Origin: Bacteroidota bacterium
Lineage (GTDB): Bacteria; Bacteroidota; Bacteroidia; B-17B0; Aurantibacillaceae
Assembly (NCBI GenBank): GCA_029237825.1
Contig: JAQZBQ010000004.1
Coordinates: 1-64,000, forward strand
Direction: 5' to 3'
DNA: 64,000 bases
Shown here: positions 1 to 64,000 of the stretch, piece after piece
Layout: the number at the start of each line of letters is the position of its first letter
Position numbering within the stretch: position 1 is the stretch's first letter
Program-made: the position numbers and the translations under genes
The notes under the pieces: model-generated
Told to the model about the DNA's origin: nothing
Seen by the model: the letters and a program-made list of their open reading frames with translations, nothing else
Databases searched by the model: none

Positions 1-99
1 AGGGCATGCGCAAGCGGGATGCTTTTATCAGCGGTCCGCAGGAATTGCCTATCACAAAATCATAAGCTTTTTGAATACTTTTTGGCTGCAAAAAGTATT
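1..99 (+). repeat. Palindromic repeat, copy 1 (truncated by window start)
   Basis: Positions 1-63 match the right part of the 102-bp hairpin module found complete at 3145-3246 and 3444-3545. They are followed by the same AAGCTTTTTG spacer and a second hairpin with arms AATACTTTTTG (74-84) and CAAAAAGTATT (89-99) around a GCTG loop. The left arm lies outside the window. One base in the inner stem (GGATGC instead of GGTTGC) differs from the other copies. Confidence 0.85.
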
Positions 100-193
100 A
101 TAGTCTATGAAGCCGTCGCCATAAGCAGGTAGAAAGGCATTGAACAAAAATAGAATATGGTATACGTCAATAATAATAAGCCTTGAACTTTTG

Positions 194-218
194 GTTCTTT
201 TGTTTCAAACAAAAGAAC
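194..218. repeat. 12-bp perfect inverted repeat downstream of dxs
   Basis: Arms GTTCTTTTGTTT (194-205) and AAACAAAAGAAC (207-218) are separated by a single C, so they form a cruciform or a tight hairpin. It lies 48 bp past the dxs stop codon. The preceding CCTTGAACTTTTGG resembles the CCTTGACTTTTTG segment near 2848, so it is probably another module of the local repeat mosaic. It could also help end dxs transcripts, but there is no U-run on the minus strand, so that is weak. Confidence 0.6.
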
Positions 219-265
219 AATAAAAGTAGTTGGCCCATACTAAATAAGTATCCCCAGCTGCTCCA

Positions 266-2221
266 TCAACCCACCTTATTCTTATTCTTCTTATTTTCTT
301 TCAAAAGTTCCAGCACTTCATTATGAATTTGCTCTGCCGAAAATCCGCACTCCAGGTACAACTCATTTGGTTCACCATGTTCAATAAACCTGTCCGGAAT
401 CCCCAAACGCTTTACTTCTGCGCTATAGCCGTTTTCGGCCATAAACTCAAGTATGGCGCTTCCAACGCCACCTACGATAGTTCCGTCTTCAACGGTTATT
501 ATTTTTTTATAGCGGCTAAATACTTCATGCAGCATCGCCTCATCCAGTGGCTTGGCAAAACGCAAATCGTAATGAGCAGGAGTAACGCCCTCCGCCTTTA
601 ATTTTTCAATCGCTTTCACTACAAAATTTCCGGGGTGACCCAACGATAAAATCGCTACATCCTTACCATCTGCTAACTTACGACCAGTACCAACTTCAAT
701 TTTTTTGAAAGGCGTTTTCCAGTTCACCATCACACCATTTCCCCGTGGGTAACGTATGCTAAACGGCCCCGTCACTTCATCCAGTTGCGAGGTATACATC
801 AGGTTGCGAAGTTCTTCCTCGTTCATTGGCGCGCTCACAATCATATTTGGGATGCACCGGAAATAAGCAATATCAAATGCACCATGGTGCGTGGGTCCGT
901 CCGCACCGGCAATACCACCACGGTCTAAACACAACACCACTTTCAAATTCTGCAAAGCCACATCATGCACTACCTGGTCGTAGGCGCGTTGCATAAACGA
1001 CGAATAAATATTACAAAAAGGAATCAGTCCCTGTGTAGCTAAACCGGCGCTGAAAGTCACCGCATGTTGTTCCGCAATCCCCACATCAAAAGCCCTGTCT
1101 GGCATCGCAGCCATCATAATATTAAGGGAGCAGCCACTTGGCATGGCCGGTGTAATGCCCATGATCTTATCGTTCTGTTCTGCCAGTTCAACAATGGTAT
1201 GCCCAAAAACATCCTGGTATTTCGGTGGTTGTGGTTCTTTCGGTACAGTTTTGATGATCTCACCCGTATCCTTGTTAAACAAACCTGGCGAGTGCCAAAC
1301 CGTTTCGTTTCCTTCTTCCGAAAATTTATAACCCTTGCCTTTCTTGGTTAGTACATGTAAAATCTTAGGGCCCGGTATGTCTTTCAAATCAGCCATGATC
1401 TTGGTTAAGCGCACCACGTCGTGGCCGTCAACCGGACCAAAATACCTGAACTTCAGCGACTCAAATAAATTGCTTTGCTTTAGTAACGAAGTTTTCACAG
1501 CGTTTTCTAATTTGCTGGCAATTTCCTGGGCGTTAGGTCCAAATTTGCTGATTTTACCCAGCAGTTCCCAAACCTTGTCTTTCGTTTTATTGTAAGTATG
1601 GGAGGTAGTAATATCCGTCAGGTAATCACGTAACGCACCCACGTTAGGATCAATGCTCATGCAGTTATCATTCAGTATCACGAGCAAATTGCTGTTCGAA
1701 ATTCCCGCGTGGTTCAATGCTTCAAAAGCTTGTCCCGCTGTCATGGAGCCATCGCCAATTACAGCAATGTGTTGTTTGTCTTTTAAGCCTTTGTAATGGC
1801 TGGCAACTGCCATTCCTAAAGCGCCGCCAATCGAAGTAGAGGAGTGGCCAACACCAAAAGTGTCATATTCACTCTCCGAACGTTTTGGAAATCCGCTAAT
1901 GCCCTTGTAAATACGGTTGGTGTGAAACACGTCACGTCTCCCGGTAATGATTTTATGTCCGTATGCCTGGTGGCCAACGTCCCAAACCAATTGATCATAG
2001 GGTGTGTTAAACACATAGTGCAGGGCCGTAGTTAATTCCACAACACCCAGCGAGGCGCCAAAATGTCCGCCTTTAACCGAAACAATATCAATAATGAATT
2101 GTCGCAATTCTGCACAGAACTGCTCTAATTCCTCTTCTTTTAATTTTTTCAGATCGGCAGGCGAATTCACCTTCCCCAGTAGTGCACCGGGAATAACGCC
2201 CGAACCTTTAACAATTTCCAT
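266..2221 (-). CDS. dxs: 1-deoxy-D-xylulose-5-phosphate synthase
   Basis: This thiamine-diphosphate enzyme condenses pyruvate and glyceraldehyde 3-phosphate into DXP, the first step of the MEP isoprenoid pathway. At 651 aa it is a little longer than typical Dxs (about 620-640), with an extra N-terminal stretch. Visible family signatures are GHQAYGHKIITGR, the ThDP-binding GDGSMTAGQAFEALNHAG region with NDN following, and the transketolase central segment MPSGCSL...DVGIAEQHAVTFSAGLA. The ATG at 2221 is supported by a TATCTTTG promoter-like box five bases upstream. The gene stands alone: no partner gene is near, and copies of the palindromic repeat lie on both sides. It probably feeds precursors to the polyprenyl synthase encoded at 46162-47145. 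Confidence 0.97.
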   Translation of the reverse strand: MEIVKGSGVIPGALLGKVNSPADLKKLKEEELEQFCAELRQFIIDIVSVKGGHFGASLGVVELTTALHYVFNTPYDQLVWDVGHQAYGHKIITGRRDVFHTNRIYKGISGFPKRSESEYDTFGVGHSSTSIGGALGMAVASHYKGLKDKQHIAVIGDGSMTAGQAFEALNHAGISNSNLLVILNDNCMSIDPNVGALRDYLTDITTSHTYNKTKDKVWELLGKISKFGPNAQEIASKLENAVKTSLLKQSNLFESLKFRYFGPVDGHDVVRLTKIMADLKDIPGPKILHVLTKKGKGYKFSEEGNETVWHSPGLFNKDTGEIIKTVPKEPQPPKYQDVFGHTIVELAEQNDKIMGITPAMPSGCSLNIMMAAMPDRAFDVGIAEQHAVTFSAGLATQGLIPFCNIYSSFMQRAYDQVVHDVALQNLKVVLCLDRGGIAGADGPTHHGAFDIAYFRCIPNMIVSAPMNEEELRNLMYTSQLDEVTGPFSIRYPRGNGVMVNWKTPFKKIEVGTGRKLADGKDVAILSLGHPGNFVVKAIEKLKAEGVTPAHYDLRFAKPLDEAMLHEVFSRYKKIITVEDGTIVGGVGSAILEFMAENGYSAEVKRLGIPDRFIEHGEPNELYLECGFSAEQIHNEVLELLKENKKNKNKVG

Positions 2222-2226
2222 TACAA

Positions 2227-2234
2227 CAAAGATA
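2227..2234 (-). promoter_or_regulatory. Putative Bacteroidota -7 box of dxs
   Basis: The minus strand reads TATCTTTG, a perfect match to the TAnnTTTG -7 element of the Bacteroidota primary sigma factor. A TTTG lies 17 bases further upstream. Only five bases separate the box from the dxs ATG, so transcription would begin at or very near the start codon. Confidence 0.5.
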
Positions 2235-2417
2235 TACTATTTTATCAATCGCAAAAACGCCGGTTTCAGCTTAGTTATTGCACGATTCGGTGTTAACCAA
2301 CGTTAAAACTTTCAGCCAAGGTAAGCAATGTTTTTAGGGAGCATAAGCTTCCGTTGCGTTTGCGTTGTTTTACTGTTTTTTGTTGTCTTTTGCACCTGGC
2401 ATATGAATGCGGTTAAC

Positions 2418-2483
2418 AGATAGTACGTAGATAGTCCGTAGATAGTGCGTAGATAAAGCGTAGATAGTTCGTGTTTAGTGCGT
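2418..2483 (+). repeat. Six tandem 11-bp units, consensus AGATAGTnCGT
   Basis: Consecutive units are AGATAGTACGT, AGATAGTCCGT, AGATAGTGCGT, AGATAAAGCGT, AGATAGTTCGT and a degenerate GTTTAGTGCGT. Position 8 of the unit carries a different base in each of the cleanest copies. The 11-bp period is close to one helical turn. There are no spacers, so this is not a CRISPR array. Confidence 0.85.
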
Positions 2484-2540
2484 GTTTTTGTAGATTTTGA
2501 ATTCGCGAATTGTTAAATTAAAAGTAGGATTTTGTGAATA

Positions 2541-2651
2541 GGGCGTACCGGCGCAAGAGGCAGGCGCCGTCGGGTTTTCGGCACTCGCTTTTTTATTCAC
2601 ACTGCGTGCTTCATAAAAAGAGCTCAAACAACTGCCTCAATCCCTTACGCT
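2541..2651 (+). repeat. GC-rich intergenic repeat module, direct copy
   Basis: This copy begins GGGCGTACCGGCGCAAGAGG, continues CAGGCGCCGTCGGG and ends near CCTCAATCCCTTACGC. The same module, in opposite orientation, occupies 3611-3703. Its tail (CAATCCCTTacGC) resembles the tails of the modules ending at 3069 and 3372, so these are related intergenic elements. Confidence 0.65.
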
Positions 2652-2905
2652 CGGTTTTGATTTAAAAAGAAAATTCATATCGGAGCAGCGCGTTGACGTG
2701 TGAAAATATTACGAAGTGTTAAAAATAAAACATAATCAAAATTGCATGAGTAAATGTGCGGCTGGCTTTGGCCCTTCGGTGTGAACTACTGTTTTTCACT
2801 CCGTTTCTGGGAAGGCTGGCGCGGGAAAAACAGGAGTTGGCGAATGGCCTTGACTTTTTGTTTCTTTTTCGTCAAGGAAAAAGAAATAGGAAAATAGCTT
2901 TTTAA

Positions 2906-3069
2906 AATACTTGTGCCTCCAAAAGTATTGTACCGATCTTGGGCACACCCTACGGGCCGTGCAGAGCTGCGCTCGGTGCCTTCGTCAAAAACTTCGTTTT
3001 CTCCTTGTCAATGCTTCAATCTTTTTATTTGTATCTCATAAAAAGGATTTCCACTGCAATCCCTTGTGC
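2906..3069 (+). repeat. Degenerate hairpin plus GGGCACACCC module
   Basis: A weakened version of the second hairpin (AATACTT at 2906 and AAGTATT ending at 2929) is followed by GTACCGATCTTGGGCACACC, matching the sequence after repeat copy 2. The module ends with AAAGGATTTCCACTGCAATC and CCTTGTGC at 3042-3069, one base different from 3345-3372. About 70 bp of unrelated sequence is inserted in the middle. The large 102-bp palindrome is missing in front of it. Confidence 0.65.
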
Positions 3070-3134
3070 GGGGTCTAACGGAGTATAGCCGTTCACTTTT
3101 ATCACATTTATATCAGCTTCGAAAATTAATGTCT

Positions 3135-3282
3135 TATGTAAAATATGATTTTGTGCAGCAATAGCTGTAAAAGCAACGAAGGGAGGGCATGCGCAAGCGG
3201 GTTGCTTTTATCAGCGGTCCGCAGGAATTGCCTACCACAAAATCATAAGCTTTTTGTATACTTTTTGGCTGCAAAAAGTATT
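3135..3282 (+). repeat. Palindromic repeat, copy 2 (complete)
   Basis: The 102-bp core at 3145-3246 folds on itself. Its outer arms are ATGATTTTGTG and CACAAAATCAT, the next pair GCAAT and ATTGC, and the inner arms GCTGTAAAAGCAAC and GTTGCTTTTATCAGC (one bulge), with TGC-GCAA-GCG possible at the tip. A spacer and a second hairpin (ATACTTTTTG, GCTG loop, CAAAAAGTAT) follow at 3258-3281. The core differs from copy 3 at only two of 102 positions, both unpaired. No transposase lies nearby. Confidence 0.85.
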
Positions 3283-3372
3283 GTACCGAATTTGGGCACA
3301 CCCTTCGGGCCGGGCTTTCCGCTGCAATCTTGCAAGAGGCAGGCAAAGGATTTCCGCTGCAATCCCTTGTGC
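3283..3372 (+). repeat. GGGCACACCC / GGATTTCCGCTGCAATC module
   Basis: This module follows copy 2 directly: GTACCGAATTTGGGCACACC, CTTCGGGCCGGGCTTTCCGC, and then AAAGGATTTCCGCTGCAATC up to CCTTGTGC. It carries the word TTTCCGCTGCAATC twice internally. A shorter relative lies at 2930-3069. I recall similar GGGC-ACCCTTCGGG-CGGGCTTTCCGCT elements scattered in Flavobacteriia genomes, but could not check this. Confidence 0.65.
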
Positions 3373-3433
3373 TTTCCTCACCCCACAACGGTGTTTTTTA
3401 TTACTCTATATCTACTTTGTAAATAATAGATCG

Positions 3434-3581
3434 TATGTAAAATATGATTTTGTGCAGCAATAGCTGTAAAAGCAACGAAGGGAAGGCATGCGCAAGCGGG
3501 TTGCTTTTATCAGCGGTCCGCAGGAATTGCCTATCACAAAATCATAAGCTTTTTGAATACTTTTTGGCTGCAAAAAGTATT
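3434..3581 (+). repeat. Palindromic repeat, copy 3 (complete)
   Basis: The core at 3444-3545 has the same three nested stems as copy 2, and both copies share the ten bases TATGTAAAAT just before the core. The second hairpin has arms AATACTTTTTG (3556-3566) and CAAAAAGTATT (3571-3581) and runs into a stretch of eight T. On the plus strand this last part looks like an intrinsic terminator. The GGGCACACCC module does not follow here. Confidence 0.85.
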
Positions 3582-3610
3582 TTTTTTAGTTTTTTGTTCT
3601 TGATTTTTTG

Positions 3611-3703
3611 CGTGAAGGATGCAAGCGGAAATCTCCCGCATTTTTCATGCGGGAATTGAAGCGACAGCCTGACGGCGCCTGCATTTTGCGCCGGCACGCC
3701 CCA
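3611..3703 (-). repeat. GC-rich intergenic repeat module, inverted copy
   Basis: Read on the minus strand this is GGGGCGTGCCGGCGCAAAAT, then GCAGGCGCCGTCAGG, ending in CATCCTTCACGC: the same module as 2541-2651 in the other direction. A clean hairpin CCCGCAT (3635-3641) / ATGCGGG (3647-3653) sits inside. It lies 39 bp past the selD stop codon and would be in the 3' end of the selD transcript. Confidence 0.65.
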
Positions 3704-3742
3704 ATCAAAATTAGTTTTACAAGGTTTAAAATGTTAATCCTG

Positions 3743-4771
3743 CTAAATCAACACAATCTTCTTGTCTTGTTGGGGTACAAGCCTTCCAACCTTCACAAAA
3801 TACTGTTGCTGAGAATTCAGAAAGGTGTCCATTTCAAGTTCATAATCCGAAGCCACGCTAAACAATAGCCCCCCCGAAGTTTGCGGATCGCAGAAGAAAA
3901 TAAAATCAAGATCCGTCATTCCTCCAATGTGTTTTGACTGAGCATTGTAATTGCGGGTGGTGTTATCCGGAAACACAAATTGTTTACCAAACTCCTTCGC
4001 AACGTCCATCACCGGCACTGCCGCTTTATCAATGCGGGCAGTTAAATTACTTTCTCCTATCATTTCCAGCAGATGCCCTGCAAAACCAAACCCTGTAATA
4101 TCGGTCATGCCGTGTACGTACGGCAGTTCACCCAGTTTTGTTCCAATGGAATTTAGCTGTGTAGTTTGATCTAGTAATACATTATAGCCCTCTGCATTCA
4201 ATAAACCCCTCTTTAAAGCTGTGCTAAGGATGCCAATTCCTAATGGTTTGGTCATGTATAACACATCGGATTCTTTAAGCGAATTATTTCGTTTAATGTG
4301 TTCTTTTTTTACTGTTCCTGTAACTGCAAGGCCAAACAAGGGTTCCTGGGTATCCACGCTATGTCCGCCAGCAAGGGGAATACCTGCTTTTGTGCAAATT
4401 GCCTGCGCCCCTTTAATAACCTGTTGCGCTACCGCCGTAGGAATTTTGTCTACCGGCCATCCAAGGATCGCTATTGCCATCAAAGGTTTACCGCCCATTG
4501 CATACACATCACTAATGGCGTTGCAGGCTGAAATTTTTCCAAAGTCAAAAGCCTCATCCACTATGGGTGTAAAAAAGTCGGTGGTGCTGATGATGCAATT
4601 ACCGTCTTCCGATTCATAAACGGCGGCATCGTCTTTGGTTTCATTACCTACCAGTAGGTTCTGAAAACTCTCGGTTTGTTTGCATCCACTTAAAATTTCT
4701 TCCAATACTGCCGGTGCGATCTTACACCCGCACCCGGAGGCTTTACTATATTGCGTTAATTTAACTGACAT
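3743..4771 (-). CDS. selD: Selenide, water dikinase (selenophosphate synthetase)
   Basis: SelD makes selenophosphate, the selenium donor, from selenide and ATP. The N-terminus LTQYSKASGCGCK matches the family, with catalytic Cys14 and Lys17 (Cys17 and Lys20 in E. coli). The key residue is encoded by TGC, so this is the cysteine form and not a selenoprotein. Glycine-rich AIRS-type motifs (DDAAVY, TTDFFTPIVD, GMTDITGFGF and CDPQTSGGLL) are all present. I chose the ATG at 4771, two bases after the mnmH stop codon; an upstream start at 4789 would overlap mnmH by 17 bp. With mnmH alongside, the selenophosphate is most likely used for selenouridine in tRNA. Confidence 0.95.
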   Translation of the reverse strand: MSVKLTQYSKASGCGCKIAPAVLEEILSGCKQTESFQNLLVGNETKDDAAVYESEDGNCIISTTDFFTPIVDEAFDFGKISACNAISDVYAMGGKPLMAIAILGWPVDKIPTAVAQQVIKGAQAICTKAGIPLAGGHSVDTQEPLFGLAVTGTVKKEHIKRNNSLKESDVLYMTKPLGIGILSTALKRGLLNAEGYNVLLDQTTQLNSIGTKLGELPYVHGMTDITGFGFAGHLLEMIGESNLTARIDKAAVPVMDVAKEFGKQFVFPDNTTRNYNAQSKHIGGMTDLDFIFFCDPQTSGGLLFSVASDYELEMDTFLNSQQQYFVKVGRLVPQQDKKIVLI

Positions 4772-4772
4772 A

Positions 4773-5801
4773 TTAGCTGAGGGTATCAATCACGTGTTTC
4801 ACTTTAAGCGCGTTTGTTCTGGCATCCATTGTGTCTGAAGGTAGCATAATAATAGGTTGTTTCTTTTTCTCGTAGCTGAATTCGTAAGCACGGTCGTAAT
4901 ACATAAGTGAGAGGCGCGCCACCTCATGTAGGTTACCTGCATCAAGATGTTCCATGCATAAACGCGTATTGAGTGAACCAAGTTGTTGCGAGATTTTCAA
5001 TACACAATGCTTGAGCGCATCAATGTCAACTGTTGCATAATCGTTCACAAGCTTTTCAATGCGCAGGTCAAAGGGTATTTCCATTTTAATGATGGTTGCC
5101 TTCGCCATCTGTTTCCATAGGGCTTGCGGTAATTTGTTATACCCGATTGCCTGTGCCTCATCTTCCAGCACAGTTACTTCTGCCGGGTCTATCAATGATA
5201 GCTGATGGAAGAGTTCATGTTCAAATACCTGCTGCGGGTTTTGTTTTTTTTCATTAATTCCTCCAAACGCCGAACCTTTATGATTTGCAATGCCTTCCAA
5301 ATCAATAACCTGTGTTTGCAATGCCCGAAGTTCTTTCAATAGATCTGTTTTTCCGCTGCCTGTTCGTCCGCCCAGTAAAATAAATTTCCTTTCGTGCTCA
5401 AAATCAGATAACACAAAATTGCGGAAAGCTTTATACCCGCCTTTCATAATACAGGCGTCCAAACCGGCGGTGTTCATCAGCCATGCAAAACTATTGCTCC
5501 GCATGCCGCCCCTGAAACAATACACAAATACTTTTTTATCCTTCGCTAATGTTTTCACGGTATTAACAAACACGGTCATTTTAGGCGAAACTATTTCTAG
5601 CCCCCTGTTAACAGCGGTATCTTTTCCCTGTTGTTTATAGAGTGTGCCAATTTCCGCGCGCTCGCTGTCTTCAAATAACGGAATGTTCACGGCATTGGGA
5701 ACATGCCCCTTATCAAATTCAATGGGCGCCCTCACATCAACAATCAATTTGCCTTTGCTCTGGCTTAAAAAATCTCCAACTTCTTTGGCGCTTACAATCA
5801 T
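4773..5801 (-). CDS. mnmH: tRNA 2-selenouridine synthase
   Basis: MnmH (SelU, YbbB) replaces sulfur by selenium at the wobble 2-thiouridine of Lys, Glu and Gln tRNAs, using selenophosphate and passing through a geranylated intermediate. Residues 1-130 are a rhodanese domain with the catalytic cysteine at 95 in VYCFRGGMRS. A P-loop domain follows, with Walker A GGRTGSGKT at about 144-152. The length of 342 aa fits the family (about 360). It is the first gene of a two-gene operon with selD. A TAGCTTCG sequence five bases before the ATG is one mismatch from the TAnnTTTG -7 box. Confidence 0.95.
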   Translation of the reverse strand: MIVSAKEVGDFLSQSKGKLIVDVRAPIEFDKGHVPNAVNIPLFEDSERAEIGTLYKQQGKDTAVNRGLEIVSPKMTVFVNTVKTLAKDKKVFVYCFRGGMRSNSFAWLMNTAGLDACIMKGGYKAFRNFVLSDFEHERKFILLGGRTGSGKTDLLKELRALQTQVIDLEGIANHKGSAFGGINEKKQNPQQVFEHELFHQLSLIDPAEVTVLEDEAQAIGYNKLPQALWKQMAKATIIKMEIPFDLRIEKLVNDYATVDIDALKHCVLKISQQLGSLNTRLCMEHLDAGNLHEVARLSLMYYDRAYEFSYEKKKQPIIMLPSDTMDARTNALKVKHVIDTLS

Positions 5802-5980
5802 TACTGCGAAGCTACATATTTTTATTATGTCGAAAGATGTAAGCGACTTTCTTTAAATCTGTAGTTTTCCTGAAAAGGGAAGTTATAAATGTCCGATTGT
5901 TTAAATCTTGTGAGGATATTGGACAAATAATTCGACAACGCAGTGGATTTTGTTATTTTATTTGTATAATATTGTAAGAG

Positions 5981-6391
5981 ATGAAACTAACCAGGCTTTT
6001 TACCCTTATTTTTTTACTAATCGCAATAGGGGTTACTACTCCTCTTGTGGCTCAGGTAAAAGGTGGTAGAAAGCGTGAACACAGAAACCAGCGCGGTGGT
6101 GGTCACAAATTATTCGGAAATAAATCAAAAGGAAATGCGAGTGCTTTTGCAAAAGGAGGAAAGAAAAAGGGCTTCATTGCGCGTGCTTTAAAAGGCAATA
6201 AAAGTAACGGACCATGGGTTTATCGTAAAACCAATCCTGGTATCAAACAAAAAAAGGAACAGCCAAAGTTGTTTTCACGGAACCGTACAAAAGGCAAGCG
6301 TTTTACCGATGGTATCATTGCTCAGCAAAACCGCAAACGTGCTAACACACGCGTAAGAGGAAATTCAACCTTTAGTAAAAAGAAACATTAA
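5981..6391 (+). CDS. Small, extremely basic secreted protein of unknown function
   Basis: The first 25 residues are a good Sec signal peptide (MKLTRLF, a hydrophobic core, then TPLVAQ). The remaining 111 residues hold 35 Lys or Arg and only three acidic residues, a net charge of roughly +32. They are rich in Gly, Asn and Ser and contain no cysteine and no predicted domain. Such a composition suggests binding to a polyanion such as LPS, DNA or acidic polysaccharide, or a structural role at the cell surface, but this is inference. It stands alone between mnmH (opposite strand) and purD, and is followed by a strong intrinsic terminator, which supports its being a real transcribed gene. I do not recognise the family. 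Confidence 0.75.
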   Translation: MKLTRLFTLIFLLIAIGVTTPLVAQVKGGRKREHRNQRGGGHKLFGNKSKGNASAFAKGGKKKGFIARALKGNKSNGPWVYRKTNPGIKQKKEQPKLFSRNRTKGKRFTDGIIAQQNRKRANTRVRGNSTFSKKKH

Positions 6392-6415
6392 ATAGTTTTA
6401 AGAATTTGTAAAATC

Positions 6416-6448
6416 AATCCTACCAATCAGGTGGGATTTTTTATTTTT
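6416..6448 (+). terminator. Rho-independent terminator after the basic protein gene
   Basis: Stem AATCCTACC (6416-6424) pairs with GGTGGGATT (6430-6438) with one G-U pair around the loop AATCA, followed by TTTTATTTTT. It lies 25 bp after the stop codon at 6391. The T-tract overlaps TATTTTTA (6442-6449), a one-mismatch -7 box that could serve purD, so the terminator and the next promoter may share bases. Confidence 0.8.
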
Positions 6449-6465
6449 ACGCATTATATAAAATT

Positions 6466-7749
6466 ATGAACGTACTCATATTAGGCTCAGGAGGCAGAGA
6501 ACATGCTTTTGCCTGGAAATTAGCACAAAGTAAGCAATTGGAAAACCTCTACATCGCACCTGGAAATGCGGGTACGGCACAATGCGGTACAAACGTTGCA
6601 ATTTCAGCAACCGATTTCGAGGCCGTTAAAAATCTGGTATGGGAAAAAAACATCGAACTGGTGCTTGTTGGCCCTGAAGATCCTTTGGTAAAAGGCATCC
6701 ACGATTACTTTTTACAGGATGAAGTTTTAAAAGACATCCCGGTAATTGGTCCGCGTAAAGACGGCGCACAACTCGAAGGAAGTAAGGATTTCAGTAAACA
6801 GTTCATGTTCCGGCATGGTGTTCCAACTGCGCGCTATAAGAGTTTCACGAAAGACAACATTGATGAAGGCGCTGCGTTCATCGACTCACTTCAACCGCCG
6901 TACGTGTTAAAAGCCGACGGACTGGCGGCTGGTAAAGGCGTTTTAATCATTGATGATGCCGCCGAAGCAAAAGCCGAACTCAAAAACATGATCCTGAATT
7001 CTAAATTCGGAAGTGCCGGGAATACCGTAGTGATCGAGGAGTTTTTAAAAGGAATTGAGCTCTCCGTGTTTGTATTAACAGATGGTAAATCTTACAAGAT
7101 CCTGCCGGCCGCTAAAGATTACAAACGTATTGGAGTAGGAGATACCGGTTTAAATACCGGTGGAATGGGTGCTGTTAGCCCGGTGCCCTTTGCCGATGAA
7201 GCGTTTATAAAAAAAGTAGAGGAAAAAATTGTTAAGCCTACAATCAATGGACTTGTACAGGAGGGAATTGATTACCGTGGTTTCATTTTTATCGGACTCA
7301 TGAATTGCGAGGGCGAACCAAGCGTTATTGAGTATAACTGCCGTATGGGCGATCCGGAAACAGAGGTGGTAATTCCCCGTATTGAATCTGATTTACTTGA
7401 TTTATTACAGGGCGTTGCTACGCAAACATTGCATGAAAAACATATCAGTATTACTTCGGATATTGCTACAACAGTTGTGTTAGTATCCGGTGGTTACCCC
7501 GAGGAATACCAAAAGAACAAGGTGGTAACAGGTATCACCAATACAAACGACAGTCACGTCTTTCATTCGGGTACCGCTATCCAGGGCGAACATATCGTAA
7601 CCAATGGCGGCCGTGTGTTTGCAATCACATCGTTCGGGAAAACAATTTCTGAAGCTGTTGGAAAAAGTTTTGCCATTGCCGAATCCATATCATATGAGGG
7701 AAAATACTACCGTAACGATATCGGGAACGATCTGATCAATTGGGGGTAA
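6466..7749 (+). CDS. purD: Phosphoribosylamine--glycine ligase
   Basis: PurD (GAR synthetase) joins 5-phosphoribosylamine and glycine with ATP in the second step of purine synthesis. The 427 aa match the usual length. The N-terminal domain begins MNVLILGSGGREHA; the ATP-grasp part shows KADGLAAGKGV, EEFLKGIELS and the family signature RMGDPETEVV. The start codon lies 17 bases after the preceding terminator's T-run, so the gene is expected to have its own promoter there. No other purine gene is adjacent. Confidence 0.97.
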   Translation: MNVLILGSGGREHAFAWKLAQSKQLENLYIAPGNAGTAQCGTNVAISATDFEAVKNLVWEKNIELVLVGPEDPLVKGIHDYFLQDEVLKDIPVIGPRKDGAQLEGSKDFSKQFMFRHGVPTARYKSFTKDNIDEGAAFIDSLQPPYVLKADGLAAGKGVLIIDDAAEAKAELKNMILNSKFGSAGNTVVIEEFLKGIELSVFVLTDGKSYKILPAAKDYKRIGVGDTGLNTGGMGAVSPVPFADEAFIKKVEEKIVKPTINGLVQEGIDYRGFIFIGLMNCEGEPSVIEYNCRMGDPETEVVIPRIESDLLDLLQGVATQTLHEKHISITSDIATTVVLVSGGYPEEYQKNKVVTGITNTNDSHVFHSGTAIQGEHIVTNGGRVFAITSFGKTISEAVGKSFAIAESISYEGKYYRNDIGNDLINWG

Positions 7750-7885
7750 TAATTAATTTCAACGATGATTTGTTTGCCGGTAAAGGGTAATTAAAGGTGA
7801 AACTTGCAACAAATGATTTGAATTTTGCAGTATTTTAGGCAGACAAACCTGTCTCTCTTTTTGCTTTGAGTTGCAGGAAAACTTT

Positions 7886-8731
7886 ATGGAAGATCATACA
7901 CCTGTTGACCATTCTCAACCGCACCGGAATATCAATCCGGCTGCGATATTGGAAACTATTTTTTCCAGGTATGGTTATGATTTCAGGCATTATTCAGAAG
8001 CACACATCAAACGAAGGTTATTAAACAGCATGGTGCGTTGGAGAATACCGGATACTGAACACATGAAAGAGCGGATATTAACGGATGAAGCCTTTGCCGC
8101 TACATTGGTAAACGATCTGTCAATTACCGTTACCGAAATGTTCCGTGACCCCGATTTTTACCGCTCACTTAGAACACATGTCATCCCCATTTTAAAAACG
8201 TATCCTTTTATTAAAATCTGGCATGCGGGATGTTCCACGGGCGAAGAGGCTTATTCTATGGCTATCCTGTTAACCGAAGAAGGTTTGTACGACCGCTCCA
8301 CCATTTACGCAACGGATTTTAACCAGCAGGCGCTTAATTTTGCAAAAGAGGGAATTTACTCAAACGACCTGGCAAGGGAATATACCATCAATTACCAATT
8401 GGCAGGTTGCAAATCATCTTTTTCTGATTATTACACATCTCAATATGACCATGTAATTATGCACAAATCGCTAAGACGCAATATTCTGTGGGCAAATCAT
8501 AATCTGGTAACCGATAGCGTGTTTGCAGAGGTTCACCTGATACTGTGCCGAAACGTTATGATTTATTTTGATAAAGTACTGCAGAATCAGGTGCAGAAGT
8601 TATTTTATGAGAGCCTTATAAAAGGCGGCGTGTTATGCTTAGGATCTAAGGAAAGCTTAAAATTTACAAATGTGTATGACCGGTATTCGGAAATAGACAA
8701 AGCTCAGCGTATATACAAAAAGAAATACTAG
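7886..8731 (+). CDS. cheR: CheR-type protein-glutamate methyltransferase
   Basis: CheR enzymes transfer a methyl group from SAM to glutamate side chains of receptors. An N-terminal all-alpha domain (about residues 15-75, with HYSEAHIKRRL) is followed by a SAM-binding Rossmann domain with HAGCSTGEEAYSMAILL and the late motif LILCRNVMIYF. I chose the ATG at 7886, which is preceded by AGGAAA about ten bases upstream, over a TTG at 7871. The gene is one base from cheB and heads a three-gene cassette ending in a hybrid histidine kinase. No chemotaxis receptor, CheW or CheA is in the window, so the target is probably the kinase itself or an unlinked receptor. Confidence 0.93.
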   Translation: MEDHTPVDHSQPHRNINPAAILETIFSRYGYDFRHYSEAHIKRRLLNSMVRWRIPDTEHMKERILTDEAFAATLVNDLSITVTEMFRDPDFYRSLRTHVIPILKTYPFIKIWHAGCSTGEEAYSMAILLTEEGLYDRSTIYATDFNQQALNFAKEGIYSNDLAREYTINYQLAGCKSSFSDYYTSQYDHVIMHKSLRRNILWANHNLVTDSVFAEVHLILCRNVMIYFDKVLQNQVQKLFYESLIKGGVLCLGSKESLKFTNVYDRYSEIDKAQRIYKKKY

Positions 8732-8732
8732 C

Positions 8733-9308
8733 ATGACATACGAGGCAATAGTGATAGGGGTTTCAGCTGGTGGCATGAATGTCATGAAGCAGCTGTTTGC
8801 CGCATTGCCCCATAATTTTCAATTACCAATTATTATCATTTCCCATATTGGAGCGAGGTCTGATAATCAATGGATTCATATCCTCAATAATACGTGCAGC
8901 TTAACCATTAAGGAGGCAGACGAAAAAGAAAAGATTAGGCCCGGCTTTATTTATTTCCCTCCTCCCAATTACCACTTAATGATAGAAAATGACAAAACCT
9001 TTTCTCTTACAATCGATGCAAAGGTTAATTATGCACGCCCTTCCATCGATGTGCTTTTTGAGTCGGCAGCTGATGCCTATGGAAGGCATTTAATCGGCAT
9101 CATACTTACCGGATCAAATTCTGATGGTACTTTGGGTTTACAGAGAATTAAAGATCAGGGCGGGCTTACCATTGTCCAGGATCCCTCGGATGCCGAATAC
9201 AATCCAATGCCAAAATCAGCCACCTCTATTAAACCAGATCATATATTACCTTTCAAGGAAATACTATTATTTTTAACCAATTTAAATCAAGCCCTTTTAA
9301 ATACATGA
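8733..9308 (+). CDS. cheB: Stand-alone CheB-type methylesterase (no receiver domain)
   Basis: This is a protein-glutamate methylesterase domain only, 191 aa, lacking the receiver domain that normally controls CheB. The catalytic triad is visible: Ser in IGVSAGG, His in ISHIGA and Asp in TGSNSDGT. The expected role is to reverse CheR methylation or to deamidate glutamine. It begins one base after cheR and overlaps the following kinase by four bases (ATGA), which suggests coupled translation. Without its own receiver it would be unregulated, or controlled by docking to the kinase and its receiver domains. Confidence 0.93.
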   Translation: MTYEAIVIGVSAGGMNVMKQLFAALPHNFQLPIIIISHIGARSDNQWIHILNNTCSLTIKEADEKEKIRPGFIYFPPPNYHLMIENDKTFSLTIDAKVNYARPSIDVLFESAADAYGRHLIGIILTGSNSDGTLGLQRIKDQGGLTIVQDPSDAEYNPMPKSATSIKPDHILPFKEILLFLTNLNQALLNT

Positions 9309-12300
9309 AACTTACTATCCGCGGAAAACTACTCATTGGCTTTACAGTCATTCTCACCAGTCTGATACTGCAGTTATTTTTTATTGTAAACAAATTTTCG
9401 GAATCGAACAACCGTTTAAATCATATCGTAACGACTACCTCAAAACGAACCGAACTTTCCCGTGAGTTAATGGTGGCAGTTCTGCAGGCAGCAAGGCATG
9501 AAAAAAATATCATCCTCGAAAAAGACAGCCCCAGAAAATACTTTTCGCGTGACAGACTTCAGGAGGCACTGGCAGACATTGATAAGAAGTCTTCAGAACT
9601 TGAACCTTTGTTGGAGGAAGACGGCTCCGAAATTTTAGAGAACGTAAACCAGGTTTGGGATTCTTACCAACACGATCTTTCGCAAATAGTAACTTTTGCC
9701 ATGAAAGGCGAGCATGACAAAGCGTTTAATTTATCCATTGGTAAGGGGTTTACGGTGCGTGACAGCGTCATTAACCAACTCTCACGGCTTATTGATATCA
9801 GTACCAAAAAGATGGAGGTACAGAAACGACAAAATGAAGAAAATTACCAATCCGGCGTTCGGCTCATTATTGGCCTCACGTTGGCTATTATCATCCTCGC
9901 CCTGTTAATTGCCTACTGGATCGTTAATACCATAACTAAACGTATTTCGTTGATGGCCGTAGAGGCCGATAACATCGCAAGCCGCGAATTTTCCAAGGAT
10001 GATATGGAGTATAGGTCTACCGATGAGCTTAAACCCATTTTTGATTCGCTGGTGAACATTAAACGAAGTTTCCTTGAAGTAACGGAACGGGCCAATAGTG
10101 TGGCAAAGGGCGACTATGGCGTAGAGTTCGTGCCACGCTCCGAGAGAGACGTATTAGGAAATGCACTTAAGCAAATGACGCATTCACTGAGGGAAACTAC
10201 TGCAATTAATGCTAAACATAACTGGCTTTCAACCGGACAAAATCTGTTGAACGAAAAGTTAATGGGCGATCAGAATATTGAAGTCCTTTCTACCAATGTT
10301 ATCAGCTTTTTGTGTAATTACCTTAATGCTAACATCGGCTCAGTGTATTTATTGGATGAAAAGGATCAATCCCTGACGATTCAGGGTCAGTACGCCTTTG
10401 CATCCAATGATGAAGTAAAGAAGCGGTTTTATATGAACCAGGGACTCATTGGCCAGGCAGCTTATGAGCAAAAGCAAATCTGCCTTTCCGGAATTGACGA
10501 AGGGCGCCTCAGAATGACCTCCTCCATCCTGGATAAGAAAATAAGCCATGTTGTAGTAACTCCATTTTTATTTGAAGGGCATACGCTGGGTGTGGTAGAA
10601 ATTGGAAAGTTCACTGAATTCACTGATACCGAAAAGGAATTCATGGCTAATTCTATGGAAAGCATTGGCATCAGCATCCATTCATCGCTCGACAGAAAAC
10701 AAATTCAGGAACTCTTACGTGAAACACAAATGCAGAGTGAAGAACTGCAATCGCAGCAGGAAGAACTAAAACAAATGAACGAAGAACTCGAAGAGCAGTC
10801 GCAAAATCTTTTACAACAACAGGAGGAGTTACGAATGACCAATGAAGAACTGGAAGCACAAACGCAATCATTGATCGTGAAAAATAAAGAAGTTGAAGAA
10901 GCTAAATATGACATAGAACAAAAGACAAAACAACTGGAAATCAGTAGTAAATACAAGTCGGAGTTCTTGTCTAATATGTCTCATGAATTAAGAACCCCTC
11001 TAAACAGTTTACTCATTCTTTCGAAGGATTTATCCGAGAACCGGAAAGCAAACCTTACGGAAGACCAGGTGGAAAGTGCTAAGATCATTTATAAAAGCGG
11101 TCACGATTTGCTGATACTCATTAATGAAGTGCTAGACCTCTCTAAAATTGAAGCGGGAAAAATGTCGTTAAATATCGATAAAATCGAAATCAGGACTTTT
11201 ATTGAAGAGCAAGTAAGGGCATTTAAATTTCAGGCGAGCGAAAAAGGCCTCGACCTCATTGTTAAGTACGATAATGAATTGCCGGAATGTATGGTTTCCG
11301 ATTCGCAGCGGGTCAGCCAGATTCTAAAAAACCTGTTATCCAACGCTATTAAATTTACAGATAAGGGAAGTGTTACCCTGCATGTTTCTAAAGTTGAAAA
11401 TGACAAAATCAGGCTGTCGGTTTCTGATACTGGGATTGGTGTCGACAAAGAGAAGCATGACGCGATTTTTGAGGCGTTTCAACAGGCAGATGGTGGAACG
11501 TCACGTAAATATGGCGGTACAGGGTTAGGACTTTCTATTTCAAAAGAACTGGCCAAGCTGCTAGGGGGGGAAATTAAGGTAAAGAGTAAGCTCAATGAGG
11601 GTTCTGACTTTTCGGTAATTCTACCCATTGAATTAGAAGACGAATCTGAAAAGAATATTTTTGTTACAGAAGTCAAGCCGCACGCAGACGCGATGATTCG
11701 GCAAACCCGTAAATACCTGAATTATCCAACGCTTAATGATGATCGTAATGCAATTTCAAAAGAGGATAAAGTAATCCTCGTTATTGAAGACGATTTGAAA
11801 TTCGCGGATATATTATTAAAGCAGGCAAACGAAAAAGGTTTTAAATGTTTGTCGGCTGCTACCGGCGAAGATGGATTGGAATTAGCCGCTAAGTATAATC
11901 CATGCGCAATCATTCTTGATATTGATCTTCCGGGAATGGATGGAAATCAGGTACTTTCCGAGTTAAAGGCCAACCCGGCAATACGTCACATACCGGTTCA
12001 TATTATTTCGGTAAATGAACGTTCTATGAACTCAATTAAGAACGGCGCGATTGAATATTTAATGAAGCCGATTGAAAAGAATGATTTGGATGAAGCATTT
12101 CGCAGGATAGAGAGTTTTGTTAACCGTAAAATGAAGAACTTGCTCATTATAGAAGACGATGCCAATTCAAGGCTTGCTGTAAAAAAGCTCATTGGCAACG
12201 GAGACGTTAAATGCTTCGAAGCCGGTACAGCGCGTGAAGCCATCGCTCTGTTTAAAGAACACCATTTCGACTGTATCGTATTGGATTTAGGTTTACCGGA

Positions 12301-12937
12301 TATGGATGGCTTCACATTGATCCACACTTTTGAGAAGCTAACGGGGCATAAGGTGCCACCGGTAATTATCTATACTGGCCGTGAACTTACCAAAGAAGAA
12401 AATTATGAATTGCAGAAATGTTCTGAAAGTATCATTATCAAAGGTGTGAAATCGGAAGAGCGGCTGTTGGATGAAACCGCTTTATTTCTACACCGTACCA
12501 TTCGTAACCTGCCGGATGCAAAACAAAAGATCATCAATAATTTATACGATAAGGAAATCGTATTTCAGTCGAAACGTATTTTGCTGGTTGATGATGACAT
12601 GAGGAATGTATTTGCATTAACCCGGATATTGCAGGATAGGGGAATGGAGGTTATTCGTGCTGAACATGGAAAGGCCGCACTAAAGGAACTTGAAAAAGAT
12701 AGCAAGGTTGACCTTGTTCTGATGGACATCATGATGCCGGAAATGGACGGATATGAAGCCATGAGACAAATCAGAAAGATGGAGCAGTTTAAGAGCCTTC
12801 CAATCATTGCCCTTACCGCCAAAGCAATGAAAGAAGATAAAAAGAAATGCCTTGCAGCCGGAGCCAATGAGTACATCACAAAACCTATTGACACTGATCG
12901 CTTACTGTCACTGATGCGGGTTTGGTTAAGCCGCTAA
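9305..12937 (+). CDS. Membrane hybrid histidine kinase with three receiver domains
   Basis: Order of parts: transmembrane helix at about 9-29; a periplasmic four-helix-type sensor (30-184); a second helix (185-207); HAMP and a linker (208-300); a GAF-like domain (about 325-465); a glutamine- and glutamate-rich coiled coil (about 466-550, repeats of QEEL and NEELE); HisKA with SHELRTPL and phosphorylated His560; HATPase with N box NLLSNAIKFTD and G boxes DTGIGV and GGTGLGLSISKELA. Three receivers follow, with acceptor Asp872, Asp994 and Asp1141. REC2 is less typical near its end (IIIKGVKS). The protein is coded with CheR and CheB, and its coiled coil is a candidate methylation target. No output regulator is adjacent; the downstream gene is on the other strand. 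Confidence 0.92.
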   Translation: MKLTIRGKLLIGFTVILTSLILQLFFIVNKFSESNNRLNHIVTTTSKRTELSRELMVAVLQAARHEKNIILEKDSPRKYFSRDRLQEALADIDKKSSELEPLLEEDGSEILENVNQVWDSYQHDLSQIVTFAMKGEHDKAFNLSIGKGFTVRDSVINQLSRLIDISTKKMEVQKRQNEENYQSGVRLIIGLTLAIIILALLIAYWIVNTITKRISLMAVEADNIASREFSKDDMEYRSTDELKPIFDSLVNIKRSFLEVTERANSVAKGDYGVEFVPRSERDVLGNALKQMTHSLRETTAINAKHNWLSTGQNLLNEKLMGDQNIEVLSTNVISFLCNYLNANIGSVYLLDEKDQSLTIQGQYAFASNDEVKKRFYMNQGLIGQAAYEQKQICLSGIDEGRLRMTSSILDKKISHVVVTPFLFEGHTLGVVEIGKFTEFTDTEKEFMANSMESIGISIHSSLDRKQIQELLRETQMQSEELQSQQEELKQMNEELEEQSQNLLQQQEELRMTNEELEAQTQSLIVKNKEVEEAKYDIEQKTKQLEISSKYKSEFLSNMSHELRTPLNSLLILSKDLSENRKANLTEDQVESAKIIYKSGHDLLILINEVLDLSKIEAGKMSLNIDKIEIRTFIEEQVRAFKFQASEKGLDLIVKYDNELPECMVSDSQRVSQILKNLLSNAIKFTDKGSVTLHVSKVENDKIRLSVSDTGIGVDKEKHDAIFEAFQQADGGTSRKYGGTGLGLSISKELAKLLGGEIKVKSKLNEGSDFSVILPIELEDESEKNIFVTEVKPHADAMIRQTRKYLNYPTLNDDRNAISKEDKVILVIEDDLKFADILLKQANEKGFKCLSAATGEDGLELAAKYNPCAIILDIDLPGMDGNQVLSELKANPAIRHIPVHIISVNERSMNSIKNGAIEYLMKPIEKNDLDEAFRRIESFVNRKMKNLLIIEDDANSRLAVKKLIGNGDVKCFEAGTAREAIALFKEHHFDCIVLDLGLPDMDGFTLIHTFEKLTGHKVPPVIIYTGRELTKEENYELQKCSESIIIKGVKSEERLLDETALFLHRTIRNLPDAKQKIINNLYDKEIVFQSKRILLVDDDMRNVFALTRILQDRGMEVIRAEHGKAALKELEKDSKVDLVLMDIMMPEMDGYEAMRQIRKMEQFKSLPIIALTAKAMKEDKKKCLAAGANEYITKPIDTDRLLSLMRVWLSR

Positions 12938-12962
12938 TAGATAAAAGAAAGGCTGGTGTGGC

Positions 12963-14300
12963 TTAACGTGCGTTATACAACCAGCCACTTGGGTCCATCG
13001 TGCGCTGGCCTTTCCATATCTGAAGGTTCATACTGGTTTTGCCGTCTTCATCGAGGATGGTACCGATATTTTGTTTGATGCTTACTTTGTCGCCCTGCTT
13101 TACAAACACTTCTCCGATATTACTGTAAACGCTGAGGTATTCGCCGTGACGTATGATAATTAATTTACCACCGGTTGGTGAAATGGCAATGCTGGTAACT
13201 TCTCCTTCAAAAACTGTTCTTGCTTGTGAACCTTTGTTAGCGCAGATCTCAACACCGTTATTATTCATCATAAATCCTTTAATGGCGGGATGTTCATATT
13301 CGCCATATGGCTGACAAATTACACCTTTGGTAACAGGCCATGGTAATTTTCCACGGCTGCTCGCAAAGTCTGCACCCAGGGCTTCGGCTTCTTCTGTAAG
13401 TTCTGGAGCAGTTGCTTTGGTTTCAGGAGTACGAATGTTTGTTTTTGACTTTGTGGTTTTTGTTTTGTTTTTTTCAGCTTTTGCTGCTTTTGCTGCTTTT
13501 GCCGCCGCGATCTTTGCTGACTCTTCCATCTTGCGTTTGATTTCAGCCTCAATCAACCGTTTAATGGCTATTTGAAGGTTTTCCGCATCCTTTTTCTTTT
13601 TTTCCAGTTCAGCCTTTAGTTCTTTTTCCTGTTGCTGTAATTCGTTCAATACAAGTTCCTGCTGTTGCTTTTCTCCGTCGAGCTGGGTCTTTTCTACTTT
13701 TTCATTCCCCAGCAAAACATTTTTTTCATGGCGCTGTGCTTCCAGTTCACTTAACTTGTTTTGCAGAATATTTTGTGTATGTACAATTTCATCAGCTTGT
13801 TTTTTACGGAAAGCTGCATATTGCTGAAAATATTTTATACGCATGTAGGCCTGGTTGAAATCGCCGGCTGAAAATAAGAACATGATTTTTGTGTAAGAAT
13901 CCTGGTTACGTTGCGCAAAATAAATCATCTTGGCATATTCATTTTTCAGTTTTTCCAGGTTTGCGTTCAATGAATTCACTTCAGCAACGTTGGATTTTAT
14001 TCTGGATTCAATTTGGTTTAATTCGGCATTGATGGTATTGATCAATTCTTCCCTAACCTTGATTTTTGTGTTGATTACAACGATGGTATTGATTTGCGAT
14101 TTTTTATTAGCCTTTGTTTGGCTTAACTGCGAATTCAACTGTTTGATGTCATCATTCAGTTTGTTTTTTTTATTCTGTAAGTCTTTTTGTGAAGGCTGGC
14201 CTTTTGTTTGCGATACGAACTCAAGTGGAAAGCTAAAAAAGAAAATGAACAGGCATACGAATATGCTATTGCTTTTCTTTTTTAACAGGAATTGGATCAT
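12963..14300 (-). CDS. EnvC-like murein hydrolase activator (degenerate LytM domain)
   Basis: A signal peptide (about 1-30) is followed by a long coiled coil (about 35-265), a Lys/Ala-rich linker and a C-terminal M23/LytM domain (about 320-445). The metal site is not intact: the usual HxGxDI reads NNGVEI and the final HxH region reads YSNI, although RHGEYLSVY keeps the fold. This pattern is known from EnvC and NlpD, which activate amidases at the division septum and do not cut peptidoglycan themselves. The start at 14300 overlaps the end of the DUF4292 gene by 35 bases. It is the last gene of the minus-strand envelope run. Confidence 0.88.
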   Translation of the reverse strand: MIQFLLKKKSNSIFVCLFIFFFSFPLEFVSQTKGQPSQKDLQNKKNKLNDDIKQLNSQLSQTKANKKSQINTIVVINTKIKVREELINTINAELNQIESRIKSNVAEVNSLNANLEKLKNEYAKMIYFAQRNQDSYTKIMFLFSAGDFNQAYMRIKYFQQYAAFRKKQADEIVHTQNILQNKLSELEAQRHEKNVLLGNEKVEKTQLDGEKQQQELVLNELQQQEKELKAELEKKKKDAENLQIAIKRLIEAEIKRKMEESAKIAAAKAAKAAKAEKNKTKTTKSKTNIRTPETKATAPELTEEAEALGADFASSRGKLPWPVTKGVICQPYGEYEHPAIKGFMMNNNGVEICANKGSQARTVFEGEVTSIAISPTGGKLIIIRHGEYLSVYSNIGEVFVKQGDKVSIKQNIGTILDEDGKTSMNLQIWKGQRTMDPSGWLYNAR

Positions 14301-15150
14301 AGTTCTTTGGTATGTTCAGCGTTAGCTTTTGCGGCTGATTAATATCTATGCGAACATAACTAATTTTAAGGTCGATTTTCTTCTCTGCCTTGATCTCAAT
14401 ATTAACATTGTGTGGTGCAAAAACAGAGTCTTTCGCGTAAAAGTTATCGTATTTGGCATGGAAGCTTCGGTTGGTTGTTACATCTTCAAAGTTATTACTG
14501 ATGATCTTATAATTATCAGGATTTAGTGTCATGGTTTGAAGCGATCGTTTTAGTGAATCCTGACCGCTGGTGATGCGGCGCAGTTTTCTCCGGCGTTCCG
14601 TTCCTAATAAATAAAGACAGTTTTCGCGGTCTACAACTGGTTTCATTTTGCTGTCGTCGTCATCAAAGTTTGCGCTGTTTCCAACCAAAGCAGCCTGGAT
14701 GAGGTCAAAGTCAAGGTCAGCATTTAAAATCTGGTTGATGTAATTGAAGTCGCCTTTAAAATATTGTTTTTTGGTGTACACCACCATTTTTACGGTATCT
14801 TTGGTTATCAGCAGTTTGGCAATGTCAATCAAGCCAACCGCCTGTATGGATATCCAAATGGCGCTGTCTTTCCTGATTTTTACCCTCACATCCAGCTTAT
14901 GTTCCTCACCATCAATATTTACCTCGGCATCGGCTTTTGCGCTGAGCCATTCATACTTTAATTCCGCTTCCTTGATCTGTTTGGATAAGGTTTTGGCGAG
15001 CTTAAAGTTAAGCCGGCATTTGCCCGCAGAATCCAATGATTGACTTGTTGAGGTTTGCTGTGTAAGTTTTTTTGATTTACAGGACATCATTAATAAAAAC
15101 ATGACCGACATGCAAAACAAAAGTGAGGTAATAGGAAATTTCTTATTCAT
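14266..15150 (-). CDS. DUF4292 family lipoprotein
   Basis: The ATG at 15150 gives MNKKFPIT, a hydrophobic stretch and a lipobox ending LLMMSC, so the mature protein starts with a lipidated cysteine. The rest matches the Bacteroidota DUF4292 family, probably a LolA/LolB-like half-barrel: NFKLAKTLSKQIKEAELKY, then KLDVRVKIRKDSAIWISI and repeated beta strands. A transport role for lipoproteins or lipids is often suspected, but I know of no proof. The start overlaps the upstream TPR gene within ATGAATAA, so translation is probably coupled. Earlier in-frame starts would lie inside the TPR gene and lack a signal peptide. Confidence 0.85.
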   Translation of the reverse strand: MNKKFPITSLLFCMSVMFLLMMSCKSKKLTQQTSTSQSLDSAGKCRLNFKLAKTLSKQIKEAELKYEWLSAKADAEVNIDGEEHKLDVRVKIRKDSAIWISIQAVGLIDIAKLLITKDTVKMVVYTKKQYFKGDFNYINQILNADLDFDLIQAALVGNSANFDDDDSKMKPVVDRENCLYLLGTERRRKLRRITSGQDSLKRSLQTMTLNPDNYKIISNNFEDVTTNRSFHAKYDNFYAKDSVFAPHNVNIEIKAEKKIDLKISYVRIDINQPQKLTLNIPKNYDPIPVKKEKQ

Positions 15151-16891
15151 GTAGTTTTTTCTCATTAATTTTTTTATCAAGCAACTCGGAACCGCCGCCT
15201 GCATTCTTGGCATCCTGCCAGTATTTTAAAGCCTCCTCTTTGCGGTTAAGTTTATAAAGCACATCACCATAATGTTCAGCAATCGCGCTTTTAGGACCCA
15301 TTTTTACAGCCCTTCCAAGCCATTCTTCCGCCTCGGTATATTTGCCTTGTTGATATAAAATCCATCCGTAAGTGTCAATATAAGATCTATTGTTGGGTGA
15401 CAATTCATTGCTACGCCTCGAGAATTTTTCCGCCTTTTCCAGTTTCTCTTTTCTGAGTGATAAATAATAGGCATAGTTATTCAGTATGGATGCATCATCT
15501 GGATTTACTTTCAGTGCGTCATCAAAAGCCTTGTCAGATTTCACATAATTTTTAATAGCGTTATATGCGTTACCTAAGTTGGTGTAAAATTCCAGCAGTA
15601 AGGGCTTATCATTGTATACAAATTCTATCCCGTCTTCCAGGGCCCGGATGGCATTCTCATATTTTTTTAACTGAATATTTGCAAAGCCATTGAAATAATA
15701 GGTAAGTGGATTATTCGGGAATAATTCCATAGTCTCTGCACTGTGCTTTTCAAGATCATTATATGCGTTCAGTTCCGATTCAACGGCTAAAAGTTGTTGC
15801 CACATCGAGTACCTGCTTTTATCAATTTGAATAGCTTTCAGGTAAGATTCCCGGGCTTCTTTTATTTTTTGATCCTTCATTAAAAAGTCTCCATAAATGC
15901 TATGAACTTCAGCGGAAAGCGGATGAAGCTTCAAAGCAATGTTGCAAAGTTCCATTGCCTGTTGTTTGAAAACTGAGTTTGTTTCAGCGAGTTCGTAATA
16001 TGAAACCAGAATTTTTATTTTAGTTTCAATCTCAAGGTCGGGGCTTTCAAAAGCAATCTTAATCTCTTTATAGAAGTTCTCTTTGTCATTTTGAGATTTG
16101 TAATAATCGGCCATTGCCAGATGTACCATCGGGTTTTTAGGATCGATCTTCAGGATCTGTTCATAGGTTTGCAGCGCTTTTTGATTCTGGCCGGTTTCCT
16201 GATAAAATTCAGCTAGGTAAGTATACAAGCGCGCTTCATTCTTGTTGCTTTCAATCAACTTTTTTAATTCCAGTTCAACTTCGTTGTTTTTCTTTAATTG
16301 TCGCAGAAGTTTAATTTTATTTAAAGTGAAGGCTTCATTTTGACCGAATCGCTTTTCAATCTCATCGTAAGTCTTATAAGATTTTTCGTAGTTACCCGAG
16401 TACATGTATTCAGCTGCAAGGCCTTCATAAAACTCGGGTCTGTTTGGATAATTTTTAACGAGGCGTGCATAGATCTCTGCGGCTTCCTGGAACTGGCGCT
16501 TGTTATGCAAGCACTCAATATACAACAACTGGTACCACTCATTCTTAGGATCTTCATTGGCGCATTCTTTGCCGTATTTTAAGGCGAGGTCGTATAGTCC
16601 GTTGAAACGGTAAACATTTCCCAGTTCGTATTTCACAGCAGTAGAAGACGGGTCGATTTTTAAACATTCCTTAAACAGGTTTTCGGCATTTTCAATATTG
16701 CCCTTCATGCGTTCTTTACACCCTTCGATAAAGTGAAAGGCGAATTTGGCCTGATCCTGTTCAGACAGTCCACCTTTATTAGCGGATGTTTCCGTGGATT
16801 TTGCTGTTTCTTTTTTAGTCTTACAGGACTGGAGAGAATTTACCAGTAACGGAAAAAGCAGATATAAAAATATGTTCGGGGAAACCTTCAA
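15143..16891 (-). CDS. TPR-repeat lipoprotein
   Basis: The 582-residue protein has a lipoprotein signal (MKVSPNIFLYLLFPLLVNSL, then QSC). Tetratricopeptide repeats then fill almost the whole length, from about residue 55 (EGCKERMKGNIENAENLFKE) to about 565 (YGDVLYKLNRKEEALKYWQ). Each 34-residue unit shows the usual W/L-G-Y-A-P pattern. TPR solenoids are scaffolds, so it probably holds together an envelope complex. The neighbours (DUF4292 lipoprotein, EnvC-like activator) point to cell-wall or outer-membrane assembly. It starts 15 bp after the nucleotidyltransferase gene and overlaps the next gene by eight bases. Confidence 0.85.
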   Translation of the reverse strand: MKVSPNIFLYLLFPLLVNSLQSCKTKKETAKSTETSANKGGLSEQDQAKFAFHFIEGCKERMKGNIENAENLFKECLKIDPSSTAVKYELGNVYRFNGLYDLALKYGKECANEDPKNEWYQLLYIECLHNKRQFQEAAEIYARLVKNYPNRPEFYEGLAAEYMYSGNYEKSYKTYDEIEKRFGQNEAFTLNKIKLLRQLKKNNEVELELKKLIESNKNEARLYTYLAEFYQETGQNQKALQTYEQILKIDPKNPMVHLAMADYYKSQNDKENFYKEIKIAFESPDLEIETKIKILVSYYELAETNSVFKQQAMELCNIALKLHPLSAEVHSIYGDFLMKDQKIKEARESYLKAIQIDKSRYSMWQQLLAVESELNAYNDLEKHSAETMELFPNNPLTYYFNGFANIQLKKYENAIRALEDGIEFVYNDKPLLLEFYTNLGNAYNAIKNYVKSDKAFDDALKVNPDDASILNNYAYYLSLRKEKLEKAEKFSRRSNELSPNNRSYIDTYGWILYQQGKYTEAEEWLGRAVKMGPKSAIAEHYGDVLYKLNRKEEALKYWQDAKNAGGGSELLDKKINEKKLHE

Positions 16892-16906
16892 TAAAATCCT
16901 GAAAAT

Positions 16907-17917
16907 TTAAAACGAAAGTGTTGTATAATCACTCATACTCAAATCTAACGATTTTCCCTTTACTTCAGCGCCTTCACCAATCATACTATTAGCGATCAGG
17001 GCATGAGAAATTTTTGTGTTAGGTTGGATGATGCTGTTTTTCACGACTCCTTCAACGATAGAACTATTGGCACCAATAGAAACATGCGGACCAACAATCG
17101 CGTTTTTAATAATCACATTGTCGCCGATAAAACAAGGTTCGATGATCAGGCTGTTTTCGGTTGTAATGTTGAATCCTCTGAGCGCAGCGCTTCCATTTTC
17201 ATATTCCAGTACTCGTTGATTGGTATAAACAGTGGCATCTTTATTTCCGCAATCAAGCCATTCGGTTACTTTTCCGGGCTTAAACGCAATGCCTTTTTGT
17301 TTCATGTTTTCAAGGGCATTCGTTAACTGGAATTCTCCTTTATCGGTAATGTTGTTATCTAAAAGGTATTGCAGTTCTTTTTTAAGGTTGTCGCCATCTT
17401 TGAAATAATAAATTCCTATAATGGCCAGGTTACTGATAAAGGTTTCCGGTTTTTCAACAAAGTCGGTAATCACGCCTGCTTCGTTAAGTTTAACCACACC
17501 AAATTGGCGAGGATCTTCAATGCCCTGTACCCAGATTACACCTTCCTGATCTGTATCCATTACAAAATCAGCCCTGAAGAGTGTATCGGCAAATGCTACT
17601 ACAGTTTTTCCGGTGATGCTTTCTTTAGCGCACATGATGGCGTGGGCGGTTCCCAGTGCTTTTTCCTGGTAACAGATAGTGCCTTTCGCGCCCTGATCCT
17701 TGGCAATTTTAATCAAATTATCTTCCACTTCTTTTCCAAAATCCGGCCCGATGATAAAAGCTATTTCATCTACTTTTTCCCCGCAAACTTTTGTAATGTC
17801 TTCAACAAGGCGTTGTACAATGGGTTTGCCGGCTACTTTGATAAGAGGTTTAGGAACTGTAAGGGTGTGCGGGCGCATACGCTTGCCTTTTCCCGCCATT
17901 GGTATAATAATTTTCAT
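16907..17917 (-). CDS. Sugar-phosphate nucleotidyltransferase with left-handed beta-helix tail
   Basis: The N-terminal GT-A/RmlA-type domain (about 1-235) has the NTP-binding loop PMAGKGKRMRPHTLTVPKPL, the sugar-binding FVEKP and the metal-binding DCGNKD segment. The C-terminal 90 residues are hexapeptide repeats (INSLIIEPCFIGDNVIIKNA type, here TENSLIIEPCFIGD onward) forming a beta-helix. It activates a sugar 1-phosphate (glucose, mannose or GlcNAc) with a nucleoside triphosphate; the substrate cannot be decided by eye. It is the first gene of the minus-strand run leading to the TPR and EnvC-like genes. A second, different RmlA homologue is coded at 47152-48018. Confidence 0.88.
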   Translation of the reverse strand: MKIIIPMAGKGKRMRPHTLTVPKPLIKVAGKPIVQRLVEDITKVCGEKVDEIAFIIGPDFGKEVEDNLIKIAKDQGAKGTICYQEKALGTAHAIMCAKESITGKTVVAFADTLFRADFVMDTDQEGVIWVQGIEDPRQFGVVKLNEAGVITDFVEKPETFISNLAIIGIYYFKDGDNLKKELQYLLDNNITDKGEFQLTNALENMKQKGIAFKPGKVTEWLDCGNKDATVYTNQRVLEYENGSAALRGFNITTENSLIIEPCFIGDNVIIKNAIVGPHVSIGANSSIVEGVVKNSIIQPNTKISHALIANSMIGEGAEVKGKSLDLSMSDYTTLSF

Positions 17918-17949
17918 AAGTGTGCGTTAATTTTTGAACAATATAAAAA

Positions 17950-17957
17950 CAAATATA
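17950..17957 (-). promoter_or_regulatory. Putative -7 box of the nucleotidyltransferase operon
   Basis: The minus strand reads TATATTTG, a perfect TAnnTTTG match, 32 bases before the ATG at 17917. It lies in the 142-bp gap after the SDR gene and is the best candidate for driving 17917 to 12963. Confidence 0.45.
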
Positions 17958-18059
17958 ATATTAAATGCGGGAGTTAAAGTCAAGTTTTCGGTGGCAAGGC
18001 TTGTTAATTTACCACAAAAAAACAGTGAAAAATATAAACTTAAACGATCTCTGTAGGGA

Positions 18060-18848
18060 TTATAAACAGCCCGTCCTTCCACCATCCACCGGTAAATTGA
18101 TGCCGTTTATATAAGAGGCTGCCGGGGATGCCAGGAAAGCAACGGCGTTTGCAATTTCAGAAGGTTCCGCAAAGCGGGCCATAGGAATTTCTGAAATCAT
18201 TTCGTTGGTTACGGAATCTAAAGCATGGCCGGTTTTTACGGATTTGTTTTCAATGATTGTCTTTAACCGAACCGTAGAAGTTGCACCTGGCAATACGTTG
18301 TTAACCGTAATATTATATTTCCCAAGTTCACCTGCAAGGGTTTTGCTCCAGTTAGCAACCGCTGCCCGTATGGTATTTGAAACACCGAGGTTTGCCAGTG
18401 GTTGTTTTACCGATGTAGAAATAATATTGATGATTCGGCCGTATTTGGCATTTTTCATGTATTCAACGCAAGCCTGTACCAGTATATGATTACAAATAAG
18501 GTGGTTATTAAATGCCGATAAAAATTCTTCTGTTTTTGCCTGTACAATTGGTCCACCGGGAGGTCCGCCGGTGTTGTTGATGAGGATGTGGACATGAGGC
18601 TGACGCTGAAGATAGGATTCAACTATTTGTTTTAACTCCTGAGGTTTAGAAAAATCAACACACAGATAGGAGTGTAACTGACCATTGTTTGTATTTAACT
18701 CGAGTTTCGCGGCTTTTAATGCATCTTCATTTCGCGCAATAAGCGTCACGCTTGCACCAAGGTTGGCTAATTCCAGTGCTATTGCTTTTCCTATTCCCTG
18801 TGTGCTTCCGCATACTATGGCGTGTTTATGTTTTAAATCTAAATTCAT
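18060..18848 (-). CDS. SDR family oxidoreductase with atypical active site
   Basis: This is a 262-residue short-chain dehydrogenase/reductase with an N-terminal dinucleotide site (GSTQGIGKAIA), the NNTGG motif after beta-4, catalytic-type Ser in IISTS, and the PGATST and VDGGRTG segments near the end. The usual YxxxK pair is absent: the aligned stretch reads LGVSNTIRAAVANWSK, with Ser at the Tyr position and Arg at the Lys position. I recall an SDR subgroup carrying LSNxxR there, so it is probably a genuine variant and not a decayed enzyme. The substrate is unknown. It begins two bases after the tadA stop and is likely cotranscribed with it. Confidence 0.85.
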   Translation of the reverse strand: MNLDLKHKHAIVCGSTQGIGKAIALELANLGASVTLIARNEDALKAAKLELNTNNGQLHSYLCVDFSKPQELKQIVESYLQRQPHVHILINNTGGPPGGPIVQAKTEEFLSAFNNHLICNHILVQACVEYMKNAKYGRIINIISTSVKQPLANLGVSNTIRAAVANWSKTLAGELGKYNITVNNVLPGATSTVRLKTIIENKSVKTGHALDSVTNEMISEIPMARFAEPSEIANAVAFLASPAASYINGINLPVDGGRTGCL

Positions 18849-18850
18849 AG

Positions 18851-19294
18851 TTATTTTCTTTTAGTTTGAAAAAAATCCTTTAAGAGCGTTGAACATTGTG
18901 TTTCCAAAACGCCACTTATCACCGATGTTTTAGGGTGGAGTATTTGCTGGTGAATTTTCGTAAATCCTTTTTTTTCATCACGTGCACCATAAACAATTTT
19001 ACTAATATGGGTCCAATGCAGAGCGCCGGCGCACATCACACATGGTTCCAGGGTTACATACAAAGTGCAATCCTGGAGGTATTTTCCGCCAATCGAATTG
19101 GCTGCTGCAGTTATTGCCTGCATTTCGGCGTGGGCCGTTACATCATTCAGTCGTTCGGTAAAGTTATGTGCACGCGCTATAATTTTATGGTTTGCAACAA
19201 TTACCGCCCCTACAGGAACTTCATCCGAATCGTATGCTTTTTGGGCTTCCTTGAAAGCTTCATTCATAAAATATTCATGGGTATACAATTCCAT
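18851..19294 (-). CDS. tadA: tRNA-specific adenosine deaminase
   Basis: TadA deaminates A34 of tRNA-Arg(ACG) to inosine. The 147 aa match the family. Zinc ligands and catalytic acid are visible as HAEMQAI and PCVMCAGAL, and the substrate loop appears as ARAHNFTE. It lies immediately upstream of the SDR gene (two-base gap). No clear TAnnTTTG box is found upstream, but an imperfect dyad of GGTTACC/GGTAAC words lies at about 19326-19361. Confidence 0.95.
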   Translation of the reverse strand: MELYTHEYFMNEAFKEAQKAYDSDEVPVGAVIVANHKIIARAHNFTERLNDVTAHAEMQAITAAANSIGGKYLQDCTLYVTLEPCVMCAGALHWTHISKIVYGARDEKKGFTKIHQQILHPKTSVISGVLETQCSTLLKDFFQTKRK

Positions 19295-19387
19295 CTGGTT
19301 TTACTATCGTTTAATAAAGTGCATAGTTACCATATTTTTCAATACCTGGTTATGGTTACCTGAGTAAAATTAAATTCATATCAGCCC

Positions 19388-20335
19388 TTAGAACAAAGCA
19401 CTTAATCCATTTTTTATCAAATTAGGTATGATGTAGAATACACACACTAAAACAGCAGGTAATACTACAAAAATTAAAGGTAAGATGATTGCGCTGCTAA
19501 TGACTTCTTCTTTTTTTTCTTCAAATTTCTGCATGGCTTCTATAAGTGAAAAATTTGCGTTTTCCCTTTCCTTAGTTGCGTTTTGAAAAGCGGCTTTAGC
19601 AAAGTGAACACGGTAAGTTTCAGTACCGCAATACTGGCAGCAAGCGCCTATACTATTTTCAGATAGATATACCGGCGCCGCGCATTGGCTGCAACTTATC
19701 ACTTCACTTTTTGAAGAAGTTAAATCGTTTGTTTTTTCAGGCAAATAAATCTGGAGCTTGGGGCCAATTAACCCGCGAATTACAAGGAAGTTTATAGCCC
19801 AGAAAAAAAGTGTTGCGATGGATCCGGCACCGAAGGTTTCCAAAAAATTGTAATAGAATGATTTATCAGTTTGTTTCCAGGCTGCTTTATCGTCAGTAGC
19901 AATCAAAATGATAAAAACTGCAATAAACCAGAAGAACAGCAAGAGTAGAATCCCCCGGTTAACGGGTGAAGTGATAGCCTGAGCGCGTTTCCAATAGGAG
20001 TAAGCCTTTGCGATCCTGGCTTCCGCATCAGCACGGTGCTTGAAAATGCCCGCGTAATGAGGAGGAACATCCTGATTTGATCCGCAATTCATACAGGAGG
20101 AATTTTGTTTGTTCATCACCAGAATGCTGCCGCAGTTAGTGCACTTCAATGGTTTAAGCACCTCATGTTCAATTATCAGCTCTTCATGGATTTCCACTTC
20201 TTTTGCCCTTGTAATTCGTCTCTTGTGAATCAATAACCAATAGGCCATATATATAGAAAAGAGAATCAGTAGTGGGAAGAGGGCGGCCTGAATAATGAAT
20301 GTGTATTGTGCAGCTATTTTTAGAAATTCTGACAT
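19388..20335 (-). CDS. Membrane protein with two zinc-ribbon-like CxxC pairs
   Basis: Hydrophobic helices are at about 12-35, 128-146, 170-192 and 280-305. Two soluble segments carry paired cysteines: CTNCGS...CMNCGS (about 60-85) and CSQCAAP...CQYCGTE (about 212-240). Each looks like a rubredoxin-type zinc ribbon. Between them lies an amphipathic stretch; after the second comes a charged, probably coiled segment (about 245-275). I do not recognise a named family. Membrane zinc-ribbon proteins are often assembly or regulatory factors, but no function can be assigned. It is divergent from the 20393 operon. Confidence 0.8.
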   Translation of the reverse strand: MSEFLKIAAQYTFIIQAALFPLLILFSIYMAYWLLIHKRRITRAKEVEIHEELIIEHEVLKPLKCTNCGSILVMNKQNSSCMNCGSNQDVPPHYAGIFKHRADAEARIAKAYSYWKRAQAITSPVNRGILLLLFFWFIAVFIILIATDDKAAWKQTDKSFYYNFLETFGAGSIATLFFWAINFLVIRGLIGPKLQIYLPEKTNDLTSSKSEVISCSQCAAPVYLSENSIGACCQYCGTETYRVHFAKAAFQNATKERENANFSLIEAMQKFEEKKEEVISSAIILPLIFVVLPAVLVCVFYIIPNLIKNGLSALF

Positions 20336-20392
20336 AGAAGGATGTTTAAGGATTACGCTATTATTTTTATATTTAGATAAAATTAATAAAAT

Positions 20393-20797
20393 ATGTCGAA
20401 ACGGTTTTGGATTGTAATGGTGATTGCTGGGGTATTGGTTTCAGGCATTGTAATTAGTATGGTGATAAAGAACGGGGATGTGGAACGTATTAAGGAAAAC
20501 CCTAAACATAGCTACGCTAAAATTGTCGGTCATGGTATCCCAAAAAAAAGTAGCGATTCTCACTATGGTGTTTGGATAGATTATGCCTATGAGATTAATG
20601 GTGTAAACTATACGCATTCGAAAAAATATTATTTTCCGGAAGATGATGAACTTTATTTTCAGGGTAAATATTTTCCGCTTGTTTACAGCGGCAACGATCC
20701 TGATTTAAGCAGGCTTCTCATAATCAACGAAGATTTTGAAGAATTTGGTTTGACACAACCCGATAGCTTATCCCTTTATAATGGAAAAATTTATTGA
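20393..20797 (+). CDS. Small membrane-anchored protein, possibly DUF3592-like
   Basis: The 134-residue protein has one N-terminal helix (about 5-25) and an exported beta-rich domain (AKIVGHGIPKKSSDSHYG, WIDYAYEINGVNYTHSKKYY, LVYSGNDPDLSRLL). The pattern of a Tyr-rich sheet with 'Y.V.G..Y' and 'V.Y...P..S.L' resembles DUF3592 membrane proteins, but the match is by eye only. It is the first of five same-direction genes and ends one base before the next ATG. Confidence 0.7.
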   Translation: MSKRFWIVMVIAGVLVSGIVISMVIKNGDVERIKENPKHSYAKIVGHGIPKKSSDSHYGVWIDYAYEINGVNYTHSKKYYFPEDDELYFQGKYFPLVYSGNDPDLSRLLIINEDFEEFGLTQPDSLSLYNGKIY

Positions 20798-20798
20798 G

Positions 20799-21476
20799 AT
20801 GAAAACCTCGAGAATAGTTGCTCTATTATTTCTGGCTGTTTTGTTTTTTTGTAATTGTGCTAATAAAAAATATGGCTACACCTATCTGGATGAAAATGAG
20901 GCTTCCGGTAAAGCCACCACCGCGCCTTTTAAAGCCAACGATTTTAAACTGAGTGTACGGCTTGCCCTTGATACAATACTGTTAGACAAGACTACACCAA
21001 GCACATTTAAAGTTCATGTGAAATTGTCGGGACAGTATCAATATTGGCCCATGGATATTAAATTAAACGTTTGGTGTAACGACAAGCCTGTCCCCTTTAA
21101 GGCGATAGATAAGCAATTTTCGGTTTCATCGGTGATCAAAGGAAGAGTGGAGTATATGAACACAACGGCACCTGATTTTAATATTCCTCTTTTAATAGAA
21201 AACATAAGGAAGAAATACAACTTACCTGATTCAGTTCACTATTTTAAGTTAACTTCAGGTTTGGAAAGTGAACCTGTAATTCAGGATGAGAATGCGGAGA
21301 CCATCCAGGTGAAAGTACTCGTAAAATGGAAGGGTGGATCAGAAACACTGGAAAAAACCTACAGGCTTACCAAAGTTGATATTACTAAATACCCGGTTCG
21401 TTCCCGGCTTTATGGGAATGTTAAAAGTAGTACAGCCTTGAATTTTTTTTCTAATTTTAAAATCAATTATGTGTAA
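20799..21476 (+). CDS. Lipoprotein of unknown function
   Basis: The ATG at 20799, one base past the previous stop codon, gives MKTSRIVALLFLAVLFF followed by CNC, a plausible lipoprotein signal; an upstream in-frame ATG at 20781 would overlap the previous gene. The mature 205 residues look beta-rich with no known motif. The segment IPLLIENIRKKYNLPDSVHY and its flanks resemble LPIILNKISTQHSVPVDEMY in the fifth gene of this cluster (23301-23915), suggesting the two are distant duplicates. Its end overlaps the start of the next gene by eight bases, typical of an operon. Confidence 0.75.
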   Translation: MKTSRIVALLFLAVLFFCNCANKKYGYTYLDENEASGKATTAPFKANDFKLSVRLALDTILLDKTTPSTFKVHVKLSGQYQYWPMDIKLNVWCNDKPVPFKAIDKQFSVSSVIKGRVEYMNTTAPDFNIPLLIENIRKKYNLPDSVHYFKLTSGLESEPVIQDENAETIQVKVLVKWKGGSETLEKTYRLTKVDITKYPVRSRLYGNVKSSTALNFFSNFKINYV

Positions 21477-22164
21477 AATTATTTCATTCATTCTTTTTAA
21501 TTTATTTTTTTGCGTGAGCCTATTTTCGCAAAACACGCCAATGCTTCAGTTTAGTCCGGTATCCTTTTCCGGTCAGCCTAAAGTTTCTGATTATTTTGAA
21601 TGGGGAACACCGATTTACGGAAAGCTAACGATGCCTAAGCCCTTGAAGAGTTATGCAAAAGATTTAGATAATTACGATACAGGACAAATAGCTGAAAAAG
21701 ATAAATATAAGAAGGCATTAAATTTTATGGTTTGCCCTTCAACCGAAGACGTGAACGATCGTACTTATGCGTTAATGCAGTTAGTGGTATCTCAGCAGGA
21801 ACTTGAAGGTAGAACCGTTTCTTTTGACGTTATGCCTTCACCAGAAAATGCGTCGTCATTTTTTTTTACCGGATTTTATGCGGAACTGGCAAAGTCTAAA
21901 CTTATAACGTATGATCCTTCAGAAGGCACCTCCTCTGGCACAAAAACGGAATTTAATTTTTATATATATGAACGCGATATACCTTATGGCGCCGATGAAA
22001 CAATTGCCAGGGATGCTATCAAAATAGCCAATACGGTTTACAGACATATTGGTAAGCTAACCATTGATTTCACTACGGTGAAAGATGTAAGAGAAGTTAT
22101 GCAATGGCATGATGATAGTCGCGCTATTACGGAAAGCGTTGCGGAAAAATTTAAAACCAAATAA
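21469..22164 (+). CDS. Secreted protein of unknown function, paralogue of next gene
   Basis: A signal peptide (MCKIISFILFNLFFCVSLFS, then QN) leads a mature protein of about 210 residues. Shared with the following gene are an N-terminal F-S-x-x-x-F motif, the words TPIYGKLTMPKPLKSYAKD against TPIYGRIVLDKPLKQYCKN, and SFDVMPSPENASS against DFDVMPSNEEATT. The family is unknown to me. It is probably periplasmic or on the cell surface. Overlap with the upstream gene (eight bases) and a 16-base gap to the next support cotranscription. Confidence 0.75.
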   Translation: MCKIISFILFNLFFCVSLFSQNTPMLQFSPVSFSGQPKVSDYFEWGTPIYGKLTMPKPLKSYAKDLDNYDTGQIAEKDKYKKALNFMVCPSTEDVNDRTYALMQLVVSQQELEGRTVSFDVMPSPENASSFFFTGFYAELAKSKLITYDPSEGTSSGTKTEFNFYIYERDIPYGADETIARDAIKIANTVYRHIGKLTIDFTTVKDVREVMQWHDDSRAITESVAEKFKTK

Positions 22165-22180
22165 TATAAAAAAAGAGAGT

Positions 22181-23275
22181 ATGCTAAAAATTTCAGGAAA
22201 AGTAGTTCTACTGTTTTCATTTGTAATTCAAATGGGGCTTTCGGCGCAGAATAAGATGATGTTTTCTTCCAAACCTTTTGCTATGGGAGGCACTGAACAA
22301 AGTGAATTTAAGGCAAATACACCAATCTATGGCCGGATAGTACTGGATAAGCCTTTGAAACAGTACTGTAAAAATCCTTCAAAGAAGTATGATAATGTTC
22401 CGAATGGCTACGCGCGCAAATTCTGTATTAAGCCCACCGACCGGAATGAAGAATATGAAGTGGCCTTCGATGCTATTTTCAGCACTAATTATAATATTCA
22501 ACTTACGTTCGCAGACCTTGAAAAAAGTTACATCGATTTTGATGTGATGCCTAGTAACGAAGAGGCCACTACCGTTTATGAGGACTGGGAAGCCCCGTTT
22601 ATGTCGTTTGCAAATGCTGACTTAGAGCTTGGAAAGAAGTCACACTTTGCCATTCAGGTGTACACTGAATACAATGAAAGTAATTCGGATATCATAGGCC
22701 TTAAATCAAGGGGCGATTTGTATATCGATTATACCAACTCAACATCCGAGTCGCAGGAAAACTGGTATAATCAGTGCAAAAAGGCAAAAGAACTCGCTTC
22801 TTCCAATGCTTTAAAAAATGTTGGTAAAACTGCCTTGCAGGACGCGTCGAAGCTTCCACTGCCCTCCTGTTTTTCAAAGGGAACAAACCCGGGATATAAA
22901 AGTCCCGAGAACTCGGTTGCGAAAATTACCGCAATGATTAAACAGAAATACGGAGTAACCGAAGTACTTAAATTAACGTTTGATAAGCCAGATGGTGTAG
23001 AAGATTTCAGAACCCTTGTGGATGCCAATACCAATGTACCATCCGCAAAAATAGGGAACCATGTTTTTTACTTTGCTTTCAAAGATAAAGATGGTTCTTA
23101 CCGTTTTTCCGGTGGTGTTTTGAAAAAGGATCATGTTGGTTATGGAAAGTTTGGTGAGACTTATATCCAGGATTATTCTCCCATTCAGGGGGAGGAAAAA
23201 TATCCAAAAGACATTATACGCGATGCAAACGGGATTTACAATGTGTTTGTATTTGACGGAAGTAAGTTGAAGTAA
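22181..23275 (+). CDS. Secreted protein of unknown function, paralogue of previous gene
   Basis: The ATG at 22181 has a purine-rich AAAGAGAG just upstream and gives a signal peptide ending LSAQ; an ATG at 22109 in the same frame lies inside the preceding gene and lacks a signal. The first 170 residues are homologous to the previous gene product (TPIYG, KPLKQY, FDVMPS). The extra C-terminal 180 residues include a four-cysteine region and DKDGSYRFSGG, possibly a second domain. The function is unknown. Confidence 0.77.
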   Translation: MLKISGKVVLLFSFVIQMGLSAQNKMMFSSKPFAMGGTEQSEFKANTPIYGRIVLDKPLKQYCKNPSKKYDNVPNGYARKFCIKPTDRNEEYEVAFDAIFSTNYNIQLTFADLEKSYIDFDVMPSNEEATTVYEDWEAPFMSFANADLELGKKSHFAIQVYTEYNESNSDIIGLKSRGDLYIDYTNSTSESQENWYNQCKKAKELASSNALKNVGKTALQDASKLPLPSCFSKGTNPGYKSPENSVAKITAMIKQKYGVTEVLKLTFDKPDGVEDFRTLVDANTNVPSAKIGNHVFYFAFKDKDGSYRFSGGVLKKDHVGYGKFGETYIQDYSPIQGEEKYPKDIIRDANGIYNVFVFDGSKLK

Positions 23276-23300
23276 TTCAAACCTTTTTAGTTCTTGGCTG

Positions 23301-23915
23301 ATGGAAGGGCGAATTATTAACCAGCGGTTATGTCATGCGTTGCTCCATGGCCTCACAATTTTTTCGATCCTTGTTGGATTTTTTCGGTGTAAGGAACAGT
23401 GCTACTTCGCCATTGGGAACTCTTCACCGGTTAATCTTTCAGTAAAAGATAGCCTAAATATTATGTGTATGGTTGAAAGCAAACCATATACCGTTAATGA
23501 TAACAAGCACCTCGATTTGTCCGGATGGATAACAATGGAAGGGAAAGCTAACGGATTTACGGGAATTAAACGAGTGGATTTGTCTTTTAATAACGTAGAA
23601 GTTTCAGGGATTGAATTTGGACAATTTGAAATTATTTATAAACTGGACCAAACCGAAAAACATTCTTATTTTAATGATACATTAATCGAGCTCCCCATAA
23701 TTTTAAATAAAATTTCCACACAGCATTCAGTCCCGGTTGATGAGATGTATTTGAGATGTACCAGCCCTGTCTTTTTGATTGCGTCGCAGAAGGGAGCAAG
23801 CACCTTGCTGCTGTCCGCCAAAGTAACTTTTGCTTCTGGTACACTTACCAGAAGCATTTCTGTACCAATTGAAGAACGGGAATTTCATCCGAATGATTTT
23901 CCGGGTGTGAAATAG
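23301..23915 (+). CDS. Exported or membrane-anchored protein of unknown function
   Basis: The 204 residues begin with a hydrophobic segment (HALLHGLTIFSILVGFF) ending at RC, a weak lipobox-like site. The remainder is beta-rich and contains LSGW, VDLSFNN and LPIILNKISTQHSVPVDEMY, which resembles the middle of the lipoprotein at 20799-21476. It is the last of the five-gene run and is convergent with gltX, 27 bases away. No function can be given. Confidence 0.7.
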   Translation: MEGRIINQRLCHALLHGLTIFSILVGFFRCKEQCYFAIGNSSPVNLSVKDSLNIMCMVESKPYTVNDNKHLDLSGWITMEGKANGFTGIKRVDLSFNNVEVSGIEFGQFEIIYKLDQTEKHSYFNDTLIELPIILNKISTQHSVPVDEMYLRCTSPVFLIASQKGASTLLLSAKVTFASGTLTRSISVPIEEREFHPNDFPGVK

Positions 23916-23942
23916 ACCAAAAAGGGATTACTTTAATTCGTA

Positions 23943-25460
23943 TTATAACTTAGACAAAGCATTCTTAAGACGGGTGACAACCTCTTCCTTTCCTAAAAGT
24001 GCAAGCATATCAAATAACTGTGCACCTCCGGCAACACCGGTAGTGAGTACACGGACCAGTTGCATATCAATTTTACCTAATTCTGGTTCCGCAGCTGTAA
24101 ATAAATCATGTATAGAATTAATGTTCCAGTTATCAAGTCCAGATAGTTTTTCAGTCAGTTTTGTATAGGTTGATTTAGAATTTTCGTTCCATTTTTTCGC
24201 CATTACCTTTTCATCATACGAAGTTGGCGCCACAAAAAAATAAGAACCGAGATCATAAAATTCAGTAACAAAATGCGCTTTTTCTTTTACGAGCCTGCAA
24301 AATTCCTTAACAAACGCTTTATCTTTTTTAATGCCTTTCGCTTCCAGCAAGGGCATCGCCGAATCTGCCAATTGTTCGTCTGTCTGCATGCGCAGGTATT
24401 GTTGGTTGAACCATTTTGTTTTTTCCGGATCAAACTTAGCGCCGGATTTGTTTACACGTTCGAAAGAGAAATTGGCTATTAATTCATCCTTGGTCATAAT
24501 CTCCCGGTTATCGCCAGGGTTCCAACCAAGTAAAGCAAGCATATTAATAAAAGCGTCGGGAGTGAATCCCGATTCCCTGTAGCCTATGTAGCTTTCGCCG
24601 GTTCGTTCGTCATGCCAGTTAATTGGAAACATCGGCAAACCGGATTTATCGCGTTTCGACAATTTTCCATTTCCGTCAGGTTTAAGAATGAGTGGTAGAT
24701 GAGCCAACTGGGGCATTTCTGATTCCAGGCCAAGGTATCTGTAAATTAAAATATGAGACGGTGCACTTGGAAGCCATTCTTCACCGCGAACGGCGTGTGA
24801 AATTTTCATTTCAATATCATCCACGATATGCGCCAGGTGATAGGTAGGCATCCCATCCGACTTCAAAAGTACTTTATCATCTACCTGACTTGAATTTACA
24901 GTAACCCAACCGCGAATGATGTCATGAAAACGGATTTCTTCGTTACGGGGAACTTTTAAACGAACTACATAAGGGGCGCCGCTTTCCACTAATTTTTTTA
25001 CTTCATCTTCCGGCAGCGTCAAAGAATTGCGCATATTCTGGCGAGTCACGGCATTGTACTGTGGAGCAACTACTTTTGCAGCTTCCAACCGCTTACGCAT
25101 TTCGTCAAGTTCTTCCGACGTGTCAAAAGCAAGGTATGCGTGACCTGATTCGATTAGACGATCAGCATATCTTTTATAAATACCAAGTTCTTTACGTTCG
25201 CTTTGTCTGTATGGGGCATAAGGTCCGTCTCCAAAGCCAACGCCTTCATTTGGTTCAATGCCGCACCACTTCAAGGCATTAATGATGTATTCCTCGGCGC
25301 CTTTTACATAACGTGTTTGATCAGTATCTTCAATGCGAAGTATAAAATCGCCGTGATGTTTTTTTGCATACAAGTAACTAAAAAGGGCGGTGCGTACACC
25401 TCCCATATGTAATCCGCCTGTTGGACTAGGCGCGAAACGTAAACGAACTCTTTTTTCCAT
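23943..25460 (-). CDS. gltX: Glutamate--tRNA ligase
   Basis: GluRS charges tRNA-Glu. The class I signatures are FAPSPTGGLHMGG (HIGH-type) and GKLSKRD (KMSKS-type), with a typical length of about 505 aa and an alpha-helical anticodon-binding C-terminus. The start is the ATG at 25460 (MEKRVRL); a TTG three codons earlier is also in frame but would overlap the promoter box. There is no GlnRS in the window, so it cannot be told whether this enzyme also mischarges tRNA-Gln. Confidence 0.97.
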   Translation of the reverse strand: MEKRVRLRFAPSPTGGLHMGGVRTALFSYLYAKKHHGDFILRIEDTDQTRYVKGAEEYIINALKWCGIEPNEGVGFGDGPYAPYRQSERKELGIYKRYADRLIESGHAYLAFDTSEELDEMRKRLEAAKVVAPQYNAVTRQNMRNSLTLPEDEVKKLVESGAPYVVRLKVPRNEEIRFHDIIRGWVTVNSSQVDDKVLLKSDGMPTYHLAHIVDDIEMKISHAVRGEEWLPSAPSHILIYRYLGLESEMPQLAHLPLILKPDGNGKLSKRDKSGLPMFPINWHDERTGESYIGYRESGFTPDAFINMLALLGWNPGDNREIMTKDELIANFSFERVNKSGAKFDPEKTKWFNQQYLRMQTDEQLADSAMPLLEAKGIKKDKAFVKEFCRLVKEKAHFVTEFYDLGSYFFVAPTSYDEKVMAKKWNENSKSTYTKLTEKLSGLDNWNINSIHDLFTAAEPELGKIDMQLVRVLTTGVAGGAQLFDMLALLGKEEVVTRLKNALSKL

Positions 25461-25466
25461 AGGCGC

Positions 25467-25474
25467 CAAAGATA
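25467..25474 (-). promoter_or_regulatory. Putative -7 box of gltX
   Basis: The minus strand reads TATCTTTG, identical to the box before dxs, six bases before the gltX ATG. A TTGACA lies upstream. The short spacing implies an almost leaderless mRNA. Confidence 0.5.
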
Positions 25475-25523
25475 AATATAAAATGTCAACCGATTTTAAT
25501 AAAAAAAACCTAGCTTTAAATTA

Positions 25524-27515
25524 ATGAAACGCAGGATACTATTATATGTTTTCACTTTTGTAACCGCAGCACTTTGCCAAAAAGCGATTTGTCAGGATTT
25601 GAATATCGATTCGTGCTTGCGTGTATTGAAGACGTTGGATGAAGATACTAATAAAGTTATTTTGCTTAACAAAATCGCCTGGCACATCGCGTACTCCAAC
25701 CTTCAAACGGGTATGGATTATTCCAATCAAAGTATTGAACTGGCTGAAAAATTGAAATTTGAAACGATTTACTCCCGTTTATACAATACGCGGGGCGCCA
25801 TATTTGCGGACAAAGCGGAAGTTGCCCAGGCATTAAATGATTACATCAGCGGACTGAAATATGCGAAAAAATACAATCAGAATAACGCACTTGCAGCATT
25901 GTATAATTCACTCGGAAATATGTATGGCGCCAGTGGTGAAAGCCGAAAGGCACTGTCGTATTACCTTTTGAGTGTTGATGCCATTGAAAAAAGTAAATCG
26001 GGAAAGTTGCCGATTCCTGTCTACAGTAACCTGGTAGGAATTTATAATACATTAAATATGTTTGATAGTGCGATGTATTATGTGAACCTGTGTATTGATT
26101 ATAATACAAAAAGTGGCAACAAAGCAGTTTTAGCTACTAATTATATCTCGTTGTCAGAGATTTATACCGCACAGAAACTGGCCCACCAAGCCCTGGGTGC
26201 TGCAGAGAAAGCAGCGTTGCTGGCAAGGGACCTTGGCGATGATTACACCATTTCACACGCGCTGGTTCAGTTAGGCAATGCCCATTTGATTAACGGAAAT
26301 TACAAAGATGCCTTTAAGTATACAGAAGAAGCCATTGTGCATTCTAAGAAAACAGGTGATCTTCCTGCTTTGGAACAGGCAACGCTTTATCTAAGTCAGA
26401 TATACGAGGCAACCGGTGATTTTAAGAACAGCCTCAAATTTTTTAAAGAGTATAAAGTTTATCAGGATAGCGCGCTTAATAAAGAGAGCATCCAGCAGGT
26501 AAAAAACGCGGAAGCTAAGTATGAAAGTGAAAAAAAGCAAAAGGAAATTGAATTGTTGCACGAACGACAGAAAGTAAGTGAGGCGGAAGGAGCAAAGAAG
26601 AAGATGTATTTATATGCGGCAATTGCCGGTATTCTGGCGCTTGCGGTTATTTTAATCGTTTTATACAGGAATAACCGTTTGAAACAAAAAACCAACAGGG
26701 AACTGGAGCAATTTAATGTTGAGGTGAATAAACAAAAAAATATTGTTGAAGAGAAAAACAAGGAAATTACCGATAGTATTAATTACGCCAGGAGAATTCA
26801 GCAAAACATTTTAACCAATGATAATTATTTTAAAAGGCACACATCCGATTTTTTTATTTTATTTAAACCGAAAGATATTGTAAGCGGAGATTTTTACTGG
26901 GCACTAAACCATAAGGGTAAATTAATGGTGATGACGGCCGATTGCACAGGACATGGAGTTCCAGGAGCCATGATGAGTATGATGGGAATTAATTTCCTCA
27001 ACGAAATAGTTAATGAAAAACACATTGATGCGCCTGAATCAATTCTTAATCAGCTCCGGAGTGATATTATTAAAATGTTAAATCCGGAAGGAAGCACAGA
27101 AGAAACGAAGGATGGGATGGATTGTTGTTTGTGCAGTTTTGATTTCGATGCAGGAAAGCTCAGGTATTCAAACGCCAACAATAAGTTTTACCTGATACGG
27201 AGTGGGCGCCTTTTAATTTCAGAAACAAATAAAATGCCCGTGGGCGCCGGCCATTCGGTTCACCAGCTTTTTCAGGGTTTTGAAATGGAACTTCAAAAAG
27301 GAGACTTAGTGGTTACCTTAACTGATGGATATGCGGATCAGTTTGGCGGGCCTAAAGGAAAAAAGTTTAAGTATAAACAACTTGAACAGTTGCTTGAAAA
27401 CTATGCGCACCTTCCACTTTTTGAATTAAAGGAAGTCCTCGACATAACCTTTGAAAACTGGAAAGGTAATAACGAACAGATTGATGATGTATGCCTCATC
27501 GGTATTAAAGTGTAA
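25524..27515 (+). CDS. TPR-sensor SpoIIE-type (PP2C) protein phosphatase
   Basis: A signal peptide (about 1-25) is followed by six or so periplasmic tetratricopeptide repeats (about 35-340), a transmembrane helix (about 359-379), a short coiled coil and a cytoplasmic SpoIIE/RsbU-type PP2C domain (about 420-663). Metal-binding and core motifs are KDIVSGDFYW, TADCTGHGVPGAMMS, LTDGYADQFGG and DDVCLIGIKV. It probably dephosphorylates a Ser/Thr-phosphorylated partner, classically an anti-sigma-factor antagonist, in response to a periplasmic signal; no such partner is nearby. Its stop overlaps the next gene's start as TAATG, indicating coupled translation. TAGCTTTA sits five bases before the ATG, one mismatch from the -7 box. 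Confidence 0.9.
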   Translation: MKRRILLYVFTFVTAALCQKAICQDLNIDSCLRVLKTLDEDTNKVILLNKIAWHIAYSNLQTGMDYSNQSIELAEKLKFETIYSRLYNTRGAIFADKAEVAQALNDYISGLKYAKKYNQNNALAALYNSLGNMYGASGESRKALSYYLLSVDAIEKSKSGKLPIPVYSNLVGIYNTLNMFDSAMYYVNLCIDYNTKSGNKAVLATNYISLSEIYTAQKLAHQALGAAEKAALLARDLGDDYTISHALVQLGNAHLINGNYKDAFKYTEEAIVHSKKTGDLPALEQATLYLSQIYEATGDFKNSLKFFKEYKVYQDSALNKESIQQVKNAEAKYESEKKQKEIELLHERQKVSEAEGAKKKMYLYAAIAGILALAVILIVLYRNNRLKQKTNRELEQFNVEVNKQKNIVEEKNKEITDSINYARRIQQNILTNDNYFKRHTSDFFILFKPKDIVSGDFYWALNHKGKLMVMTADCTGHGVPGAMMSMMGINFLNEIVNEKHIDAPESILNQLRSDIIKMLNPEGSTEETKDGMDCCLCSFDFDAGKLRYSNANNKFYLIRSGRLLISETNKMPVGAGHSVHQLFQGFEMELQKGDLVVTLTDGYADQFGGPKGKKFKYKQLEQLLENYAHLPLFELKEVLDITFENWKGNNEQIDDVCLIGIKV

Positions 27516-28492
27516 TGTCTATGGTCAAAAAAGATTTTAATCCCTTTCTCTATCATAGTGCAATCCTCCAGGATCTTTTCCGGGATGCTGTTAACCATAA
27601 AAATCCGGCAATTTGGTTATACAATCATAAAGCGCGGACATCACTCTTTATGCTGGAAGCTTTGACGCGGTTGCACAGTAAAGCATTTGAGGCGAAGTTT
27701 TTCCAAAAATGGAACAGGCGTTTCAAAAAGCTGGAGGACCTGTTTGGTGTAATGGACGAATACATTCAACCACAAAGAGAACTGAAAAAAAATCGCGGAA
27801 TAGATAAGCTTATTCGGGAATTCTTTTCAACTCAATCAGAAAAAGCTACTAACAAATGTAACAAACGGTTGAATGATAAAGGTTGGCTGAATAGTAAAAT
27901 CAGCTCTTTCGAGAAAAAAATTAAACGCTTGGATATTACATACGACGATGCGCATCGAAATGTTCTCCGGGATGCATTAAGATGCGAACCCAGAGAAGTT
28001 CTGGAGTTTGTTCGCAGTTTAAACTTTAAGTTCGAGGATATTGAACAAGTTCATGAAGTTCGCCGTAAGTTACGTTGGTTAAGTATGTATGCAGCGGCAT
28101 TCAGAGGTTTAATCCAATTGGAAAAATCCGGAAAGAAACATTCATTTTCGAAAAATTACCTTACTCAAGAGGTATTGAATTCGCCGTTTAATAAATTGGA
28201 ACTTAAGCCTGATGGCATTGAGATTATTTTATATGACCGGGAAAAATTTATGGCTTTAAGCTGGTTAATTAGTGAGCTTGGAAATATTAAAGACAAAGGA
28301 ATACTTCACAAACAACTTTCTGACGCAGTTTATGTAGACACAGAATATTCAAGAAAAGAGGCGGATGAAAAAGCAAACGCGATTTTAAAAGTCAAAGGCA
28401 GATTGCAGGCTGAGTTATTAAAAAGAGCTTCCGAGTATACCAGGGCCGCACTGGAGAAGGATAAAATTCTAGACAATTTAATTATCGAATAA
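27515..28492 (+). CDS. CHAD-like alpha-helical protein
   Basis: The 325-residue soluble protein is almost wholly helical and strongly basic. Two segments look like the conserved halves of CHAD domains: LYNHKARTSLFMLEALTRLH (about 28-48) and VHEVRRKLRWLSMYAAAF (about 190-208), each with a His followed by spaced basic residues, and a late ALSWLISELGNIKD resembling the end of CHAD repeats. CHAD domains bind polyphosphate. Assignment is by motif reading only and could be wrong. Translational coupling to the phosphatase (TAATG) suggests a joint function. Its stop lies 11 bases inside the end of the convergent PorU2-like gene. Confidence 0.65.
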   Translation: MSMVKKDFNPFLYHSAILQDLFRDAVNHKNPAIWLYNHKARTSLFMLEALTRLHSKAFEAKFFQKWNRRFKKLEDLFGVMDEYIQPQRELKKNRGIDKLIREFFSTQSEKATNKCNKRLNDKGWLNSKISSFEKKIKRLDITYDDAHRNVLRDALRCEPREVLEFVRSLNFKFEDIEQVHEVRRKLRWLSMYAAAFRGLIQLEKSGKKHSFSKNYLTQEVLNSPFNKLELKPDGIEIILYDREKFMALSWLISELGNIKDKGILHKQLSDAVYVDTEYSRKEADEKANAILKVKGRLQAELLKRASEYTRAALEKDKILDNLIIE

Positions 28493-31400
28493 TTACTAAT
28501 TTGCCAATTCCTTTTTTGAAAAAAGCGTCGGCGTCCGTTTGCTTTTTTTCTACAGACTGACCATTATGACGAGTTATCACTTTATACAGGTAAACACCAT
28601 TGGCTAATTTATCTCCGAACTCATCTTTTCCGTCCCAGGCATATTCGGTGATATTTCTGCCAATGTGCAGGCTGCCCAATTCGTCCTTAATAATTTCTTT
28701 CACCACTTTTCCCGTGATCGTCATGATTTGGATGGTGAAGATATCAGGGATTTCACTTCCGGTTAGGGTAAATACAAATCGCGTTGAGGTACTGAAAGGG
28801 TTGGGGTAATTTAGGACTTCTGTTACTGATTGTTTGTTTACAATTTCAAACTGAATATTATAATCAACGGCACCAGAAACGTTCATGCTCCTGTCATTTG
28901 CCTGTACAATGAGTTTGTATTTACCATCTTCGGGAAATTCGGGCCGCCACTCAATCTTGCACGAATTGTTTGGTAATTGTGCTTTAGTAAAGACAAGATC
29001 CTTCGCAAAAAATAATCGCTTCTCAGCTGGTTGATTCGGATACTTAATAAACACTTTAAAATCTGAGGTATCATCCAGTGCAAGGAATTTGTTTTCATCT
29101 TTCAAGGTTACTAAAACATGCGGCCTCGAGGAAATAATATCGCCGTTAAGGATATGCGTGCCGTCAAAGGTTACATCCAGCAAAGGATTAGCATTGTCGC
29201 GGGCAACGTTAAAACCAATTCGGGCAATGTTGTTAAAGTGGTATTGTTCTGCCTGATACTTTGGATGACCCTGCGGGTTTACATCAACCCACAAATAATT
29301 AAACCCGGGATAATCCAGACTATTGAAAATTATGGTATCAAGGATCACCTGTCCCGGAACGAAGGGTTTCGTTTTCAATTTGTAAGGTAGTGTGTGGTTT
29401 ACTTTTTGAGCATCTTCTATTCGGTATGTTACCAACAAACTATCCGTAAATGGTAGAGCTCCGATATTGGTAATTGGTATTTGAACAATGAGCCGGTCGC
29501 CTTCCTGAATTGCCTGAAGCGAGGCATTGCTTACAAATCCTTGTTGCGGATTGATGGCGCATTCTGGTACCGGATCGTAATAGATTTGCCATTTTCTTAA
29601 TTGTGGTGTAAATACATCATCGTACATGCGTACGGCCAGTTTCAGTTTTGGATAGACAGAAGCGTCTACGAAGGACGACATGTTTAGCACATCAAAATTA
29701 TTCTTGTTGAAAGTTGCCAATGTGTCCATTGTGCCATTTGCCTTAATTCCTATTACTTTTAGTTTTACACTATCATTGGCAAGGCTTTGAGTGGTGTAGT
29801 GCCAATGCAAACTATTCCAGTTAATTGCAGGTCCAATAATTTCCGAAGCAATGTAACCATTGTTCCACTTCGTTGTCATTGTATCAATAAGGGTAATTTT
29901 ATCTGCGGAGGCACTACCAATTACTTCATGGCCGTTATACGGGAAGTTTTGTTTTTTTCCGAAAATGATAACAGGAAGAGTATCAGGAATGCTGCTCAGT
30001 GAGCTGCCACCGAATTTTGCAAAGGCCTGGTATAATGAGGAGCCAAACGTGGAAGATTTGTGGGAATTGCTGCTGTAAGCAAGTATATAGTGTCCTGGAT
30101 TCACACCGTTTAAGAAGGTCTCCAGATCGCTTTTCCAATTCGGATTTGGACCGCAATAGGTATTTGGACCAAAATCAAATGAAGCCCGGCTTTCAAACGG
30201 GAAAGCAAGGCAATTGTTGTGCGGAGCAGCAAATCCGGCAACGGTAACTGATGATGTCCAGGGTTGCGTGGAAATGGAATCAAAAACCCCAATCGACCAA
30301 CCATCGTTATTATTAAAATTATAGTTGGATTCAATGGTGGTATTGATGGTATATTGTATGCCATAAAGGTCGTCGCTTTTAAATTCGTTCTGGCATTTAA
30401 TCGATACCTTGTTATTGAAAAATGCAAAAAGTCGCTGAGGCTTCAGGTAAGTAACATATCGATAGGTGTCGTCCTTGAATTGGTGGAAGTGTGCCTGTGA
30501 CCAACCGTTTTTACCGGTAATCTTCTGAAATGAACTTTCTCTCCATTTCAAACGATCTGTGATCAATGTCGAGTCTTTTTTAATCCTCCAAAAATACACA
30601 GTACTGTCGGCGCCAGGAAGATTGGTGGTCCATTGAATGATTCCACCGACACTGTTGATGGTTGTGGTGGTAATCGGATTTAAAAATGTGTCATTGGTAT
30701 CCAGTTGAAGGATGTAATTTGCAGCCGGGGCAAATGGATCTGCCGTGGATGCTTTTAATGTGATTTGAGTTGTATTGGGCACAATGGCGTATTTATAGGG
30801 GAACACGGGTAACACATCGCCTCCGGAAATAAAAAGGTCTACAAAACCGTTCGTGGTATTATTGTTTTCAGCGAGTTCGTTTATTTCATTATAGTAATCA
30901 ATAGTAACCTTGAAATGATTTAGTCCCACAGCCTTTTCAGCATCTTTGAAGATGTTGAAGGAAAGGGTATCCTGGTAAAATGGCGCACTGACTTTATGAA
31001 AATAACTTATCGAATCACCATTAGGAAAGAAACGTTCTGTTTTTACGATAAACGAATCTCTAACAGCCATACCGTTATTTTTAATTTTAATTTTTACCGC
31101 TATCGAATCAACAAGTGTAAAACCATCTAATGAAACGTATGAATTCTCTATGACATAGTCAGGTTTTTTAAAGGCATTTATTCTGATGGATGGATCGCCT
31201 TCAAGGGTCATTTCGAGATTTGTGATTTCCTGAAGTTGATTAGGGATGCCTGAGGTTTTAATAGACGTGTTTTTAATCGCATCACCCACACCTTTAAAAT
31301 AAGTTTCATAGCCTAATGATTTGTAAATTCCCTCAGTGTAATAATACAACGTGCTCACCAGTCCTGATGAAGAGGAAGCAATGAAACCAATACTGCCCTT

Positions 31401-33506
31401 ATCCGGAATGAGCGTGAATACTTCACTCGTACTATTGGATTCTGGTAAATGAATGTCGCCCGAATAACAGGAATTTGCCAGGAACAAAGGGTATTTGTCT
31501 TTATTGTTGTATAGTGAAGGGTCATCAATTGCCTGGTCGAAACCGGTTACAGAACCATGCCCGAAAAATGTAATAAGTGACGCACCATAGTTAATCAGGT
31601 TAGTTACAGAGTCGCTTACACTGATTTGAATGGGAGCAGTGGTGGTTTTCTGAAAACTGAAAGTAGTTCCGCCGAACAAAGTATCTTTTATGATGTTACC
31701 AAAAGTATTTAAATACGATTTAAAAGCATCCTGTTGAAATTTATCAGCGCCGCCACTAAAATGCAATATATGTTTATGCCAGTCTTTTGGCGGGGCAGGT
31801 GAGGCCAAGCCATTTGGTCCAGTACCTTCATGTGCCTGTACCTTGGCTAGATAATTTAATACTTCCTGGTCGGTTTTTCCTGAAACTCTTCCCACGGGAA
31901 TAAACGGTGTAGAAGAGTTTGCGCCATGAATTCCAGCGGTCAGCAAATTATCCGAAGATGGATTTCCCATGGTTGGAACCCGGCATAAATTCCAGTTATA
32001 GGCATTGTTGCGAACTTTTTCGTTGCGGATGGATTTACCGATAAGCAATAAATATTTGGGTGGAGCAGGAAGTTGGTAGCTCAGGTAGCGGCAAAAATTC
32101 TTAATAGCCAATGGATTTTTTATGTTCCCATAAGCAAACTGGTCGTAAAGATCATCGATGTCGGCCATGATTACGTGATTGGAACCTCCAGCCATGCTTT
32201 GACGGTAAGTTTTATAAGCGTTGGCTGAACTTTGCAAGCTTTTATGGGTAATGAGAACAAAGGCTGAATCGGGATTACTGGTTTGGTAATTGATAAAAAA
32301 GCCATTCTGATTAACCGGGCTTAGCTTAGTCACATTCAAAACATTGGCTGAAGTAGTGAGAAAACATTCCTTTTCAGAAAGAGAATTTGGAACCAGTGCT
32401 TTCACATTGGAACCATTCACAACACATGAAATATATTTATGATTGGTTAGATCATACAACAGAACAGAAGAGGAACCTACGGTAACATTCTGCAAATCAA
32501 GAAATGTTTTAACGGAAGTACTATTGCCAACGAAAAAAAGTTTTTCTGAAGTATTCGCAAAATCCGGGACCTGGGGATACTTTAAATAGAGGTAATGAAT
32601 GTTGGTGTTGTTGGGGTATATCAGCTGATTCACTTCACTGCTGATTTTAAGATGAGAGGTATTTTGTAATTGAGAAGACGCTATTTGCTTTTCTACATAA
32701 ATCTGGCTGGTTCCGAAAAACGTAGTATCAAATATAGTGGAGTAGGTACCCGAGGAATTGAAATAATCCAGTTTAATTGCATGATCGTAAGTGAGATTTC
32801 CGTTATAGCGTGCCGACGCTCCTGAGAAACTCGCTTTAATGTAGGATGGCAAAGAAGCGGATGAATACACATTTAAATTTCCAAAATTCGTTTGCAGACT
32901 GTTTCCGAGCGTGATATTGGTTCCAAAGCCTTCACCGGTAATATAGCGCGGGTCCGTAATTACATTATCGATATACGACATGCCATGCGAATAACTTGAG
33001 TTTGAGGTTTGCGCTTTTTCAGAATAAAAGTGAGTTGCAGGGGTGTAACCCGAGAAGTTAACGTCGCTCTCTACACTCATTCTCCGGTTGTTTACCGAAG
33101 AGTTCCAGGTAAGAAAAACATAATTGGTGTCGTTGAATAAAGACAAATAGGGGTTTGGAAGTCGTGAAATGTTATGATAGGCAAGTGAGTCAAAAAAGCC
33201 ATCGTTCTTTTTAGCGAAAAATTCGATGTAATCGCCCGGATTAAAAGTGTCGTCGCTTTCACCATTCACGTGAATGTATTGCTCTTCGCCTTTTAAAAAT
33301 ATCTGGAAATTTTTAGGGTTAATCGATCCGGCAGGGATTCCGGAGTTAATAAGGGTGGTGAAATCAATACGGTAAATTCCTGTTTTTGGAACCTGGATCC
33401 GGTAATATTTCTGGGAGTAATCAATCCATTCATTACCATAATTTTGGGAGCTGAGGTAATTTGCATAAACAGACAGAAAGATAAAAAAGAATAAACGTTT
33501 TATCAT
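28482..33506 (-). CDS. PorU2-like C25 (gingipain-type) cysteine peptidase of T9SS
   Basis: This is a very large (1674 aa) exported protein with signal peptide (MIKRLFFFIFLSVYANYLSS). The peptidase C25 core lies at about 410-760, with catalytic His650 in FFGHGS and Cys680 in LANSCYSGD, close to the spacing in gingipains. The C-terminus (about 1565-1655) is a FlgD-like Ig/T9SS-type fold beginning NYPNPF and containing WDGKDEFGDKLANGVYLYK. Canonical PorU sortase is about 1150-1280 aa; the greater length and the FlgD-like end fit the group annotated PorU2. It is coupled by a four-base ATGA overlap to a PorV-like barrel, as PorU works with PorV at the outer membrane. Attachment of T9SS cargo is the likely role but unproven. 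Confidence 0.85.
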   Translation of the reverse strand: MIKRLFFFIFLSVYANYLSSQNYGNEWIDYSQKYYRIQVPKTGIYRIDFTTLINSGIPAGSINPKNFQIFLKGEEQYIHVNGESDDTFNPGDYIEFFAKKNDGFFDSLAYHNISRLPNPYLSLFNDTNYVFLTWNSSVNNRRMSVESDVNFSGYTPATHFYSEKAQTSNSSYSHGMSYIDNVITDPRYITGEGFGTNITLGNSLQTNFGNLNVYSSASLPSYIKASFSGASARYNGNLTYDHAIKLDYFNSSGTYSTIFDTTFFGTSQIYVEKQIASSQLQNTSHLKISSEVNQLIYPNNTNIHYLYLKYPQVPDFANTSEKLFFVGNSTSVKTFLDLQNVTVGSSSVLLYDLTNHKYISCVVNGSNVKALVPNSLSEKECFLTTSANVLNVTKLSPVNQNGFFINYQTSNPDSAFVLITHKSLQSSANAYKTYRQSMAGGSNHVIMADIDDLYDQFAYGNIKNPLAIKNFCRYLSYQLPAPPKYLLLIGKSIRNEKVRNNAYNWNLCRVPTMGNPSSDNLLTAGIHGANSSTPFIPVGRVSGKTDQEVLNYLAKVQAHEGTGPNGLASPAPPKDWHKHILHFSGGADKFQQDAFKSYLNTFGNIIKDTLFGGTTFSFQKTTTAPIQISVSDSVTNLINYGASLITFFGHGSVTGFDQAIDDPSLYNNKDKYPLFLANSCYSGDIHLPESNSTSEVFTLIPDKGSIGFIASSSSGLVSTLYYYTEGIYKSLGYETYFKGVGDAIKNTSIKTSGIPNQLQEITNLEMTLEGDPSIRINAFKKPDYVIENSYVSLDGFTLVDSIAVKIKIKNNGMAVRDSFIVKTERFFPNGDSISYFHKVSAPFYQDTLSFNIFKDAEKAVGLNHFKVTIDYYNEINELAENNNTTNGFVDLFISGGDVLPVFPYKYAIVPNTTQITLKASTADPFAPAANYILQLDTNDTFLNPITTTTINSVGGIIQWTTNLPGADSTVYFWRIKKDSTLITDRLKWRESSFQKITGKNGWSQAHFHQFKDDTYRYVTYLKPQRLFAFFNNKVSIKCQNEFKSDDLYGIQYTINTTIESNYNFNNNDGWSIGVFDSISTQPWTSSVTVAGFAAPHNNCLAFPFESRASFDFGPNTYCGPNPNWKSDLETFLNGVNPGHYILAYSSNSHKSSTFGSSLYQAFAKFGGSSLSSIPDTLPVIIFGKKQNFPYNGHEVIGSASADKITLIDTMTTKWNNGYIASEIIGPAINWNSLHWHYTTQSLANDSVKLKVIGIKANGTMDTLATFNKNNFDVLNMSSFVDASVYPKLKLAVRMYDDVFTPQLRKWQIYYDPVPECAINPQQGFVSNASLQAIQEGDRLIVQIPITNIGALPFTDSLLVTYRIEDAQKVNHTLPYKLKTKPFVPGQVILDTIIFNSLDYPGFNYLWVDVNPQGHPKYQAEQYHFNNIARIGFNVARDNANPLLDVTFDGTHILNGDIISSRPHVLVTLKDENKFLALDDTSDFKVFIKYPNQPAEKRLFFAKDLVFTKAQLPNNSCKIEWRPEFPEDGKYKLIVQANDRSMNVSGAVDYNIQFEIVNKQSVTEVLNYPNPFSTSTRFVFTLTGSEIPDIFTIQIMTITGKVVKEIIKDELGSLHIGRNITEYAWDGKDEFGDKLANGVYLYKVITRHNGQSVEKKQTDADAFFKKGIGKLVIIR

Positions 33507-34597
33507 TTAATAATTTTTTTCGAAATGTCGATCTTAACTGTGAATATGTGAGAATACAGCGACGTTGCTACATTGCCAATATTGGTCATCGCGTAATCCA
33601 ATGCAAAAATTTTGTATTTGATTCCCACCCCAATGTTAGGCTGAACTGTTGTTACATCTGATCCGGTAACATTTTTGGCTTTTTGGATGTTACCAATTCC
33701 GCCACGAAGGAATACAAAATGTTTATATCCTAGCTCCAGACCAACCGCTGGTTCCATGCTCCACGCTTTCGTTTTCACAACGGTATTTCGTTTCCCATCA
33801 AACGTATTAATAAAATTCACTTCACCGCCTAACGAAAGTTTATTCTCCCATAAACTCCATGTACGGGTTACTCCTAAAATTAATTTAGGAACCGTTACTT
33901 CTACCGAATTTGCCGGGATTTCATTTCCCGTAACCGCAAACGTTTGTTTAACATCGTCAGACAGGTTATAGGTCCATGCATTAAATGTGCCCGTTACATC
34001 GCGTGCCATAGCAGCTAATCGCCATCCCTGAATATCGTACATGGCGCCGGCATCTAATCCAAATCCCCAGGCGCCGGCAAATTCACCAAGTTTACGGCGA
34101 ATGATCTTAGCATTTGCACCAATTTTCAACCCTTTCACCTTTGTCATGTTTCGAGCGTAAGATAAAAGAACTGCGGCGTCAACAGCGTTAAAGGATTTTA
34201 ACCGGGAATAATCAACGTTTCCGTTTGCATCAATGAGCTCAGTAGTATTGGGAATATTATCCACACCAAAGCGGATAAAAGTAATGCCGGCAACGCTATT
34301 ACTGTCTAACCGTTTTGAACCGCCAATAAAATCGTACTTGGCTATGCCGGCGAAATATTCTGCGTGCATCAATCCTACCTGTAAATTGCTTTGTTGTAAA
34401 TTCAAACCTGCAGGGTTCCAGTAACCGGCGGTAACGTCGTTCACCGAAGCCACATTTGCATTGGCCATTGATAACGCACGCGCTCCAACACCCACACTTA
34501 AAAATTCATTACTGTATTTTGCAATCTGAGCATTCGCAACAGAGACGCATAAAACAATAGCGCAAACTATAAACCGGGTTTTAATTGGAAAACACAT
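33503..34597 (-). CDS. PorV/PorQ-family outer membrane protein
   Basis: A signal peptide (about 1-23, ending NAQ) is followed by the characteristic start SNEFLSVGVGARALSMANA and VNDVTAGYWNPAGL, typical of the FadL-like PorV/PorQ barrels of T9SS. The 364 aa fit a 14-stranded barrel. PorV shuttles cargo from the translocon to the PorU attachment complex. The four-base overlap with the PorU2-like gene argues that this is its dedicated partner; whether a second PorV exists elsewhere in the genome cannot be seen here. Confidence 0.85.
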   Translation of the reverse strand: MCFPIKTRFIVCAIVLCVSVANAQIAKYSNEFLSVGVGARALSMANANVASVNDVTAGYWNPAGLNLQQSNLQVGLMHAEYFAGIAKYDFIGGSKRLDSNSVAGITFIRFGVDNIPNTTELIDANGNVDYSRLKSFNAVDAAVLLSYARNMTKVKGLKIGANAKIIRRKLGEFAGAWGFGLDAGAMYDIQGWRLAAMARDVTGTFNAWTYNLSDDVKQTFAVTGNEIPANSVEVTVPKLILGVTRTWSLWENKLSLGGEVNFINTFDGKRNTVVKTKAWSMEPAVGLELGYKHFVFLRGGIGNIQKAKNVTGSDVTTVQPNIGVGIKYKIFALDYAMTNIGNVATSLYSHIFTVKIDISKKIIK

Positions 34598-34621
34598 AAA
34601 TATGAATTAAAAATAAGACTT

Positions 34622-35575
34622 TTATTTGTTAAATAACGGCTTTCCTGCGTAAATATTATTGAAAGCAAAAGAAATACTTTTAGTGAATTTATTGGCTCCC
34701 CGATCGTTGAGGTGAAAATAATCAGAATAATACAAGCGATTATTGAAACCAATGGAATCAGTATAATTTAAATAAGGAACAGCATTACTTTTGGCAATGC
34801 GCGTAAGATGTTCTACCAGTAAATTTTTATTGCTTGCACTGAGCGTGCCCTGGCCATATACAGGAGATGTTACAAGGAAAACACAACTGTTTACAGTGTT
34901 TGCGAAATGAATAAATGAATCCAGGTATGCCCTGTTTTTTGCGCTTATAAACAGTTTCGATGGCGCAGGCGGGTTAGCGGCATTAAAATTTCGGTTCAAG
35001 GCAGTCTGATATCCTTTATGCATCAGTGTATCGTATTTTCCAGGAATGGAGCACCAACCGTGAAGTGATGCGCTCAAATAATCTGTTTGAGTATAGGGAA
35101 GCGAATGAAGCGGGTTATAGTAGAACGATAGAAAACGGTGGTCCATCAACTGCAATTCGTTTAGCAGTTTTGAATTCCGGAGGTATGGAAAATATCTTGG
35201 AAAATCGTTGAGGCGATCGGTATCGTTTTGCAGGGAAAAATAGTCAATGTTCAGGATAATGTATTTTGGAGGAGGATGTTGGCTGCAGTAAATTTTAAGA
35301 TGGGCCAGGCTTATTCTTGGCGAGGCTCCACTGATCCCGGCATTATAGCTCTTCAGTCTCGTAATGCTGTCAAACACAATAGGATTGAAGTGCATTTCTG
35401 CCCTCGACGATCCCATGAACAATACATCATAAGAATTACCTTTTTCAAGAAATAGTTCATTGTATTTTTTAAATATGCCCTGTTTATTTTGGCGGATTCC
35501 ATTATAGAGGAGCCACCGGTACGCTAGAAGCAAACACACAAATACAAGCAGATATGATACAATTTTTCTGATCAA
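34622..35575 (-). CDS. SGNH-like protein paired with MBOAT acyltransferase
   Basis: The 317-residue protein has an N-terminal signal anchor (about 5-22) and a periplasmic SGNH/AlgJ-DltD-like domain: Ser in VLFMGSSRAEMHF, the NAGISG block and the Asp-x-x-His site in SDYFHLNDRGA. Such proteins take an acyl group handed across the membrane by an MBOAT partner and attach it to a polysaccharide or similar acceptor. It overlaps the MBOAT gene by four bases. Which substrate is acylated is unknown. Confidence 0.82.
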   Translation of the reverse strand: MIRKIVSYLLVFVCLLLAYRWLLYNGIRQNKQGIFKKYNELFLEKGNSYDVLFMGSSRAEMHFNPIVFDSITRLKSYNAGISGASPRISLAHLKIYCSQHPPPKYIILNIDYFSLQNDTDRLNDFPRYFPYLRNSKLLNELQLMDHRFLSFYYNPLHSLPYTQTDYLSASLHGWCSIPGKYDTLMHKGYQTALNRNFNAANPPAPSKLFISAKNRAYLDSFIHFANTVNSCVFLVTSPVYGQGTLSASNKNLLVEHLTRIAKSNAVPYLNYTDSIGFNNRLYYSDYFHLNDRGANKFTKSISFAFNNIYAGKPLFNK

Positions 35576-36975
35576 AATTGAAAATAAATAAAACTGTTGG
35601 CGTTAAAATTTCCGAATGCAAAAATGAAAACTCCTACTACCAGGTAAAAGGCAGGTCGGAGGAAGTTATCCTTAAACCGCGTCGGTTTTAAAATATGGTT
35701 TTCCTCACCGATTTCTTTAAGGAAGAGAAAGCCCACCATTAAAGCGATCACCAGATTGAAAATTCGGTCGTTTATACTCAACAGATGTTTCATATTACCT
35801 TCAAGGTTACATTTGAGAAAAATTTCGCGGTATATAAATTCCAGGTCTGATGTTGTGTTCGCACGGAAAGCGATAAAGAATACAGAAATAAAAAAGAGGG
35901 TGTAAAGTCGCCTAAGAGGCTGGGGAATTTGAACGCGTTTAAACAAAGGAATATGTTCGAACAGGTAAAATATGCCGTTTAGCAGTCCCCAGATAATAAA
36001 GGTAAAACTTGCTCCATGCCAGAATCCGCTTAAAACAAAAACAATTAAAATATTGAAAACCCACCTGGGTGTGCTTACCCGATTTCCACCCAGCGATATA
36101 TACACGTAATCCTTAAACCAGCCGGTTAAGCTGATGTGGTGTCGCTTCCAGTAATCCGATACCGATGTAGCAAGCAAAGGCCGGTTCCAGTTAAGGCTTA
36201 AATTAATACGAAAGAGTTTGGCCACGCCGATGGCAATGTCAGAATAGCCTGAAAAATCAGCGTATAATTGTACTAAAAATAGGAAACCAGTTATAACGTA
36301 CTCCAGCGAATTAAAATCCCCCGGTAATTTGTCAAACACGGGATCTACGATCAATGCCAGGTTATCGGCAATTACCATCTTTTTAAAATAGCCCCACACA
36401 ATGAGTTTAACAGCGGGTGCCCACTCAATAGTCTTCCAGTAATGCACGGTCTTTAGCTGTGGCATTAATGTGTGATGCCTCACAATTGGACCTGCAACCA
36501 TGTGTGGAAAAAAAGAAACATACAACAAAAAGTCCTGCAAGGTATCATCCGCTTTGTACTTTCTCCGGTATACATCGATGGTATAACTGATCGATTGAAA
36601 CGTATAAAACGACAAACCGGCAGGAATAATCAAATTGGTGAGTAATGCTGCGTTCGGATTAAACAACGAAAGCCCCGTATTATAAAAAAAAATAAAATAC
36701 TTAAAAACAAACAACACACCGATGTTGGATAGGATACTAATTGCGAGAAAGGTTTTGCGCGTTGCGGCCTCATCAGTTTTTGAAATGGCTTTTGCCAGAT
36801 AAAAATCAAGTGCGGAAGTACCAATGAGCAAAAGTAAAAACCAGGGGTTGTACGAGAAATAAAAATAATAGGATGCCAATAAGAGAAGTCCATTCCTGTA
36901 GCCGGGCTTTAACAACCAATATACTGAAAACACACATGGTAGAAAAATCAGGAATATCAGTGAATTGAAAAGCAT
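35572..36975 (-). CDS. MBOAT family membrane O-acyltransferase
   Basis: This is a polytopic membrane protein (467 aa, about 10-12 helices) of the AlgI/DltB type. Characteristic are FFPHMVAGPIVRH, the cytoplasmic WKRHHISLTGWFKDYVY segment and the conserved His in GFWHGASFTFIIWG. It moves acyl groups, usually acetyl, from a cytoplasmic donor to the periplasm, where the SGNH-like partner uses them. TATATTTA six bases before the ATG is a near-match to the -7 box, so transcription of the four-gene run down to the PorU2-like gene may begin here. Confidence 0.9.
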   Translation of the reverse strand: MLFNSLIFLIFLPCVFSVYWLLKPGYRNGLLLLASYYFYFSYNPWFLLLLIGTSALDFYLAKAISKTDEAATRKTFLAISILSNIGVLFVFKYFIFFYNTGLSLFNPNAALLTNLIIPAGLSFYTFQSISYTIDVYRRKYKADDTLQDFLLYVSFFPHMVAGPIVRHHTLMPQLKTVHYWKTIEWAPAVKLIVWGYFKKMVIADNLALIVDPVFDKLPGDFNSLEYVITGFLFLVQLYADFSGYSDIAIGVAKLFRINLSLNWNRPLLATSVSDYWKRHHISLTGWFKDYVYISLGGNRVSTPRWVFNILIVFVLSGFWHGASFTFIIWGLLNGIFYLFEHIPLFKRVQIPQPLRRLYTLFFISVFFIAFRANTTSDLEFIYREIFLKCNLEGNMKHLLSINDRIFNLVIALMVGFLFLKEIGEENHILKPTRFKDNFLRPAFYLVVGVFIFAFGNFNANSFIYFQF

Positions 36976-37023
36976 CTTTTGTAAATATACAAACGATTTA
37001 ATTTACATATATTTACCGTATCG

Positions 37024-37764
37024 ATGAAAATTAAAAAGCATATCCCCAATGCCATTACTTGCCTCAATTTATTTTGCGGATGCCTGGCAATTGTGGCGGC
37101 GTTTGAGAACCATTTGCAGCTTGCCGCTTACTTAGTAGGATTGGCGGCTATCTTTGATTTTTGTGACGGCTTTGCGGCACGAATGCTTCGCGTAACTTCT
37201 ACTATCGGTAAAGACCTCGATAGTCTTGCAGATATGGTAACTTTTGGTGTAGTTCCGGGGATAGTGGTGTTTCATTACCTCGAGGCTATTGAAGGGTCAA
37301 TGGTGCCTTATACGTTTATTTTAACGGATTACAGTTGGATCAACTATATAGCTTTTTTGCTCGTCATTTTTTCGGCTGTTCGCCTTGCTAAATTTAATAA
37401 CGACCCGCGACAATCAGATTCTTTTATTGGTTTACCAACGCCCGCCAACGCAATATTCTGGTGCTCCTTAATTTTTCTGGAAGACTCACCGGTTGTGTTG
37501 TCGTTAATTAACCCTTACTCCATGATCGTAGGTGTAATATTATTTTCGGTATTGCTGATTTCAGAAATTCCATTGTTCGCTCTTAAATTTAGGCATTTCG
37601 GTTGGCGGGGTAATCGCATCCGTTTTTCGTTTCTGGCATTAAGTGTTTTGGTATTGATCCTTTTACAGGAAACGGGTGTACCACTCATTATCATCCTTTA
37701 CCTTGTTTTCAGCATTATTGTGGATATTGCCTCCCGGCGTAAACGTGTTCCGAGGACTTCTTAA
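37024..37764 (+). CDS. pssA: CDP-diacylglycerol--serine O-phosphatidyltransferase
   Basis: PssA makes phosphatidylserine, precursor of phosphatidylethanolamine. The CDP-alcohol phosphotransferase signature is complete: DGFAARMLRVTSTIGKDLDS followed by LAD, which fits DGx2ARx8Gx3Dx3D. Start IKKHIPNAITCLNLFCGC is typical of the family. Six or so membrane helices, 246 aa. It is divergent from the MBOAT gene with a 48-bp shared promoter region. No decarboxylase gene (psd) is adjacent. Confidence 0.92.
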   Translation: MKIKKHIPNAITCLNLFCGCLAIVAAFENHLQLAAYLVGLAAIFDFCDGFAARMLRVTSTIGKDLDSLADMVTFGVVPGIVVFHYLEAIEGSMVPYTFILTDYSWINYIAFLLVIFSAVRLAKFNNDPRQSDSFIGLPTPANAIFWCSLIFLEDSPVVLSLINPYSMIVGVILFSVLLISEIPLFALKFRHFGWRGNRIRFSFLALSVLVLILLQETGVPLIIILYLVFSIIVDIASRRKRVPRTS

Positions 37765-37834
37765 ATCGAGATAAACGTCCTTTTTCCGACATAAGCGGTG
37801 CGCCTTTTCCATTCAAATATGTTAACTTTAAGCG

Positions 37835-38494
37835 GTGATTAAATTAACAGGCATACGTAAAGCTTACCGTTTAAACAATTCCTCGTTTGAGGTTCTTAAG
37901 GGAATTGACATGCACATTCGCGAAGGTGAATTTGTTTCCATTATGGGATCATCGGGGTCAGGGAAATCCACTTTGCTGAATATCCTTGGAATATTGGATA
38001 ATTACGATTCGGGAGATTACATGCTCAATAACACCCTAATTAAAAACCTTTCTCAAACCAAAGCAGCTTACCTGCGAAACCAGTTTTTGGGGTTTGTGTT
38101 CCAATCGTTTAACTTACTATCTTTTAAAAATGCCATGGAAAACGTGGCGTTGCCTTTATATTACCAAAAAGTTTCGCGTAAGGAACGCAATGCAAAAGCC
38201 ATTGAATACCTTGACCGTGTGGGTTTAAAAGATTGGGCCTACCATTTGCCAAGCGAAATGAGTGGTGGTCAAAAACAGCGTGTGGCCATTGCCAGGGCAT
38301 TGATTGGTAACCCAAAGGTTATTTTTGCCGATGAGCCAACAGGCGCACTGGATTCTCAAACGTCCATTGAAGTGATGGATATTTTTAAAGACATCAATGA
38401 CCAGGGCAAAACCATCGTATTAGTAACTCATGAAAATGATATTGCAGCCTTAACACATAAAACCATTCGTTTAAAAGACGGACTAATTATATAA
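37835..38494 (+). CDS. MacB/LolD-type ABC transporter ATP-binding protein
   Basis: The nucleotide-binding subunit has 219 aa: Walker A GSSGSGKST, Q-loop FVFQSFNLL, signature MSGGQKQRVAIARAL, Walker B VIFADEPTGALD and H-loop THE. It starts with GTG at 37835, with TAACTTTA four bases before, a one-mismatch -7 box. It is followed after two bases by the first permease. The family powers mechanotransmission exporters (MacB) or lipoprotein release (LolD); the adaptor gene in this operon favours export. Confidence 0.93.
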   Translation: MIKLTGIRKAYRLNNSSFEVLKGIDMHIREGEFVSIMGSSGSGKSTLLNILGILDNYDSGDYMLNNTLIKNLSQTKAAYLRNQFLGFVFQSFNLLSFKNAMENVALPLYYQKVSRKERNAKAIEYLDRVGLKDWAYHLPSEMSGGQKQRVAIARALIGNPKVIFADEPTGALDSQTSIEVMDIFKDINDQGKTIVLVTHENDIAALTHKTIRLKDGLII

Positions 38495-38496
38495 CG

Positions 38497-39726
38497 ATGT
38501 TCGACTGGGATAAATGGCAGGAAATATTTGCGACCATTCGTAAAAACAAACTCCGTACGTTTTTAACCGCGTTCAGTGTGGCGTGGGGAATATTCATTCT
38601 GATTATTCTCCTGGCTGCCGGTCAGGGCTTGCGTAACGGTGCCCAGTCGCAGTTTGGAAACGATGCGGCAAACAGCATTTGGGTAGACGGCGGGCAAACC
38701 AGCATGGCACACGACGGGTATAAACCCGGCAGAACAATTCAGTTAACCAATTCAGATTTTTATCATATCAAGAATAACGTTGAGGGAGTTGATTATGCTT
38801 CGGCTGTGTATGATGGAAGGGCCGGTAAAATATTATCCTATAAAAATGAGCACGCAGGTTTTACGGTTCGTTCCTGTGCTCCTGATCATAATTTTCTCGA
38901 GAAAGCTAAAGTAATTCAGGGGCGGTTCATTAATGAAAATGATTTCAGAGAATTCAGGAAAGTTTGTGTGATTGGCATTCCTGTAAAGGAAACATTATTC
39001 AAGAACGAAGATCCCATTAATAAAATGATTGACGTGTCGGGCACGCAGTATAAAGTGATAGGGGTTTTTAATGATCCCGGAAAGGGTGATAACGACCGTA
39101 TTTATATTCCCTTACTCACAGCACAAAGGATTTATAATGGCAAAGATCATGTGAACGTGATTTGGGCAAGTACAGGCACTGTTAGTGCGGAAGGAAGCGA
39201 ACAGATAGTGAGCACAATTCGAAATACGCTCGCAAAGAAATACCACTTTAATCCTTCCGATTTAAACGCGGTAGGTGTTTTCAATAATAATGTAGAGTAT
39301 AAACGTATTATGGGTATGCTGGATGGCATAAAAGTTTTTGTGTTCATTATTGGGCTATTTACTTTAATTGCAGGTGTAGTTGGTGTGAGTAATATCATGA
39401 TGATTGTAGTAAAAGAACGTACCAAGGAAATCGGTGTTAGAAAAGCGTTAGGGGCCTCACCGTTATCCATTGTTTCACTGATTATCCAGGAATCTGTATT
39501 TATCACTGCCGTGGCAGGCTATGTGGGACTTTTACTTGGAATAGGATTGGTTGAGTTAATTCGTTATTTTGGACTGGAAGGTGATTTTTTTAAAAATCCG
39601 GAGGTTGATTTATCCATTGCCGTTACAGCCGTAATTTTAATAATTATAGCCGGCGCGCTCGCCGGATTATTCCCCGCCATCAAAGCGGCAAAAGTTGAAC
39701 CTATAACTGCATTAAGGGAAGGATAG
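38497..39726 (+). CDS. MacB-type ABC transporter permease 1
   Basis: It has an N-terminal helix after DWDKWQEIFATIRKNKLRTF, a large periplasmic MacB_PCD-type domain (about 45-270) and three C-terminal helices with FtsX-type motif GVSNIMMIVVKERTKEIGVRKA (about 300-320), ending SIVSLIIQE and VEPITALREG. It shares strong similarity with the next gene (WQEIFATIRKNKLRTFLT in both), so the two probably form a heterodimeric membrane domain. The gap to the ATPase gene is two bases and to permease 2 one base. Confidence 0.9.
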   Translation: MFDWDKWQEIFATIRKNKLRTFLTAFSVAWGIFILIILLAAGQGLRNGAQSQFGNDAANSIWVDGGQTSMAHDGYKPGRTIQLTNSDFYHIKNNVEGVDYASAVYDGRAGKILSYKNEHAGFTVRSCAPDHNFLEKAKVIQGRFINENDFREFRKVCVIGIPVKETLFKNEDPINKMIDVSGTQYKVIGVFNDPGKGDNDRIYIPLLTAQRIYNGKDHVNVIWASTGTVSAEGSEQIVSTIRNTLAKKYHFNPSDLNAVGVFNNNVEYKRIMGMLDGIKVFVFIIGLFTLIAGVVGVSNIMMIVVKERTKEIGVRKALGASPLSIVSLIIQESVFITAVAGYVGLLLGIGLVELIRYFGLEGDFFKNPEVDLSIAVTAVILIIIAGALAGLFPAIKAAKVEPITALREG

Positions 39727-39727
39727 G

Positions 39728-40981
39728 ATGGTGTTTGAACGCGATAACTGGCAGGAAATTTTTGCGACAATCCGCAAAAATAAACTAAGAACTTTCTTAA
39801 CGATGTTGGGTGTGTTCTGGGGAATTTTTATGCTGGTAATTATGCTGGGTTCCGGGAATGGTTTGCGTAATGGTATCCTGAAAGAATTTGCAGGAACAGC
39901 TACCAATAGTTTTTTTGTTTGGGCTCAGCAAACAACAAAGGCATACAAGGGCATGAAACCTAACCGGAGTTTTAATTATACGCTTGCCGATGCCGAAGCG
40001 TTGAAACAAATCTCCGAGTTGGAAGTTGTATCGCCCCTGAACCAACTTGGAGGGCATGACGGAGCCAGCAATGTTATGCGTGGATTAAAAACCGCCGCGT
40101 GCGAAATTCAGGCCAATTACCCGAACATTGCAGGTATCTCCGATATTAGAATCGGGAAAGGACGCTTTATCAACGACCTTGATCTTAAAGAAAAAAGAAA
40201 AGTTTGCGTGGTTGGTCCGCGCGTGGTGGAAATGCTTTTTCAAAAGAATGAAGAAGTGATTGGACAATACATACGTGTTAATGGCGTGTACTTTCGCATT
40301 GTTGGGGTAACGTCTCCCACTGCTGGTGGAAGGGAAGGCAGGGAACAGGCTCAACGTATTAATATTCCTTTCAGTACGTTTCAAAATGCTTTTAACTATG
40401 GCGACGTGGTTGGTTGGTTTGCCATTAAGTCACGGGCGGAAGTGCCTGCTGAAAAGTCGGAAGAAAAAGTGATTGCATTATTAAAGGAACGTCATAAAAT
40501 TGCTCCCAATGACACAAAAGCAATTGGGCATTGGAATATGGCGGTTGAATTTAACAAGCTCAGTGGCTTGTTTAACGGCATTGAAATTCTGGTTTGGATT
40601 GTTGGAATTGGAACCCTGATGGCAGGCGTGATTGGTATCAGTAACATTATGCTGATTGTTGTAAAGGAACGCACGAAAGAAATTGGGGTAAAGCGTGCGT
40701 TGGGCGCAGTTCCGGCACAAATTATCGGGCAGATTGTTTTGGAAGCTATATTTTTAACATCGATTTCAGGCTATTTCGGTTTGGTAATAGGCATAGGCTT
40801 GCTGGAAGGATTGAACGCCGCCATCGGTGATTCGGGAGAAATGTTTACTAACCCAACTGTAGATTTAAACGTTGCCTTGCAGGCCTTAGGTATATTAATT
40901 TTAAGCGGTGCCTTTGCCGGACTTATTCCTGCCAGTAAAGCAGTGGCTATTAAACCTGTGGAGGCGTTAAGAACGGAATAA
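39728..40981 (+). CDS. MacB-type ABC transporter permease 2
   Basis: This is a tandem paralogue of the previous gene with the same architecture: first helix after NWQEIFATIRKNKLRTFLTM, periplasmic domain, then ISNIMLIVVKERTKEIGVKR and ending VKPVEALRTE. It presumably arose by duplication. Two permeases with one ATPase and one adaptor are common in Bacteroidota exporters. The substrate is unknown; antimicrobial peptides, lipids and metabolites are all possible. Confidence 0.9.
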   Translation: MVFERDNWQEIFATIRKNKLRTFLTMLGVFWGIFMLVIMLGSGNGLRNGILKEFAGTATNSFFVWAQQTTKAYKGMKPNRSFNYTLADAEALKQISELEVVSPLNQLGGHDGASNVMRGLKTAACEIQANYPNIAGISDIRIGKGRFINDLDLKEKRKVCVVGPRVVEMLFQKNEEVIGQYIRVNGVYFRIVGVTSPTAGGREGREQAQRINIPFSTFQNAFNYGDVVGWFAIKSRAEVPAEKSEEKVIALLKERHKIAPNDTKAIGHWNMAVEFNKLSGLFNGIEILVWIVGIGTLMAGVIGISNIMLIVVKERTKEIGVKRALGAVPAQIIGQIVLEAIFLTSISGYFGLVIGIGLLEGLNAAIGDSGEMFTNPTVDLNVALQALGILILSGAFAGLIPASKAVAIKPVEALRTE

Positions 40982-41022
40982 TTTAAAGGCCAATAATAGT
41001 ATTGAAAAAAAATAAAAAAGTT

Positions 41023-42123
41023 ATGATTAAAAAAATTATTAAAACCTCCTTATTAATTGCTTTTGTAGCACTCGTTTTCTGGACCTTTTATTTCCTGTAT
41101 AACAAATCCCAGAAACCACCTGAAGTTTTTAAAACGGTTATGCCTTTTGATACCACCATTATTCAGAAAACCGTGGCAACCGGATCTGTAACACCGCGTA
41201 AGGAAGTAAACATGAAGTCACAGGTGAGTGGTATTATTGAAAAACTATATATAGTCGCGGGCCAGCAGGTAAAGCAAGGCGATATCATAGCTAAAATAAA
41301 GATCATTCCCAACATGCTTAACCTTGCCAACGCAGAAAACCGCATCAGTTCGGCGCAGGTTGCTTTTGATAACGCGAAATTAGATTACGACCGTAATAAA
41401 GTGTTGTTTGATCAAAACGTGATTTCCCGTTCAGATATGCAGGCTTTCGAAATGCGATTAAATTCAAATCGGGTAGAATTAGAGGCCGCACAAAACCAAT
41501 TACAGATTATTAAAGAGGGTGCTTCAAAAAGTTCAGGCTCAGCCGGAAACACGTTTGTAAAAGCGACAATTACAGGTATGGTATTGGACGTACCTGTGAA
41601 AGAGGGGGGCCAGGTAATTGAAAGCAATACGTTTAACGAAGGAACCACCATTGCCTCTGTAGCCAATATGGGTGAAATGATTTTCGAAGGAAAGCTTGAC
41701 GAAAGCGAAGTAGGGAAGGTAGAGGAGAACATGGACATTGTATTAACCATTGGTGCTATTGATAAAGAAAGTTTTAGGGCTAAACTGGAATACATCGCCC
41801 CAAAAGGTGTTACTGAAAATGGTGCCATTCAGTTTTTAATACGCGCATCTATCAATACGCAGAACAGTTCGTTTTTACGGGCTGGCTACAGTGCAAATGC
41901 GGATATTATTTTATCCAGGAAGAACAACGTGATGGTTATTCCTGAAAGCGCACTTCAGTTTGAAAAGGAAAGGGTATTTGTGGAGGTTGAAAGCACACCA
42001 CAGGTTTTTGAGAAACGGTTTATTAAAACCGGTTTGTCTGATGGAATAAACATTGAGGTGATTGATGGTATCAAAAAAACGGATAAACTAAAACTGCAGC
42101 AGCTTTCAGAAAGCGCGGGGTAA
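41023..42123 (+). CDS. HlyD/MacA-type periplasmic adaptor protein
   Basis: A membrane anchor (about 8-25) is followed by a barrel-sandwich/lipoyl domain (VTPRKEVNMKSQVSGIIEKL), a helical hairpin (about 85-165), a second lipoyl half (ATITGMVLDVPVKEGGQVIE), a beta-barrel and a membrane-proximal domain. I chose the ATG at 41023; a TTG at 41002 is possible. It would link the MacB-type pump to an outer membrane TolC-type channel, but no such gene lies in this operon. It is convergent with the metzincin gene, with only two bases between the stop codons. Confidence 0.9.
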   Translation: MIKKIIKTSLLIAFVALVFWTFYFLYNKSQKPPEVFKTVMPFDTTIIQKTVATGSVTPRKEVNMKSQVSGIIEKLYIVAGQQVKQGDIIAKIKIIPNMLNLANAENRISSAQVAFDNAKLDYDRNKVLFDQNVISRSDMQAFEMRLNSNRVELEAAQNQLQIIKEGASKSSGSAGNTFVKATITGMVLDVPVKEGGQVIESNTFNEGTTIASVANMGEMIFEGKLDESEVGKVEENMDIVLTIGAIDKESFRAKLEYIAPKGVTENGAIQFLIRASINTQNSSFLRAGYSANADIILSRKNNVMVIPESALQFEKERVFVEVESTPQVFEKRFIKTGLSDGINIEVIDGIKKTDKLKLQQLSESAG

Positions 42124-42125
42124 TA

Positions 42126-42758
42126 TTAAACTATTTTTTTCCACCAGAGGAAGTAATTCAGGTGCCTGTTCTTATTTAATGAAATGTGGTGTTCTTTAAG
42201 AAAAAGTAGTTCGATTTGGTTTTCAGACAATTCCATTGCCTGATTTAGCGGAATGCCGGCCTTTTGTGCATACCAGCTTTGACTCATCAAATTACGTTGG
42301 CGCTCTTCTTCGCTGAGTTGTTGTTCGAGCGGGTGAGCGGATAAATTAACGCTTTGGAATTGTGCATTGGCATGAGGGTGTTCCCACCCAAGCAAGTGTC
42401 CGATTTCATGCGGTATAGTGCGGATGTTTTTATTGGCAATAATGTCGGGTACATGATTTTTGTTAAGTTTAATTCGTAGCCCTTTAAAATCGGCTTCTGC
42501 GGGATTATTGCCCGGCACAGAATCAACGATTTGAAACAATACTTTATTTGGTGTGCAATGAGAAACACGAGACAGGATCTTCAGGTTAAATGAAATATTT
42601 AGAATGTACCTTCCGGTTTTACGGTTATACACTACCGCTAATTGCCAAAGGATTGATTTCTTTAATGCGTTTAAATCGAATGCTGATGTGCTCGTATTAA
42701 TTAAATCTGCCTCTATCGCAAGCGAAATGTGAAGGTTGTTTTTTTTAACCGATATCAT
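42126..42758 (-). CDS. Metzincin-type zinc protease without signal peptide
   Basis: The 210-residue protein has a complete HExxHxxGxxH zinc site: His117, Glu118, His121 and His127 in PHEIGHLLGWEHPH. Matrixin-like order: an N-terminal beta-sheet region (about 10-75), a calcium-loop-like GLRIKL segment, the zinc helix, and a C-terminal helix after MSQSWYAQKAGI. The Met in LMSQSW may be the Met-turn. No hydrophobic signal is present (MISVKKNNLHISLAIEADLI), so the protein appears cytoplasmic or exits by another route. It is the last gene of a minus-strand series, six bases after the serine hydrolase gene. Confidence 0.8.
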   Translation of the reverse strand: MISVKKNNLHISLAIEADLINTSTSAFDLNALKKSILWQLAVVYNRKTGRYILNISFNLKILSRVSHCTPNKVLFQIVDSVPGNNPAEADFKGLRIKLNKNHVPDIIANKNIRTIPHEIGHLLGWEHPHANAQFQSVNLSAHPLEQQLSEEERQRNLMSQSWYAQKAGIPLNQAMELSENQIELLFLKEHHISLNKNRHLNYFLWWKKIV

Positions 42759-42764
42759 GATTTT

Positions 42765-43934
42765 TCAATTTTCATACATGGTTAAAGCCGCGTCAATACA
42801 ATCGGCCACGTCTAATGGATAATGGGAAGTTCCTGGCTTCCTTCGTGTTCTTCCAAGCTTTGAAATTACCAGTTTTTTTTCGGGGACACAAATAACATAT
42901 TGTCCAAGCATTCCACGCATGTAAAACACGGTTAAGCCTTTATATTCAGTAAGCCACCACGAATAACCATAGGTGTGATTAGGAGTGCAATCTTCTTCGT
43001 TGCATCGGTAAGGGGCTATGGATGATTTCACAAAATTGCTGTCGAGCAACTGTTTTCCGTTCCAGTTCCCAAAGTGCATGTAAAGTTTTCCCATCCTTGC
43101 AAAATCTTTGGCGTTGCTGTTGATGCAGCAAAAGGATTTTTCAATACCGTTTTTTTTATCGAGGCTCCAATAGGCATCGTACTCGCAGTTTAGAGGTGTC
43201 CAGAGTTTTTCGCTAAGGTAATCGGAAAGTGTTTTGCCGGTAGCTTTCATGATACAATATCCCAATAGCGCCGTGTTTCCGCTGAGGTATTTGTAGGTGT
43301 TGCCGGGCTCACTTTCTTTTTCGTCATATCGGGCACTTGCTTTTAAGAGGTCTGAACCGTAGTAGCCTTCAGCCGGATAGGAGAAGGGGTTGGCGTAATT
43401 TTCGTCAAAAGCAATTCCTGAGGTCATGGTTACTAGGTGTTCCAGCGTAATTTTGGAGCGCCAGTCTTTTTCAAATTCAGGAATGTATGTGCTTACTGGT
43501 TCGGCAAGGCTTTTAATGTAGCCATCCTGCAGGGCAAATCCCAGCAGCGCACCGGTATAGGATTTAGCCATGCTGAACGAATTGGTGTGGGAGGTGTCAC
43601 TAAAATTATCCCAGTATTGTTCATGAATGAGGCTATCGTTTTTAATGATTATAAAGGCATGGGAATCTACTTCCCGCAGGCGTTCTTCTATATTTTGTGG
43701 CAGTACACGACTGTTATAAGATGAAGATTGAGGCCAGGGTTTGGGATCCAGCGCTTTTATTTTCCGGTTTTCAAAAATCTGATATTCGGTGGCACTGGGG
43801 CCGCCTTTGCCCTGAAAGTAAGTGGTTGCAAGAGCCTTGTAAAGATACCAGCGCCCTGAGAAAACAATAACCAGGTTAATTAACAAGAATACGGCCGCAA
43901 GACTATAGCCTGTATATTTAATGAACCTCCTCAT
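42765..43934 (-). CDS. Beta-lactamase-family serine hydrolase (class C type)
   Basis: A signal anchor (about 8-27) is followed by a penicillin-binding/esterase-fold domain with the catalytic SxxK at Ser121-Lys124 (SMAKS) and a YLSGN motif at 216-220 in the place of YxN. The third motif is probably HTYGYSWW or nearby. Members include esterases, D-aminopeptidases and, rarely, beta-lactamases; by context resistance is unlikely. The start overlaps the end of lipB by 17 bases, with GAGGAGG within the overlap close to the ATG. Confidence 0.85.
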   Translation of the reverse strand: MRRFIKYTGYSLAAVFLLINLVIVFSGRWYLYKALATTYFQGKGGPSATEYQIFENRKIKALDPKPWPQSSSYNSRVLPQNIEERLREVDSHAFIIIKNDSLIHEQYWDNFSDTSHTNSFSMAKSYTGALLGFALQDGYIKSLAEPVSTYIPEFEKDWRSKITLEHLVTMTSGIAFDENYANPFSYPAEGYYGSDLLKASARYDEKESEPGNTYKYLSGNTALLGYCIMKATGKTLSDYLSEKLWTPLNCEYDAYWSLDKKNGIEKSFCCINSNAKDFARMGKLYMHFGNWNGKQLLDSNFVKSSIAPYRCNEEDCTPNHTYGYSWWLTEYKGLTVFYMRGMLGQYVICVPEKKLVISKLGRTRRKPGTSHYPLDVADCIDAALTMYEN

Positions 43935-44640
43935 GTGTAATCAATTCACATTCGAACAAGTCACTGAAATGCCTTTTTAATTTATGTTTTATTTCATCCA
44001 TATTAACATCCTGGCCTAATTCCTTATTTAAACTGGTTACAGCTTTATCCTGTATTCCGCAGGGAATGATGTTTGAAAAATAGTTCATATCCGCATTTAC
44101 GTTAAAACCCCAGCCGTGCATGGTAACCCAACGACTACAGCGTACGCCCATTGCGCAAATTTTGCGGGCCTTAAACACATTCTCCGCATCGAGCCACACT
44201 CCTGTTTCGCCTTTGCTTCTTCCTGCGTTTATTCCATACTCATCCAGGGTAAGTATAATGGTTTCTTCCAGTAGGCGCAGGTATTTGTGAATATCAGTAA
44301 AAAAATGATCGAGGTCTAATATGGGATAGCCTACCAATTGGCCCGGACCGTGATACGTGATATCGCCGCCGCGGTTAATTTTATAATACACCGCCTGTTT
44401 TTCAGACAGTTCTTTTTCATTAATTAAAAGATGGGCTGCGTCGCCACTGTTGCCAAGCGTGTAAACATGAGGGTGTTCCACAAATAGCAGGTGATTGGCG
44501 GTCTTGATCTGATGAGTTGAATCAGCGTTTCGGTTGGCAATTTTTTGTGACACCGTTTTATTAAATAAGCTTTCCTGATAGTCCCAACAGGCCTTATAGT
44601 CCATCAGGCCCAGGTCTTCAAAAAGTACCAGCTTATTCAA
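43918..44640 (-). CDS. lipB: Octanoyl-ACP:protein N-octanoyltransferase
   Basis: LipB moves octanoate from acyl carrier protein to lipoyl domains. Signatures are VFLEH-type FVEHPHVYTLGNSGD, RGGDITYHGPGQLVGYPILDL split over about 90-110, the KICAMGVR lysine, HGWGFNVN and catalytic Cys in IIPCGI. The likely start is TTG at 44640, since it keeps the conserved FEDLGLMDYK; the first ATG in frame (44604) would cut into that motif. No lipA is in the window. Confidence 0.93.
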   Translation of the reverse strand: MNKLVLFEDLGLMDYKACWDYQESLFNKTVSQKIANRNADSTHQIKTANHLLFVEHPHVYTLGNSGDAAHLLINEKELSEKQAVYYKINRGGDITYHGPGQLVGYPILDLDHFFTDIHKYLRLLEETIILTLDEYGINAGRSKGETGVWLDAENVFKARKICAMGVRCSRWVTMHGWGFNVNADMNYFSNIIPCGIQDKAVTSLNKELGQDVNMDEIKHKLKRHFSDLFECELITHEEVH

Positions 44641-44658
44641 ATTATAAACGTTAAAAAA

Positions 44659-45642
44659 TTAATCGAGTTTGGCCAATTCATTCTTCAGGTTAGTGATGAC
44701 GTTCACTTCAACCGGATCTATGTTTTTAAGGTCGGCTATGTAACATGAAATCCAATCGCCAATGTTGATCAGGTAAAAGAACTGTTCGACGCGTGAATTA
44801 CCTTTTGCGAAAATATCGGTTACTGAGCTGCTGTATTTTGTAAAGAGGTTCTTGCAGAGGTCATAACGCTTTATGGTGCGATCGTAATCAAAAGAGGTCC
44901 GGAAGGTGATTACGGCCAGGTCATCATTTTTTTCTGTCCAACCTACTAATTCGTTGTGGTTCATTTCAGGAAGCGTGTTATGCCAGCAAAGCATTTTACT
45001 GTTTTCATTAATTTGTTGTCTGAATCTTACCGCTACACCTTCGCAGGAGCCTAGCGAGTAAATTACCGGAATTTTATGATGCAACTTTTCTGCAATAGTT
45101 GATGCTTCTGCTTTGATAGCTTCCTTCTCGATATCCAACATCGTAATGGAGGCTTTTACCTGGGCCAGCAAATCCGTTTTAACAAATCCATTGAACTGTA
45201 TAATCTTTAGTAATTGAACCAATGAATATCCTATGCAGGAACGTGGAGGATGTCCTCCAGGAATGATAATGGTATCAAACTGGTGTATTTTTGCAAGGGT
45301 TTCCACTTCGCCACCACTTGTCACACAAACCATTTGCGCCTGTTTAGCGATGCCGTGTTTCATGGCAGAAATCGTTTCTTCGGTGTTACCACTATATGAA
45401 GAAATAATTACCAGTGAATTTGAATTTACAAATTCAGGTAAAAAGTAATCCTTATTTACAATAATCGGAATGTGGCATTCGGATTGAATAAGTTCCGATA
45501 AAATGGAACCACCAATTCCAGATCCCCCGAGGCCTGTTACAACAATGTTCTGAATGTTTGGTTTTTTTGTAAGAACTGCTTTATCTGCAATCTCTAACGC
45601 TTCACGCATTTGCGCGGTAAACCCTTCTACTAATGTCTTCAT
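44659..45642 (-). CDS. Bifunctional phosphoglucose/phosphomannose isomerase
   Basis: The 327-residue SIS-domain protein has VVTGLGGSGIGGSILSEL and ISSYSGNTEETISAM near the N-terminus and WHNTLPEMNHNELVGW near the middle; these are typical of the PGI/PMI family that interconverts glucose-6-P, fructose-6-P and mannose-6-P. I preferred the ATG at 45642 over a TTG at 45654. It lies 18 bp upstream of lipB and could be cotranscribed. Together with the two nucleotidyltransferases it could supply activated sugars for surface glycans. Confidence 0.87.
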   Translation of the reverse strand: MKTLVEGFTAQMREALEIADKAVLTKKPNIQNIVVTGLGGSGIGGSILSELIQSECHIPIIVNKDYFLPEFVNSNSLVIISSYSGNTEETISAMKHGIAKQAQMVCVTSGGEVETLAKIHQFDTIIIPGGHPPRSCIGYSLVQLLKIIQFNGFVKTDLLAQVKASITMLDIEKEAIKAEASTIAEKLHHKIPVIYSLGSCEGVAVRFRQQINENSKMLCWHNTLPEMNHNELVGWTEKNDDLAVITFRTSFDYDRTIKRYDLCKNLFTKYSSSVTDIFAKGNSRVEQFFYLINIGDWISCYIADLKNIDPVEVNVITNLKNELAKLD

Positions 45643-45709
45643 ATCAAGTATCAAAAAAGTAAAAATAACAATTTATATGATACTTTCAAGCGTTGAAAAT
45701 GTTGTAAAT

Positions 45710-46153
45710 TTATGATGGTTTTCGTTCAAAAGCCCTAACCGATTCTATCCATGCTTTTGGAACTTCTATGGTTTCCTTGTTTGTATAGTTAATACAAACG
45801 AGCGTGCTTTTACCGGAGGCGCACAAGTATTTATTATGCTGGTCTTCAATGGTCAATACATTTTCAATTTCAAAACTCTTTGTTCCGAATTTGGTGATTT
45901 TAGTGTAACAGTAAACGTCATCTTCTAACAGGATTGGACGCTTGTAAGTAATTTCGGTACTAGCCAGAATCATCCCGGTGTTTATCCAGTCGATTTTATT
46001 CCTGAATACGTCTTTAAAATACTCAACACGTGCTGTTTCAAAATAAGTAATGTGGTTGGCATTGTTTACATGACCTTGTTTATCAATGTCTTTAAACCGA
46101 ATCTGTATTTTTATTTTGTGAATGTATGAAGATAGTAATTCGTGTAATTCCAT
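45710..46153 (-). CDS. 4-hydroxybenzoyl-CoA thioesterase-family (hotdog) protein
   Basis: The 147-residue single hotdog domain has the YbgC/FcbC-type active-site strand FKDIDKQGHVNNANHITYFE with catalytic-type Asp, followed by the long helix TARVEYFKDVF. It hydrolyses acyl-CoA or acyl-ACP thioesters; the substrate is unknown. It is the last gene of the rfbA, polyprenyl synthase, thioesterase run, eight bases after the previous stop codon. Confidence 0.87.
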   Translation of the reverse strand: MELHELLSSYIHKIKIQIRFKDIDKQGHVNNANHITYFETARVEYFKDVFRNKIDWINTGMILASTEITYKRPILLEDDVYCYTKITKFGTKSFEIENVLTIEDQHNKYLCASGKSTLVCINYTNKETIEVPKAWIESVRAFERKPS

Positions 46154-46161
46154 AATTAATA

Positions 46162-47145
46162 TTACATATCGCGGTTTAAGAGGTGCAAGGCAAAAGTTTT
46201 TAAGTCATCTTTTTTTGTGGGCGCCGCTTCTAATTCATTTAAATGGTTTAATGCCAAATCCGTATGGTTGTTAGCTGACTGCAAGGCCAGTTCTTTTATT
46301 CCCAATTGATTGTATATGCCGGTAACTACTTCTATTTTATGAGCGTGGTCCCCGGTATTCGATTGCAGCGCCTCTTTCAACATGCGCGACTGGGATTCGT
46401 TCGCCATTTCAAACGCGTTCAACAGAAGAAATGTTTTTTTATTGGAAAGGATATCTCCGCCAACCTGCTTTCCGAATTTACCATCAACCGCATACACATC
46501 CAAAACATCATCCAGTATCTGGAAAGCAATTCCTACATGTTTTCCAAAGTCGTACAAGTGTTGCTGATTTTTTAAGTCTGCTCCAGCGCATATCGCGCCC
46601 AGTTGCAAGCTGCAACCCAATAATACAGCCGTTTTAAACGTAATCATGTGTATGTACTGATCAACACTAACAGACTCAAGCGTTTCAAAGTTCATGTCTA
46701 ATTGCTGGCCTTCGCATACCTCAAGTGACGTTTTAGAAAACAGCTTCAAAAGTGCAGGAAGATGATCCGCCGATGACTGACTTAAAATATCAAATGCCTT
46801 AACAAGCATACCATCTCCGCTCAGTAAGGCAATATCATTGGTCCACTTTTCATGCACGGTTGAACTTCCCCGACGCAGCGGGGCTTTATCTAAAATATCA
46901 TCATGTATGAGCGAAAAATTGTGGAATAATTCCACTGCCAGTGCAGATGGTATAGCGGTTTGCACATTCTTTTCAAAAACATCGCATCCAATTAATGTTA
47001 GAAGTGGCCTTACGCGCTTTCCGCCTAAGCCAATGATGTATGACATCGGTTCATACATTTCTTTAGGTAGCGAATGATTAAGCAATTGCTGTTGTTCTTC
47101 AATTGCTTTATTTAAGATGCCAAACAGAGAGGAGTACACAAGCAC
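46162..47145 (-). CDS. Polyprenyl (trans-isoprenyl) diphosphate synthase
   Basis: Both aspartate-rich motifs are present: HDDILDKAPLRRG (first, DDxxD) and FQILDDVLD (second), plus GGKRVRP at the N-terminus. At 327 aa it fits a medium- to long-chain synthase. In a quinone-using Bacteroidota species it probably makes the side chain of menaquinone, which also ties it to dxs; a farnesyl/geranylgeranyl product cannot be excluded. It lies between rfbA (six bases) and the thioesterase (eight bases). Confidence 0.9.
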   Translation of the reverse strand: MLVYSSLFGILNKAIEEQQQLLNHSLPKEMYEPMSYIIGLGGKRVRPLLTLIGCDVFEKNVQTAIPSALAVELFHNFSLIHDDILDKAPLRRGSSTVHEKWTNDIALLSGDGMLVKAFDILSQSSADHLPALLKLFSKTSLEVCEGQQLDMNFETLESVSVDQYIHMITFKTAVLLGCSLQLGAICAGADLKNQQHLYDFGKHVGIAFQILDDVLDVYAVDGKFGKQVGGDILSNKKTFLLLNAFEMANESQSRMLKEALQSNTGDHAHKIEVVTGIYNQLGIKELALQSANNHTDLALNHLNELEAAPTKKDDLKTFALHLLNRDM

Positions 47146-47151
47146 AGCGTC

Positions 47152-48018
47152 TTATTTGCTTTCGGCCATTTTTAACAAATAGGTGCCATAACCACTTTTA
47201 GTTAACGGCGTTGCTATTTTAATCAGCTGTTCTTTTGAGATGAATCCCATTTTAAAGGCAACTTCTTCAATACAACCAATTTTTAATCCTTGTCTTTCTT
47301 CAATTACCTGAACAAATTGTCCGGCCTGCATTAAGGAAGCAAATGTGCCTGTATCGAGCCAGGCTGTTCCCCGGTCAAGAATGGATACCTTCAATTTTTT
47401 ACGTTTTAAATACTCTTTGTTAACATCTGTGATTTCGTATTCGCCACGTGGTGACGGTTGAAGGTTTTTGGCAATTTCAACTACTGAGTTGTCGTAGAAA
47501 TACAATCCAGGAACCGCATAATTTGATTTTGGCTGTGCCGGTTTTTCTTCAATAGATAATACATTGTGCGCTTCATCAAAATCAACCACCCCATAGCGTT
47601 CAGGATCACTCACATGATAAGCAAATACCACTCCCCCATCAGGATCATTGATTTTCTGCAACATTCGGCCAAGTCCAACTCCATAAAAAATATTGTCACC
47701 TAAAACCAGTGCTACTTTATCCTTACCAATGAACTTTTCTCCAATTACAAATGCCTGGGCAAGCCCATTCGGAACTTCCTGAACAGCATAGGAAAACTTA
47801 CATCCCAATTCCTCACCGGTACCAAGTAATTTTTCGAAGTTGGGTAAATCATGCGGAGTAGAAATGATCAATATTTCGTTGATTCCCGCCATCATTAATA
47901 CCGACAAGGGATAATAAATCATGGGTTTATCATAAACCGGCATCATCTGTTTACTCATCGCTAAAGTTAATGGATGTAAACGGGTTCCTGATCCGCCTGC
48001 TAAAATAATTCCTTTCAT
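47152..48018 (-). CDS. rfbA: Glucose-1-phosphate thymidylyltransferase
   Basis: RfbA (RmlA) couples dTTP and glucose 1-phosphate to dTDP-glucose for dTDP-rhamnose and related sugars. The start [20 protein letters not shown] with [27 protein letters not shown] and [10 protein letters not shown] is highly characteristic, and the 288 aa are the usual length. No rfbB, C or D is adjacent; the gene appears to be on its own at the head of an unrelated operon. Confidence 0.95.
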
Positions 48019-48052
48019 TTGTTTAGGGTTTAAGAGGCTTAAAAATAAGGTT

Positions 48053-48793
48053 TTATTTTAAACGGAGTGCTTTTTTATACCGTTTTTTAGCCTTGAGCCA
48101 GCGGATATCTTTTATAATTTCTTTAATATCCACTTCCAGTCCGTATGAGTAATAAAGGCCGTCAAAATCAATCCTTGGTTCACTGCGCGAAAGAATTTTT
48201 CGATACCCAATGGAAGTAGTTAACCCGATTTCACGGAGTGGTTTTAATGTGATTTCACTGCCAAGACTAAGGGGCACAAATTTCCCGACGGAATGGTAAA
48301 GCAAGGTAACTTTGCTGTTGTCATAGATATTGAGGTTGGAAAACCCAAACCCGAGGTTAATGGGAAATCCAAATTTAATGAAGCGCCGGTCGATTATAAG
48401 GTATTCAAAGTTTATGGTGCCGTAATAGAGATCGAGGTCGCGAATGCCATTGGTTTCTTGTCCCCTCACGTTGGTATTGGAATGTCCTTTCGCGTCTACC
48501 TGGTAATACCCTGTCCCGAACTTATACCTGCTTTTGTAAAGAATGCCCGTATATATTCCCTGTATATCAACAGGTGAATTTCGAATAAACGATTTACGGT
48601 TGTCCAGGGCTAGTTGAGGGTATATTTTCTTAGGAGTGAATATCCGGATGGAATCTTTGAGGTAATTTTCCTTTAATAATTTTGCTCTTTCAGAAGATTG
48701 TGAAAATGCGTTTGTAGTAAAAAGCAGACACCAGGGTAAGCAAAATAAAGTCCGGAATTTTTTTATTGTATAATAGAATAGCATAAGAGGCAC
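48053..48793 (-). CDS. Predicted outer-membrane beta-rich protein, unknown function
   Basis: A signal peptide (about 15-32, ending NAFS) is followed by about 210 residues alternating polar and aromatic/hydrophobic residues ([49 protein letters not shown]) as in small beta-barrels. It ends in a basic tail ([13 protein letters not shown]), so the last residues are not the typical aromatic barrel end. No family is recognised. The gene is divergent from heme A synthase with a 53-base gap. Confidence 0.7.
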
Positions 48794-48846
48794 GATAAAA
48801 GTAGTTCATTTTAACCCGGGATCAGAGAATTTAGTTTGTAAAAAAG

Positions 48847-49962
48847 ATGGGATTAATTGCAAAATGCTTAGTAAGTTTGCATGCAAATCCACTCGGCATG
48901 AACTCTTCCAATTCTCACAAAGCTGTTATTTACTGGCTGCTCACTGGTTGTACGTTAATTTATATCATGGTTGTTGTGGGTTGCATTACCCGTTTAACCC
49001 ATTCAGGATTATCAATCACCGACTGGAGTTTTATGGGGTCGCTGCCGCCATTAACAGATGAGGCCTGGATGGAACGCTTTGCTAAGTATCAGCAGAGTCC
49101 GGAGTTCATTAAAGTAAATTACATGATGGAACTACAGGAATTTAAACACATTTTTTTCTGGGAATATATCCATCGCCTTATTGGCAGGATCATGATGTAC
49201 GTTTTTGTCATTGGTTTGATTATTCTGTTGATCCGAAAAAAGATCAGTAAGAAAATGCTGCCCTCTCTGATATTATTATTTATTATGGGCGCCATGCAGG
49301 CTGTTATTGGATGGTGGATGGTGTATAGTGGTTTACAGCAGAAACCAGCGGTGAGTCATTATCGCCTGGCCATTCATTTAATGAGCGCTTTTACCTTATT
49401 TGCTTTCACGTTTTGGTTCGCTTTGCAATTACTGAATCCCAGGGAAGAAGTGAAGGAAAATGAAGGTGATAAATTGAAATGGTGGTCCTTCTCTTTTTTT
49501 TGCTTACTGGTTCTTCAGATTGTATATGGTGCGTTTACAGCCGGATATGTGGAAGGTGATGCTGCGAAAATACGACCAGGGAAAATATTTAATTCATGGC
49601 CAAAAATGGGGGACGAATGGATACCTGAACAGGTAACTATGAAAGAAAATTTTATTAGCAACATTTTAGAAAATGCCAGCGGGATTCAATTTGTTCACCG
49701 TACGCTTGCAATTGTAGTGGTGATAATGGTCTGTTTTATCTGGTATAAATCCAATAATTTAAAACTCACGCATTCACAATACCGCGGGATAACGTTATTA
49801 ATTTACGGTGTTACTTTACAGTTTATACTGGGGGTGTTAACACTTGTTTATCACGTGCCGGTGTTGCTAGGCGTATTGCATCAGACAGGCGCATTTTTTC
49901 TTTTTGCCGTAACGGTTTATTTGATGTTTCATACGTTCAGAAAGGCGAACCGACTCACCTGA
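48847..49962 (+). CDS. ctaA: Heme A synthase (COX15/CtaA family)
   Basis: This enzyme oxidises heme O to heme A for aa3-type cytochrome oxidases. It has eight membrane helices and all the usual heme-ligand and conserved His: RLTHSGLSITDW, EYIHRLIGR, SHYRLAIHL, FVHRTLA and GVLHQTGA. The start at 48847 gives 17 extra residues; the ATG at 48898 (MNSSNSHKAVIYW) is an equally possible start. The gene indicates aerobic respiration. Its stop overlaps the end of the convergent thioredoxin-like gene by eight bases. Confidence 0.93.
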   Translation: MGLIAKCLVSLHANPLGMNSSNSHKAVIYWLLTGCTLIYIMVVVGCITRLTHSGLSITDWSFMGSLPPLTDEAWMERFAKYQQSPEFIKVNYMMELQEFKHIFFWEYIHRLIGRIMMYVFVIGLIILLIRKKISKKMLPSLILLFIMGAMQAVIGWWMVYSGLQQKPAVSHYRLAIHLMSAFTLFAFTFWFALQLLNPREEVKENEGDKLKWWSFSFFCLLVLQIVYGAFTAGYVEGDAAKIRPGKIFNSWPKMGDEWIPEQVTMKENFISNILENASGIQFVHRTLAIVVVIMVCFIWYKSNNLKLTHSQYRGITLLIYGVTLQFILGVLTLVYHVPVLLGVLHQTGAFFLFAVTVYLMFHTFRKANRLT

Positions 49963-51361
49963 TTCCAGGAATTGTATTTTTTTTACGGGGACGGAACAAC
50001 GCATTGAACTTATATTCAATTCCTTCGCTTGGCATGAGCGCAGGGGACTGTGCCAATTGCATTTGTGGATTGATAAAGAAGAATCCTGACAAAGTTTTAA
50101 TGTTATAATTTTGACGCGCAGTGCTGCCGGCTCCCTGATAAAGAATTAGCCAATCCTGCTTAGGATTTGTTTTCAGGTAATTTTTGTAGCTCCTGGTGCT
50201 GTCATCCAGGCAAACCGAAATAAAAGTAATTTTATCTTTGAATTTTTTCCTGAGGTCAACAATTTTTTGCATCTCTTTCTGGCTGGTTTCACTTTCACTT
50301 GAAAAAAAATTCAGGTAAATGTATTTTCCTTTATAATCGCTTAATTTCACAAGAGTACCGGATTTGTCGTGCGCTGAAAAATCAGGTGCCGGTGCGCCGG
50401 GTTGAAGCTGATAAATGTTTTGCAACATCGTAAACGCCATGGATTTATGGACCGGGTAAATGGTTTCCCGGTGAAGTTGTTCAATAACGCTCAGCACCTG
50501 CTGCTTTTCAAAATCCGGACTATAGTAAAAGTCGATTAATCCTTTTAATAAAACCAGCTCACGGATAGTATCGTTAGTAATGGTCTTGTCGTCATTAAAC
50601 TGATTTTTCAAATCCCGGTAATCGCCAAACGCGTTGATGCTATTGTAAATTCCTCCACCAATTTTTTTAGATGCAAACGCTTTCAAATACCCTTTAAAAT
50701 GTGTGTTTAAGAATTGCATGTATTCATAATTGGTGTATTGAACCGGTTTCGTTTCAATGAACTGTTTATATAAAAAGGCCTTGCTCCGTGAGGTACTGGA
50801 ATAGAAGGTAGCGAAGGAATACTCCAGGTAGTTTTTAAAATAAGGGTCGTTTATCCTGGCGTAGCGTTTTTTAGCTGCGGTTAAAAATGTATCAAGTAAT
50901 ACGTTGATTTTTGCTGGCGAAAGATATCCTTCCGCTTTTGTGAACAGTTGATTGTACTGCGTATTAAAATCAATGATGAGTGCATTAAGTTCCGTACTGT
51001 CTTTCCCGTAAACACTTATATCTATTGTGGTTTCGGTCCCTTCCTGATGATTGGCTGTGGAATCTTCTGCGGGAAAGTAAATGCCATATACGAAGTTTGG
51101 TTTTACATACAATTTACCGGTTAAATTTCGTATGCTGATCATAACCGGCCGTATCAGGCTGGAATGAAATTTCAACTCGAAGTAGCCATCCTGATCAACC
51201 GTATCTGCACTTTCTTTAATCCTATTAAAATTCACATAGTCGGTAAAGTCACTTAGCACCACTTCTTTGCCAATATGTGAAGGATGCGCTTTGCCTTTGA
51301 TGGTAATATTTTGCGAACGACATGTTCCGACCGCTATTAAAAATATAAGGATGAATCGCAT
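49955..51361 (-). CDS. TlpA-like thioredoxin-fold protein lacking redox cysteines
   Basis: The ATG at 51361 yields a signal peptide (MRFILIFLIAVGTCRS); an earlier in-frame ATG overlaps the promoter box. A DUF4369/AhpC-type N-terminal part (about 20-310) precedes a thioredoxin fold (about 318-460) beginning GAPAPDFSAHDKSGTLVKLS. Where TlpA proteins have WCxxC this one reads FFSSESETSQKEM, and the cis-Pro loop reads IKTLSGFFFI, so both catalytic features are missing. The fold probably serves binding or chaperone work and not disulfide exchange. Confidence 0.85.
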   Translation of the reverse strand: MRFILIFLIAVGTCRSQNITIKGKAHPSHIGKEVVLSDFTDYVNFNRIKESADTVDQDGYFELKFHSSLIRPVMISIRNLTGKLYVKPNFVYGIYFPAEDSTANHQEGTETTIDISVYGKDSTELNALIIDFNTQYNQLFTKAEGYLSPAKINVLLDTFLTAAKKRYARINDPYFKNYLEYSFATFYSSTSRSKAFLYKQFIETKPVQYTNYEYMQFLNTHFKGYLKAFASKKIGGGIYNSINAFGDYRDLKNQFNDDKTITNDTIRELVLLKGLIDFYYSPDFEKQQVLSVIEQLHRETIYPVHKSMAFTMLQNIYQLQPGAPAPDFSAHDKSGTLVKLSDYKGKYIYLNFFSSESETSQKEMQKIVDLRKKFKDKITFISVCLDDSTRSYKNYLKTNPKQDWLILYQGAGSTARQNYNIKTLSGFFFINPQMQLAQSPALMPSEGIEYKFNALFRPRKKNTIPGIR

Positions 51362-51376
51362 ACGTTTGTATAATAC

Positions 51377-51384
51377 CAAATATA
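51377..51384 (-). promoter_or_regulatory. Putative -7 box of the TlpA-like gene
   Basis: The minus strand reads TATATTTG, a perfect TAnnTTTG match, 15 bases before the chosen ATG at 51361. It supports that start over the in-frame ATG at 51388, which lies upstream of the box. Confidence 0.45.
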
Positions 51385-51513
51385 CCATAAGTTACAAGAT
51401 ATGTTCCCGCGCTCTTCCTAAAATATGTTATTGTAAGCACGATCACAATAACAAAACATAAACGATAATCTTAATTCAACATGCAGAAGAAATGAGCCGA
51501 AATTAGGCCTTCT

Positions 51514-52050
51514 CTACGATTGACTAAAAAAACTAAAGTGAACGTTTCCGTATTTACGGGTTTCCGTGTAGTTTACGCATTGACTTAAATCCGTTCGCGG
51601 TCCGTGTTCAATAATCAACAATCCCTCTCGAGCTAATATATTGTTCTTAAATACCAGCTCATGAATTGAAGCAATGTTATCTAATTCATATGGCGGATCT
51701 GCAAAAACAACATCGTATTTTCCTGTTGATTTTTCAAGATATTTAAAAACGTCGGCGCGTTCAGTAAATATGGTAGGGAGTTGAAGTTGCTTTGCGGTAT
51801 CTTTTAAAAAAAACAAGCAGGGAGAATGTTTATCGATAGCGTAAATTTTCTCCGCACCGCGCGAAGCAAATTCCAAACTAATGTTCCCTGTACCGCAAAA
51901 TAAATCCAGTACAATGAGCCCATCAAAGTTGATTCTGTTATTTAAAATATTAAACAAACCTTCTTTTGCAAAATCGGTTGTTGGCCGTACCGGAAGATTT
52001 TTCGGCGCATGAATCTGTTTTCCTTTATGTCTGCCTCCAATTATTCGCAA
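51514..52050 (-). CDS. rsmD: 16S rRNA (guanine(966)-N(2))-methyltransferase
   Basis: RsmD methylates G966 of 16S rRNA. The family start MRIIGGRHKGKQIHAP, the SAM motif VLDLFCGTGNISLEFASRGA and the catalytic DPPYEL are all visible in 178 aa. The start codon is TTG at 52050, overlapping the DUF3822 gene end by ten bases; no ATG would keep the conserved N-terminus. Confidence 0.94.
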   Translation of the reverse strand: MRIIGGRHKGKQIHAPKNLPVRPTTDFAKEGLFNILNNRINFDGLIVLDLFCGTGNISLEFASRGAEKIYAIDKHSPCLFFLKDTAKQLQLPTIFTERADVFKYLEKSTGKYDVVFADPPYELDNIASIHELVFKNNILAREGLLIIEHGPRTDLSQCVNYTETRKYGNVHFSFFSQS

Positions 52051-52883
52051 AACATACGGTTTAAGAGGGTGTAGTTATGATGTTGGGGCAAACCAGCCAG
52101 GTTACTCCAGTTGATAGATTTGTGTCCGATTCCCAAACGAATATTTTTAATGTATTTTTTTAGAACTGAAACAATTCCAGATTCCGAAGGTAAATTTCCC
52201 GTTAGAGTAATTTTTACTGTTAATGGATTCAATTGGTATTGCTCTAAAATAAACAACACATAATATAATATATCTTCCTCGGTTGATACAGAAAATTGAT
52301 TGGCCAGCAGGAATTTTTGGTCTTGTTTCACTACCACCTCAATGAAAGATGCGTGAATGCTTAACAGTATGTCTTCCTTCGCAAGTTCCTCCGAATGAAG
52401 TAAGATTCTGGACTGAATTGTAAGCGTATGTTTTAGCAGGTGTTGTGGAAATAACCGATCGAGAGTAGATTTCAAATGCTCATCAATCGAATACATAAGT
52501 TTGATGTCAGAGTTGAGGTCATCAGTGATAATCAGTTTATCACCTGTAGTTCCTGTGTTAAATTCGAGAAGTGTACGACTGCTTTCTTCGTTATAAAAAG
52601 TTGCAGGGCACAATGTAAACTGTTTCTCAAAGTAATTAATGTACACGTGTTGGTAGGTTTTTTCAGCCAGTCGATGGTGTTTAACCATCTGTAAGAGCGC
52701 GTCACTCAATCCGGTCTGTGTCTGTTCTTCATAGGAATGATGAGTTAACCATAATGGTTTTTCAGCCGCCGCGTTCAATTCACAAAAACTAACCGTCGAG
52801 GGAAGCAGTTCAATCACCAGAATATCGGCATCGGCGGATACATTTCCGTAACTTGATTGATCTGTTTTAACTTCACCAGGCAT
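52041..52883 (-). CDS. DUF3822 family protein
   Basis: The 280-residue soluble protein appears to belong to the Bacteroidota DUF3822 family, suspected to have an actin/ASKHA-like fold (ADILVIELLPSTVSFCEL near the N-terminus and a second repeat-like half around residue 170). The function is unknown. Its place directly before and overlapping rsmD is, as far as I recall, a common arrangement in the phylum. TAGATTCG lies 17 bases before the ATG, one mismatch from the -7 box. Confidence 0.78.
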   Translation of the reverse strand: MPGEVKTDQSSYGNVSADADILVIELLPSTVSFCELNAAAEKPLWLTHHSYEEQTQTGLSDALLQMVKHHRLAEKTYQHVYINYFEKQFTLCPATFYNEESSRTLLEFNTGTTGDKLIITDDLNSDIKLMYSIDEHLKSTLDRLFPQHLLKHTLTIQSRILLHSEELAKEDILLSIHASFIEVVVKQDQKFLLANQFSVSTEEDILYYVLFILEQYQLNPLTVKITLTGNLPSESGIVSVLKKYIKNIRLGIGHKSINWSNLAGLPQHHNYTLLNRMFCE

Positions 52884-52927
52884 ATTTTTTACAAAAACGA
52901 ATCTAATAAAAGAATTCGGGAATGAAC

Positions 52928-53680
52928 TTATTTTGGATTGAATATTTCTTTCGCCATATTTTCTCTTGGCAGGATGTTGTAGTACTCCTCAACTTGTTCT
53001 GTTTTTCCGTTGCGTTTAAACGTCACTTTAGTCTCTGTGTAACCTTTGCAGCTTTTTTGGAACGCATCGAAACTCATATCCATAGTATTTTGGGGATCCA
53101 TGTGTTCAATTATGCGAACGATCTGAAGCTTCGATTTAGTGACCCAGATCTGGTTACTAACCGTATCGTTGGCGACAGCCCCAATTACATAAAACGTTTC
53201 TTTTTTTATTTTCCGAACCGATAGTACTTCAGTTTTAAAACCATCTTTCGCGAGCCTGTTTATAACATCCGGAAGTTCCCTAAAATACATTCCACCAAGC
53301 AATAAAAGCAGCGTATTAGGATCATGGTTTACTTTTTTAAGCGTATGGGATTTATACCTGTAGGAACTATCGTTTTTAAATATGACGAAATTACCTTCTT
53401 CGCTTTTTCCGAAATCAATTCTGAACTTGTCAGGGAACTCAATGTATTCGTGCCATTCCGAATGGCCTACGATACTATCGTTGCGGTAATGCGTGTTTTT
53501 TTGGGAAAAGGTATAAGCTTTGCACGGACCGTTTTTATATTTCGCATGCATCGCTTGCAAAACATCGTTCCCAGTTTTGTAAGGTTTTTTTACGGATGTC
53601 AGTGCAATGCCGATTCCGATTTCCTGTGAAAAAAGATGGATGCTGCAAAAAATAAGAAAATAACAACTGAGGGGTTTCAT
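52928..53680 (-). CDS. Outer membrane lipoprotein carrier (LolA)-like protein
   Basis: A signal peptide (MKPLSCYFLIFCSIHLFS) precedes a domain with beta strands in the LolA order: MHAKYKNGPCKAYTFSQ, then WHEYIEFPDKFRIDFG, NDSSYRYK and a final KVTFKRNGKTEQVEEYYNI. The resemblance is structural and uncertain. The 250 aa are slightly longer than LolA. It starts within the last four bases of the upstream methyltransferase gene. LolA proper moves lipoproteins to the outer membrane. Confidence 0.65.
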   Translation of the reverse strand: MKPLSCYFLIFCSIHLFSQEIGIGIALTSVKKPYKTGNDVLQAMHAKYKNGPCKAYTFSQKNTHYRNDSIVGHSEWHEYIEFPDKFRIDFGKSEEGNFVIFKNDSSYRYKSHTLKKVNHDPNTLLLLLGGMYFRELPDVINRLAKDGFKTEVLSVRKIKKETFYVIGAVANDTVSNQIWVTKSKLQIVRIIEHMDPQNTMDMSFDAFQKSCKGYTETKVTFKRNGKTEQVEEYYNILPRENMAKEIFNPK

Positions 53681-54444
53681 GTTGAATAGTTTAGCTGCCT
53701 GTGAAATTCAGAACAAATTATGGCGCAGGCATTCGCAGCATTCAATGATTCGCTACCATTAGATGTTGCAGGCGGAATAGTAATTGGGGCGTTAACATAG
53801 GTCAGGGTTTCTGCGCTTATACCGTTTGATTCATTCCCAATAACCAGTAGTCCGCTGGAAAGGGAGCTCGTATAAATATTTTTCCCCGTTAACACGGCGC
53901 CGTAAACCGGAATTTCTTTCAGATGAGGCGCCAGGTCTTGAATAGACATTTTTAAAACCGAAACCCTTAAGATAGCTCCCATGCTTGCCTGCACTGTTTT
54001 GGGGTTATATAGTTCGGTGGAGGTTGGTGAGCAGATGACTTGTTTGATCCCGAACCAGTCTGCTATCCTTATCATTGTTCCAAGATTTCCGGGATCGCGG
54101 ATATCATCCAGGAAAAGTGTGGTGCTATTGTTAAGAAGACTGATGTCCAGCTCAGGAGTTACCATCCGGGCAATTGCGAGTACCTGATTCGGACTGGTTA
54201 AAAGGCTGATTTTTTGAAGCTCTTCGGAAGTGAGTTCGGTAATTTTAAACTCCCTTCCCTTAAACAATTCATCCTGCTTGTTGAGGTATTCGGAAGTAGC
54301 AAACACTTCGATAACCTGATATGCTTCGTGCGTAATAAATTCTGTAACGAGTTTAACACCTTCTATGATAAACAAGCCTTCCTGATCCCTGTTTTTTTTA
54401 GAGTGTAAAGATTGTATATATTTTATCTGATTTTTACTAATCAC
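53677..54444 (-). CDS. SpoU/TrmH-family RNA methyltransferase
   Basis: The 255-residue SPOUT methyltransferase has an N-terminal substrate-binding domain (about 1-85) and the three family motifs in the second half: DDIRDPGNLGTMIRIADWF, VIGNESNGIS and NGSESLNAANACAII. The start is GTG at 54444 (KNQIKYIQSLHSKKNRDQ follows). Family members 2'-O-methylate rRNA or tRNA; which site is unknown. It is divergent from tamL and coupled to the LolA-like gene downstream. Confidence 0.92.
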   Translation of the reverse strand: MISKNQIKYIQSLHSKKNRDQEGLFIIEGVKLVTEFITHEAYQVIEVFATSEYLNKQDELFKGREFKITELTSEELQKISLLTSPNQVLAIARMVTPELDISLLNNSTTLFLDDIRDPGNLGTMIRIADWFGIKQVICSPTSTELYNPKTVQASMGAILRVSVLKMSIQDLAPHLKEIPVYGAVLTGKNIYTSSLSSGLLVIGNESNGISAETLTYVNAPITIPPATSNGSESLNAANACAIICSEFHRQLNYST

Positions 54445-54487
54445 TTTTTAAGACTAAATTAGTAGGCTATAAATGTAAGTAATCCAT

Positions 54488-57031
54488 TTGACCTTTAATC
54501 AGGATATAAGAAGTATTTTAGCTGCCTTTGCGCCGTATGGAAGATTGTATTTATGTCTGACTTTACTTTGTATATTTTCAACTTCCTGCAATGTCAATAA
54601 ACACCTGAAGGAAAATGAATACCTGTTAAGTAAAAATACGGTTAAGGACAACGGAACAAATATTGATAACAATGATTTAGAAGCTTTTATCCGCCAAAAG
54701 CCGAACCGTAAAATTCTTAAACTGTTTCGCTTCAATTTATGGTTATATAACCAGGTGGATCAGCAGAAAATGCTGGAGAAGAAAGAGAAACGAGACCGTA
54801 AGTTTGACCGCATCAACGCCAAACGGATAGAAAAAACAAACCGGAAAAATGCAAAGCGACTCGCTAAAGGAAAACCTGCTAAACTTCCTAAGTTAAAGAA
54901 CAAAGAGAAACCCACATTTAGGGAAAGTATCATGGAAGCAGGTGAGCCACCGGTAGTTCTAGATACGTTTTTAACTAAAGTTACGAAAAACCAATTACAG
55001 AAGTTTGTCTTTTCAAAGGGGTATTTTGATTCTGAAGTCAGAGACAGCCTGGTGTTGGATTCTAAGAATAAACGGGCTAAAACATTTTATTCCATCTCAA
55101 CATCGGAACCTTATTATGTCCGTTCCATTAATTATAAAATTGAAGATCCACTGATTGAATATTTTATTTTAAACGATTCCGTTTCCAGCCTTATCAAACA
55201 TAATACAATTTATGATGAAGAAATACTTCAAAAGGAACGCGACCGGATTGCAGAAAGTCAGTTGAATAACGGTTATTTTTATTTTGCTCCTGAGTATGTG
55301 TATTACCTGGCCGACACGAACCTAGCCGGGCAGAATGTTAACCTTACAATTGGCATTAAAATGTATTCGAAGAGTTTTAGCGAAGTCAATGATTCTCTGG
55401 TATACATCAATCATCCGCGTTTTTATATCGAAAACGTTTATGTGATACCCGAAACTATTACCGACTTCAGGGGTAAGGCCAACGATGTGTATATGAAAGA
55501 TACCGTTGATTATAACGGATTAAAAATATTGCATAACAGTCCGTTAAAATTCAGGAAAAAGGATCTGACACGCGATGTTTCGGTTGCCCCCGGACAGCTG
55601 TATCAGCAGAAATTTTCAGAAGACACCTACAAAGGAATGACGTCGCTGAAAGTTTTTAAAAGTGTGTTTATCCAGTATATAAAAAATCCGAATTTTTCGG
55701 ATAAACTCGATTGCTACATTGTATGTCAGCCAGTAGTAAAACAAGCGGTTACGATTGAGACGGAATACAATTATACTTCCGGAAACTCGGGAATTGCGGG
55801 CAGCCTGGTGTTTCAAAATAAAAATGCCTTTCGCGGTGCAGAACTGGTTGAGCTAAAATTAAAAGGATCGATTACAGCGCAAAAACAATTCAACACCCAG
55901 CAAACCACTACCACCATCAATGACGTTCAAAATACCTTTAACACAGTTCAGTTTGGCCCGGAATTAAATATTTATTTTCCCAAGCCCTTGTTTCCGTTTA
56001 CTTTGTTTTACTACAAAAAAGATTTAAATGAAAAAAGGTATTTTACTTCACCAAAGACCATTTTAAATTTGTCCATCAATTACCAGTCGCGCCCCGAATT
56101 CGACCGAACCATTTCCAGTGTATCCTATGGTTTTAAATTTACAAACAGTTCAGGTTTGTTTACGTATGATGTGATTCCATTGGAGACCTACGTCGTAAAA
56201 GCGAGGTTGTTTGGAAATTTTCGTAACGACTTACTTAACATCAATGATTTTTTTCTTTTAAATTCCTTTCAGGATCACATCACCACTTTATCCAAGGTTT
56301 CAGCCACCTTCAACAATCAGGTATTGAGTAAAAAACGTAATCCTATGTATTTAAGAATGAGCTTAAGTTCTTCCGGGAATATTCTGCGTGGCTTGTATTC
56401 GGCAACCGGACAACCAACTGATGCGCAGGATCGTTACCTGATCGACGGCATACCTTTTTCGCAATTTGTGAAAATTGATACCGATTACCGGTTTTATTTT
56501 AAAGTTAGAAAGTTCGGCAAACTCGTGTACAGGCTCGCAGGTGGATACGGACATCCGCTTAAAAATTTAACAACCTTACCTTACGAACAAAGTTTTTTTG
56601 GCGGCGGTCCAAATACGAACCGGGCTTGGCGTGCGCGGACACTTGGTCCGGGAAGCTATTCCCAACCCGAATCCGTTACCGCCCGTTATGATAAAATAGG
56701 GAACATTCAAATTGAAAGTAATGTGGAATACCGTTTTCACATCTTTAAATCGTTTTACGGAGCATGGTTCGCGGATGCGGGAAATATCTGGCTGTCATAT
56801 GAAGATCCAAGTAAACCAAACGGGAAATTTGCCATAGATAAATTTTATAGGGAAATCGCCCTGGGTTCCGGTTTTGGCTTGCGGTATGATTTTAGTTTTT
56901 TTGTTTTGCGGCTTGATGGAGGTATGCGAGTGCATGATCCGCAATACGCTGAAGGCAAACGGTGGGTTTTTGGTACGCAAACGCTTCGGCAATCGGCTAT
57001 TTTGAATTTCGGTATTGGTTATCCATTTTAA
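54488..57031 (+). CDS. tamL: TamL-like outer membrane lipoprotein of the BamA superfamily
   Basis: This is an Omp85-type protein of 847 aa with a lipoprotein signal (CLTLLCIFSTSC), which marks the TamL group of Bacteroidota. POTRA-like repeats fill about 30-420, interrupted by a lysine-rich stretch (about 95-150); the C-terminal barrel (about 430-847) shows GYGHPLKNLTTLPYEQSFFG, GGPNTNRAWRARTLGPGSY and ends in aromatic GIGYPF, the expected terminal strand. The start is uncertain: no ATG occurs before the signal peptide, and TTG at 54488 is the likely start. It is divergent from the SpoU-type gene. Confidence 0.88.
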   Translation: MTFNQDIRSILAAFAPYGRLYLCLTLLCIFSTSCNVNKHLKENEYLLSKNTVKDNGTNIDNNDLEAFIRQKPNRKILKLFRFNLWLYNQVDQQKMLEKKEKRDRKFDRINAKRIEKTNRKNAKRLAKGKPAKLPKLKNKEKPTFRESIMEAGEPPVVLDTFLTKVTKNQLQKFVFSKGYFDSEVRDSLVLDSKNKRAKTFYSISTSEPYYVRSINYKIEDPLIEYFILNDSVSSLIKHNTIYDEEILQKERDRIAESQLNNGYFYFAPEYVYYLADTNLAGQNVNLTIGIKMYSKSFSEVNDSLVYINHPRFYIENVYVIPETITDFRGKANDVYMKDTVDYNGLKILHNSPLKFRKKDLTRDVSVAPGQLYQQKFSEDTYKGMTSLKVFKSVFIQYIKNPNFSDKLDCYIVCQPVVKQAVTIETEYNYTSGNSGIAGSLVFQNKNAFRGAELVELKLKGSITAQKQFNTQQTTTTINDVQNTFNTVQFGPELNIYFPKPLFPFTLFYYKKDLNEKRYFTSPKTILNLSINYQSRPEFDRTISSVSYGFKFTNSSGLFTYDVIPLETYVVKARLFGNFRNDLLNINDFFLLNSFQDHITTLSKVSATFNNQVLSKKRNPMYLRMSLSSSGNILRGLYSATGQPTDAQDRYLIDGIPFSQFVKIDTDYRFYFKVRKFGKLVYRLAGGYGHPLKNLTTLPYEQSFFGGGPNTNRAWRARTLGPGSYSQPESVTARYDKIGNIQIESNVEYRFHIFKSFYGAWFADAGNIWLSYEDPSKPNGKFAIDKFYREIALGSGFGLRYDFSFFVLRLDGGMRVHDPQYAEGKRWVFGTQTLRQSAILNFGIGYPF

Positions 57032-57140
57032 TTTCTTACTGTATTTTTTAAACGTAGTTCTTGTTTAACATGGGTATGAGGGTTAGCACTTCTAGTTGAG
57101 AAAGGAACCGCAATGTATGCTATCAAGGCGCATTTTTTAT

Positions 57141-57148
57141 TACCTTTG
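57141..57148 (+). promoter_or_regulatory. Putative -7 box of prfC
   Basis: TACCTTTG is a perfect TAnnTTTG match, 19 bases before the prfC ATG, in the 136-bp gap after tamL. Confidence 0.5.
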
Positions 57149-57167
57149 CCCCTCATTTTTATAATCA

Positions 57168-58751
57168 ATGAGTTTTACCGACGAATTACATAAACGAAAA
57201 ACATTTGCCATCATAGCCCATCCGGATGCGGGTAAAACTACCCTTACTGAAAAATTATTGCTTTTTGGAGGTGCGATTCAATCGGCGGGCGCGGTTAAGT
57301 CCAACAAAATCAAAAAATCAACAACTTCCGATTTCATGGAAATTGAGAAACAGAGAGGGATTTCAGTTTCAACTTCCGTGATGGCCTTCGACTACCGGGA
57401 TTTTAAAGTTAACATTTTGGATACTCCCGGTCACGAAGATTTTGCCGAGGACACCTACCGCACCTTATCGGCTGTTGACAGTGTAATTATGGTTATTGAT
57501 TGTGTGAAAGGCGTGGAGCCGCAAACCCGTAAATTATTGGAAGTGTGCCGTATGCGTAACACGCCAGTAATCGTTTTTGTAAATAAGATGGACCGTGAAG
57601 GACAAAATGCTTTTGATTTGCTTGACGAGATTGAAAAAGAATTAAAAATCCGGGTTCGTCCGCTTACCTGGCCGATTGGTATTGGAAAATCATTTAAAGG
57701 TGTTTACAATTTATATGAGAAAAAATTATCGCTGTTTCAGGGCGATAGCAAAACAACGGTTGAAGAAAGCGTAGTGTTGAATGATGTGAATGATAGCGAA
57801 ATTGAAAAATACATTAGCGTGGATTTCGCTAATCAGTTAAGGGAGGATATTACGTTGATTGATGGAGTTTATGATGATTTTAATAAAGGCGAATATTTGA
57901 AAGCAAACGTGAGTCCGGTATTTTTTGGCAGTGCGGTGAATAATTTTGGAATAAAAGAATTGCTGGATTGTTTTGTTGAGATAGCTCCAACACCGCAGGG
58001 AAGAGACACTGATGTAGCTGGACATATCGAACCGGATTCACCTAAATTCAGCGGGTTTGTTTTTAAAATTCATGCTAATCTTGACCCTAAACACAGAGAC
58101 CGTATTGCTTTCCTTCGGATAGTTTCGGGAAAATTTGAAAGGAATAAATATTACTTCAATGTTCGGGAAGGAAAAGACATGCGGTTTAGCAATCCAACAG
58201 CCTTTATGGCGCAACAGAAATCTGTGATTGATGAATCCTATCCGGGGGATGTGATTGGTTTGTATGATGCGGGTAATTTTAAAATTGGAGATACATTGAC
58301 CGAAGGAGCGAAATTTCATTTTAAAGGAATTCCGAGTTTCTCACCCGAGTTGTTTAAATACGTAACAAACCTCGATCCGATGAAAACCAAACAATTACAA
58401 AAAGGATTGGAACAGTTAACAGACGAAGGTGTTGCACAATTGTTTACGAAGAAAGCTGATGGAAGAAAGGTTGTAGGAACCGTTGGGGCATTACAATTTG
58501 AAGTAATTCAACACCGGTTAAAATCGGAGTATAATGCGTCTTGTGGGTATGATTCAGTAAATTTGTACAAAGCACTTTGGATTGAATGCCAGGATAAGAA
58601 AAAGCTGGATGAGTTTCTGGTAGATAAATCCAATCATATTGCTTATGATAAGGAAAACCGTTTGGTGTTTTTAGCTGAATCTGCCTGGCTGCTTCAAATG
58701 GCACAAGAAAAATTTCCTGAAATCAAATTTCATTTAAAGAGCGAATTTTAA
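57168..58751 (+). CDS. prfC: Peptide chain release factor 3
   Basis: RF3 is the GTPase that releases RF1/RF2 from the ribosome after termination. The G domain shows [15 protein letters not shown] (G1), the RGIS effector-loop region (G2), DTPGHEDF (G3) and NKMD (G4), followed by the EF-G-like domains 2 and 3. The 527 aa match the family exactly. The ATG at 57168 is supported by the TACCTTTG box upstream. The next gene follows after 17 bases with its own promoter-like sequence. Confidence 0.96.
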
Positions 58752-58768
58752 CTTTTTTATTTTTGTGT

Positions 58769-58996
58769 ATGAAAATTGCGTTTGGTATAGGAATAATTTT
58801 AATCATTTGCATTTCCTGTAAAAAGGAGTACACATGTGAATGCAAAACAATAGACGTGCATCAGGGATTTATCAATCCAGTAAATTATCAAGTTAAAGAA
58901 AAGAATGAGAAAGATGCATTATCAAACTGCGCAAAGCAATATAACGCTTCAGGATCTGCAACAGGAGGTATAAAGTGTGATGTAACACAAAATTAA
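58769..58996 (+). CDS. Small cysteine-containing lipoprotein
   Basis: The 75-residue protein starts MKIAFGIGIILIICISC, a short lipoprotein signal with the lipobox Cys, followed by KKEYTCECK and a later Cys pair (about 52 and 70). The ATG at 58769 is immediately preceded by TATTTTTG (58758-58765), a perfect -7 box only three bases away, so the mRNA would be leaderless. The function is unknown. It is two bases from the PaaY-like gene. Confidence 0.72.
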   Translation: MKIAFGIGIILIICISCKKEYTCECKTIDVHQGFINPVNYQVKEKNEKDALSNCAKQYNASGSATGGIKCDVTQN

Positions 58997-58998
58997 TT

Positions 58999-59607
58999 AT
59001 GGCAAATATTTTTGAATTCAACGGTTATAAGCCGATTATAGATAAAAGTTCTTTTGTTCACCCCAACGCAACCGTTACCGGTAATGTCATCATTGGTAAA
59101 AATGTGTATATCGGTCCGGGAGCAGCAATTCGTGGCGATTGGGGACAAATCATTATTGAAGACGGATGTAATGTTCAGGAAAACTGCACCATTCATATGT
59201 TTCCGGGCACGACCGTTTTATTGAAAGAGTCGGCGCATATAGGGCACGGAGCAATTATACACGGCGCCACTATTGGTAAAAATGTACTGGTTGGAATGAA
59301 TTCGGTTGTTATGGATAATTGCATCATTGGGGATAATTGCATCATTGGCGCCTTATGTTTTGTGCCTGCAGACACCATTATTGATGAGCGGAAAATTGTT
59401 GTGGGTAACCCCGGGAAAGTTGTAAAAGATGTGAGTGATGATATGATTTCCTGGAAAACAAAAGGCACTGCCTTGTACCAACAGTTACCCGCCGATTGTT
59501 ATGCTAGTTTAAAGCCGTGTGAACCCTTGCGCAGGATGCCTGCATACCGTCCTGATCAGCAAAACGAATACAAAACCTGGAGCGAGGAAAAAAGAAAGAA
59601 GGGTTAG
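58999..59607 (+). CDS. PaaY-like hexapeptide-repeat protein (gamma-carbonic anhydrase fold)
   Basis: The 202-residue protein is made of hexapeptide repeats (ATVTGNVIIGKNVYIGPGA, GHGAIIHGATIGKNVLVG) forming a left-handed beta-helix, with His in IHMF, HIGHG and IIHG positions expected for the trimer metal site. The C-terminal helix and the end KTWSEEKRKKG resemble PaaY, a thioesterase linked to phenylacetate breakdown, but no paa gene is present, so activity as carbonic anhydrase-like or acyl-CoA thioesterase is equally possible. Confidence 0.85.
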   Translation: MANIFEFNGYKPIIDKSSFVHPNATVTGNVIIGKNVYIGPGAAIRGDWGQIIIEDGCNVQENCTIHMFPGTTVLLKESAHIGHGAIIHGATIGKNVLVGMNSVVMDNCIIGDNCIIGALCFVPADTIIDERKIVVGNPGKVVKDVSDDMISWKTKGTALYQQLPADCYASLKPCEPLRRMPAYRPDQQNEYKTWSEEKRKKG

Positions 59608-59636
59608 AGTTTTTGGTTTAATGCCACTGCTATTTG

Positions 59637-60455
59637 CTAATGATCATAGGCATAGCATGGAGGATCGGCAAATGTCAGTTTAAAGTTAAGTGTAATCCCA
59701 AAAAAGAAAAACCAGTCTTTCGTTCTTGGATTGCCTCGTTGTTCGTTCACATTACTTCCTGCATTTTTTGATCGGTCGGAAAGCTTAATCCCGTTAATGC
59801 TGGAAAACGGAACAAGGTTAGGATCCGGATAGGTTCCACTCACATCGTCCAGGTAATCAGTAAATGTTTTTCGCGGCCCCCATTCAATACCAATACCTAC
59901 TTTTTTAGAAACGTTTAATTTAGCTCCAACACCAAACGGAATTCCTACCTGTGTAAGCCTGTATCCTTTTGACTGGCCCTCCGTACGAAGTGGCTGGAGT
60001 TCTATCCAATGATTCCCCATTTGGGCCATTGGCTTAAAACGAAACACGTCCAATCCAAGGAACAAAAAGGTTGTAAATTTATATTTATCGTTGCTGATAC
60101 GGTATTCAAGGAAATTAAACTCCGCCAGTACATTAAATTCCATAATTTGTGATTTAAAGTTAAGGTTGCGTTGAAGTTGGTCAGCATCCTCACTTTGCGA
60201 ATCATCTCCCATGATATTCCCAAAATTAAAACCACCTCGAAAGGCATACCGGTAATTTGGTGTAAAGCGGTAAAAAAGACCACCCGCAGGTTGAGTTAAA
60301 TGAAATTGTTTCGTTGGATTTAAATCCCCGATGTAATATGCTCCTCCTAAAAAAATGCCTAGTTCGTGTTGTCTGAAGTTTCTCTTCTTGGTTTGCGATA
60401 GCAAGGAAGAAGAAATCGTTAACAGGCTAATAGTTAAGAAAAAAATAAATTTCAT
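59637..60455 (-). CDS. DUF6089-like outer membrane beta-barrel protein
   Basis: A signal peptide (about 1-20, ending LLSQ) is followed by the barrel start HELGIFLGGAYYIGDLNPTK and FTPNYRYAFRGGFNFGNI, typical of DUF6089 proteins in Bacteroidota, and ends close to FGITLNFKLTFAD. The family is related to small outer membrane proteins whose role is unknown. It lies 42 bp after the S8 peptidase gene, on the same strand. Confidence 0.8.
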   Translation of the reverse strand: MKFIFFLTISLLTISSSLLSQTKKRNFRQHELGIFLGGAYYIGDLNPTKQFHLTQPAGGLFYRFTPNYRYAFRGGFNFGNIMGDDSQSEDADQLQRNLNFKSQIMEFNVLAEFNFLEYRISNDKYKFTTFLFLGLDVFRFKPMAQMGNHWIELQPLRTEGQSKGYRLTQVGIPFGVGAKLNVSKKVGIGIEWGPRKTFTDYLDDVSGTYPDPNLVPFSSINGIKLSDRSKNAGSNVNEQRGNPRTKDWFFFFGITLNFKLTFADPPCYAYDH

Positions 60456-60497
60456 AATTATATAACGACGCTTTATTAAAAAAAGTATAAATTCAAA

Positions 60498-62606
60498 TTA
60501 TAAAATTAGCGCTTTAATTTTATATGTGCGTGAATTCTCTTCACAATGCACTAAATACAGGCCAGGAGAGAGATTATTTTGTTTGAGTTGGTAAGAGATG
60601 CCCGTAGTTACATCTTCTAAAACAAGCTGGCCAGAGGAATTGTATAATTTAATTTTTCGTTTTTTAGTATCGGGAAATTGTAAAGTGCTTTCCGTAGTAA
60701 AAGGATTAGGAAAAAGTATAACGTTCTTTTCTGAATCTTCAATTGATACTGCAGAAAGAACTTCTCCGCACGTCATAGTGGCAAATCCGTCCAGTTTTCC
60801 GCAACCCCACTTGTTATTAGGTAGTTGGTTGGTTGTGTATACATCCTGATAGGCGCAATTGACAATGGCCTGCTTTAATTCGCGGTTGGTAGCAGTTGGC
60901 TGACGCTGGAAGTATAACGCAGCGAGACCTGCCACAACCGGACTTGAGGATGATGTTCCACCGGCTGTAACATGGTAACCTCCCTGAGCCACCAAATAGG
61001 GCGCATTGGTTTTGAGATTAATAATATGTGCAAGCGGGGAGCTGGCTAAAATGGTGGCACCGGATGCAGTAATGTCCGGTTTTATACGGTTGTCTCGTGT
61101 GGGCCCTGTACTGCTAGTATGATGCAACTGGCCTGCAACTTCGTTATTTACCTGAAGGCTGTTATTAAAATCGTAATACCTGTTTCGGTTAATATAATTT
61201 CCTACCGCGATAATTTCATCACTGCATTGAAAGCCGCTCACAATGGACTGAATGGTGTCGGCAGCTTTGTAATGTATAATTTTGGGATATTGAGATGCAT
61301 CAGGTAAGCTACCGGTATAATAGTTAAAATCCCATGAGTCAATCCTGCCGGTTCCGGAGTGGGAAATGCCCCAGAAATAATTCACACTATCCGCTTTAAT
61401 AGTGAGATTAAGTTCGTAAACACCAAAAGGGTTAATGCTTGCAACGCTTTCTACTATCCCGATTCGGTTCGTGTTATGGAAAATAGTATCTCTCATGAGA
61501 GTATCGAGCGCATAGGAATAATTCTTAAATTCCATTGAGCCACGGTCTTTAAAGCCCGGGTTGGTTACTCCAACACTGTATTTAACATTTTTAATAAGGT
61601 TTGTATCCGAATATTCGGTTAGGCGTATGGTATTACCCGATGTTTTTATCCAAGTAAAATTGGTGTCGGTTGCAATGACATTATATCCTACATGGAATTT
61701 TGAAGAACCACCGTTTCCGCATGCTGCTACAAGTGCGCGTCCAGGTATGTTGCTTACCATATTGTTGATCACTTGTGTTTCTAGATCGGTGCCATCATGG
61801 CTCCCGTAATAATCACCAACACTTGCATTTATAACAAGTGGCTTATTTAAAAGCGTAGATTTTGAAATAATATATTCAACGGCATCAGCGATTGTAAATC
61901 CTGGACGGCTAAAGTCAACGGCTACAACAATCAAATCAGCTTTGGGAGCCATACCTTCATAACGGTTTATGGAATAACCATTACCCGCCGCAATTCCCGA
62001 GCTATTTGTTCCATGCCCGAAATGAACCATGTCGTTGTGCGTACAATATCCCATGTCAATTTCAGTATGGTTCCATTCCTGTCCATATCCAAATTGCGTG
62101 GGCGTATTAACCGCTAATGGTTTAGACATATCCCACAGAAATTTAATCCGCGACTTGCCATTCACATCTTTAAAATCAGGGTGATTGAAATCGGTTCCTG
62201 AATCAATAATGCCGATAATTACGCCACTTCCATCATACGGCTGGCTTAATGGGAAAATCCCTGCCTTTATATCTTTGATTCTGTTTCTCACAACGCATGT
62301 ATCACCTAATGGTTTCAATTGGTGTTGTATATATTCAATTCTTAAAACGTGTTTTAATTCTGCCAGCGCTTTAATAGTCTGTACCGATGCAGTGACAGAA
62401 TAAATGTTACCGTATTGATAATGAACTTTACTGTTTTTTATTCTGAAAAAATTGACTTCTGTATGGGGTTTTACAAGCACGAGCACCTGTATGGTTTCAG
62501 AAGGATTTGCATCCTGTATTTTATGGAGAAGTTCAGCGTTGAAACGGGATTGTGCAGTTAAGGTCAGAGTAAAAAAAAAGAGAATAATTGCAAAATGTAG
62601 CTTCAT
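60498..62606 (-). CDS. T9SS-exported S8 (subtilisin-type) serine peptidase
   Basis: The 702-residue protein has a signal peptide (about 1-20), a likely propeptide region (to about 100) and the subtilase triad Asp135 (IGIIDSGTDF), His198 (HFGHGTNSSG) and Ser552 (GGTSSSSP). About 250 residues separate the His motif from the Ser motif's domain, with an inserted beta-rich segment (about 310-440). The C-terminus (about 625-702) is a T9SS type A sorting domain: ILFPNPFTTESTLQF, IKLYNSSGQLV and LSPGLYLVHCEE. It is therefore likely released or attached at the cell surface via T9SS. Confidence 0.92.
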   Translation of the reverse strand: MKLHFAIILFFFTLTLTAQSRFNAELLHKIQDANPSETIQVLVLVKPHTEVNFFRIKNSKVHYQYGNIYSVTASVQTIKALAELKHVLRIEYIQHQLKPLGDTCVVRNRIKDIKAGIFPLSQPYDGSGVIIGIIDSGTDFNHPDFKDVNGKSRIKFLWDMSKPLAVNTPTQFGYGQEWNHTEIDMGYCTHNDMVHFGHGTNSSGIAAGNGYSINRYEGMAPKADLIVVAVDFSRPGFTIADAVEYIISKSTLLNKPLVINASVGDYYGSHDGTDLETQVINNMVSNIPGRALVAACGNGGSSKFHVGYNVIATDTNFTWIKTSGNTIRLTEYSDTNLIKNVKYSVGVTNPGFKDRGSMEFKNYSYALDTLMRDTIFHNTNRIGIVESVASINPFGVYELNLTIKADSVNYFWGISHSGTGRIDSWDFNYYTGSLPDASQYPKIIHYKAADTIQSIVSGFQCSDEIIAVGNYINRNRYYDFNNSLQVNNEVAGQLHHTSSTGPTRDNRIKPDITASGATILASSPLAHIINLKTNAPYLVAQGGYHVTAGGTSSSSPVVAGLAALYFQRQPTATNRELKQAIVNCAYQDVYTTNQLPNNKWGCGKLDGFATMTCGEVLSAVSIEDSEKNVILFPNPFTTESTLQFPDTKKRKIKLYNSSGQLVLEDVTTGISYQLKQNNLSPGLYLVHCEENSRTYKIKALIL

Positions 62607-62655
62607 GCGTGATTTATTATAGCATTAAATTACAAATAATTTAGATATTTACAAG

Positions 62656-63306
62656 ATGCCATTTCGCACTGTCTTTTACGTGATTATCCTTTTGAAATTC
62701 ACCAATTGTCTTTCACAGGATTCGGTTGCATTTACAAAAGACTTACGGTTGTACGAAGGGTTGTATTTAACATATCAGGATTTCAGATACAACTGGCCAA
62801 TCCCTAAGGAAAAAATTAATACCCCAATCAACAAAGATCAACTCGATTTTTATTCAAAACTGATCGAACAGGAATTGATTGAATACACAGAGAGGGATGG
62901 CACGGTATCAAAAATACAATCTGAAAAAGTGTGGGGTTACTGCCAGAACAATATCATTTTCATAAACCAGGATAAAAATTTTTACCGGATTCCGGTTTTT
63001 GGCGCAATCAGTAATTTTATTGGCACAGCAGAAGTAATAAATTATTCGCCGGGTTATGATCCGTTCATGAATGCCCCCATAAATAGTACGAATTATAAAA
63101 CACGGGAAATACGACAATTCTTGTTTGATTTTTACAGTGGTGAAATTGTTCCGTTTAGTTTAGAAAAAGTGGAAGAGCTTTTGAAGAGGGACGAACCAAT
63201 CTATAAAGAATTTATGTCGTTGAGCAGAAAAAAGCGTAGGGACGCGGTTACAAAATATATCCGTATGTACAACGAAAAACACCTTGTATACTTTCCAAAA
63301 GGATAG
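62656..63306 (+). CDS. Secreted protein of unknown function
   Basis: A signal peptide (MPFRTVFYVIILLKFTNCL, then SQD) precedes about 195 residues of no known family. The C-terminal 50 residues are helical and charged (VEELLKRDEPIYKEFMSLSR); the middle contains GYCQNNIIFINQDKNFYRI. It is divergent from the S8 peptidase gene with a 49-base gap. It may be an accessory factor of the peptidase or unrelated. Confidence 0.7.
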   Translation: MPFRTVFYVIILLKFTNCLSQDSVAFTKDLRLYEGLYLTYQDFRYNWPIPKEKINTPINKDQLDFYSKLIEQELIEYTERDGTVSKIQSEKVWGYCQNNIIFINQDKNFYRIPVFGAISNFIGTAEVINYSPGYDPFMNAPINSTNYKTREIRQFLFDFYSGEIVPFSLEKVEELLKRDEPIYKEFMSLSRKKRRDAVTKYIRMYNEKHLVYFPKG

Positions 63307-63337
63307 TTGTTGTAACGAAGGCTGCTGTAAATGGATT

Positions 63338-63345
63338 TAATTTTG
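63338..63345 (+). promoter_or_regulatory. Putative -7 box before the last gene
   Basis: TAATTTTG is a perfect TAnnTTTG match, 23 bases before the ATG at 63369. An ATTTTGG/CCAAAAT inverted repeat overlaps it (63340-63359). Confidence 0.4.
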
Positions 63346-63368
63346 GGATAAACCAAAATTATCATCAC

Positions 63369-64000
63369 ATGAAAAATCTATTTTTTATTTTACTAATTTG
63401 TTTCGCGTGTTCTATGAACAGTCAGAATTCGAAACAGGATATTTCAAAAGCAAAGGAAATTGTCTGGTACGGTCTAAATTTTTCGAAAGCTAAAATGGTT
63501 GGCCAGTTTGATCAGGCTGTTGGCGCGGGTGCAGCAACCTCTTCAGAGTTAAAGGACAAGTGGATCCCGAGTTGGAATACATTGGTGGTGGCCGAACCCC
63601 AAAACTTTAAAATCAAAGAGGCTCTTAAAAAAGACAATATTTACATTGATTTAAAGCCTGTTGAAAAAATGAATCACGATATTAAATCAGAAGATTTGGT
63701 AAGTATGAACACTTTTGCTTTTGAAGATGCCGCAAAGTCTGTTCAGGACGTTGTAACTATGATGCCGCCGGGAGATAAAACGGAAGGGATTGGTTTGGTA
63801 TTTATTGTTGAAACGTTTGATAAACCAAGGAATGAGGCCTCCGTTTACGCAACTTTGTTCGATATAAAAACTAGAACAGTACTCGCATCCGACAGGATTG
63901 TAGGAACACCAAAAGGAATCGGGTTGCGCAACTTCTGGGCTGGCGCTATCCGTCACATCATTAAACAGATTGACGATACTTACTATAACAACTGGAAATA
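63369..64000 (+). CDS. Secreted protein of unknown function (cut at last base of stop codon)
   Basis: The frame from ATG 63369 is open for 210 codons and ends with TA at the window edge; the next base would complete a TAA or TAG if it is A or G. The signal peptide MKNLFFILLICFACSMNS is followed by about 190 residues, including an N-terminal SKAKEIVWYGLNFSKAKM and a C-terminal GIGLRNFWAGAIRHIIKQ. No family is recognised. The gene is downstream of another unknown secreted gene, 62 bp away. Confidence 0.75.
   Translation, partial: MKNLFFILLICFACSMNSQNSKQDISKAKEIVWYGLNFSKAKMVGQFDQAVGAGAATSSELKDKWIPSWNTLVVAEPQNFKIKEALKKDNIYIDLKPVEKMNHDIKSEDLVSMNTFAFEDAAKSVQDVVTMMPPGDKTEGIGLVFIVETFDKPRNEASVYATLFDIKTRTVLASDRIVGTPKGIGLRNFWAGAIRHIIKQIDDTYYNNWK

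What the first reader, a model, noticed from the sequence alone, without database searches (positions are those of the whole stretch)
3135..3581. Nested-hairpin repeat family of 102-bp cores, likely a mobile palindromic element or structured RNA
Seen: two complete copies (cores 3145-3246, 3444-3545) and a truncated third (1-63). Each core has three nested stems, about 30 base pairs in 102 bases, with a GCAA tetraloop possible at the tip and a second hairpin (AATACTTTTTG/CAAAAAGTATT) always 10 bases behind. Copies 2 and 3 differ at two unpaired bases only. Inference: either a non-autonomous REP/MITE-like element moved by an unlinked transposase (such as a RAYT) or a conserved RNA. No coding gene lies inside.
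Basis: partly seen in the sequence, partly recalled or inferred. Interest (0 to 1): 0.65.

Follow-up and report, generated by a model that had tools for sequence, protein, structure and literature searches.

The report
Folded-end mobile repeat of Bacteroidia
The hairpin repeat is one half of a short, gene-less mobile DNA element that has spread within the genomes of many related Bacteroidia, and evolution has kept its folded shape while changing its letters; what moves it is unknown.

Summary
In detail: cores at 3145-3246 and 3444-3545, a third cut by the contig start, each followed by a hairpin. It is not a local duplication. The own genome has 9 near-complete and 11 partial or cut copies. 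A covariance model finds the family in 27 of 100 genomes, the own one included and one hit probably chance. The fold is a three-way junction with strong covariation: 38 of 45 pairs change on both sides, 567 such cells against 158 in shuffles. No Rfam family reached its gathering score on the core in the loci scanned. The trailing hairpin is a terminal inverted repeat: an inverted partner lies upstream in 39 of 79 copies, and 33 delimited units are 313-502 bp, median 417, without detectable target duplication. The left half is another strong nested hairpin; in the window Flavo-1 (RF01705) stands there. The 1.4 kb array is absent between selD and dxs in three relatives. Best reading: a non-autonomous, MITE-like element with folded ends. 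RAYT is not supported: the own genome has no PF01797 match, and 39 of 40 Y1 loci fetched from carriers lack the element. The mover is unknown.

The parts
3144..3247 (+). Core of copy 2: P1 3144-3155/3236-3247, P2 3158-3162/3227-3231, P3 3164-3177/3201-3215, P4 TCCGCAGGA between P3 and P2
3257..3282 (+). P5 of copy 2: right terminal hairpin, which also stands where the left terminal hairpin of the next unit would be
   Evidence: the shared role is inference
3443..3546 (+). Core of copy 3: P1 3443-3454/3535-3546, P2 3457-3461/3526-3530, P3 3463-3476/3500-3514
   Evidence: (171.7 bits with P5)
3556..3581 (+). P5 of copy 3: right terminal hairpin
1..99 (+). Copy 1, core part 1-63 and terminal hairpin 74-99, cut by the contig start
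3304..3377 (-). Flavo-1 motif (RF01705), 42.0 bits, at the left-half place of unit 3, on the strand opposite to the core
3008..3059 (-). Partial Flavo-1 match (25 bits, below the gathering score of 42) at the left-half place of unit 2
3605..3678 (+). Flavo-1 motif, 38.6 bits (below the gathering score), beyond unit 3, opposite orientation to the other two
2905..2931 (.). Degenerate terminal hairpin left of unit 2
2812..2886 (+). Weak R2 match (22.5 bits, E 0.0048), in a stretch that recurs in other repeat loci of the genome; may be no more than a terminal hairpin
3256..3581 (+). Unit 3 as a whole (terminal hairpin to terminal hairpin), 326 bp
   Evidence: unit limits partly inference
2305..3735 (.). 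Approximate extent of the repeat array that is absent between selD and dxs in G004, G005 and G019
   Evidence: limits by eye

Best explanation
The repeat is the right half of a non-autonomous, gene-less mobile element of Bacteroidia, MITE-like in build. A full unit is about 0.3-0.5 kb and is bounded by inverted hairpins (P5 is the right one). The right half carries a three-way-junction fold kept by covariation; the left half is another nested hairpin. An enzyme acting in trans, not identified, recognises the folded end as a single strand and copies or moves the unit into intergenic DNA without target-site duplication. Shown: dispersal, covarying fold, inverted terminal hairpins, matching outer ends in seven copies of one genus, absence of the array in three relatives. 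Inferred: single-strand recognition, an enzyme in trans, and that Flavo-1 takes the left-half place in this genus.
For: Multi-copy in the own genome. 27 of 100 genomes by covariance model, own included, up to 12 matches per other genome; G021 looks like chance. Nearest copy is in the same genome for 66 of 85; 150-nt downstream flanks have median identity 60.0% in same-genome pairs, 58.7% between genomes and 59.3% against shuffled partners. Fold: 94.8% of cells paired, 38 of 45 pairs with changes on both sides, 567 such cells against 157.9 shuffled and 61-124 when slid. P2, not in model R1, shows 73 cells against 22.2; in 82 of 87 readable copies its 5' strand has its exact complement just before P1', in 7 sequence types. 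122 G-U against 27 A-C cells on the + strand. Ends: inverted P5-type hairpin upstream in 39 of 79 copies, same orientation in 9 of 79 (Fisher p 2.7e-7). In 7 copies from G053 and G060 similarity starts and stops at these hairpins (by eye). selD-dxs gap about 100 bp in G004, G005, G019 against 1521 bp here.
Against: No transposase was tied to it and no autonomous version was found. No target-site duplication (4.21 against 4.36 permuted), which a classic DDE MITE would show. 40 of 79 copies have no recognised left hairpin, and in the six G013 copies the left ends do not agree. Window units have Flavo-1 at the left place. 35 of 220 same-genome flank pairs exceed the shuffled 95th percentile, 11 expected, so some copies travel in larger repeated units. 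The absent-array comparison removes the whole array, rests on 3 of 19 relatives (selD is not within the fetched flank of dxs in the other 16), and loss in those three is possible. The G032/G026 case includes a gene. Some covariation measures do not beat shuffles: further pair types (238 of 500 as high; 77 of 500), pairs with a double change (143 of 500). Left half: core-model hits on its opposite strand are weak, and one of similar size (26.7 bits) comes from a terminal hairpin alone; it folds well on both strands (z -6.07 and -7.41).
Confidence: 0.72

Rival explanations
1. A BIME- or TIR-type palindromic element moved by a Y1 HUH (RAYT, TIRYT or IS200-like) transposase that is or was present in the lineage.
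For: Inverted hairpin pairs, no target duplication, single-strand fold. PF01797 is found in 21 of 26 element-bearing genomes. PMC3733652 (abstract and passages seen) describes RAYT-like genes flanked by TIRs, with dispersed TIR families, and says that repeats and transposase genes are not obviously correlated.
Against: No Y1 match in the own genome, G004, G016, G018 or G050, which carry 16, 2, 9, 1 and 2 model hits. Y1 is not significantly enriched (21 of 26 against 48 of 74, Fisher p 0.15). Of 40 Y1 loci fetched from 18 element-bearing genomes (of 56 Y1 matches in all 21 carriers with Y1; most with about 1.5 kb on each side, some cut by contig ends), 39 have no copy; the exception is G062:C99. 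No constant GTAG or CGTC tag seen by eye.
Confidence: 0.17
2. A conserved small RNA gene family (trans-acting or structural) that happens to be multi-copy.
For: RNA-grade covariation and G-U over A-C bias. A -7-like box TAnnTTTG occurs in 12 of 89 copies, 6.1 expected by shuffling.
Against: P5 is followed by a T-run in 2 of 89 copies and an A-run in 54, so it is no ordinary intrinsic terminator. None of the 12 boxes has a -33 partner at the expected distance. Copies stand in all orientations to genes. Copy number varies widely and 7 of 20 genomes of the genus have no match at E 0.001.
Confidence: 0.1
3. A cis-regulatory leader or 3' UTR element.
For: Intergenic place; 4 of 90 overlap an ORF of at least 100 aa.
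Against: Downstream ORF on the same strand in 31 of 82; no neighbouring protein common to the copies.
Confidence: 0.03
4. Simple local duplication, as in the reader's own refutation clause.
For: Tandem units in the window and in C21.
Against: Near-complete copies on 6 contigs of the own genome and partial ones on 3 more; model matches in 26 other genomes, 25 without G021; compensatory changes.
Confidence: 0.01

Closest known systems
MITEs of bacteria
   Same: Short, gene-less, inverted terminal repeats, dispersed, multi-copy
   Different: No target-site duplication detected; ends are hairpins, one joined to a covarying three-way-junction fold; no parent transposon known
REP/BIME elements with RAYT transposases, and the TIR families of TIRYTs (PMC3733652, abstract and passages seen)
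   Same: Inverted palindromes in intergenic DNA, mosaic arrays, hairpins
   Different: Unit is 313-502 bp against 20-40 bp REPs; no GTAG/CGTC tag seen by eye; own genome has no Y1 match; no Y1 gene flanked by it in 39 of 40 loci fetched
Flavo-1 RNA motif, RF01705 (PMC2864571, passages seen; its table marks it as probably an RNA, in Bacteroidetes)
   Same: Structured motif of Bacteroidetes; physically interleaved with the core in the window and next to it in G002 and G017 loci
   Different: Different sequence and fold; its hits lie beside, not on, the core
T-shaped terminal repeats of ssDNA replicons such as parvoviruses (recalled, no call)
   Same: Multi-branched folded terminal repeat
   Different: No replicase or capsid genes; only a likeness of shape, not tested

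Membership tests
MITE | Short, non-coding, no transposase gene inside | tested here: met
   33 units of 313-502 bp; 4 of 90 cores overlap an ORF of at least 100 aa; no common neighbour protein
MITE | Terminal inverted repeats | tested here: met
   39 of 79 inverted against 9 of 79 direct; aligned ends. 40 of 79 copies lack a recognised partner
MITE | Target-site duplication | tested here: not met
   Longest shared flank repeat 4.21 against 4.36 permuted, 162 of 200 permutations at least as high
MITE | Dispersed copies with unrelated flanks | tested here: met
   Flank identity 60.0% against 58.7-59.3% background; 35 of 220 pairs above the shuffled 95th percentile
MITE | A parent autonomous transposon with the same ends | not tested
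   No systematic search for a transposase flanked by these ends was run; only Y1 loci were checked
REP/BIME moved by RAYT | Y1 (RAYT) gene in the host genome | tested here: not met
   PF01797: 0 matches in the own genome; the search rings in 5 of 14 control genomes
REP/BIME moved by RAYT | GTAG or CGTC tag beside the hairpin | tested here: not met
   By eye on the 33 rows: no constant tag
REP/BIME moved by RAYT | Inverted palindromes, mosaic arrays | tested here: met
Flavo-1 RNA (RF01705) | Core reaches the family's score | tested here: not met
   Flavo-1 hits lie beside, not on, the core
Known Rfam family | A match on the core at the gathering score | tested here: not met
   20 loci and the window array scanned up to E 5, 2 and 1, the whole window at gathering scores. 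A sub-threshold MicX hit (24.1 of 75 bits) overlaps one degenerate copy in L156
Structured non-coding RNA | Compensatory base changes | tested here: met
Structured non-coding RNA | Discrete transcript with promoter and end | tested here: inconclusive
   No consistent promoter or terminator pattern; no expression data available
Retroelement | Reverse transcriptase in the host | tested here: not met
   PF00078: no match in the own genome, G016, G032 or G053; 12 of 26 carriers have one
Integron attC site | Integron integrase and R/L boxes | not tested
   Considered only; no integrase search was run

The most novel reading that the evidence does not exclude
The element's ends must fold, as RNA or as single-stranded DNA, into multi-branched structures to be mobilised by an unknown enzyme that is neither a Y1 transposase nor a reverse transcriptase. 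This would be a new class of mobile element with folded, covarying terminal modules, perhaps an inverted pair of one module as the head-to-head cores of G062 suggest, and the Flavo-1 'RNA' would be one type of its left half rather than an RNA gene.
Probability: 0.22. Interest if true: 0.8.

Novelty: new variant of a known kind. Interest (0 to 1): 0.6.

Why it matters
It is a structured family with no Rfam match in what was scanned, found here in 27 of 100 genomes (own included, one hit doubtful). Its right half shows RNA-grade covariation although the whole looks like mobile DNA. That makes a clear question testable: which enzyme reads a folded three-way junction. It also offers an explanation for Flavo-1, marked as probably an RNA in 2010 (PMC2864571), whose hits in Flavobacterium psychrophilum were reported as lying indistinctly sense or antisense to transcribed regions, many of them not transcribed (PMC9723704, passage seen): Flavo-1 may be part of mobile mosaic repeats. 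Copies also sit at or near several contig ends (C1, C15, C16, C21, C23), so they matter for assembly.

Tried and rejected
Coding: the core stays open in some copies but has stops or frame-breaking indels in others (by eye), and changes follow base pairs, not codons. RAYT: not supported for the own genome. Reverse transcriptase: no match in the own genome or G016. 3'-anchored 5' truncation as a sign of retroposition: dropped, because 5'-only partial copies exist too. Plasmids: three element types; phages: two element types; blastn, no match. Viral contigs: one exact pattern, 0 hits. A pattern scan of genome contigs gave 28 stretches; I take those in uncultured Bacteroidetes or Bacteroidia records as likely real and the others as likely chance 20-mers; this was not checked. 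P5 as terminator: not supported. A common neighbour gene: in 84 loci (25 largest clusters printed) the widest clusters are repeat-derived frames; the widest ordinary-looking one covers 9 loci. A clean single-unit empty site: tried with L139 (G032) and L136 (G013); not clean.

Left half as a copy of the core: I first read the R2 hits so. The alignments show mainly the terminal hairpin and a few P3-like pairs, without the conserved junction, and a terminal hairpin alone gives 26.7 bits (L133 990-1058). I withdrew this and lowered the novel reading from 0.30 to 0.22; the main odds stay, since the statement now claims less.

Rows dropped: and the P2 count leave out 7 of 102 rows of A2 (false, chimeric or strongly deleted matches); and the flank control leave out 12 of 102 (also cut copies), 13 of 102. 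A1 holds 26 of the copies then known. A3 used 54 of 81 sources and keeps two cut copies. One search's loose pattern includes a few probable chance hits (L136, L166). Of one search's 33 units, L009:153, L011:2185 and L129:1015 are doubtful. Counts on A2 and A3 come from alignments fitted to the model; the P2 test and A1 (MAFFT) are not fitted to the tested pairs, but the rows are related, so shuffles overstate significance. One search used Infernal's stricter filters and scored 32 first-look candidates per genome, so misses are possible.

Full report
1. The observation. The window is bases 1-64000 of contig C15 of a 3.55 Mb genome in 33 contigs. Two cores (3145-3246, 3444-3545) and one cut by the contig start (1-63) are there as described, each followed by the AATACTTTTTG/CAAAAAGTATT hairpin. 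Copies 2 and 3 differ at two unpaired bases. They lie between selD (3743-4789, minus) and dxs (266-2221, minus), with mnmH beyond (NCBIfam). Single copies fold moderately better than shuffles, on both strands.

2. Not local. A DNA search of the own genome gives 20 places: 9 cover at least 110 of the 126 query bases, one is cut at the contig start, 10 are partial. Pattern searches with up to 3 mismatches give 17 places for the 3' part and 9 for the 5' part, on both strands, with 0 for the reversed-pattern controls. DNA similarity reaches 11 of 100 genomes, own included. A covariance model from 26 copies reaches 27 of 100, own included: 13 of 20 genomes of the genus, 12 of 41 others of the family, 2 of 39 outside the family. 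One of these, G021, looks to me like a chance match and is not counted among the 26 carriers below.

3. The fold. Comparative analysis gives P1 (12 bp), an internal loop, P2 (5 bp), and a three-way junction with P3 (14 pairs, large loop) and P4 (3 bp to a long hairpin), then P5. On the MAFFT alignment of 26 copies, 94.8% of cells pair and 92 cells change on both sides against 26.7 in shuffles and 3-20 when slid. On 66 matches from many genera it is 94.8%, 38 of 45 pairs and 567 cells against 157.9. P2 was predicted by RNAalifold on the first alignment and was not in the model used for the second; there it shows 90.4% pairing and 73 cells against 22.2, though the counts of pairs and of pair types do not beat shuffles. 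In 82 of 87 copies where the 5' strand could be read, its exact complement stands within 14 nt before P1', in seven versions such as GCAAT/ATTGC, GAGAT/ATCTC and GCGAT/ATCGC (a first count without the position rule gave the same 82). In stems the + strand has 122 G-U, 27 A-C and 155 other mismatched cells, so the + strand is the likelier one to fold; G-T is also the milder mismatch in DNA, so this does not decide between RNA and ssDNA. Extra short palindromes sit in or near loops and junctions of several copies (L052, L054, L058, L059, L171, L173; by eye); in L054:5673 one replaces the 5' strand of P2.

4. The ends. An inverted P5-type hairpin lies upstream of the core in 39 of 79 copies with 700 nt on both sides, against 9 in the same orientation upstream, and 10 same and 9 inverted downstream (Fisher 2.7e-7). 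In seven copies from G053 and G060, similarity begins at the left hairpin (GTCACTTTTTG..CAAAAAGTAACC in most) and stops at the right one (GGTTACTTTTG..CAAAAGTGAC), with unrelated sequence outside apart from A-rich or T-rich runs; six G013 copies in the same call agree at the right end but not at the left. 33 units measured this way are 313-502 bp, median 417, and no direct repeat flanks them. The left half is itself a strong nested hairpin: in L146 z is -6.07 on the minus and -7.41 on the plus strand. Weak hits of the core model on its opposite strand (17.7-34.7 bits in 8 of 9 units outside the window) rest mostly on the terminal hairpin, so kinship of the two halves is not shown. In G062 two clear cores stand head to head (92.2 and 71.9 bits; 134 identical positions over 182 and 190 bases); they may be the two halves of one unit or two neighbouring copies.

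5. The window array. Flavo-1 (RF01705) scores 42.0 bits at 3304-3377 (-), 38.6 at 3605-3678 (+) and 25.0 at 3008-3059 (-); its gathering score is 42, and the gathering-threshold scan of the whole window listed none. Flavo-1 also stands upstream of the core on the opposite strand in two G002 loci (L023, L032), which have a second Flavo-1 hit downstream. In G017 it lies downstream of a core, again on the opposite strand (L157). I infer that in this genus Flavo-1 often takes the left-half place and that tandem units share a terminal hairpin. In G004, G005 and G019, selD and dxs are neighbours with about 100 bp between them, and the sequence just upstream of dxs is recognisably the same; in the other 16 relatives selD is not in the fetched flank. 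The array is thus an insertion here or a loss in all three; I take insertion as likelier.

6. Mobility. The nearest copy is in the same genome in 66 of 85 cases. Median core identity within a genome reaches 97% (G032), 94% (G013) and 93% (G053). Downstream flanks of 150 nt have median identity 60.0% in 220 same-genome pairs, 58.7% in 3521 pairs between genomes and 59.3% against shuffled partners; 35 of the 220 exceed the shuffled 95th percentile where 11 are expected, so some copies share more than the unit (G080, G059 and G002 stand out). Gene context is mixed: 27 convergent, 31 codirectional, 11 divergent of 69. No neighbouring protein is common to the copies.

7. The mover. Y1 transposases (PF01797) are in 69 of 100 genomes but in none of G000, G004, G016, G018 or G050, which carry the element; 21 of 26 carriers against 48 of 74 others, p 0.15. 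Of 56 Y1 matches in the 21 carriers that have any, I fetched 40; 39 have no core in the stretch and one, G062:C99, has two cores about 2.5 kb away. Reverse transcriptase (PF00078) is in 35 of 100 genomes, in 12 of 26 carriers, and not in the own genome. An enzyme acting in trans, lost or not yet recognised, is my reading; DDE, IS110-type, tyrosine recombinase and RNA-guided systems were not tested.

8. In print. Eight searches for Flavo-1 and for Bacteroidetes interspersed or structured repeats listed no paper that, by title and abstract start, describes this element. I saw passages of PMC2864571, PMC9723704 and PMC3733652; the other papers only in listings. The library holds open-licence papers only, so absence there is weak evidence.

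Noticed in passing
L023, L032, L157, window 3304-3377: Flavo-1 (RF01705) lies next to the element in three genomes, mostly on the opposite strand, which suggests that Flavo-1 may be part of mobile mosaic repeats rather than an RNA gene.
   Followed up: partly
L052, L054, L058, L059, L171, L173: Short palindromes (for example TCCCG..CGGGA types) sit in or near loops and junctions of the fold, as if small palindromes insert at hairpin tips or survive mostly there.
   Followed up: no
L009:12457-12514, L009:415-462, L016:1961-2014; downstream of the cores in L134 and L135: A second type of unit shares only the right end (P2', P1', P5) behind a different hairpin, in two separate lineages.
   Followed up: no
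L139 (G032:C62) against L200/L206 (G026:C1): Between a GNAT-like gene and leuS, G032 has one extra gene followed closely by a copy of the element; G026 lacks both. Gene names here are by eye, no family search.
   Followed up: partly
L223:325-506 and 614-803 (G062:C99): Two clear cores head to head about 100 bp apart, with a third partial copy at 13-99 and a Y1 transposase match at 3341-3685.
   Followed up: partly
window 2418-2483: An 11-bp tandem repeat (AGATAGTNCGT) in the inserted stretch; L011:2436-2509 matches window 2494-2421 in inverted orientation.
   Followed up: no
window 2532-2580 and 3662-3710: A 49-nt GC-rich inverted repeat, 82% complementary, brackets most of the array.
   Followed up: no
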